Shown in pieces: positions 1-38,837 of a DNA stretch of 38,837 bases. Where the stretch lies: the NCBI GenBank assembly GCA_001919715.1, contig MNIJ01000199.1, forward strand, positions 1-38,837, in the 5' to 3' direction. The stretch's first letter is position 1, and each line of letters begins with the position of its first letter. Under the pieces are notes generated by a model that saw nothing but the letters and a program-made list of their open reading frames with translations, did no database searches and had not been told where the DNA came from. A program made the translations under genes and the position numbers. The stretch is from Acidobacteria bacterium 13_1_20CM_58_21. GTDB taxonomy: Bacteria; Acidobacteriota; Terriglobia; Acidiferrales; UBA7541.

Positions 1-2
1 AA

Positions 3-230
3 GAAAATTACCGCTACGCGATGCGCGTGGTGGACATCACCAGCCCGGACAAGAGTCTGATGCTGATCAAACCCACCCGGCCTACCGACAGCGCCGGCAA
101 CGTAGGTGATTACCTGGCGACGCACAACGGCGGTCAGCGCTGGCACGGAAACGAATCCAGCGACCAATACCAGACCATTCTCGAGTGGATCCGCGGTGGC
201 CGCCTGGAAGACGCCAGTCTGCGAAAATAG
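3..230 (+). CDS. C-terminal part of a c-type cytochrome-like/surface protein (start lies outside the window)
   Basis: Frame is open from the window edge (ENYRYAMRVVDITSPDKSLMLIKPT...) and ends SSDQYQTILEWIRGGRLEDASLRK*; the 'Y..ILEWIRGG' ending is typical of planctomycete/acidobacterial cytochrome-like domains. Confidence 0.5.
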   Translation, partial: ENYRYAMRVVDITSPDKSLMLIKPTRPTDSAGNVGDYLATHNGGQRWHGNESSDQYQTILEWIRGGRLEDASLRK

Positions 231-247
231 AAAATCGTTGAGCTGCA

Positions 248-541
248 TCAACCCTGGTGTTCGCGATGAGTGCATTCTGGAAAAGGCAGCGAGGTAAGTG
301 TTGTCGAGATATTCCATATCCTGGTGGATGGCCGTCGCGGATGTGTAATAGCCATCGACCGTCATCTGTTTGGGCAACGCGAAAAATTGTTCCAGATCAG
401 TCTGCGAATTCCCTTCGTTGACCGCGCCTTTCCGCAGGGCTTCGGCAAGTGATGAGCGAGCCTGCCTCCTCGCGTATCAGCCGGGACGCGTCTTGCCTTT
501 GCTTCTTGCGCGACTAATTTGAGCAACTCTCTTCTTTCCAT
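248..541 (-). pseudogene. Decayed gluconate 2-dehydrogenase subunit 3-like protein
   Basis: Minus strand: MERRELLKLVAQEAKARR..., then in another frame AVNEGNSQTDLEQFFALPKQMTVDGYYTSATAIHQDMEYLDNTYLAAF, then after a further frame change PECTHREHQG*. The 'K.MTVDGYYTS..GI.QD..Y.GNTYLAAFPGCTHPEH' signature is characteristic of the family; the middle of the protein is missing. Confidence 0.7.
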
Positions 542-1000
542 ATTTCTCCTCGGACCCTTAAACGCAGCGTCGTCCGTGCGACTCTGCGAACATACTCATC
601 TCGGCGAGACGTCTTACGAAGTCCTTAAAGCTCTCTTCTTCTTCGTTGATCCTTTATTTAGTCCGCAGCGCTCGTAGACAGGGCCATGGTTGTAGATCAC
701 ACCCGTCCACACGGAGAAAGCGGAGTAGAGTCGCGGCCGGCGTCGGGTACAATAACGCGGTATGCGGGTACTGTCGGGCTTTTCTCGAGGGAAGTGGAAT
801 TCACGCAGATTTTCCTCTTGACAACAAACCTCGACAACGCTAACGTGCGCGCGCACGGTGAGCGTAAACTTGCACGTTCGCCAAAAGGTTGGGGTGTCGT
901 GTTCGACCTCCTACTGGAGCTGTATCCCTGGGAACTGGATGCCGTTCTGGTGGTTCTTTCCTGACAAGTGGTGCCAACAGCCGGCTAAAGGAGTTGCGCC

Positions 1001-1721
1001 ATGCGTAAAAAGACCATGCATTTGAGGGATGGTTTCGGCTTGTATGGCGCTTAACTTCTGTATTCTTGCTTGCGTGTCCGCTTCGCAAGTCGATACGGGA
1101 GGAGTTCGTGGCGCGGTGAAAGACGCCAGTGGTGCGGGTTTTTCTGGCGCCAAGGTGAGGCTAACCAATGAAAACACCACGCTCTCGACGGAGACGCTAA
1201 CCTCTGACAGGGTCAAGATCGGAACCTATACCATTGAAGTGGAAATATCGGGTTTCAGCAAGGGAACCCAGCGGCACGTCAGTGTGGAAGTTCAGCAGCA
1301 GGTTAAGGCGGATTTCCTCTTAAATCCTGGCTCAGTGGCCCAAAGCGTTGAGGTCACAGCCGTCCCCCCGGTTTTGCAGACCCAAGACGCATCCGTGCGG
1401 GCTTTGGCCAGCCGAGTCCAAATTAACAATCTTGCCTTAAATGGTCGAAACTACATCTTCCGTTCAGTTGGGGTCGGGGGTGAGCAGTCTGAAGGGTACC
1501 CGGGGGCTGGATGGCTCCGGAAGTTTTGTGGCCAACTGTCTAACGACCGTCCATAACAACTACATTCTAGAGGGGATTGATAACAATAACGATACGGTGG
1601 ACTCCTGAATGAAACAGCTTACGTGAATCTTCCTCCCCCGAATGGAATCCAGGAGTTCCAAGTGCGAATGAGCAATTTTAATGCGGAGTTCGGGCGTGCG
1701 GGACGAGCGGTATTAACCTAG
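1001..1721 (+). pseudogene. Truncated, frameshifted TonB-dependent receptor (carboxypeptidase-regulatory-like + plug region)
   Basis: VDTGGVRGAVKDASGAGFSGAKVRLTNENTTLSTETLTSD...GTYTIEVEISGFSK... parallels the intact receptor at 1760-5383; later frames read NNYILEGIDNNNDTVD and LNETAYVNLPPPNGIQEFQVRMSNFNAEFGRAGRAVLT*. No beta-barrel remains. Confidence 0.85.
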
Positions 1722-1759
1722 GCGATACACCGAAAAAAATATCCAGGAGGAAATCTACC

Positions 1760-4700
1760 ATGCAACGATCCTTCAGGCTTTGCGGGCAGGTCGTCCTATT
1801 TTTCGCGGCCCTGGCTTCGGCGCTATTCCTCCGGTCGGACCCGGCCCTCGCCCAAGTCGATGCCGGGACCCTGCTGGGCACTGTAAGAGACCAATCGGGG
1901 GCGATTGTCCCCGGCACTAAGGTGACCCTCAGGGACGAGGGAACCTCCTTGGTGGTCACCACCACTTCCGGCCGCGATGGCAGCTACATTTTCACACCGA
2001 TCAGGATCGGCACGTACACCGTAGAAGCCGAGTTTCAAGGATTTCAGAAAGTCAGGCGCACGGGCATCGAAGTCAGCATCCAAGCTCAAATCGTGGTCGA
2101 TCTCACGCTTGTGCCCGGCGCTGTCACAGAGACTGTGGAAGTCAAGTCCGCGGCCCCCTTGCTTCAGACCCAGAGCGGGTCCGTGGGAGAGGTGATGGGG
2201 TCGGACTCCATTAACGATCTGCCACTGAATGGCAGGAACTTTAACTTTTTGGCGCGACTCACCGCGGGAGTCACGAGGGCGCAACCGGACACTCGAGGAC
2301 TGGACGCAAACGGCTGGTTTACGGCCAACGGAACACGGCCTGCTCAAAACAACCTTTTACTGGATGGCATCGACAACAATAGCAACAACGTGGACTTTCT
2401 GAACGGAGCCGCATATGTTCTCAGGCCTCCGGTCGATGCGGTCGCAGAGTTCAAGATACAAACCAACTCCTTTAGCGCGCAGTTCGGGCGCGCCGGTGGT
2501 GCAGTCCTAAACGTGAGCTTAAAGTCGGGGACCAACAGATTCCATGGGAGCGCGTGGGAATTTGTCCGCAATGACAAGTTCGACGCAGCCGACTTCTTCC
2601 AGAATGCTGCCAACCAGCCCAAAGGGAAGTATCGGCAGAACCAGTTCGGTGGCTCCGCCGGCGGACCGATTCGAAAAAACAAGACTTTCTGGTTTGCCGA
2701 CTACGAAGGATTGCGGGTCCGTCAGGCAACTCCCTGGGTGGCGACCGTGCCTACGGCGGTCGAACAGGCGAGCGGCTATACCGACTTTCGGGACCTTATC
2801 ACCGGACAAAGCGGCACCGCCGGTACGGATCTTCTAGGTCGCACTTTTCCGCTCGGGGCCATCTTGGACCCTGCTACCACTCGTCCTGTGACTCAAGGAC
2901 AGGCGGACAGTGTCACCGGTCTGACCGCCAGTGGGACGGGTTACGTTCGCGACCAGATCCAGTGTAATGGCGTCGCGAACACGATCTGCCCGATCCGCCT
3001 GGACCCGAATGCGATCAAACTTCTGAAACTCTTGCCAGATCCCACTGGCCCGGGGCTCATCAACAATTACTTCCGCAGCCCTGTCGCCGCAGATCGGGCC
3101 GATCAGTTCGACGTCCGCATTGACCAAAACTTCAGCGAAAAGGACCAGATCTTCGGACGATATAGTTTCTATGACGAACCCTCCTTTAGGCCCGGGCCAT
3201 TCGCAGGGTTTGCAGACGGGGGAGGATTCAACCAGGGCACCCAAAAGAACCGCAATCAGGGCGCCGGGCTGAGTTGGGCCCACGCATTCTCTTCGACGCT
3301 GATCAATGAGGCACGGATCGGGTTCAACAGGGAGCATGTCTATCGTGTCCAGCCCTTTGGTGACGACACCAGTAACATCCCCGAGCAGTTTGGAATTCAG
3401 GCCATACCCCAAACAAAAGGAAACGGGGGTCTCCCTACCATCCTGATTGGAGGGTTAGGTCAAACGCCTTCGCCCAATGTGCGTGGTCAATTGGGCTCTG
3501 CAGAATGGCTGGTGAGCGAAAGGTTCAGCAGCACCTATCAGCTCACCGAAAATTTAACGAAGTTGTACAAATCCCACGCCTTTAAGGGAGGCGTGGAAAT
3601 TCAGCTTATCGATTTCCCTTGGATCGCGCCTCCCTTCTCGCGCGGTGAGTTTAGTTTCGGCGGTGCCTACACCTCGATACCGAATATTACCGACGGCAGC
3701 TCCAGTCGCGCACAATTGCTCCTGCTACCGACGACGGCAACCGTAGCAGGGGGAATCGACAATTTGGGGGGTACCGATGGTGTTCAAGCTTCCAATTTCG
3801 GAGAGCTCTCCCCCTTCAAGCGTTACTATGGGGCCTACCTCCAAGACGACTGGAAGGTCACACAGAAGTTAACTCTGAACCTGGGGATTCGTTGGGATTT
3901 CTTTGGCGCCGTTGGCGACAAGCACGGCGCGCAGGGCAACTTCGTCCCGGGTTCCCCAGGTTCCGCGAAGTTCCTATTTCCCTCTCGCCGGAAGAGCGAT
4001 CCGCTGTCGTCGTCGTTTATTAACCTTCTCCAAGCCGACGGCATTCAGCTCATATATACTGATGCTTACGGGTTGGGGCTGATTAACACTCAGAATACTA
4101 ACTTTGCGCCGCGCTTGGGCTTTGCCTATCAGGTCACGCCGAAGTGGGTCCTGCGCGGTGGATACGGAATTTTTTACGGCGGATTTGAGAATCGAGGCGG
4201 CTACCCCGCCTTGGGGTACAATTACCCGTTCCAGTACACCTTTTCCTTCCCCAGCCCCAATTCCTGGACGCCCGTAACTTATGCAGACGGCCAGGTCGCG
4301 ACGCTCGAACGGGGCTTTCTGAGCATTCCTCTGCGGCCAGACCTAGTGAGGGCCAACGGCCTGGCCTTTCGCGGGATCCAGCTCAACTACCAAACCTCTT
4401 ACACGCAGTCCTACAACCTGACCACGCAATACCAGTTGGACGCCCCTGATACACTTGAAATCGGGTATGTTGCATCGCTCGGGCGCCACATCGAAACCTT
4501 TGCGGGGACGAATCTCGTCTCCGAGCTCTTGCCACCAGGGACCAATCCTCAGTTATACGTTCCGTTCCCGGATTTCGCGCGCGGCTCGCCATACGCAACG
4601 ACAAATGCCAACAGCAACTACCATTCGCTGCAGACTAAGTTCACCCGCCGGATGTCCAAAGGCCTGGAAGTTCTTGCGGCGTTCACCTGGGCTAAAGCAC

Positions 4701-5383
4701 TGACGAATGCGGGCGATCTTCTCAGCGGCGGGAATGTCGGCGGCTTCCGGGCCCCTGGTATCCCCGGGTTTGGAATCGCAGGCGACTACGGGCTCGCAGA
4801 CTTTGACATCCGCAAGGCATTTTCGCTGAGCGGAAACTATGAGCTTCCTGTGGGGCGAAACAGGCGCTTCCTAAATAGGAGCGGCGGATTCAAGGATGCT
4901 CTACTTGGTGGGTGGAGCATGAACTGGATCTTGACGCTCAATGACGGCCAGCCCGTAACTATTAATTGCATCACGCCTGGAGCGGCAGGAGTGGGCTGCT
5001 TCGCCTTGCTGGTGCCGGGCCAGGACAGATACGCTGGCAAACACAACGTCGACCAGTGGATGAATCCCGCAGCATTCACAGATCCCCCTCGGGCCGCGAC
5101 TATCGGGCAAACGGATTTCACGCCCCTTGGTGGCTACCGGACCCCCATCGTTGCCCCGGGCTTTCATCGAGTGGACTGGTCCGTGTTCAAGCAGTTCAAG
5201 ACTTCAGAGGTGACTCACTTGGAGTTCCGTGCGGAGTTCTTCAACCTCACGAACCACGCGAACTTCGCAGCTCCCTCTCAGCGGAATTACAAGGATGTGG
5301 CACACTTCGGGAAGATCACATCGACCATCGACAGCCCCAACGACCCGCGGCAGATCCAGTTCGCGCTGAAGTTCTATTTTTAG
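1760..5383 (+). CDS. TonB-dependent receptor, Oar-like, with N-terminal carboxypeptidase-regulatory-like domain
   Basis: 1207 aa ORF: signal peptide, 'VDAGTLLGTVRDQSGAIVPGTKVTLRDEGT', plug 'LPLNGRNFNFLARLTAGV', 'NNLLLDGIDNNSNNVDF', terminal 'RQIQFALKFYF'. Confidence 0.93.
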   Translation: MQRSFRLCGQVVLFFAALASALFLRSDPALAQVDAGTLLGTVRDQSGAIVPGTKVTLRDEGTSLVVTTTSGRDGSYIFTPIRIGTYTVEAEFQGFQKVRRTGIEVSIQAQIVVDLTLVPGAVTETVEVKSAAPLLQTQSGSVGEVMGSDSINDLPLNGRNFNFLARLTAGVTRAQPDTRGLDANGWFTANGTRPAQNNLLLDGIDNNSNNVDFLNGAAYVLRPPVDAVAEFKIQTNSFSAQFGRAGGAVLNVSLKSGTNRFHGSAWEFVRNDKFDAADFFQNAANQPKGKYRQNQFGGSAGGPIRKNKTFWFADYEGLRVRQATPWVATVPTAVEQASGYTDFRDLITGQSGTAGTDLLGRTFPLGAILDPATTRPVTQGQADSVTGLTASGTGYVRDQIQCNGVANTICPIRLDPNAIKLLKLLPDPTGPGLINNYFRSPVAADRADQFDVRIDQNFSEKDQIFGRYSFYDEPSFRPGPFAGFADGGGFNQGTQKNRNQGAGLSWAHAFSSTLINEARIGFNREHVYRVQPFGDDTSNIPEQFGIQAIPQTKGNGGLPTILIGGLGQTPSPNVRGQLGSAEWLVSERFSSTYQLTENLTKLYKSHAFKGGVEIQLIDFPWIAPPFSRGEFSFGGAYTSIPNITDGSSSRAQLLLLPTTATVAGGIDNLGGTDGVQASNFGELSPFKRYYGAYLQDDWKVTQKLTLNLGIRWDFFGAVGDKHGAQGNFVPGSPGSAKFLFPSRRKSDPLSSSFINLLQADGIQLIYTDAYGLGLINTQNTNFAPRLGFAYQVTPKWVLRGGYGIFYGGFENRGGYPALGYNYPFQYTFSFPSPNSWTPVTYADGQVATLERGFLSIPLRPDLVRANGLAFRGIQLNYQTSYTQSYNLTTQYQLDAPDTLEIGYVASLGRHIETFAGTNLVSELLPPGTNPQLYVPFPDFARGSPYATTNANSNYHSLQTKFTRRMSKGLEVLAAFTWAKALTNAGDLLSGGNVGGFRAPGIPGFGIAGDYGLADFDIRKAFSLSGNYELPVGRNRRFLNRSGGFKDALLGGWSMNWILTLNDGQPVTINCITPGAAGVGCFALLVPGQDRYAGKHNVDQWMNPAAFTDPPRAATIGQTDFTPLGGYRTPIVAPGFHRVDWSVFKQFKTSEVTHLEFRAEFFNLTNHANFAAPSQRNYKDVAHFGKITSTIDSPNDPRQIQFALKFYF

Positions 5384-5501
5384 CGCGAGGCGGGACGGCC
5401 AGTCTTTCGGGATCCCTGAAGGAAGGGCAGGGCATGGCATCCCCGCCCTTGATTCTAGACCCAGAGTGTGCTGCGCCCTTGTGGTCGATTGATCGAGGTG
5501 C

Positions 5502-6815
5502 TTGATGGGTCGGCTGGCTGTCGAAAAGAACTCGTACAGGTCCGCATCGGTGGTCGGGAAGATTCTCCCTTCGCTTTTACCAGAAGGACGACCTACATGG
5601 AATGAAGAGACGCCCACGTTGGAGTGTGCGCCCCGCGGCGGCGCGACCGATGCTGGTCGTCGTCGGGAACGAAAAGGGTTCCTAAAGCTGCTGGGAGTTC
5701 TTCTCATCACTGCGGGAGCGCTCTCGGTCGCTGACTGTGTGGCGGATCCTGCGCAGGAGGCCGCTTGTTCAATGCCTCGTGTGCCCAGGAACAAAGCTGC
5801 CCATTCACAGCTGGAAATCGGGCTTCGCCACGCAGCTGAACGTGAGCCCACCAGTTTTGAGGCGAATTACAGACTCGGTGAGTTCTACGTGCAGGCGGGG
5901 AAATTAAAGGCCGGTATTCCGTACCTGGAAAAAGCCCACCAGCTGAACCCCGCGCATTACGCGAATGGCTACGATCTGGCTTTGGCTTATTTTGAAACCG
6001 GAGATCTTTTAAAGGCTCGCCGGCAGATCCAAGGGATGTTGGGTCAGCGGGACAACGCTGAACTGCATAATCTGCTTGGAGAGGTGGAAGAGAAGTCCGC
6101 CGACCCCGTGCGTGCGACGCAAGAATATCAGCTGGCCTCACAGCTGGATCCGAGCGAGGGGAATATCTTCGACTGGGGCAATGAACTGCTTCTTCATGGG
6201 GCATTCGAGGTTGCGAAGGAGGTCTTTTCGGGAGGGCTCGAGCTTCACCCGAACTCCGCGCGGCTCCACATTGGTTTGGGGATTGCCCTGTACTCACGCG
6301 GACTCTATGACGATGCGGCGCAGGCGCTCTGTCGCGCTGCCGACCTGGAACCCTCAGATCCGCGCCCGTATGTTTTCCTTGGCAAGATGTCCGAGATCTC
6401 CCTGCGCCAGGCTGGAGAGGTGAAAACACGTCTTCGGAGGTTCATGCAGTCCCATCCGCGGGACGCCCAAGCACATTACTACTATGCTATGAGCGTCTGG
6501 AAGAGTGAAAGGATACCGAACGGAAAAGGTGACGCCCGTGAAGTTGAGGACCATCTAAAGCAGGCCATCGCTCTCAACCCCGCGATCGAAGAGGCACATT
6601 TGCAGCTCGGCAACTTCTACGCCAACGAGCAGAAGTTCCAGGACGCGATCCTCGAATACCTGCAAGCCATTCGGCTGAAACCTGACTTGGCTAGTGCCCA
6701 CTACAGATTGGCTCACGCTTACATGCGAAGCGGGGACAAGCTCCGTGCCCAGCAGGAGCTGGAACTTTACCAGCGGATCCACGCGCGGGAAACTGCTGGA
6801 GACGCAAAGAAGTAA
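5502..6815 (+). CDS. TPR-repeat protein, probably exported
   Basis: Multiple TPR units (FEANYRLGEFYVQAGKLKAGIPYLEKAHQLNP; PDLASAHYRLAHAYMRSGDKLRAQQELELYQRI); hydrophobic segment KLLGVLLITAGALSVADCVA. Start codon uncertain. Confidence 0.85.
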   Translation: MMGRLAVEKNSYRSASVVGKILPSLLPEGRPTWNEETPTLECAPRGGATDAGRRRERKGFLKLLGVLLITAGALSVADCVADPAQEAACSMPRVPRNKAAHSQLEIGLRHAAEREPTSFEANYRLGEFYVQAGKLKAGIPYLEKAHQLNPAHYANGYDLALAYFETGDLLKARRQIQGMLGQRDNAELHNLLGEVEEKSADPVRATQEYQLASQLDPSEGNIFDWGNELLLHGAFEVAKEVFSGGLELHPNSARLHIGLGIALYSRGLYDDAAQALCRAADLEPSDPRPYVFLGKMSEISLRQAGEVKTRLRRFMQSHPRDAQAHYYYAMSVWKSERIPNGKGDAREVEDHLKQAIALNPAIEEAHLQLGNFYANEQKFQDAILEYLQAIRLKPDLASAHYRLAHAYMRSGDKLRAQQELELYQRIHARETAGDAKK

Positions 6816-6903
6816 CGAGAACGGGGTGCATTAGCCTGGTTGGCTCTCGGCACTGTTAGTTGGCCAAGGACAACATTGTGCTCCAGTACATAGACGACTC
6901 AGC

Positions 6904-7289
6904 GTGAGCTCCACACCGCTCACCGCTTTCGCGTCACGCGCAGGACTCGCGCACCAACTTAAGTCCCGATTGGTGACTCCGGCGGGGTATGGAATTTTCT
7001 ACGGAGGATTTGAGAACCTGGGTGGCGCGCCAGACCCGGGTTATACCTATCCCTACGCCGTCAAACTGTCTTTCTTCGAACGAACGACGTCACGCCACTC
7101 ACTTATCCCAACGGTCAGCGGCCATCAACCAATGTGAAAAGGCTCTCCAGATCAACCCTCCATATGGCGACGATCCACTACCGACTCGGGCAAGCGCTCT
7201 TTCGCGGCGGCGCAAATGAGGGAGCAAAAAAGAAATTCGCCGAATTCGAGCGCCTGCACGCGCAAGAGACAGCCGACACCGGCAAGTAG
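6904..7289 (+). pseudogene. Chimeric relic: TonB-receptor barrel fragment joined to the C-terminus of a TPR protein
   Basis: TPAGYGIFYGGFENLGGAPDPGYTYPYAVKLSF matches LRGGYGIFYGGFENRGGYPALGYNYPFQYTFSF of the intact receptor; further on MATIHYRLGQALFRGGANEGAKKKFAEFERLHAQETADTGK* matches the end of the intact TPR protein (SAHYRLAHAYMRSGDKLRAQQELELYQRIHARETAGDAKK). Confidence 0.8.
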
Positions 7290-7658
7290 ACCGCCGAGAT
7301 TTAGCAGTTTGTCTATACCATGCGTAATTCGAACACTGCTGGCAGGGAATAATATGTCTCACAAATCTTGATTTCGCTTGCTGCAAAGCGTAGGTTTTGT
7401 CAGAGGACGTAGGATGGCAATGACGCCCTTGTTTTTAGGCGCGGATGTCAGTTCTGCACGGATATCATGCAACAGGTTGCAGGGAACCGTGGCGGCTTTT
7501 TGCGTGCTGCTGCAGGCGTCCGGCTGGGCAGCTTCTGATGGACTTTATTCCGCTGTTCGATGTAGCCTTTGCTCGGGGTCCAGATGATTGCTGCTTCCAT
7601 TTCCCTGGGCATGCCCTGTAGCCGTGGCACATTCGTTGGCGACTATGAACTGAAATAA

Positions 7659-8294
7659 ATGGCCACCACTTCGCAGACTTCCTGGCCTCTCTCCTGGATC
7701 AGCCGATGGCATCACACCTTTGTATTTCAGAGGCGTGCGCGGGTTCTAGCGGAAATGCTCGATGCACAGATAGCCCAGGGGGCGTCCGTCCTAGATATCG
7801 GTTGCGGCGATGGAACGATCAGCAGTCTGGTCGCCAAGTTACGTCCGGACATCTCCGTAAGAGGAGTTGAGACCCTCATGCGGTCCGGTTCGCACGTCGA
7901 GGTTCAGCCATTCGACGGTTCCACACTTCCGTTTGCTGACTCCTCCTTTGACGTATGCCTATTTGTTGACGTTCTACATCATTCGAAGGACGTTTCAGTC
8001 CTTCTGCGCGAGGCTTGTCGGGTGGCGCGTTCTTTCGTCCTGATCAAGGATCACCTAGATGAGAATTTCATCGATGACGTCACGCTGCGAATTATGGATT
8101 GGGTAGGGAACCGACCGCACGGAGTACACTTGACATATAACTACCAAAGCCGCAAGCAATGGGCGGAGCACTTTTCCAGGTGTCGTTTGGCCGAGGTTAG
8201 TTGGACCACACAAATTCCGCTTTACCCGCTGCCCTTTAGTCTATTGGTGGGGCGCGAGCTGCACTTTGTTTCGCTGCTCAGAAAAAAGAAGTAG
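7659..8294 (+). CDS. Class I SAM-dependent methyltransferase
   Basis: VLDIGCGDGTISSLVAKLRPD (motif I), LPFADSSFDVCLFVDVLHH (motif II region). Confidence 0.85.
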   Translation: MATTSQTSWPLSWISRWHHTFVFQRRARVLAEMLDAQIAQGASVLDIGCGDGTISSLVAKLRPDISVRGVETLMRSGSHVEVQPFDGSTLPFADSSFDVCLFVDVLHHSKDVSVLLREACRVARSFVLIKDHLDENFIDDVTLRIMDWVGNRPHGVHLTYNYQSRKQWAEHFSRCRLAEVSWTTQIPLYPLPFSLLVGRELHFVSLLRKKK

Positions 8295-8296
8295 CA

Positions 8297-8629
8297 ATGG
8301 TCCTCGGCGATCCGCGGGCGCAGGCGAGGAGGGATTGGGAATCATTTCCCTATTGTTGCAAATGCTCCAGGCTTTCGGGCCGTGGTGCAAAGAATTGGGG
8401 AAAATATGCCTGCCCGATTTACCATGAGCGCGGTGCGTGCTCGAACGGGCTGCTGATCAACCGCTATGGCCTGGAGCATGAGACTCTCGCAGGCCTGCAG
8501 CGTGAGGTCATTCGAGAAGACATGATTCAGTTTGCCGTCGCGGAATTTGCGGAATTTGGGCGGCAATTGACAACTAAGCTCCGGGATGCAAGAGCGGACG
8601 AGGAAGGAAGCGGCAGCGCAGAGAAGTAG
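8297..8629 (+). pseudogene. C-terminal fragment of a large serine recombinase (zinc-ribbon region)
   Basis: CCKC...GRGAKNWGKYACPIYHERGACSNGLLINRYGLEHETLAGLQREVIREDMIQFAVAEFAEFGRQL resembles the recombinase zinc beta-ribbon and following helix; no resolvase catalytic domain is present. Confidence 0.65.
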
Positions 8630-8839
8630 AAATTGAGAACTTGGCGTCTGCGATCGCTGAAGGGCACCTGTGGTACGCAATAATTCCACCCGGCTCCCAT
8701 CTGACAGAGATGTTGGCACTTATTTGTCAGCTTCCCTGCGCGAGAAAACGCAAGAGGGCAGCCCTGCTTGGCAGAAAACAATTCTCAGCTGGGCTGACCG
8801 TATGCCATCCTGGCAGGCCATGTTTCGATTCTTTCAGAA

Positions 8840-9000
8840 CGCTAAGCGCTCACTGGATCCTCTGCTTAACTTGATCACCGATCTGGTCGCGGACGGCCTT
8901 CTTTTCTTCCGTCTCCTTCTCCGCTCGCGCACATCTCTGAGCGTGGAGAACGCCGTTCGAGGCGACATTCGAAGGCCCCCAATGCGGCGATTTCATCTGC
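8840..9000 (+). pseudogene. Possible N-terminal remnant of an integrase-type (rve) transposase
   Basis: LLNLITDLVADGLLFFRLLLRSRTSLSVEN resembles the start of acidobacterial integrase ORFs (…RSR..L..ENL.LR.QLA); similarity then decays. Confidence 0.25.
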
Positions 9001-9087
9001 AGCCGTGGGCAAATGCGCCGATGAAAGCCTCGATGCCGTACGGTCGTATGCGCGAATGTTTTCGGCGGATTGCGATGTTGGTCCACT

Positions 9088-10122
9088 TCACATCGTCAGA
9101 ACGACGCGGAACTGTGCCTTCCCGCTCATCATGCGCGCGTAAGCCTCGGCCGCTTTTTCGAGCGGGTACGTCTCGATCATGGGACGCACGCCGCTTAGTT
9201 CGGCGAATCGCAGGGTGTCCTCGGCATCAGCTGCTGTTCCCGAGGCCCAGCCTTGAATACTTTTACTCCCACTAATGAGCTGCACCGGTGTGACCTCGAT
9301 GGGATCAAATGCCGCACCCACTACGATGAGCTTGCCGTTTGGCCCCAGACCGTTGATCACTTCGGACATCGCTTTCGAGCTTGGGGCTGTCGCCAGGATT
9401 ACCTGTGCGCCGCCCAGTTTCTGCAGTGCCTCTGCTGCGTTCGTCACTTTGTTATCGATGTACACGCTTGCACCGAGTTTCTTTGCGAGCGCCGCGTTTT
9501 CCGACCCGCGCCCGATGGCTGCGACCTTATAACCAAACTTGTTCGCGAATTGAATTCCCAGGTGACCCAAACCGCCGATGCCCAACACCGCAACAAGGTC
9601 ACCGGGCATCGCACCGCTGTGCCTCAGAGCGTTAAAGGTGGTAATTCCGGCGCAGAGGAGCGGCGCTGCTTCGGCGTCACTCAGACTTTCCGGCATGGTC
9701 GTCAGCGCCTCCACGGGAGCCACCATGTATTGCTGGTATCCGCCGTCATAGCTGATGCCCGCAATCTTTAGATTCTGGCAATTGCCAAAATCTCCGCGCC
9801 GGCAAGCGAGACACGTACCGTCATGGCCGCCGTGCCAGCCGACGCCGACGCGCTGCCCCTTCTTCCACTCGGAAACACCGGCACCCAGTTCATCGATGAT
9901 GCCCGCGACCTCGTGCCCTGGGACGCGGGGATACTGAATTCCGGGCCAATAGCCTTCTTTCGTGAACACATCACTGTGGCACACACCACAGGCCTGTACC
10001 TTGATGAGCACATGTCCTTCACCCGGCTTAGGGATTTCGCGCTCAACAATCTCGAAATCGGCTCCCGCCTTAGAAATCTGGGCTACCTTCATTGGTGCTA
10101 CTGCGACTCTTGTCGTTGCCAT
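9088..10122 (-). CDS. Zinc-dependent alcohol dehydrogenase (MDR superfamily)
   Basis: VQACGVCHSDVFTKEGYWPGIQYPRVPGHEVAGII; structural zinc cysteines CLACRRGDFGNCQN; cofactor motif GIGGLGHLG. Confidence 0.93.
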   Translation of the reverse strand: MATTRVAVAPMKVAQISKAGADFEIVEREIPKPGEGHVLIKVQACGVCHSDVFTKEGYWPGIQYPRVPGHEVAGIIDELGAGVSEWKKGQRVGVGWHGGHDGTCLACRRGDFGNCQNLKIAGISYDGGYQQYMVAPVEALTTMPESLSDAEAAPLLCAGITTFNALRHSGAMPGDLVAVLGIGGLGHLGIQFANKFGYKVAAIGRGSENAALAKKLGASVYIDNKVTNAAEALQKLGGAQVILATAPSSKAMSEVINGLGPNGKLIVVGAAFDPIEVTPVQLISGSKSIQGWASGTAADAEDTLRFAELSGVRPMIETYPLEKAAEAYARMMSGKAQFRVVLTM

Positions 10123-10194
10123 AAGTCCTCCTATGAATTCTCAGCCATTGTTGAAAAGCACTCACTGCCGCTATCGTTTACCTTCGACGGTAGC

Positions 10195-10633
10195 CCGTGA
10201 AAATAAAGTCTTTTGCCGTTACAAAGGTATAGCACTGCTAACAAATTTTCTTCCGGAATGAGCTCTCGCTCCCGAAAGGTTGATCGTATCAGACGCTGCG
10301 TCACATAAAAACTGGGCATATCCGCATCCACTCGTGTCCGGAAATCTCTTGGAATCCATCTCCATGAACGAACCGATTTTAGAGTGTCCGCACGCCCACA
10401 AAATAGGGCGACGCAGCGTTCTTTTTTTTGGACCACTCGATCTTTGCAATCATGGAGCCTTCGGGAAAAGGCCTGCCATTGCCGGGAATGCCTTCCTTAT
10501 ACGCGTTTATCATCACGGGATTCCCCAGGATGGCCTTGATCCCAACTTCCGTCTGACGCGCTGCGACATCCTGCGATGTTTCGTATCCACTAAACTCAGA
10601 AAACGCACAACGGGCAGCATCATCGTTGATCAA
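10195..10633 (-). pseudogene. Decayed cytochrome P460-family protein
   Basis: FSGYETSQDVAARQTEVGIKAILGNPVMINAYKEGIPGNGRPFPEGSMIAKIEWSKKK, then a frame change to FMEMDSKRFPDTSGCGYAQFLCDAASDTINL. The haem CxxCH motif expected near the C-terminus is not recoverable; signal peptide missing. Confidence 0.75.
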
Positions 10634-13600
10634 TGTCTGCTTGCCTCCAGCCCGGTCCTCGCAGCGCCTGGCCCGCCATGATCCCCGTCAATTTGCCATC
10701 CTGGAATTCTAATTGGCCATTGACGAAGACATATCTCACACCTTTGGAAAGGCTGGTAGGCTCGGCATATGTTGCCGTGTCTTGAATGGAATTGGGATCG
10801 AAGACTGTGATATCGGCAAAATAGCCCTCCTTGAGCAGGCCACGATTGAGTAAGCGTTCGCGTTGAGCGGGCAGGGAGGTCATTTTACGAATAGCTTGTT
10901 CAAGCGGCAGCAGGTGCAGATCCCGGACGTAACGTCCAAGGAAGCGCGGCATCGCCCCAAAAGCTCTCGGGTGCGTGTGCTCTTCAAAGAGCGGTCCATC
11001 GAGAGATAATTCGCCTGCGTCGAGGCAGAGACTGGTCCACGGTTGCTTCAACCCGAATTGCATATCGTTTTCGCTGGCCATGAAGTAGAGCGCTCCGGTC
11101 TGGCCTTTATCCGCGAGGATGAAATCGAAGAGTGCATCGAGCTGTGTTTTCGTTTGCGTCTTGGCAATCTGGGCGACTGTCTTACCATCAAATTTCTTGA
11201 GATCCGGGTTTACCACACCCGAAACCATGACGCCGCCACCGCCGCCGCTGTCGAAGTATAAGTTTTCCCATTGCTGGTGGTCTGCGCTCATTTCTGCTTT
11301 TATCTTGGCGCGGGTCGCGGAGTCCCGCAGGCGCTGCAGGAGTTTCTCGATACCACCGTCGGCGACCCATGGCGGGAGGCTGGAAGCCAGAGCGGTGCCT
11401 CCGGCAATGTAGGGGTACATGTCCGCAGTTACATCCTGTCCTGAGTCACGCGCCGTTTGGATCATCCCAACGATTTTGGGCATGGAACCCCAGCGTGTCT
11501 TTCCGCTGACTTTAAGATGGAAGATTTCAACCGGCAGATGCGCTTCACGCCCAATGCGCAACGCCTCGGTGATGGCCGCCGGCTCGCTCTGTCCTTCACT
11601 CCGCATGTGCGTGCCGTAGATACCGCCGTATTGCGCAGCCACTTTTGCCAAGTCGATCAATTCTTCGGTTTTGGCGTAGTGTCCCGGTGGATAAATGAGC
11701 GCTGTTGAGATTCCGAACGCGCCTTGTTGCATGGCTTGTGCTACGAGAGCCTTCATCTTTTCCAGTTCCTTGGGCGTGGGTGGGCGGTCCACGTCCCCCA
11801 ACACTGCTTCTCGCACTTGCGCGGCACCCACGTATGTCCCGATATTCAGAGGAGTGCCAACCCTTTTCAGGCGGTCGAAGTAGCCATCCAGCGTGGCCCA
11901 ATCCACCTTGAGTTGGTAGTGGTCTAGCACGGGCTGAAGCGGTACCAGAGTAAGGTCCGTCTGTGGCGCGATTGATCCTCCCTCACCGGTAATTTCCGTG
12001 GTGATTCCCTGCGAAAGCTTGCTCAAGGAACGGTTGTCGATGAGTAGCGACGCTTCCGATTGTCCGAGCATGTCGATGAAGCCCGGCGAAACGACCAGTC
12101 CCGAGGCATCAATCGCGCGAATGGCGTGCGCGCCATCGAGTTTTCCGATCGCCACGATGCGGTTGCCGCGCAGCGCAATGTCCCCGGAAACCCAAGGATT
12201 TCCGGAGCCGTCAAGGATTTTTCCATTTTTAATGAGCACGTCGTAGTCACGGCTGCCTTGGACGCTTGCTTGCGAGTGCAATGGTGCGTCAAAAGCCGCG
12301 GAAGCGATTTCACCCAAGGCTTCTCCGACGATTTTTTGTGTCGCTTCAGGATCCTCCAAGGGAACGGCTACCATATTGGCGTAAAGCGCCAGAATAAGAT
12401 GCTCGCCGCTGGCTGTTTCCATATAGCCGGCAAGACCCTTGCCGGTGATCATCAAATTCTTGTTCAAGGCATCGTAGACGCCATACGTTCCGGTTTTTGC
12501 GTGCACGTGTCCCGCGGCAGGTGAGTTCACCTGAATCTTAAAGAGCGTGCCATCTTTTCCCAGGATCGGCAGTGCGTGATGAAAATCGGCGAAATCTTTT
12601 TGTTTGGACATGTAAAGCAGATAGTGGACCATGAAATCCGGCGTATAAAAGGCGTTGCCACCGGCTCCGTCGCTTTGGGACGCGCCAGTAAGATCAAGCC
12701 CACCTTTCTTCAGAAAATCGTTCTCCAGGTCAAAACCCGTGGGATTAATTTGGTTAGCTTTGTTGCCCAGCAACGCGGCGAGAACGAAGGGCGTTATGCT
12801 GGCGTGAAGGTTCTGGCTGACTTTCAATGTGACCTTCACTTCTTCCGTGAGAGGTGGTGAAACATGCTCCGCGACTAGGTTCTCTGGTTTGTAGCTTGCG
12901 GCTAGCGCCTTAAAATCAGGCTTGTCCCCCGTAGACGCAAAGACAGAGGCCACACCATTTTCCTTCAGAGCTTCCATCAAAACGGTACCGGCAAAACGAC
13001 TGGGTTCAGGCACACCATAGGAGGCCATAGTAGAGCGGCCGCCAAGGGCCAGGGTGCCGGTCACGGTGACGATGTGCGTTCCGTCCTGGTTAGGTTTGCC
13101 ATCAGAGTATTCGAGCGAGGCCTTCGATCCGGCCTTTCCGGTTGTGGCCTGGTTGATGAACGTAACGTATGCCGTCCGCGGAGAGATCTTGAGTGTTACC
13201 GGGGCGCCTTCGGCCGAGCCAGGAGTGAAGACCACATCGAGGACGTTATCATTCACGACGATCGGCGATATTACTATGCCCGTGCCCAGCTCGCGTTCTC
13301 CTTCAGGAAAGAGAGTCACGTCCACCAAGAGCTTCCCATTTACGCGCCTGATGCCCTTATCGGCAATCTGTCGCGCAAACTCGCGCAGCACCAATAGTGT
13401 GTCGCCGGCTAGGCCCTTGCTATCGGGCCCTCCGTAGGAGTGATCTTGATCTTCAAATGCCAAAGTCCCATCCGGCTGAATACGGTTGGAAAGGTTAGAG
13501 TCGCCGCTGGCCACTAGCACCAGATCGCCGTCGAGCGTCCCGTCATTCTTAATCGGCCCCGTGCGATAAACCCTGGTATGGAAGCGGTAGTCTCCACCTA

Positions 13601-13883
13601 AGAGCTCGAGCGCTGTGCCCTCCGTGAGCAACTTGGTTGTGGAGCCAGGCACGAAGAGCTGTTGCGAATTCAACTCGTAGAGGACCTTCCCGGTATCGAG
13701 CGAATAAAATTCGATGCCGAATCGGGAGTGTGCAAATTCTGGGCGGCTCATGATTTTCTTGATCCGCTGCTCCAGGGCAGGGGGGAACTGCGCAGACACA
13801 GGACGCCTCGAAAGCCCGGCTAGAATAAACAATGTGCAGATTGCGAGAATTCGGAAAGCCTCTTTCTTGTTCATGGGGTACAC
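10620..13883 (-). CDS. Secreted fusion: DD-carboxypeptidase/endopeptidase (PBP4/DacB, S13) + N-acyl-D-amino-acid deacylase-like amidohydrolase
   Basis: 1087 aa ORF. Signal peptide MNKKEAFRILAICTLFILAGLSRRPVSAQ; S13 motifs STTK (aa 81-84), SQN (356-358), KTG (463-465); from about aa 545 DYDVLIKNGKILDGSGNPWVSGDIALRGNRIVAIG...VVSPGFIDMLGQSE...GTHMRSEG...FHLKVSG...HPRAFGAMPRFLGRYVRD. Confidence 0.9.
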   Translation of the reverse strand: MYPMNKKEAFRILAICTLFILAGLSRRPVSAQFPPALEQRIKKIMSRPEFAHSRFGIEFYSLDTGKVLYELNSQQLFVPGSTTKLLTEGTALELLGGDYRFHTRVYRTGPIKNDGTLDGDLVLVASGDSNLSNRIQPDGTLAFEDQDHSYGGPDSKGLAGDTLLVLREFARQIADKGIRRVNGKLLVDVTLFPEGERELGTGIVISPIVVNDNVLDVVFTPGSAEGAPVTLKISPRTAYVTFINQATTGKAGSKASLEYSDGKPNQDGTHIVTVTGTLALGGRSTMASYGVPEPSRFAGTVLMEALKENGVASVFASTGDKPDFKALAASYKPENLVAEHVSPPLTEEVKVTLKVSQNLHASITPFVLAALLGNKANQINPTGFDLENDFLKKGGLDLTGASQSDGAGGNAFYTPDFMVHYLLYMSKQKDFADFHHALPILGKDGTLFKIQVNSPAAGHVHAKTGTYGVYDALNKNLMITGKGLAGYMETASGEHLILALYANMVAVPLEDPEATQKIVGEALGEIASAAFDAPLHSQASVQGSRDYDVLIKNGKILDGSGNPWVSGDIALRGNRIVAIGKLDGAHAIRAIDASGLVVSPGFIDMLGQSEASLLIDNRSLSKLSQGITTEITGEGGSIAPQTDLTLVPLQPVLDHYQLKVDWATLDGYFDRLKRVGTPLNIGTYVGAAQVREAVLGDVDRPPTPKELEKMKALVAQAMQQGAFGISTALIYPPGHYAKTEELIDLAKVAAQYGGIYGTHMRSEGQSEPAAITEALRIGREAHLPVEIFHLKVSGKTRWGSMPKIVGMIQTARDSGQDVTADMYPYIAGGTALASSLPPWVADGGIEKLLQRLRDSATRAKIKAEMSADHQQWENLYFDSGGGGGVMVSGVVNPDLKKFDGKTVAQIAKTQTKTQLDALFDFILADKGQTGALYFMASENDMQFGLKQPWTSLCLDAGELSLDGPLFEEHTHPRAFGAMPRFLGRYVRDLHLLPLEQAIRKMTSLPAQRERLLNRGLLKEGYFADITVFDPNSIQDTATYAEPTSLSKGVRYVFVNGQLEFQDGKLTGIMAGQALRGPGWRQADIDQR

Positions 13884-14086
13884 GTCCTCGGACCTTCAGA
13901 TTTGTACGGAACCACGTGTCGGGCAGCAGGCGCGCTGACAAGAGAGGCAAATCCGCGGAGGAACCACGCACCTGTTCGAGTTGTTTTCATCGGAGTCGAC
14001 TGGGCTTGCTCCAGCGGCGAACATGATGAATGCCCAAAGCGTAAACTCCCTTGCCGTGTTCCCTGGTCATTCCCAAGGCTTCTGCC

Positions 14087-14736
14087 CTACACGGTGGCCA
14101 ACTGCGCGATCCAGTTGGTGGTGCGCACAGTAAGCCGTTCTATTCGATCGCGTCTTACTAAATATGCCAGACCTGGTACTTTGGGAACATGGATCGCGCC
14201 CATCGATGTGACCTCGACCTCGGGCTCGATAATGTCCTCGTCCCAATAACGTTTACTGGCTGAAACGTCGCTAGGGAGAGTGAAACCCTTCGAGCGTTGA
14301 CATCGCGACGTTGTGGGCTCTTCCAATACCCGATTCCAGCATCCCCCCGCACCAGACCGGGATGGAATGGTGGCGGCAAACTTCCTTCGACGCAGCGCGC
14401 TTCGGTATGCCCGCCAACGTGGCCAAGCTTGATGTTGATAGCCATCTCATGGCCGCGTATGTGCGACATTAGAGCAGGAAATTCGGAAGCGTCCAATATG
14501 TTTTTGCCGATGACCGAAGGAGCGATGAAATCGGAAAGCACGTGCCAGGCGGTTTCAGTTGTTTCAGCATTGTAGCCTGGCGTTTCGCTCGCTGTGACTT
14601 CGCCCCAGCCGCTGACACCATCCGCAATGGTTTCCACAAGAAGAATCCTGCGATTCTGGACGATCCCAAAACTTGTTTCAAACGGCGCCTTGAGACGCAT
14701 GTGAATTTCACGCAATGCGATCGCTTCAATCTTCAT
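14087..14736 (-). pseudogene. Internally deleted o-succinylbenzoate synthase/N-succinylamino-acid racemase family (enolase superfamily) relic
   Basis: N-terminus MKIEAIALREIHMRLKAPFETSFGIVQNRRILLVETIADGVSGWGEVTASETPGYNAETTETAW...SHIRGHEMA; then [22 protein letters not shown] and, after a frameshift, [53 protein letters not shown]. The catalytic barrel between these parts is missing. Confidence 0.82.
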
Positions 14737-14849
14737 AAGGCCCCAGAATGTAGCCTCCGCTACTTCAATCAATTCAACCCCGACAGCAGCGCGCTTGGCC
14801 CTCCTGCCGGTTCTTCACGCCTGAAGTTCGACGGCCTTTTCACGGCGGC

Positions 14850-14885
14850 GTGACCCGTGTCACGATTGAAAGTGATGACCGTCAC
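14850..14885. promoter_or_regulatory. Paired CRP-like operator upstream of usp
   Basis: GTGACCCGTGTCAC (14850-14863) and GTGATGACCGTCAC (14872-14885), each GTGA-N6-TCAC, centres 22 bp apart; TATCTA (14909-14914) is a possible -10. Confidence 0.7.
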
Positions 14886-14936
14886 AGCCAGATGAACATC
14901 CAAAGGCGTATCTAGAAGGCTAAAGGGAGGTGGCCC

Positions 14937-15821
14937 ATGCAAGCAGTTCAGGCAAGAACGAGAATTACACTCAAGAACATTTTGTTCGCAACTGACTTTT
15001 CACCAGCAGCGGACCTGGCCGCACTGATCGCCATCCAGATCGCGCGACCTTACGGCGCCAAGGTATATGGGGTACACGTGAATAGATTCGATGATTACAC
15101 GGGTGCTGCACCCAATGCCTGGGCCGCGATGGCTGAGGCCGCGGAGAAGGAGAGCAAGGAAGATGCACGACGCCTGAATGAACAGCTCCAGGGCATCGAA
15201 CACGAGGTAGTAGTCGGTGAAGGTAAGATTTGGGAAGTCATGTCCGATCTGATCGAACAGAAGGAAATCGACCTGGTTGTGCTGGGGACCCGCGGGCGCA
15301 CGGGTTTGGGAAAGACGTTATTCGGTTCGGTTGCCGAAGAGATTCTCAGGCAATCGCCGTGCCCGGTGCTGACGGTTGGCCCACACGTGAACCCTTGGTC
15401 CGAAGAATACGCAAAGATGCGGGAAATCCTGTGCGCCACGGACCTGGCCACGGACACGCCAATAGCGGCTCCGTACGCCATATCTCTGGCGCAAGAGAAC
15501 CAGGCGCATCTCGTGTTGCTGCACGTGATCGAAGACCCCAAGGTAGGGGATCTGGTGGACACCCCAGAGGTGGTGGATTTGAAGCAACGAAAGCTCCAGC
15601 ACTTGGTTACGGAGCAAGCCGGATTGTGGTGCGAACCCACCTACGTCGTGGAACAAGGACCGGCGGCAGAGAAAATCCTGGATGTTGCAAAACGGCGGCA
15701 CACGGATCTGATCGTGCTGGGGGCCCGGCCGGCAAAGGGTTTTGCAACGCATCTGAACGTTGGCGCGGTCCACAAGGTCGTGTCGCAAGCGAACTGCCCA
15801 GTCCTTACGGTTCGTGGCTGA
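14937..15821 (+). CDS. Universal stress protein, two tandem UspA domains
   Basis: KNILFATDFSPAADLAALIAIQIARPYGAKVYGVHV; DLVVLGTRGRTGLGKTLFGSVAEEILRQSPCPVLTVGP; second domain REILCATDLATDTPIAAPYAISLA...DLIVLGARPAKGF. Confidence 0.95.
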   Translation: MQAVQARTRITLKNILFATDFSPAADLAALIAIQIARPYGAKVYGVHVNRFDDYTGAAPNAWAAMAEAAEKESKEDARRLNEQLQGIEHEVVVGEGKIWEVMSDLIEQKEIDLVVLGTRGRTGLGKTLFGSVAEEILRQSPCPVLTVGPHVNPWSEEYAKMREILCATDLATDTPIAAPYAISLAQENQAHLVLLHVIEDPKVGDLVDTPEVVDLKQRKLQHLVTEQAGLWCEPTYVVEQGPAAEKILDVAKRRHTDLIVLGARPAKGFATHLNVGAVHKVVSQANCPVLTVRG

Positions 15822-16231
15822 GCATGACTGTATGCCGATAGGCCCAGCGATGCACTCCATTCGCCGGGTTGCTCGCTATAGGGTCGAGGCTAGATAAGCA
15901 CGATTTTCCGAAAGTCGTAGGCTCCAACGCGAGGGTGGGTGGACGCGAGAGTCCCGTCATGTTCCGAGGCGATGCCTCGTCCGCACACCTTTCCGCGAAC
16001 TCCAGAATTATGAACGGTGTCGAAAAGGAAGATAGACATGGCTACGATTCTTCAGGAAGGACTCCCGCAAGCAAAATCAAAAAACGGCAACTTCGACGAT
16101 GAGGGCGCTCGTTTTTCGCGGTCCAACTCAGATCAACATTGCACACGTTTCGATCCTGAATTGTGTGCCACAGATGCTTCCTGCGGGGTGGCATTAGCGT
16201 GAGACTTCGCGCCGGGAGCGGGCGAACCGTA

Positions 16232-16621
16232 ATGCAAATTCTGAAAGCTGGCGTGCTCTATTTCGCTCTCGTTTTCGCGGTGGGATTCATTCTTGGCCCC
16301 ATCCGCGTGCTGGGGGTCGCTCCGCGACTCGGCACAAGAATGGCCGAACTCTTGGAAACCCCTGTCATGCCGGCAATCACAATTTTGGCCGCGCGATGGA
16401 TTGTTAGCAGACTTGCTGTGCCGCCCACACTGTCGTGTCGACTAGGTATGGGTTGCATCGCCCTTATCCTCATGCTGGTAGCGGAATTTACGCTTGTTCT
16501 TTGGCTTCGAGGCCTCTCCATCAGGGAGTACCTTGCAGGCCGAGATCCCGTAGCGGGAACGGTCTACTATTTGACACTCGGGACCTTTGCCGCCATGCCG
16601 CTTCTAGTGGTTCGGAGATGA
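16232..16621 (+). CDS. Small integral membrane protein of unknown function (about four hydrophobic helices)
   Basis: MQILKAGVLYFALVFAVGFILGPIRVLGVAPRLGTRMAELLETPVMPAITILAARWIVSRL...; start chosen at the internal ATG. Confidence 0.65.
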   Translation: MQILKAGVLYFALVFAVGFILGPIRVLGVAPRLGTRMAELLETPVMPAITILAARWIVSRLAVPPTLSCRLGMGCIALILMLVAEFTLVLWLRGLSIREYLAGRDPVAGTVYYLTLGTFAAMPLLVVRR

Positions 16622-16641
16622 GTTCAATCCCAGAAATCTGG

Positions 16642-17892
16642 CTACAGGGCTTTTGATACGTTCGCGCTGGCCACGTCACCGATTTTTGCGGACGACAGCC
16701 TCCAACACTCTCTCGCAATTGCCCAATCTTCTTGAGCGCGCACGACGAAGACGCGAACGGCTGAATCGGAAAGGGAAATATCCTGGTCCGCAGGTGACTG
16801 CGCATTCTTCTCGGCGTCGAGTTTCAAGCCAAGAAATTCGAAATTGGCGCAAGCCGCCCCTCGTATGTTAGGTGAATTCTCGCCGATCCCTGCGGTAAAG
16901 ACCAAAGCATCTATCCCGCCCAACGCTGCAATCATCGCGCCGATACCGGCCCGCAGGCGATGCACGAAGATCTCCAAAGCCAGCTTGGCCCGCCCATGGC
17001 CGTCGTTCGCAGCGGCCACGATCTGCCGCATATCACTCGAGATTCCAGAGATTCCCAGCAGACCTGATTTGGTGTTGAGCAAATCGTCGAGCTGCTGCCC
17101 GGTGAGCTGCCCTCGTCGCATTAAATAAGTGAGGATTCCGGGATCCACAGAACCTGATCGCGTACCCATCATAAGTCCTTCGAGGGGAGTAAAGCCCATA
17201 GTCGTATCTACGCTTAGTCCCTCACGAATAGCCGCCAGAGAGCAACCGTTCCCCAAATGACAGGTCACGAGTCTCAGCGACCTTAAATCCTTTCCGAGGA
17301 GTTGCGCGGTGCGCTGGGCGCAATACTGATGATTGATTCCGTGAAATCCATACCGACGAATCCCCTGAGCGAGCCATTCATAGGGGCCGGGATATACAGC
17401 CGCTGGTTCCGGTAATTGGCTGTGAAAGGCAGTGTCGAACACGGCCACCTGGAGAACCGTCCCGATGCGTTTCTCGATGATCTCGATCCCTGCCAGCTCA
17501 GCGCGGTTATGGAGCGGTGCAAAAGCGGACATGCTCGCTATCGCAGATTTCACTTTCGGCGTGATAGCGATTGTCTCACGGAGGTCCTTGCCACCGTGCA
17601 CGATACGATGACCTACTCCCGCGATTTCTGAAGGCGCGGAAACCACGCGCAGCTTTCCATTCCATAATGTATCCAGCAGTTGGTCGATAGCATTGGAGCG
17701 CGACGCAACCTTGACGCGATCTTTCAGATGATCCCCTTGCAGGTTCCACACTTGAACGTCGGCTTGATTGCCGTCCCATTCGATCTTGCCTGCCCAGACC
17801 GGTGCAGGTGGATGCTCCGGAAGTGTGTTTCCGATGTCGTAAAGACAGCTCTTCTGGCTACTGGAACCCGAGTTGAGTACAAGGATTTTCAT
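16642..17892 (-). CDS. ackA: Acetate kinase
   Basis: MKILVLNSGSSSQKSCLYDI start; GIRRYGFHGINHQYC; LVTCHLGNGCSLAAI; DTTMGFTPLEGLMMGTRSGSVDPGI; VFTAGIGENSP. Confidence 0.95.
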   Translation of the reverse strand: MKILVLNSGSSSQKSCLYDIGNTLPEHPPAPVWAGKIEWDGNQADVQVWNLQGDHLKDRVKVASRSNAIDQLLDTLWNGKLRVVSAPSEIAGVGHRIVHGGKDLRETIAITPKVKSAIASMSAFAPLHNRAELAGIEIIEKRIGTVLQVAVFDTAFHSQLPEPAAVYPGPYEWLAQGIRRYGFHGINHQYCAQRTAQLLGKDLRSLRLVTCHLGNGCSLAAIREGLSVDTTMGFTPLEGLMMGTRSGSVDPGILTYLMRRGQLTGQQLDDLLNTKSGLLGISGISSDMRQIVAAANDGHGRAKLALEIFVHRLRAGIGAMIAALGGIDALVFTAGIGENSPNIRGAACANFEFLGLKLDAEKNAQSPADQDISLSDSAVRVFVVRAQEDWAIARECWRLSSAKIGDVASANVSKAL

Positions 17893-17896
17893 GCCC

Positions 17897-20299
17897 CTAA
17901 GAGGGCCATTTCCAATCCCGGATTTCCGGCAAGTCGTCTCCATGCTCGCGGATGTATTGTTTGTGCTCAACGAGCTTGTTGCGCAGGAACTGTTTGAAGT
18001 GTGCGCCTAGGCGTTGCAAGCGCGGGACGCGGTCGACGACGTCGCCCGCTAGGTGAAATCGATCCAAATCGTTTAGGACCGTCATATCGAAGGGAGTGGT
18101 CGTCGTGCCTTCTTCCTTATATCCGCGGACATGGAAGTTGTCATGATTCGTGCGTCGATAAGTCAGCCGGTGGATCAGCCAAGGATAGCCGTGATAGGCA
18201 AAGATGACCGGCTTGTCGATTGTGAATATGGAGTCGAACTCACGGTCGGGGAGGCCATGGGGATGTTCGGTTGAGGGCTGGATGGTCATCAAGTCAACCA
18301 CATTGACGACCCGGACCTTGATATCAGGAAAGTGTTGGCGCAGCAGATCGACAGCCGCAAGCGTCTCTAGTGTCGGGACATCTCCGGCACAGACCATCAC
18401 CACATCCGGATCGCTTCCCTGGTCGCTCGAAGCCCACTGCCAGATTCCAATCCCATTCGTGCAATGCTGGATGGCTGATTCCATCTCGAGCCATTGCAGC
18501 GCCGGCTGCTTTCCGGCGACGATAACGTTGACGTAGTCTCGGCTGCGGAGGCAGTGATCAGCCACCGAAAGCAGCGTGTTGGCATCCGGAGGAAGGTACA
18601 CGCGGACAATATCGGCCTTCTTGTTTACGACATGGTCGATGAAGCCAGGGTCTTGGTGGGTGAAGCCGTTATGGTCTTGGCGCCAAACGTGTGAAGTAAG
18701 TAGGTAATTCAGTGAGGCGATTGGGCGTCGCCAAGGAATATTTCTCGTTACCTTGAGCCACTTTGCGTGCTGATTGAACATGGAGTCTACGATGTGAATG
18801 AAAGCCTCGTAGCAGGAGAAAAAGCCATGGCGGCCAGTGAGCAGATAACCCTCGAGCCAGCCCTGGCACATATGCTCACTGAGCACCTCCATCACACGGC
18901 CATCTCTTGAGAGGTGCTCGTCCGTAGGAAGAACCGGCCCCAAGAAAACTTTGTCAGTGATTTCGAACACGGCATCTAGACGGTTTGAGGCGGTCTCGTC
19001 GGGACCAAATACCCGGAAGTTCTTTGAGCCCGCGTTGCCTTTCATAACATCACGCAGAAGGTTTCCTAAGACTCGAGTGGCTTCCGCGATCTCGATGCCT
19101 GGCTTTGGCACGCTCACCGCATATTCGCGGAAGTCTGGCATCACCAGGTCCTTAAGCAGCAGTCCTCCATTCGCATGCGGATTGGCGCCCATCCTGCTTG
19201 TGCCACTCGGCGCGAGTTCGGCTAGCTCTGGAATTAGCTTGCCGCTTCCATCGAACAGCTCTTCTGGCCGGTAGCTCTTGAGCCACTGTTCCAATATCTT
19301 TACGTGGTCAGGGCGTGACACAAAATTCGTAACTGGGACCTGGTGTGCACGCCAAGTGTCTTCGACCGGTTTTCCGTCGACTATCTTTGGTCCTGTCCAA
19401 CCCTTCGGCGTTCGCAGGATGATCATCGGCCACACGGGGAGTCCGGTACACCGCTCCTTGCGGGCAGCATTCTGAACGGCGTGAATTTCCTCGATGACCG
19501 CGTCGAGCGTGTGGGCCATGAGCTGGTGCATACTCTCTGGTTCATGGCCTTCCACAAAATGCGGCTTGTAACCATAGCCGGTGAAAAGTTCAGTCAATTC
19601 CGTGTCACTCAGACGCCCCAGTATGGTGGGGTTCGCGATTTTGTAACCGTTCAAGTGCAGTATGGGAAGAACCACGCCGTCGCGCGCGGGGTTCAGAAAC
19701 TTATTGGAGTGCCAACTCCCAGCCAGCGGCCCGGTCTCGGCCTCGCCATCACCCACTACACAACAAACCAGCAAGTCCGGATTATCGAACGCGGCGCCAT
19801 AAGCGTGAGCAATTGAGTATCCCAGTTCACCACCTTCGTGAATCGAGCCCGGTGTCTCTGGTGCGACGTGGCTTGGAATACCTCCGGGGAATGAGAACTG
19901 CTTAAAGAGTTTCTTCAGGCCCTCATCGGTTTGTGAAATGTTGGGGTAAAGTTCGCTGTAGGTGCCCTCCAGGTAGGTGTTGGCAACCAAACCGGGTCCT
20001 CCGTGACCGGGGCCAGTGACGTAGATAACGTTCAGGCCTTGCTTTTTAATCAACCGATTGAAATGAACATAGATGAAGTTTAGTCCTGGCGTCGTTCCCC
20101 AATGACCCAATAACCGCGGCTTGATGTGTTCGATTTTCAGTGGTTCATGAAGCAGTGGATTACCATAAAGGTAGATCTGCCCTACGGAAAGGTAATTCGC
20201 AGCGCGCCAGTAGGCATGCATCTTGCGCAGCTCTTCGGTGGACAAAGGCTCGTCGGATTCATGAGGCCTTGTTGAACCCGCGGACGCGGCCGTAGCCAT
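17897..20299 (-). CDS. xfp: Xylulose-5-phosphate/fructose-6-phosphate phosphoketolase
   Basis: [84 protein letters not shown]; start at the inner ATG preceded by gagggaggg; ORF is open to 20323. Confidence 0.95.
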
Positions 20300-20542
20300 A
20301 ACACTACCCTCCCTCGGTTGCATCTAGTCCGCCGATGCAAGCAGACCGGCAAATGACATCTTACCTCAGGGGCGGCGAGCCAAGTGCGTCGGCTGGCATT
20401 TGAAGAGGCCATCACACTAGGGATGGCGAGGCTCATAGGCTATGTGAGTGCATACTGACACACAAGAGGCGGAGAATTCAGTAAGAACGAGGCGCGGTTA
20501 CTCTAGGACGAAAGGAATGCACGGCCCCAAGCACGAGACCCG

Positions 20543-21235
20543 CTATGTTGCCGACAACTCCTTGTGAGCTTCCGCGACGGGGAGTTCCGGCCAGAGCACC
20601 TTGAGCAGGACTCCGTTTCCTTCCTCGTACACCAGAGTAAAGACGCGTGAGCAGCGCTCACACAGCCAATAATGGTTTACGCCGTGAATTCCGCCTGGCG
20701 AGTCAGCTGTTGAATGTTTCCCATTTGTTGAAATCGGATCGGGCCGAAACCGGAAGAATTTGCCACCTCCGGTCCAATGAAAGGCAGTCGGACAGACCGG
20801 GTTTGCACACTTGGGATGCTGCTTCTGGTACAGCGGCGTACCTCTCAACGTTCCCCTGTGCGCCTGTCGAGCGGCCGCCCGTTCTTTTTCCAAACGCTGA
20901 ATAGTTGCCCTCAGCCAGCTTCCAACGGTTTCGTCGATCTCGTTCTGATCGCTGTAGCGGTAAAGGGAATCTAGCGTTTCACCAGATACATTGAACGGAA
21001 TGTGGCGGCAGGGGATCTCTTCGGAGCGGCGCTCGGGTGGCACCAGGCGCGTTAGAACACAATCACGGCACGGACCGGGGTTATCTTTGCAATCGTAGTT
21101 CATGCATGTGAGAGAGTCTTCGAAGATAAACTGAGGTCTCCAGAGTGTTTTTGGCGAACGCCCATAACCTCCATCCTCGAGGAATTGAAGTTCAAATTTC
21201 AAGACCGCCAACAGGTCTCGCTCATCCTTTTGCAT
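20543..21235 (-). CDS. Cys-rich putative metal-binding protein of unknown function
   Basis: 230 aa ORF with cysteine clusters CMNYDCKDNPGPCRDC, CRH, CANPVC and YWLCERCSRVFTLVYEEGNG. Confidence 0.7.
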   Translation of the reverse strand: MQKDERDLLAVLKFELQFLEDGGYGRSPKTLWRPQFIFEDSLTCMNYDCKDNPGPCRDCVLTRLVPPERRSEEIPCRHIPFNVSGETLDSLYRYSDQNEIDETVGSWLRATIQRLEKERAAARQAHRGTLRGTPLYQKQHPKCANPVCPTAFHWTGGGKFFRFRPDPISTNGKHSTADSPGGIHGVNHYWLCERCSRVFTLVYEEGNGVLLKVLWPELPVAEAHKELSAT

Positions 21236-21285
21236 CTTGCACCTCCCACCGATTCAAAATATGGGCCCTTGAGCAAGAGGTTGCT

Positions 21286-21321
21286 GTAACCCCCGTCACG
21301 CGGCACTGTGACGGCCATCAC
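21286..21321. promoter_or_regulatory. Paired CRP-like operator in the divergent intergenic region between the Cys-rich gene and the Crp/Fnr gene
   Basis: GTAACCCCCGTCAC (21286-21299) and GTGACGGCCATCAC (21308-21321), centres 22 bp apart; TACAAA (21344-21349) would place the second box at about -41.5. Confidence 0.65.
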
Positions 21322-21447
21322 CGCGACTAGCGTTCGATTGCGCTACAAATGTCAGGCCAGTTCTCATTTGCCGGATGGCTGTATATGCCAAGCGGGTTTC
21401 GTTTTGTGTCGCGCAGGGAGGGAGGTATACTCCGGGGCGGTGACTTC

Positions 21448-22164
21448 ATGCGCGCCCCTTACGGTTTAGAAATCATTGAGAGCTGTCTGTCCTGCCCCCA
21501 CCGCGAGGATCGGCTCTTTTGTAACCTTCCTCCCCCTGCGGTGCAGAAGTTGGCGGCCATCCCCTCGGCGGCGGCTTACCCGAAGGGGGCAACCCTGTTC
21601 GTAGAAGGGCAGTCAGCGCGCGGAGTTTTCATTTTATGCAGTGGCAAGGTCAAACTGTCGACTTCCTCCGCCGATGGGAAAAGTCTCATTCTTAGGATCT
21701 CGGAACAGGGAGAGGTCCTGGGCCTGCCCGCGACGGTCACCGGCAAACCTTATGAGCTCACCGCCGATGTGATCGAACCTACGCAAGCAAATTTCATTTC
21801 TCGAACAGATTTCTTGCTGTTCCTGCGTGAGCATGGCGAGGCAGCCCTGCGCGTGGCGCAGCAGCTCGGTGAAACGTATCATTTGGCGATCGCGGAAATG
21901 CGCACCATTGGGCTCTCTCGTTCCGCGGCTGAGAAGTTGGCCCGCTTCCTGCTAGATCTCGCTGCAAACCATGATGAAGAAAAAGGCGAGGTGAAGCTCA
22001 CGCTTACCCTCACGCACGAAGAGATCGCCCAAATGATCGGAGCTTCCCGAGAGACCGTGACGCGGCTGTTCGCCGATTTCAAGAAAAAAGATTTCTTGCA
22101 AGTAAAAGGTTCGACGCTTATTATAAGAAACAAGGCGGGGCTCGAAAGCGTCGTGGCCGCTTAG
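21448..22164 (+). CDS. Crp/Fnr-family transcriptional regulator with N-terminal cysteine cluster
   Basis: ESCLSCPHREDRLFCNL (possible Fe-S ligands, plus ILCSGKVKLS); cNMP-like fold; HTH LTHEEIAQMIGASRETVTRLFADFKKKDFL. ORF is open from 21349; inner ATG preferred. Confidence 0.9.
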   Translation: MRAPYGLEIIESCLSCPHREDRLFCNLPPPAVQKLAAIPSAAAYPKGATLFVEGQSARGVFILCSGKVKLSTSSADGKSLILRISEQGEVLGLPATVTGKPYELTADVIEPTQANFISRTDFLLFLREHGEAALRVAQQLGETYHLAIAEMRTIGLSRSAAEKLARFLLDLAANHDEEKGEVKLTLTLTHEEIAQMIGASRETVTRLFADFKKKDFLQVKGSTLIIRNKAGLESVVAA

Positions 22165-22197
22165 CTCCTTCCCCTTCCAGGAAATCCTCTTCGCTTG

Positions 22198-22233
22198 TTG
22201 ATGTCCGTCACATCGATCGGTGACGCAGCTCGT
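22198..22233. promoter_or_regulatory. Partly decayed paired CRP-like operator upstream of the usp relic
   Basis: TTGATGTCCGTCAC (22198-22211) and GTGACGCAGCTCGT (22220-22233); inner part CGTCAC-N8-GTGACG is a perfect inverted pair with the same 22-bp spacing. Confidence 0.5.
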
Positions 22234-22793
22234 TGGAGTGCCTCAGGAGACCATGCTTGTCCGGGCCCAGTCGGTTTGGTCGCCAGTCGAGCAGGCATTG
22301 AACGAGTGTGAGGTTGACATGGTGATTTTGGGTACGCATGGACGCACCGGCGCTATGAAGCTGTTGCTTCGTTCCGTAGCGGAAGAAATCTTCAGGCAAG
22401 CCGGTGTACCGGTTCTCACGATTGGTCCGTCCGTAAGAAAAGGGGTTTCCTAGCCGGGGCCAATTTCGTCGGGTGCTGTTTGCAACCGATTTCACGAAGG
22501 AAGCGCAGGCGGCAGCGCCGTACGCCATTTCCATGGCCCGGGAGAATCAAGCGCGACTCGTGCTCCTGCACGTGATGCCTGACCCAGATTCCAAGATGAG
22601 GAAGAGGACCCCGCAAGACTCAGTGGCCAATGTGATGCATCAGCTCTACGAGTTGATTCCGCCGGAGGCGGAGCTGTGGTGTCGTCTGGAGGCTACCGTG
22701 CGTTTCGGAAACCCCGCGGAGCGAATTCTTGAAGCTATCATGGAAATCGAAGCCGATCTGATCGTGTTGGCAGTCCGCGATCGTTTTAGTTAA
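22220..22793 (+). pseudogene. Decayed two-domain universal stress protein
   Basis: VEQALNECEVDMVILGTHGRTGAMKLLLRSVAEEIFRQAGVPVLTIGPSVRKGVS*, then in another frame RRVLFATDFTKEAQAAAPYAISMARENQARLVLLHV...AERILEAIMEIEADLIVLAVRDRFS*. N-terminus and C-terminus are missing relative to the intact copy at 14937-15821. Confidence 0.85.
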
Positions 22794-23107
22794 TACTCCT
22801 CTGCAATTCTCCGATGCCGATGAGATTGAATCAGCCGACCAAGGCCGGTTTTTCTTGGAAGCTTTATTTCCCTTTCCCGGGAAGGGAATCGCCGCCATCG
22901 AATTCACAGGCTAGGAGTATCCAATTAGAACATACACTGTCTATGGAACCTGTGTCGGCTTATACTACCGCATGTGGAGATTGGGACTTCTTAAATCTTC
23001 GCGTCGCAAACACATTCAGATCCCGCTGAACTTCAACGAGGGTTGCGGGAATTGTTCTTGATGAGTGCACGACCTCGTCTCTGGCTCTGGGGATACTAGG
23101 AGCGAGA

Positions 23108-24511
23108 ATGGTTTCTCAAAGTGGGAAGGCCGATCCGCCAGTCCGGATTGTAGCAATTGACGACGACTTGGAATTTCTTGACTTCCTCACCCAGGCGCTA
23201 AGCGAAAGCAGGCTGGAAATCGTCACTTCTGCCAATCCTGAGGAGGGATTGGACTTGGCCTTGGGGGTGCGCACGGATATTGTTCTGCTGGACCTAATGA
23301 TGCCCAGTTGCAGGGGCTTGGAAGTCCTGGACAAAATCGTCAGGGTGAACCCCACTATTAATGTAATTCTCCTGACCGGCGAATACTCGACGGAATCCGC
23401 AGTTGAGGCTATCCAAAAGGGTGCAGCCGACTATTTGAATAAACCAATTTCAGTCGAAGTGCTGCGACGCCGGGTGGGGAAGTTCGTGGACATTGCTCGT
23501 CAGCGGCGTGAAGCTACGCAAATTAGTCGTGACCTCGTGGAGGCTTTTCAGTTTGAGGGAATCGTAGGCTGGAGCCCTCTAATGTTGGAAGTATTTGATC
23601 GGATTCGACGCGTTGCTCCACATTTTCGGAATATTTTGATTAGCGGAGATACGGGAACGGGGAAGGAATTGGTGGCGCGCTCGCTCCATCGCCTTGGTCC
23701 TGTGCCTTCCGGACCCTTTGTGGTTTGCAATTGTGGAGCAATGGTCGAAACCTTGTTCGAGAGCGAGGTGTTTGGTCACGTGCAAGGAGCATTCACGGGG
23801 GCGGTCCAAGACAAGAAGGGATATTTTGAGCTTGCACATAGGGGCACTCTTTTCTTGGATGAAATAGGGGATGCCAGTCTCTCGACCCAGGCCAAGCTCC
23901 TTCGAGTGTTGCAGGACCATGTCGTACAACGCGTTGGATCCCCAGCGCTTCATGAGGTTGACGTGCACGTGGTAACCGCGACCAATCGCGATCTGCGCGC
24001 GATGGTGACAGAAAAGAAGTTTAGAGAGGATCTCTACTATCGAATTTCCCCCGTCGAAATCAAGTTACCGCGATTGTCCCGGCGCCGAGAGGATTTGCCC
24101 TTGCTCGAACGCCATTTTCTGGAGCGTTTCGCAGCACAATACAGTAAGCCCATTCGCGGAATTACGCGAAAGACTCAGATACTCTTGGCTCGACATTCCT
24201 GGCCGGGGAATGTACGTGAACTGGAAAACGTTCTCGCTCATGCCTGCATGATGGCGCAGGGAGATGTAATCGATGTTCGAGACCTTCCGGAAATGATGCG
24301 CGTCGAGCAATCAAACATCGGCGACTTGGATCCCGATCTGCGTTCACTCGAGGAAGTTCAGCGTCGGCATGTCCAACGCGTTCTCAAAGTCGTCAAGGAT
24401 AACAAGGCTCAAGCTGCAGAAATCCTTGGAATAGGCCGCACTACGCTATACCGCATACTCGCAGAAGATGAAGCCCTTGCAGAAAATGAACGCAAGCACA
24501 AAGGTGCGTAG
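23108..24511 (+). CDS. Sigma-54-dependent response regulator (REC-AAA+-Fis HTH, NtrC family)
   Basis: Receiver IVAIDDDLEFLDFL...DIVLLDLMMP; Walker A GDTGTGKELVA; sigma-54 contact loop GAFTGA; Walker B GTLFLDEIGD; Fis-type HTH KAQAAEILGIGRTTLYRIL. Confidence 0.95.
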   Translation: MVSQSGKADPPVRIVAIDDDLEFLDFLTQALSESRLEIVTSANPEEGLDLALGVRTDIVLLDLMMPSCRGLEVLDKIVRVNPTINVILLTGEYSTESAVEAIQKGAADYLNKPISVEVLRRRVGKFVDIARQRREATQISRDLVEAFQFEGIVGWSPLMLEVFDRIRRVAPHFRNILISGDTGTGKELVARSLHRLGPVPSGPFVVCNCGAMVETLFESEVFGHVQGAFTGAVQDKKGYFELAHRGTLFLDEIGDASLSTQAKLLRVLQDHVVQRVGSPALHEVDVHVVTATNRDLRAMVTEKKFREDLYYRISPVEIKLPRLSRRREDLPLLERHFLERFAAQYSKPIRGITRKTQILLARHSWPGNVRELENVLAHACMMAQGDVIDVRDLPEMMRVEQSNIGDLDPDLRSLEEVQRRHVQRVLKVVKDNKAQAAEILGIGRTTLYRILAEDEALAENERKHKGA

Positions 24512-24921
24512 TAAGAGCTTGGACGCAGGAACCTCCAATCCCCGAGAACGCAGCGCGGCGTTCCAATAGCTGACGCCGGTGTGGCCCGGTCGGGGTGCGC
24601 CTTATGAACGCGCCGTTGTCCGGGCACGGTCCTCGAACGTGTTAAGGAAACAAGTGTTGGGTTATCCGCTGGCCCGATGATTGTTGGGGTCCGCTCTTAT
24701 CACTCAGTACCAATCTAGCGGATCGACTCAGTGTCAAGCTCTAGTTTGGGTCGTTCTGCCGTCAAACTTTTTTCCAACTGCCCACGCCATATGGGTAACC
24801 AAGCATATTGCATGTGATAACTATCTATGGTACTCGATAGTACTAGGTGTTCAATATCGAACAGACGCAGATTACTTATATGATGAAAATTTGCCTAGAG
24901 GTTAATTCTGACTAGGCCCGG

Positions 24922-24963
24922 GGGGCAGTCAAGGGCGGAAGGGGGACTGCCCCACGGGTTTTT
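24922..24963 (+). terminator. Possible hairpin terminator
   Basis: Stem GGGGCAGTC (24922-24930) / GACTGCCCC (24945-24953), 14-nt loop, followed by ACGGGTTTTT. Confidence 0.3.
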
Positions 24964-25210
24964 GCCAAGCCCAGCTAGTCTGGCAAGGTCCGCACCAACC
25001 ACTTCTGTGAAAGCCACGCCCATCCCAAAACCTTGACGCGACGCCCGTACTTTGCCTCTTACTGGATCTGCCGTTCCCACAGGGAGAGCGTCAACTCGAT
25101 TTCTGTTTCTGATGGAAGCGGATTCAACATGTCGAGATAACATCTGCCAAGACTTATGTGCCTCAACTGCCCCGGCAATGACAGATTTCGACTCAAGATA
25201 CTTGAACTAC
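24955..25210 (-). pseudogene. Frameshifted PilZ-domain fragment
   Basis: LPGQLRHISLGRCYLDMLNPLPSETEIELTLSL in one frame, continuing as VGTADPVRGKVRASRQGFGMGVAFTEVVGADLARL in another; matches the PilZ 'NISLGGCYVE...LP.G..V.L.L...RG.VR....GFGMGV.F' pattern. Confidence 0.65.
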
Positions 25211-25382
25211 TTCTGAACAAGACTTGCTGCACCCCATGGACCTGATGAGGAATAAAGCGCATGAGCCCAACAACATGACATCGGTGTATAAATCGGCAGG
25301 TCGCCGGTGTAACTCCCATTCTCGGCTTCAGATTTGTTCAACATGGTGCCAGTCAAGAACGAAGCTTCTCGGCAAATGGGCA

Positions 25383-26231
25383 TCATGCTGAATGGATGAG
25401 CTGGAAGGACTGCAAGCAGCGTCGCGCGGTATCGAGCTCGGTAAACCGGCTGCCTTCTTGTTCGATTAGGTAGTACTCGACTCCACCGGCACTTTCGGCT
25501 GCTTCGAAAATGTTTTTCCATTCTGCCGCACCTTCTCCGAAGAGAACCGTGAAACCCTTCGCCGGTTCCGGTGACCAGTCTTTGAGATGGAGAGAGCGGA
25601 TTCTGCCCGGATTCGTGCGAATCCAGGCCACCGGATCAGAACCGGCCTCCAGACAAGTGCCCACGTCCAGCTGCAGCATGATCGATGGTTTGGTATTCTT
25701 TGCGAGGATTTCGATGGGCCGCTGATTTTCGACGGGAATGAACTCCCGTTGGTGATTGTGATATCCCACCCTCAAACCGGATGATTCAAGTTGGTCGGCG
25801 GCAAGATTCAGGGTATCAGCGACAGTCTTCCAGCCGTCCACACCAGGTTTCGGATCCGCCGAAGCCATGACTACGTATTTACTGCCCAGAATCAGGTTCA
25901 TGTCGCGCGCCCGGGGGGTGTTCTCCGCGCTCAGGGAAGAGCTGCCGTTGTGCGTCGAGAAGCACCGGATGCCGAGGTCGTCCAGAAGCTTTCTCATCTG
26001 CTTTGTTTGATTCTCGGACCACTCGAAATAGGGCGCATAGAATTCGACACCCTGATATCCCATATGCGCGACGGCGCGAACCGTGCCCTCTGGATCTTTC
26101 TTCAGTTCATCCCGGACAGAATAGAGTTCCAGGCCGACCGGAATCGGTTTCGCCGCGCGAACTGAGAGTGCACACGGCAACATTGCCGAAAAAGCGAGGA
26201 ACGAACGTCGCGAAAGAGTGTGTGGCAGCAT
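25383..26231 (-). CDS. Exported sugar phosphate isomerase/epimerase-like TIM-barrel protein
   Basis: LSRRSFLAFSAMLPCALSVRA signal; PVGLELYSVRDELKKDPEGTVRAVAHMGYQGVEFY; LRVGYHNHQREF; RIRSLHLKDW. Confidence 0.88.
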   Translation of the reverse strand: MLPHTLSRRSFLAFSAMLPCALSVRAAKPIPVGLELYSVRDELKKDPEGTVRAVAHMGYQGVEFYAPYFEWSENQTKQMRKLLDDLGIRCFSTHNGSSSLSAENTPRARDMNLILGSKYVVMASADPKPGVDGWKTVADTLNLAADQLESSGLRVGYHNHQREFIPVENQRPIEILAKNTKPSIMLQLDVGTCLEAGSDPVAWIRTNPGRIRSLHLKDWSPEPAKGFTVLFGEGAAEWKNIFEAAESAGGVEYYLIEQEGSRFTELDTARRCLQSFQLIHSA

Positions 26232-26435
26232 AGCTGAATTGTACCGAAAAATGACCGAGATTTGATTCCTTTTTGTTCTGAGCGCATGCGCTTTCTCGAT
26301 GTAAGACTCAGCGGGATTCAGAAGGGTCAGAAATTCTTGCGCGCAGCTCTGGCGGGCCAAGGGCCAAGTGAGCAGGTCCGACACCTGTTGGCTGCGGGAT
26401 CCAGCGATTGGTTAGCTGGAGTCACTTGCGGACGG

Positions 26436-27539
26436 TTAGTAGAAATCGCGGGAATCGATTCGTTTTCCGGAGAGCCCGAGTTGCAGAATGTCCATTTGTT
26501 CCGGCCGGTCAAAAATCCTGCCCGGGAAAAAGATTTTTGCCACCACGCGGACACCGCCGAACGCCGCGCCCAGGACCACGGCCGCCACCATGAACAGACC
26601 TGTCACTAGGAATATCCTGGTGAGAATCGTCACCCACGGTGGATCGGTAATCGTGTGTCTCGGCTCGTGCCAGGTCACCTCTGTTTCGTAATTCAACGCG
26701 CTCCGCAGCGCATCGCCATAAGCCGCTGAGGAGGGCTTCAGTACGAGTGCGAGCAGGGAAGCCTTGCGTTCAATGGTTGTTCCCGCCTGCTTGGTGGCCG
26801 GAGAAAGCGCCTGCTCCAGATGTCGCAGGTGCTGCTCCGCCAGTTGCGGGGTGGGATATTCGATCAGTAGCAATCCTGCCGAGTCCTTGCCGTTGCGATA
26901 CTCCGCGATCATGGCCTCCGCGCCAGAGGCAAACCCTGCTTCACTCACAAGGTTCGTGAATTCCTCGTGTCTTAGCGCGTTCAGCGCGTTCTGCAACGCC
27001 GCAGGCCCTAGCGCGTACCTTTGCGTCCCGTCCGAGAAGCCGCTCGGCAAATACGTCCGAATCGGCGGCAGTGGCGTCTGTTCGGAGTGCTTCCGGACCA
27101 TCGCCGCAAGTTGTTGCAGCTCATCGGTAGTAGGAGTCTGTGGCGGCCTGACCTCCAGGATTAGGTTGCCGACGAGCAGCAGCAGGCGCTCCTGGTCGAT
27201 CGCCGAAGGCCCTCCGATCGTGGACGGATGCATGTGGGGCCCAAACTCTGAGGTGTAGGCTTCGTACGCGCCGCTGGGGTCCCGGAATTGCCGGAGTGTG
27301 ACTCCCACCTTCTCAGTCCCGTCGGAATACTCTTCAGCGAGCCAGTTCTTCAGACCCGACTCGGCGAATACCTGTGCTCGCCCGTCGTCAGTCTTGATCT
27401 TGATGGGGGAACTGACGGCGTTCCATCGCCCAAATCGTACGGGGAATACTCGCTCAAGTGCACTTTGCGCAAACAAACGGGGTGCGCCAGCCACGGCGGC
27501 CATAAAGAGCGACAGGCAGATGAGGCGAGGCATTCGCAT
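26436..27539 (-). CDS. DUF6599-like exported protein with C-terminal transmembrane helix
   Basis: LERVFPVRFGRWNAVSSPIKIK...EYSDGTEKVGVTLRQFRDPSGAYEAYT; late hydrophobic helix ILTRIFLVTGLFMVAAVVLGAAFGG. Confidence 0.7.
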   Translation of the reverse strand: MRMPRLICLSLFMAAVAGAPRLFAQSALERVFPVRFGRWNAVSSPIKIKTDDGRAQVFAESGLKNWLAEEYSDGTEKVGVTLRQFRDPSGAYEAYTSEFGPHMHPSTIGGPSAIDQERLLLLVGNLILEVRPPQTPTTDELQQLAAMVRKHSEQTPLPPIRTYLPSGFSDGTQRYALGPAALQNALNALRHEEFTNLVSEAGFASGAEAMIAEYRNGKDSAGLLLIEYPTPQLAEQHLRHLEQALSPATKQAGTTIERKASLLALVLKPSSAAYGDALRSALNYETEVTWHEPRHTITDPPWVTILTRIFLVTGLFMVAAVVLGAAFGGVRVVAKIFFPGRIFDRPEQMDILQLGLSGKRIDSRDFY

Positions 27540-27565
27540 CCCATCCTCTATTAGACACTAACGGC

Positions 27566-29764
27566 CTAGTTTTGGTTGCGAGATTGTTCAACCGCTGCCG
27601 CGCTGGCGTGCCCTGCACCGGTTTTGGCCAGTCGATTCATCGTCACACTGTTCATGCTCTCCAGGTAACCAACCACGCCTTGATACAACCCTTCAGCCAC
27701 CTTCTGCCTTTGCTCGGGCTTCTTGAGCATTTGCTCGTCCGCCGGATTACTCAGGAACGAAATCTCCGTCAGGATCGATGGCATGTCCGCGCCAATCAAG
27801 ACCACAAAGGGTGCTTTCCGCACGCCGCGGTTTTTCACCGGCTTGTTCGTCTTTTGAATTCGCTTTGAGAGAGAATCCTGGATGTCTTCGGCAAGTTCTT
27901 TGGATTCATCAATTTTCTCCGTCCTTGCAATCTTCAACACCAGATCTTGTAGTTCGTGAACGCCTCCCTGCGCCGTGGCGTTCTCTCTCGCCGCTACTTC
28001 CATGGCCTCCGCCGAGCCCTTCAGATTCAGGTAATATGTCTCAATGCCGCGCGCCGCGTGGTCCCTGCTCGAATTCGCATGAATCGAAATGAACAGATCC
28101 GCCTTGGCCTGGTTGGCGATGTTCGTCCGCTCTTCCAGAGGAATAAAGCTGTCGTCCGAACGCGTATAGACTACGTCTGCGCCCGGCAGCCGTTGCTCAA
28201 TGATTTTCCCGAGCCGCAGTGCCACATCCAGGCACAGGTCTTTCTCCATCAAGCCGGTAGGGCCGATCGTTCCTGTATCGTGGCCCCCGTGTCCAGCGTC
28301 GATCACGATCCTTCCAACCTTCAGGCCCAGCGCACGCGTCAGCGTGGACTGCCCGTCGCGCGTCGGCTGTGGCGCGCTCGCAGGCTGAATTAAATCGGGC
28401 CTTGCGCTCGTGGCCCTAGCTTTGACGGACTTCGATTTTGCGTTCCTCGCGCTCGGCAAAGAATTGCGCGGCACCGCGGAAGAATTGCTCCCGGCTGTCG
28501 AACCGTTAGCCGCGCCGCCGTTAATCGCACTCCCGTTAATCGTGCCACTCATGGCGCTCGTCGAATTTTCTGTCGGCTGCTCCAACGAAACCATGTCCCC
28601 CGCCGATCCTTTTGCCGGTGCATTCTCAACCGCTCGCGCTTCGCCGTCCGCTGCCACGCCCTCATGCGCATCTTCCAACGCTGTTTCCTGCCCGGGTTTT
28701 CCCTTGGCCGCGTGAATCCGCGCCCCCGGAAGATTTCCGTAGAGATCGATCAAAAGCTGCGGAGGATTGCTTGTCAGTGAAGCGCTGTAATCCTTCACTC
28801 CATTCACGTCCAGCACCACGCGCACCACGCCCCCATGATTCTCGGCCACGCGCACGGCGGTCAGCAGGCGACCGTCCACGCGGATGTTGCCGCGAGCGAC
28901 TTCCGGCGCCAGTCGCGCCACGTGCAAATCGAAAAAGATGCGGTCGGGATTCGCGATGCGCCCGGAAGCGTATTGCACGCTGTCTTCGAGATCGATGGTC
29001 AGCCGCGTCGCGTCGCCGTTGGCGTCCGCGCGAATTCGCCGCACTCGCGGAATCTCCCGTGACCCCGGCCGGCTGACCGACTTGCCCCCGGAGTGCACCG
29101 GTGCACCCGCGCGCCCTGCTTCCGCGGTTGGCAAGGCCGCCGCTGAATCCGACGCCACGCTGTTCGTCGCGGACTGCTCCTCGCCATTCTGTAGCAGCGC
29201 CAATTCCGCCAGCGCTTCTTGCGCTTCGCGCTTTCTCGGCGAACGCGGATAGCGCTTCAGGAAATCCTCATAAGTCTTTTTGGCCAGTGTCGCATCTCCC
29301 AGCTGATCGCGCTGCAGCTTGGCCACTCGCAGGATCGCATCCTGGCAATACTTGCTGGTCGGATACTCGTGCACCAGAAATTGGTACGAATCGGCGGCCG
29401 ACTGGTAGTAGTTTCGCCCAAACCGGTCGCCCATTTCGATGTAAAGCTCAGCAATGGCTCGAAGGGAATCGGGGACTTCAGCGGCTCGTGGCGTAACCGA
29501 AGCAACGCGGCGGTAGGCGGTGACCACCAGTTTGTAGTCCGCCAGCGTGCGCTTCTCGGTGGGCTTGCTGTTCAGCGCTGCGCGCTGCTCTTCGGCCCGC
29601 GCAAATTGCGCGGAAGCGGATGGGCGCTTCACTGCAGTGGCCGCGGCCCCCGCAGTCGTTTTCACAGGTGCAGCAGCAATGGTGAGCACAAAGCCCAGCA
29701 TCACAAAAACCGGCGAAAGACGGGCGAAGCCCTGGTGCAAATTTTTTTTGGCAGGAAATAGCAA
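27566..29764 (-). CDS. N-acetylmuramoyl-L-alanine amidase (AMIN + Amidase_3)
   Basis: AMIN-like VRRIRADANGDATRLTIDLEDSVQY; catalytic IVIDAGHGGHDTGTIGPTGLMEKDLCLDVALRLGKII; FISIHANSS; GVRKAPFVVLIGADMPSILTEISFLSNPADE. Confidence 0.93.
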   Translation of the reverse strand: MLFPAKKNLHQGFARLSPVFVMLGFVLTIAAAPVKTTAGAAATAVKRPSASAQFARAEEQRAALNSKPTEKRTLADYKLVVTAYRRVASVTPRAAEVPDSLRAIAELYIEMGDRFGRNYYQSAADSYQFLVHEYPTSKYCQDAILRVAKLQRDQLGDATLAKKTYEDFLKRYPRSPRKREAQEALAELALLQNGEEQSATNSVASDSAAALPTAEAGRAGAPVHSGGKSVSRPGSREIPRVRRIRADANGDATRLTIDLEDSVQYASGRIANPDRIFFDLHVARLAPEVARGNIRVDGRLLTAVRVAENHGGVVRVVLDVNGVKDYSASLTSNPPQLLIDLYGNLPGARIHAAKGKPGQETALEDAHEGVAADGEARAVENAPAKGSAGDMVSLEQPTENSTSAMSGTINGSAINGGAANGSTAGSNSSAVPRNSLPSARNAKSKSVKARATSARPDLIQPASAPQPTRDGQSTLTRALGLKVGRIVIDAGHGGHDTGTIGPTGLMEKDLCLDVALRLGKIIEQRLPGADVVYTRSDDSFIPLEERTNIANQAKADLFISIHANSSRDHAARGIETYYLNLKGSAEAMEVAARENATAQGGVHELQDLVLKIARTEKIDESKELAEDIQDSLSKRIQKTNKPVKNRGVRKAPFVVLIGADMPSILTEISFLSNPADEQMLKKPEQRQKVAEGLYQGVVGYLESMNSVTMNRLAKTGAGHASAAAVEQSRNQN

Positions 29765-29866
29765 GCTACATCCCCAAAACGCCGCTCAATTCGACAACCA
29801 CCAGGAACATACAACTAAGAAGCACGAACAACCAACCACCAAGAACTAATTACCGGATACCCTATT

Positions 29867-30583
29867 CTATTCGTTGGTGAATATGATGCGGCCGCTCGGA
29901 GTGACGTCTCTGTGGATCGCGCGTGGGTTGATGAAGGCATCCGCAAGACGTCCCGAACCCGGCCGGAAATAGGCATCCTGTACTCGCTGTACGTAATTCC
30001 GCGTTTCTCGATACGCAGGTATTCCGTGAGCCCGGTCAACGGCCCCCTCTCCCGCATTGTACGCCGCCAGGGCCAAATTGAGGTTGCCATTATAGCGTTC
30101 CAGCAACCACTTCAAATGCTTAACCCCGGCATCAATGTTTTGTTGCGGGTTGAACAGGTCATAAGCCCCATATCGTTGTGCCGTCGTGGGAATCAACTGC
30201 ATCAATCCGCCGGCTCCCTTGCGGGAATACGCCTTGGGATTCCAGTTCGATTCCGTTTCAATCACCGCGCGGACCAGCGCCGGGTCCACGCGATGCCGGT
30301 CCGCCGCTTCTCGAACGAGTTTTTCCTGGCCGTCGCGGCCGATGTCCATGGCTGGACGGCTGCGTCCTGAAAACGAAGACTCAGCGGGCAGGTAGATGCT
30401 GGCGCGCGGCTTGGTGGCAGTGAGTTTGGCTATCACCGGCGCTTCGGCGTTGACAAAGAACTGCCGGCCCGAATCGTCAACGACCTTGGCGATCTGGCCG
30501 CTGGTGCCCGGGGCGAAAACGGTCGAGCAGACCATCAGCGTCGCTAGAACAAGCCACGCCGCGTTTGCTGTGCGTTTCACCAT
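29867..30583 (-). CDS. Lytic transglycosylase (SLT domain)
   Basis: HRVDPALVRAVIETESNWNPKAYSRKGAGGLMQLIPTTAQRYG...NIDAGVKHLKWLLERYNGNLNLALAAYNAGEGAV. Confidence 0.93.
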   Translation of the reverse strand: MVKRTANAAWLVLATLMVCSTVFAPGTSGQIAKVVDDSGRQFFVNAEAPVIAKLTATKPRASIYLPAESSFSGRSRPAMDIGRDGQEKLVREAADRHRVDPALVRAVIETESNWNPKAYSRKGAGGLMQLIPTTAQRYGAYDLFNPQQNIDAGVKHLKWLLERYNGNLNLALAAYNAGEGAVDRAHGIPAYRETRNYVQRVQDAYFRPGSGRLADAFINPRAIHRDVTPSGRIIFTNE

Positions 30584-30798
30584 CGTGCCCTGGGGAAGGC
30601 CAACAACAATTTTCGAACCTCGTACAGAGCGGACAGTCCTTATTATCGCCCCCACCCGGTCACGGTCAATATCCCTTCGGTACTAGGGACCCCTCCGAGC
30701 AGTCTGCCGAGATCACCCGACGATGGCTCATCCCTGCGAATCCGCGCCCGCAGGGGAGGTTGTCTACCGCAAGACACGGTTTTCTGACGGTGCCTAGA

Positions 30799-33585
<2,787 letters not shown>

Positions 33586-33633
33586 TATCGCAGAGGGGGT
33601 GAGATAGCACCATTGGAGGCGCAGTGGACGAGT

Positions 33634-34239
33634 CTACGCCGAACCCGCCTCAGTTTCGGGCACGTCCTGGCGAGTGAGCGCGCGGAGTTCGCGGCGAACG
33701 ATGTCGGCGGAGAAGCCGCCACGCAGGAGACTACCGTAGAGGGAGGCCGTTTTCCTTTGGTCGATTTCGCCGCGATAGGACCGTAGTTTGCGCTCGATGA
33801 GCTGGCGGACCATGGCAGCTTCGTCGGTGTTCTCGGCGACTTCTTCGAGGGCGGATTCGATGTGCCGGTCTGCGATTCCCCTGGCGCGGAGGTCGCGGGC
33901 GACCCGGAATTTTCCTTGCTTGCGCGATTCGGTTCTCTGGCGGGCGAATTGCTTGGCGTAACGCGCGTCATCGATCATACCGTTTTCCGTAAGACGGGCC
34001 ATCACCACTTCGACCAGCCGCTTGTTATCGCTCCGCCGCTCCAGCTTCTGCCGCATCTCATGCACGGAAAGCGCTCGCCGCATCAACGCGCGCACTGCGA
34101 CATCGTACAACTCCGCTTCGGTTTCAACTTGTTGCGCCTTGGCAAACACAAGATAAGAATAGAAGTAACCAAGTAGGGAAGTAAAGAAAACAGATGCAGC
34201 ACATGCTCCAGTAAGGAAAAGGCTTAACGCCGAGGGCAC
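33634..34239 (-). CDS. recX: RecX-family regulatory protein
   Basis: VRALMRRALSVHEMRQKLERRSD...VVMARLTENGMIDDARYAKQFARQRTESRKQGKFRVARDLRARGI; adjacent to alaS as in enterobacteria. Start uncertain. Confidence 0.88.
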   Translation of the reverse strand: MPSALSLFLTGACAASVFFTSLLGYFYSYLVFAKAQQVETEAELYDVAVRALMRRALSVHEMRQKLERRSDNKRLVEVVMARLTENGMIDDARYAKQFARQRTESRKQGKFRVARDLRARGIADRHIESALEEVAENTDEAAMVRQLIERKLRSYRGEIDQRKTASLYGSLLRGGFSADIVRRELRALTRQDVPETEAGSA

Positions 34240-34280
34240 CGAGACGCAGATCAGACGCTCCGCAGCTTCCGCATTCCAGG

Positions 34281-35426
34281 TTACTTGCGGGCAAAGCGCT
34301 CGAAGTCGGCCATTTGGCGTTCCATCTCCTCGCGAGCGGAGTCGGCGGCGGAGCGAATACCTTGAATGCGCAGCTTGAATTCGTCGGCGTTCGACGCGCG
34401 CGCCAGAGCTTCATCTAGTGTGATGAGCTGCTTCGAGTAGAGATCGAAGAGCGACTGATCGAACGTTTGCATGCCATACTGGCTGGTGCCGGCGGCGATG
34501 GCGTCATGGATCAATCGCGTCTTGTCTGCGTTGATAATGCAATCGCGGATGTAACCTGTGGCAATCATGATTTCGCAAGCGGGGACACGGCCCTTGTCAT
34601 CCGCGCGTCGCACCAGGCGCTGCGAGACGACCGCTTTCAAGGTGGCGGCAAGCTGCAAGCGAATCTGTTTCTGCTCCGGCGGCGGGAAGACCGCGATAAT
34701 ACGCTGAATCGTTTCCGTGGCATCCAAGGTGTGCAAGGTGGAAAGCACAAGGTGGCCGGTTTCCGCGGCGAGCAGTGCCGTGGAAATAGTCTCGAGGTCG
34801 CGCATTTCGCCGACCAGAATCACGTCCGGGTCCTGACGCAGAGCAGCGCGCAACGCGGTGGAAAAGTTCGCGGTGTCCACTTCGACCTCGCGCTGATTAA
34901 TGAAGCTCTTCTTGTCGCGGTGCAGGAACTCGATGGGATCTTCGATGGTGATTAGATGGTCGGCGCGGTTGGCATTGATGCGGTCGATCATCGCGGCCAA
35001 GGTGGTGGACTTACCGGAACCGGTGGTTCCTGTAACCAGCACCAATCCGCGCTGTTCCTCGCAAATTCTGGAAATTACCGAAGGGAGGTTTAGTTCTTCG
35101 GTGGTACGAATCTTTGTCGGAATGACGCGCAGCACCATGCCGACGTTGCCACGCTGCTGGAAAACGTTGACGCGGAAACGGCCCAAACCTGCCACGCCAT
35201 AGGCCATATCCAATTCCGCAGTTTCCTTGAATTTTTGCTTTTGGCGGTTGGTCATCATGCTGAACGCCATGGAGAGCATCTCTTCCGGCGTGACACGAGG
35301 CACGTCGGTCAGGGGGGCGAGCAGGCCGTCCACGCGCAAGTAAGGGTGATTGCCGACTTTCAAGTGTAAGTCGGACGCTTTGCTTTCGACCGCGCGGCGG
35401 AGAAGATCGTCAATGCTGATGGACAT
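34281..35426 (-). CDS. pilT: Type IV pilus retraction ATPase PilT
   Basis: MSISIDDLLRRAVESKASDLHLKVGNHPYLRVDG; VTGTTGSGKSTTLAAMID; ITIEDPIEFLHRDKKSFINQREV; ALRQDPDVILVGEMRDLETI. Confidence 0.94.
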   Translation of the reverse strand: MSISIDDLLRRAVESKASDLHLKVGNHPYLRVDGLLAPLTDVPRVTPEEMLSMAFSMMTNRQKQKFKETAELDMAYGVAGLGRFRVNVFQQRGNVGMVLRVIPTKIRTTEELNLPSVISRICEEQRGLVLVTGTTGSGKSTTLAAMIDRINANRADHLITIEDPIEFLHRDKKSFINQREVEVDTANFSTALRAALRQDPDVILVGEMRDLETISTALLAAETGHLVLSTLHTLDATETIQRIIAVFPPPEQKQIRLQLAATLKAVVSQRLVRRADDKGRVPACEIMIATGYIRDCIINADKTRLIHDAIAAGTSQYGMQTFDQSLFDLYSKQLITLDEALARASNADEFKLRIQGIRSAADSAREEMERQMADFERFARK

Positions 35427-35785
35427 GTCGTGTGAACCCCGCAAGCATGCATCTATACGCGACACTAGCATCCGGGGGTAGGGTGGGCAAGCAAGCCGCG
35501 CAGGCCAGTTGCGCGCTAGTTAACGGTACCTGGAGTGGGCAGTCTTAAGTTGTTAGCCCGCAGTTGCCGGACAGGGGAACCGGGATAGGGATAAAAATTA
35601 GGGCCGAGGGAAGTACGCCCGGTAGCCGCCTGGTGCGGCAGTCGCGGCCCGCGGGCAGAGAGCCTTGAGGAGAGAAGACTAAGCACTTCGAGCTGAAACA
35701 TCACGGGGAGAAACCTGCGACTACAGGTGCAAAATGAAAGTGGCAGCGTAGTTTGCGTAGTAAGAACTTCTAACTTAAAACCGAT

Positions 35786-36472
35786 TCAGGCTTTTCTTAG
35801 ATAGAGCGAATCGTAGAGCAGGCCGGCGACAAATCCTCCGGCCAGCGGACCGACCCAGTAGACACCATGGTTGGCCCAGCGCCACGCCGCGAGCGCGGGG
35901 CCAAATGCCCGAGCTGGATTCAAAGCGGCACCCGTAAACGGACCGGCAACGAGGATGCCGAGGGAAATTGTCAGACCGATGCCAAAACCCCCGATCGAAT
36001 GGAACGCGCCTTTTTCATCGACAGCCGTGGCAAAAACAACGAGAACCAAGAAGAAAGTCGTCACCGCCTCTAGCGCCATTCCAGCCCAGCGCGGAAAATC
36101 CCGCGCGAGTTCCGGCGTGCCCAGAGCGACGGCGCGCCAGGTCTCTTCTGGAATGACGGCCCGCAGCAGAAATGCGGCGGCCGTCGCGCCGGCCAGCTGC
36201 CCGGCCCAATAGAGAATGGTGTCCACAGTATTCACGCGTTTGGTGACCCAGAAGCCGATGGTCACCGCGGGATTGAAATGTCCGCCGGAGATGTGGCCGA
36301 GCGCCGAAACCATGATGCCGATCGCCAGGCCGTGAGTGAGCGCGATGCCGAGAAAACCGAGGCCGCCCGCGCCATGCAAATATTGATCCGCACAGACCGA
36401 GCCCGCGCCGAAGAAAATCAGGGCAAACGTTCCCAGGAATTCCGCGATCAGCTTTTGCGATGTGCTGTACAT
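35786..36472 (-). CDS. Aquaporin/MIP-family channel
   Basis: KLIAEFLGTFALIFFGAGSVC; NPA motifs SGGHFNPAVTIGFW and GAALNPARAFGPAL. Confidence 0.93.
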   Translation of the reverse strand: MYSTSQKLIAEFLGTFALIFFGAGSVCADQYLHGAGGLGFLGIALTHGLAIGIMVSALGHISGGHFNPAVTIGFWVTKRVNTVDTILYWAGQLAGATAAAFLLRAVIPEETWRAVALGTPELARDFPRWAGMALEAVTTFFLVLVVFATAVDEKGAFHSIGGFGIGLTISLGILVAGPFTGAALNPARAFGPALAAWRWANHGVYWVGPLAGGFVAGLLYDSLYLRKA

Positions 36473-36524
36473 TCGACTCTCCATGCACGGAAAGGAATAT
36501 GCGCCCGATTCGACCGGCTGCATT

Positions 36525-36886
36525 CTATCTGGAATGCGGCGCGGAGCGCCAGCCTTCCCGCCGAGATCGATCAATTGTGCTCCGGCGCCCTTTGACGCGT
36601 TGCCTGAGGGTTTCACCCTCGAGCAATTCCATCACCAGAAAAAATCTTCCTTCGTGTTCCTCAATCTCGTGAATGGTGCAGATGTTGGGTGATTCAGCGC
36701 GGAAGCGGCACGCGCTTCGCGGCGGAAACGCTCCAGCGCCTGCGGGTTCTGGTGGAGTTCTTCCGGGAGAAATTTGAGCGCCACACGGCGGCCAAGCTTG
36801 AGATCTTCGGCGGTGTAGACCACACCCATGCCGCCGCCCCCGAGCTTTTCCAGAATGCGGTAATGCGAGAAAGTTTGGCCGATCAT
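36525..36886 (-). pseudogene. Truncated, frameshifted serine/threonine protein kinase
   Basis: [67 protein letters not shown], then continuing in another frame as [30 protein letters not shown]; consistent with one missing base near 36686. No catalytic loop follows. Confidence 0.85.
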
Positions 36887-37025
36887 TACAAGGAATGCCG
36901 CTGCGCGAAGTGATAGGGGTTCGAACGAAGTGAGTCAACGCGGCGAAATCGCGGGCGATTCACAGAGGAAAGGGCGACAGGATCAAGAAAAGTCCCTGGC
37001 GCCTACAAAACGGATTGGGAATCGA

Positions 37026-37973
37026 TTAGCGAGAAGCGGCGCCGACAGGAGCGTTTACCGGTGTCAGCCAGTTGTGGCGATCGGGCTTGCTGCCGCTGGT
37101 TATGGCGAAGAACTCTTCCTGGAGCTTCCGGGTAATCGGTCCGGCCACACCCTTGCCGACCTGGAGGTGATCGACGGAGCGGATGGGCGTGATTTCGACG
37201 GCGGTGCCCACAAAGAAAACCTCGTCGGCGATGTAGAGCATTTCACGTGGAATTACATGTTCCTTGACGGGAATGCGCAGGTCGTCCGCCAGTTTCGTGA
37301 CCGCGTCCCGAGTGATGCCTGGCAAAATGCTGGTGGCGAGAGGCGGTGTATAGAGCACCCCGTCGTGCGCGAGAAAAATGTTCATGCCCGAGCCTTCACT
37401 GACGTGGCCTTGAGAATCCAGAGCGATACCTTCGGTGTAGCCGTTGAAGCCCGCTTCCATGCGAATGAGCTGCGAGTTCATGTAATTCGCCGCGGCCTTG
37501 GACATGGCGGGCAGGGTGTTTGGAGCGATGCGCGTCCAGGAGCTGACTCCGACCTCAACGCCTTTCGACAAAGCTTCCGGGCCAAGATAAGCGCCCCAGC
37601 TCCAGCAGGCCATGTAAATGTCGATCGGCGAGTTCAGCGGATTCACTCCCACTTCGCCGTAGCCGCGCAGCACGATGGGCTTCACGTAGCAGGAATTCAA
37701 TTTGTTTAGGCGGACCAGTTCGCAGGCCGTGCTGGCGAACTGATCGACGGAGAAGGGAAGCTCCATGCGGTAAATTTTCGCGGAGTTGATCAGCCGCTGC
37801 ATGTGCTCGCGCAACCGGAAGATCGCGGATCCTTGCTTCGTTTCATAGCAGCGGATGCCTTCGAAGACCGCGGAGCCGTAACTCACCACGTGCGAAAGGA
37901 CATGCAACTTGGCGTCGTCCCAATTGATCCACTTTCCGTTGTGCCAGATTTTCTCGGTCGCCTGAATCGGCAT
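37026..37973 (-). CDS. ilvE: Branched-chain amino acid aminotransferase
   Basis: KIWHNGKWINWDDAKLHVLSHVVSYGSAVFEGIRCYET; YMNSQLIRMEAGFNGYTEGIALDSQGHVSEGSGMNIFLAHDG; DEVFFVGTAVEITPIRSVD. Confidence 0.95.
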   Translation of the reverse strand: MPIQATEKIWHNGKWINWDDAKLHVLSHVVSYGSAVFEGIRCYETKQGSAIFRLREHMQRLINSAKIYRMELPFSVDQFASTACELVRLNKLNSCYVKPIVLRGYGEVGVNPLNSPIDIYMACWSWGAYLGPEALSKGVEVGVSSWTRIAPNTLPAMSKAAANYMNSQLIRMEAGFNGYTEGIALDSQGHVSEGSGMNIFLAHDGVLYTPPLATSILPGITRDAVTKLADDLRIPVKEHVIPREMLYIADEVFFVGTAVEITPIRSVDHLQVGKGVAGPITRKLQEEFFAITSGSKPDRHNWLTPVNAPVGAASR

Positions 37974-38158
37974 AGATACTCCCCATTTGGTAGTGTCACT
38001 CGCCGTCGTACTGCTCGAAATCGCAGAATACGGTACGCGGGATAAAGCGTCAATGCATCAAGCGTCATGGAAACACAGTTTTCTCCAACCAATTTGGCGC
38101 CTGCGTCTCCAGGCGATACGTTGATAGCTGCAGGGGAATAAAGAACTGAAATGGGAGG

Positions 38159-38837
38159 TCAGGGCGTTGGTACGGAAGTAGCGTTGGGTTTTGAAGGTGG
38201 ATTGAGCGAATCAAACATAGCTTGCGCCTGCGCAATGGTCCGGTTGGTTTTGTATTCCCAAAACCCCAAAAGGAGGAAAGGGATAGCCGTGGCCGCGGCG
38301 AGAAGCTTGGCTCGGCGGGGAATTTTTGACTCGGGCTCCCAGCGGAAGAGCTGGGCGGACAAAAAGAACGTGAGGATGGCCCAGAGGGCGAGCGAGCAGA
38401 GCGCGAGTAGAACATCCACACTCCAGGGAGCAAAGGACCAGTAGATAGCGCTTTGTAGGCCGGTGACGAGGTAGGTGGCGGGAAGGAATAGGCCTACGCG
38501 CTTGACCAGCTGCGGAAGGTCAGCAAGCGGCACGGTCGCTCCGGAAAGGAAGATCAAAGGAAACCAGATGAGCTGATTGATCACCTGTGTTTCCTGCATG
38601 GTGTTGGTGACGCTGGCGACGACGAGCCCCATGGATGCGAAGGAGACGGCGCCGACGGCGATCAGCAGGAACGCCGAGACAAGGTTGCCCAAATGAGTCA
38701 CATGAAAGAATGCGCGTGCGAAAAGAAATTCGATGAAAACAGTCGGTAACGTAAGCACAAAATTGGCCACGACGCTGGAAGCCAGCATGTCACTGGGCGT
38801 AACGGGCGTGACGTGGAATCGGCGCAAAATGCCTTGT
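38159..38837 (-). CDS. ABC-2 type transporter permease (N-terminus outside window)
   Basis: RRFHVTPVTPSDMLASSVVANFVLTLPTVFIEFLFA...NQLIWFPLIFLSGATVPLADLPQLVKRVGLFLPATYLVTGLQ; open to the window edge. Confidence 0.85.
   Translation of the reverse strand, partial: QGILRRFHVTPVTPSDMLASSVVANFVLTLPTVFIEFLFARAFFHVTHLGNLVSAFLLIAVGAVSFASMGLVVASVTNTMQETQVINQLIWFPLIFLSGATVPLADLPQLVKRVGLFLPATYLVTGLQSAIYWSFAPWSVDVLLALCSLALWAILTFFLSAQLFRWEPESKIPRRAKLLAAATAIPFLLLGFWEYKTNRTIAQAQAMFDSLNPPSKPNATSVPTP

Follow-up and report, generated by a model that had tools for sequence, protein, structure and literature searches.

One gene of the window, by which we mean the whole 38,837-nucleotide stretch of acidobacterial DNA analysed here, joins a peptidase S13 domain to a second domain with the fold of the D-aminoacylases. 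With a probability that we set near 0.58, its product is an exported two-enzyme protein that would scavenge D-amino-acid-containing (peptidoglycan) peptides. Both kinds of component enzyme are already known; the fused architecture and the metal site of the second domain, in which LxQ stands in place of the HxH motif, appear to be undescribed. The preliminary description of this DNA knew of no enzyme so built, and in agreement with it we found no prior characterisation of the fusion, the LxQ clade or its metal site in the open-access literature, subscription journals lying outside that coverage. The gene, its start region and its first half comprise the following features.

10620 to 13883, minus strand: S13::amidohydrolase fusion gene (P0001), a single open frame of 1087 codons plus stop
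13885 to 13889, minus strand: Shine-Dalgarno-like GAGGA, 10 nt before the in-frame ATG at 13874 (codon 4)
13791 to 13874, minus strand: Sec-type signal peptide MNKKEAFRILAICTLFILAGLSRRPVSA, residues 4-31 (M4-A31), predicted by eye from the translation
12366 to 13772, minus strand: Peptidase S13 domain (PBP4/DacC/R39-type DD-peptidase), residues 38-506, by PF02113, TIGR00666 and Foldseek
13632 to 13643, minus strand: SxxK motif S81TTK84, S and K invariant in 25 of 25 S13 rows
12810 to 12818, minus strand: SxN motif S356QN358, S and N invariant in 25 of 25 S13 rows
12489 to 12497, minus strand: KTG motif K463TG465, invariant in 25 of 25 S13 rows
12252 to 12290, minus strand: short interdomain linker, about residues 532-544, with low pLDDT at 539-544

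The first possible start, GTG at 13883, gives a protein of 1087 residues. The GAGGA element is only 1 nt from this GTG and is correctly spaced for the ATG at 13874, which is therefore the probable true start, of a protein of 1084 residues. Export is probable through a predicted Sec signal peptide of the ordinary kind, within which the AlphaFold model places a helix (residues 6-24). The uninterrupted frame, the signal peptide and the three S13 motifs named in the preliminary description are all borne out.

By its motifs and its profile score, the first half is a member of peptidase family S13. Pfam model PF02113 scores 191.5 on residues 38-506 against a cut-off of 22.8 (E = 2.9e-56), and NCBIfam model TIGR00666 (PBP4) scores 149.8 bits against 107.8. 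Foldseek with the AlphaFold model found R39, PBP4a and PBP4 for this half, including the R39 DD-peptidase 1w79 (TM 0.80) and also 1w5d. Fold, the three motifs and an export signal are shared with the S13 DD-peptidases E. coli PBP4 (DacB), B. subtilis PBP4a (DacC) and Actinomadura R39, whereas the fusion protein bears an additional complete enzyme fold at its C-terminus. The model, built on 44 relatives, has a mean pLDDT of 87 and a pTM of 0.59; each half is confidently folded, and the arrangement of the two halves is uncertain because the pTM is modest. In other fusions, the gap between the BLAST ends of the two domains is mostly 0-29 residues, reaching 94 in the one designated G445.

The second half matches the crystal structures of the D-aminoacylases 1m7j and 1rjp at about 1e-87, and Foldseek with this half of the model finds 1m7j at a TM of 0.90 by target. 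Residues are numbered below from the GTG, and their equivalents are those of the D-aminoacylases.

10653 to 12251, minus strand: D-aminoacylase-fold amidohydrolase domain, residues 545-1077, of the LxQ subfamily (MLGQSE), by 1m7j and 1rjp
12060 to 12068, minus strand: L606-G607-Q608 in place of HxH, with L in 70 and Q in 63 of 74 aligned rows
11982 to 11984, minus strand: E634 where D-aminoacylase has the subtype-V metal ligand Cys96, E in 72 of 74 rows, with a one-residue alignment gap here
11607 to 11609, minus strand: H759, equivalent of metal ligand His220, in 39 of 39 amidohydrolase rows
11511 to 11519, minus strand: H789 (His250 equivalent) and K791 (equivalent of carboxylate-binding Lys252), each in 39 of 39 rows
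11019 to 11021, minus strand: D955, equivalent of catalytic Asp366, in 74 of 74 rows
10965 to 10967, minus strand: R973, equivalent of carboxylate-binding Arg377, in 39 of 40 rows

Where 1m7j reads GFID-SHTHDD, the fusion reads GFID-MLGQSE, and both histidines of the HxH motif, which follows strand 1 in subtype V, are absent. The D-aminoacylases (1m7j, 3gip, 9g5m) and the fusion have in common the fold, the full length, the equivalents of His220, His250 and Asp366, and those of the carboxylate-binding Lys/Tyr/Arg, the tyrosine being Tyr823, which like Glu634 and the other residues listed is invariant or nearly so. The fusion differs in having LxQ for HxH, Glu for Cys96 and a 7-residue insertion after the catalytic Asp, and in being exported and fused. 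D962, a candidate for the catalytic Asp that had looked variable in a mixed alignment, was dropped when realignment with the 1m7j sequence pointed to the invariant D955.

The second half had been described as a full-length amidohydrolase of the D-aminoacylase type. Fold and length agree with that description, but the HxH and Cys motifs are absent, and because of the two replacements membership among the D-aminoacylases is unsupported. That the gene encodes a PBP4 joined to a classical zinc D-aminoacylase of subtype V, as it was first read, is in our view very doubtful: the top sequence and fold matches are indeed D-aminoacylases, but the hallmark of subtype V is Cys/His/His plus Asp (PMC12017989), and the score against the PRK09061 subfamily model (NF006560), 202.5, does not reach the cut-off of 340. 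With D-aminoacylases as their best matches, proteins of the LxQ clade will probably receive that name; such annotation is unsafe, since two family-defining motifs are lacking.

What the aligned positions do hold, at the level of sequence, is Glu/His/His plus Asp with HxH replaced. We liken this pattern to E. coli NagA, the GlcNAc-6-P deacetylase of subtype IV, which belongs to the same superfamily, works with a single metal and no HxH, and has Glu/His/His as ligands and Asp as base; NagA differs in belonging to another subfamily, in being cytoplasmic and in acting on a sugar phosphate. The NagA enzymes of E. coli and V. cholerae naturally carry QxN for HxH and bind a single metal, while in a mycobacterial NagA the mutations made, HxH to QxN among them, abolished activity (PMC6016474). 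Subtype IV ligands are Glu/His/His (PMC12017989). PpOngB, a carbohydrate deacetylase (GlcNAc1A) of the D-aminoacylase fold family, holds one zinc at the beta site on Cys/His/His with Asp as the base, and its carboxylate site includes Lys254/Tyr285/Arg379; changing its HxH to Ala abolishes activity (PMC12017989). PpOngB and the second half of the fusion have a common fold and carboxylate-binding Lys/Tyr/Arg, and their mononuclear beta-site chemistry may be alike, but PpOngB retains HxH and Cys97 and depends on the histidines, whereas the fusion has neither motif.

Given the inactive PpOngB and mycobacterial NagA mutants, loss of HxH would not be neutral unless compensated. With HxH and Cys replaced, and with HxH-to-Ala fatal to PpOngB, any activity would require another kind of site, like that of NagA. 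Since the metal-site pattern of the LxQ clade looks like that of E. coli NagA, with its single metal, we predict a one-metal D-specific amidase. The alternative, rather unlikely, is that the second half is a pseudoenzyme, a binding or structural module carried by an active DD-peptidase after loss of the HxH and Cys ligands. The absence of HxH from nearly all members of the clade and the inactivity of the PpOngB mutants speak for it, but NagA is a natural precedent for a one-metal enzyme without HxH (PMC6016474), and the other ligands, like the catalytic Asp, do not vary across dozens of genera. Furthermore, purifying selection acts on both domains and is stricter on the amidohydrolase, with dN/dS of 0.03-0.08 against 0.08-0.11 for S13 in fusion pairs of modest dS; comparisons of the window with relatives at 71-77% identity were left out, silent sites being saturated. 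The LxQ amidohydrolase also persists in standalone genes, many of them with a signal peptide, which again argues against a pseudoenzyme.

As a predicted two-enzyme protein, the fusion would act as follows. The S13 domain would cleave D-Ala-D-Ala and D-Ala-mDAP bonds in the periplasm. The amidohydrolase would work as E. coli NagA does: lacking an HxH alpha site, it would bind a single divalent metal at the beta site by Glu634, His759 and His789, and Asp955 would serve as general base. Its target would be the amide bond that precedes a D-amino acid at a C-terminus, or else an N-acyl-D-amino acid, with the substrate carboxylate held by Lys791, Tyr823 and Arg973. Through the fusion both steps would stay on a single chain; in relatives, release, uptake and conversion would be completed by a VanX-like M15 peptidase, a permease, a gamma-glutamyltranspeptidase and a racemase-like enolase.

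About 30 other genomes, from three families of one acidobacterial class, also encode S13 and amidohydrolase in a single frame, which answers an earlier suggestion to look for the architecture across genomes. A search of near relatives (n=60) found such frames in 22 of 35 genus-mates and in one genome of another family (G445). The frames of the genus-mates mostly span about 1080-1170 residues, a few being truncated at a contig end or interrupted by a frame break. Seven further fusions came from a class-wide search of 399 genomes, bringing the families to three; one of the seven is in G593, a 5.65-Mb genome in a single contig. In a sibling strain 97% identical (G411), the junction is the same and the S13 part has a 101-bp deletion. 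A contig scan with short exact peptides found two close relatives only, and says nothing about other phyla. Of the 396 acidobacterial genomes sampled, 194 have matches to the amidohydrolase clade at E < 1e-60. The preliminary description had asked whether an assembly or frame error might have joined two neighbouring genes. The window's genome is indeed a draft of 239 contigs, 63% complete, but we reject an artefact as refuted because about 30 genomes, the single-contig G593 among them, share this junction.

In a tree of the amidohydrolases, all fusions group together in a clade of 100/100 support, within which three standalone proteins are also nested; in the S13 tree, standalone S13 proteins, most being encoded at the syntenic locus, are scattered among the fusions. 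This nesting and scatter suggest that separation of the domains is mostly secondary. In one genome (G418) the C-terminal tail of the amidohydrolase, joined to a remnant of its first residues, is still readable past the S13 stop, an internal-deletion scar which indicates that the amidohydrolase was lost from a former fusion. Tree placements and scar together suggest, therefore, that the fusion is old in the group and has split several times. Many genomes hold S13 and amidohydrolase as separate genes, so that fusion itself would be dispensable for function.

In the larger group of fusions the genes follow one another as ilvDBNC, a MurR/RpiR regulator, (a racemase-like enolase), a VanX-like M15 peptidase, the S13 gene with or without its amidohydrolase, a small protein and gamma-glutamyltranspeptidase. 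Loci of the window's type run from MurR through an APC permease, an AmpH-like hydrolase, the enolase and (M15) to the fusion, and frequently include a TonB-type outer-membrane protein. Not every locus has all members, and the order varies. The conserved neighbourhood fits scavenging of cell-wall D-peptides. The enolase in these neighbourhoods scores over the cut-off of TIGR01928. A menaquinone role (MenC) is disfavoured because no MenD scores over cut-off in the single-contig G593 or in G406, and the enolase more probably acts as an N-acylamino-acid racemase or dipeptide epimerase. In the window the gene that precedes the fusion in relatives is broken.

14099 to 14736, minus strand: enolase pseudogene (N-acylamino-acid-racemase-like), found as tblastn pieces in three frames

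Residues 100-258 of the enolase are deleted, frameshifts are present and the match to TIGR01928 is partial. The VanX/DdpX type of D-Ala-D-Ala dipeptidase (Peptidase_M15) is a neighbour or an N-terminal fusion partner in relatives, but no M15 peptidase was found in the window strain's own genome, at its 63% completeness. Together with the deletion in the sibling's S13 domain, these findings suggest that the pathway may be decaying in the window's lineage.

A further alternative is that the amidohydrolase is active on an amide other than that of a D-amino acid (an N-acetyl sugar acid, a cyclic imide or a lactone), in which case the fusion would reflect common export or regulation and not consecutive steps. 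We consider it unlikely, while giving it some weight: the fold family already includes the carbohydrate deacetylase PpOngB (PMC12017989), and among related members the fusion partner may be something unrelated, for example a Cyclase or M16 domain. Against it stand the conserved Lys/Tyr/Arg carboxylate triad, the D-peptide and N-acyl-amino-acid genes of the neighbourhoods, the fusion of more distant family members to serine beta-lactamase-fold hydrolases, and a relative 71% identical (L001) whose 1395-residue frame runs from a VanX-type Peptidase_M15 through S13 to the amidohydrolase. The same neighbours, the triple fusion and the conservation of the fusion favour coupled, exported processing of D-residues, as had been proposed from the first reading; of that proposal the D-aminoacylase label does not survive the changes of HxH to LxQ and Cys to Glu.

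A broader reading, which we offer tentatively and with the odds somewhat against it, is that the LxQ (MLGQSE) clade, widespread in Acidobacteriota, may form a catalytic subtype of its own within the D-aminoacylase fold: a naturally HxH-free, Glu/His/His one-metal, extracytoplasmic D-specific peptidase or amidase which, with S13 (and M15 in L001), would dismantle the D-ends of peptidoglycan peptides on a single chain. If active, the clade would mean that the D-aminoacylase fold has independently reached a NagA-like one-metal site, and would give a dominant group of soil bacteria an extracytoplasmic route to the D-amino acids of peptidoglycan, from their own turnover or from dead neighbours. The fusions let such coupling be probed directly with one purified protein.

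The long open frames beside other related amidohydrolases (L103-L117) include none with S13, and some have Beta-lactamase2, Beta-lactamase, Cyclase or M16 domains. Three fusions of the beta-lactamase type (L105, L107 and L111) read MLSHSE, MHSHSD or VHTHAE at the motif, not a strict LxQ, and are therefore weaker parallels.

The S13-amidohydrolase fusion at L001, a locus from another genome, is 71% identical to that of the window and carries a third domain:
L001:4984-9168, triple fusion of VanX-type Peptidase_M15, S13 and LxQ amidohydrolase in a single exported frame of 1395 aa

In the 97% identical sibling (L084:6831-9990), the S13 part is broken by a clean 101-bp deletion, with the amidohydrolase part still open. 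The window's own genome encodes two more paralogues, standalone, 50% and 45% identical (C139:4272-5885 and C102:14012-15637), the former being of the LxQ type with motif MLGQSE. Beta-lactamase2, Beta-lactamase, Cyclase or Peptidase_M16 domains are the fusion partners at five loci of the wider amidohydrolase family, placed on either side of the amidohydrolase:
L105:3369-6191
L107:2439-5462
L111:1140-3707
L112:3355-5952
L116:1392-4661

A gene intact at related loci is decayed in the window:
14099-14736, minus strand, N-acylamino-acid-racemase/MenC-like pseudogene with an internal deletion of about 158 residues and frameshifts

Elsewhere in the window, the stretches 16642-20323 (-) and 14937-15821, 21349-24511 (+) carry genes for phosphoketolase and acetate kinase, interspersed with those for universal stress proteins, a regulator of the Crp family and a sigma-54 response regulator, an arrangement that suggests a carbon module for low oxygen or stress.
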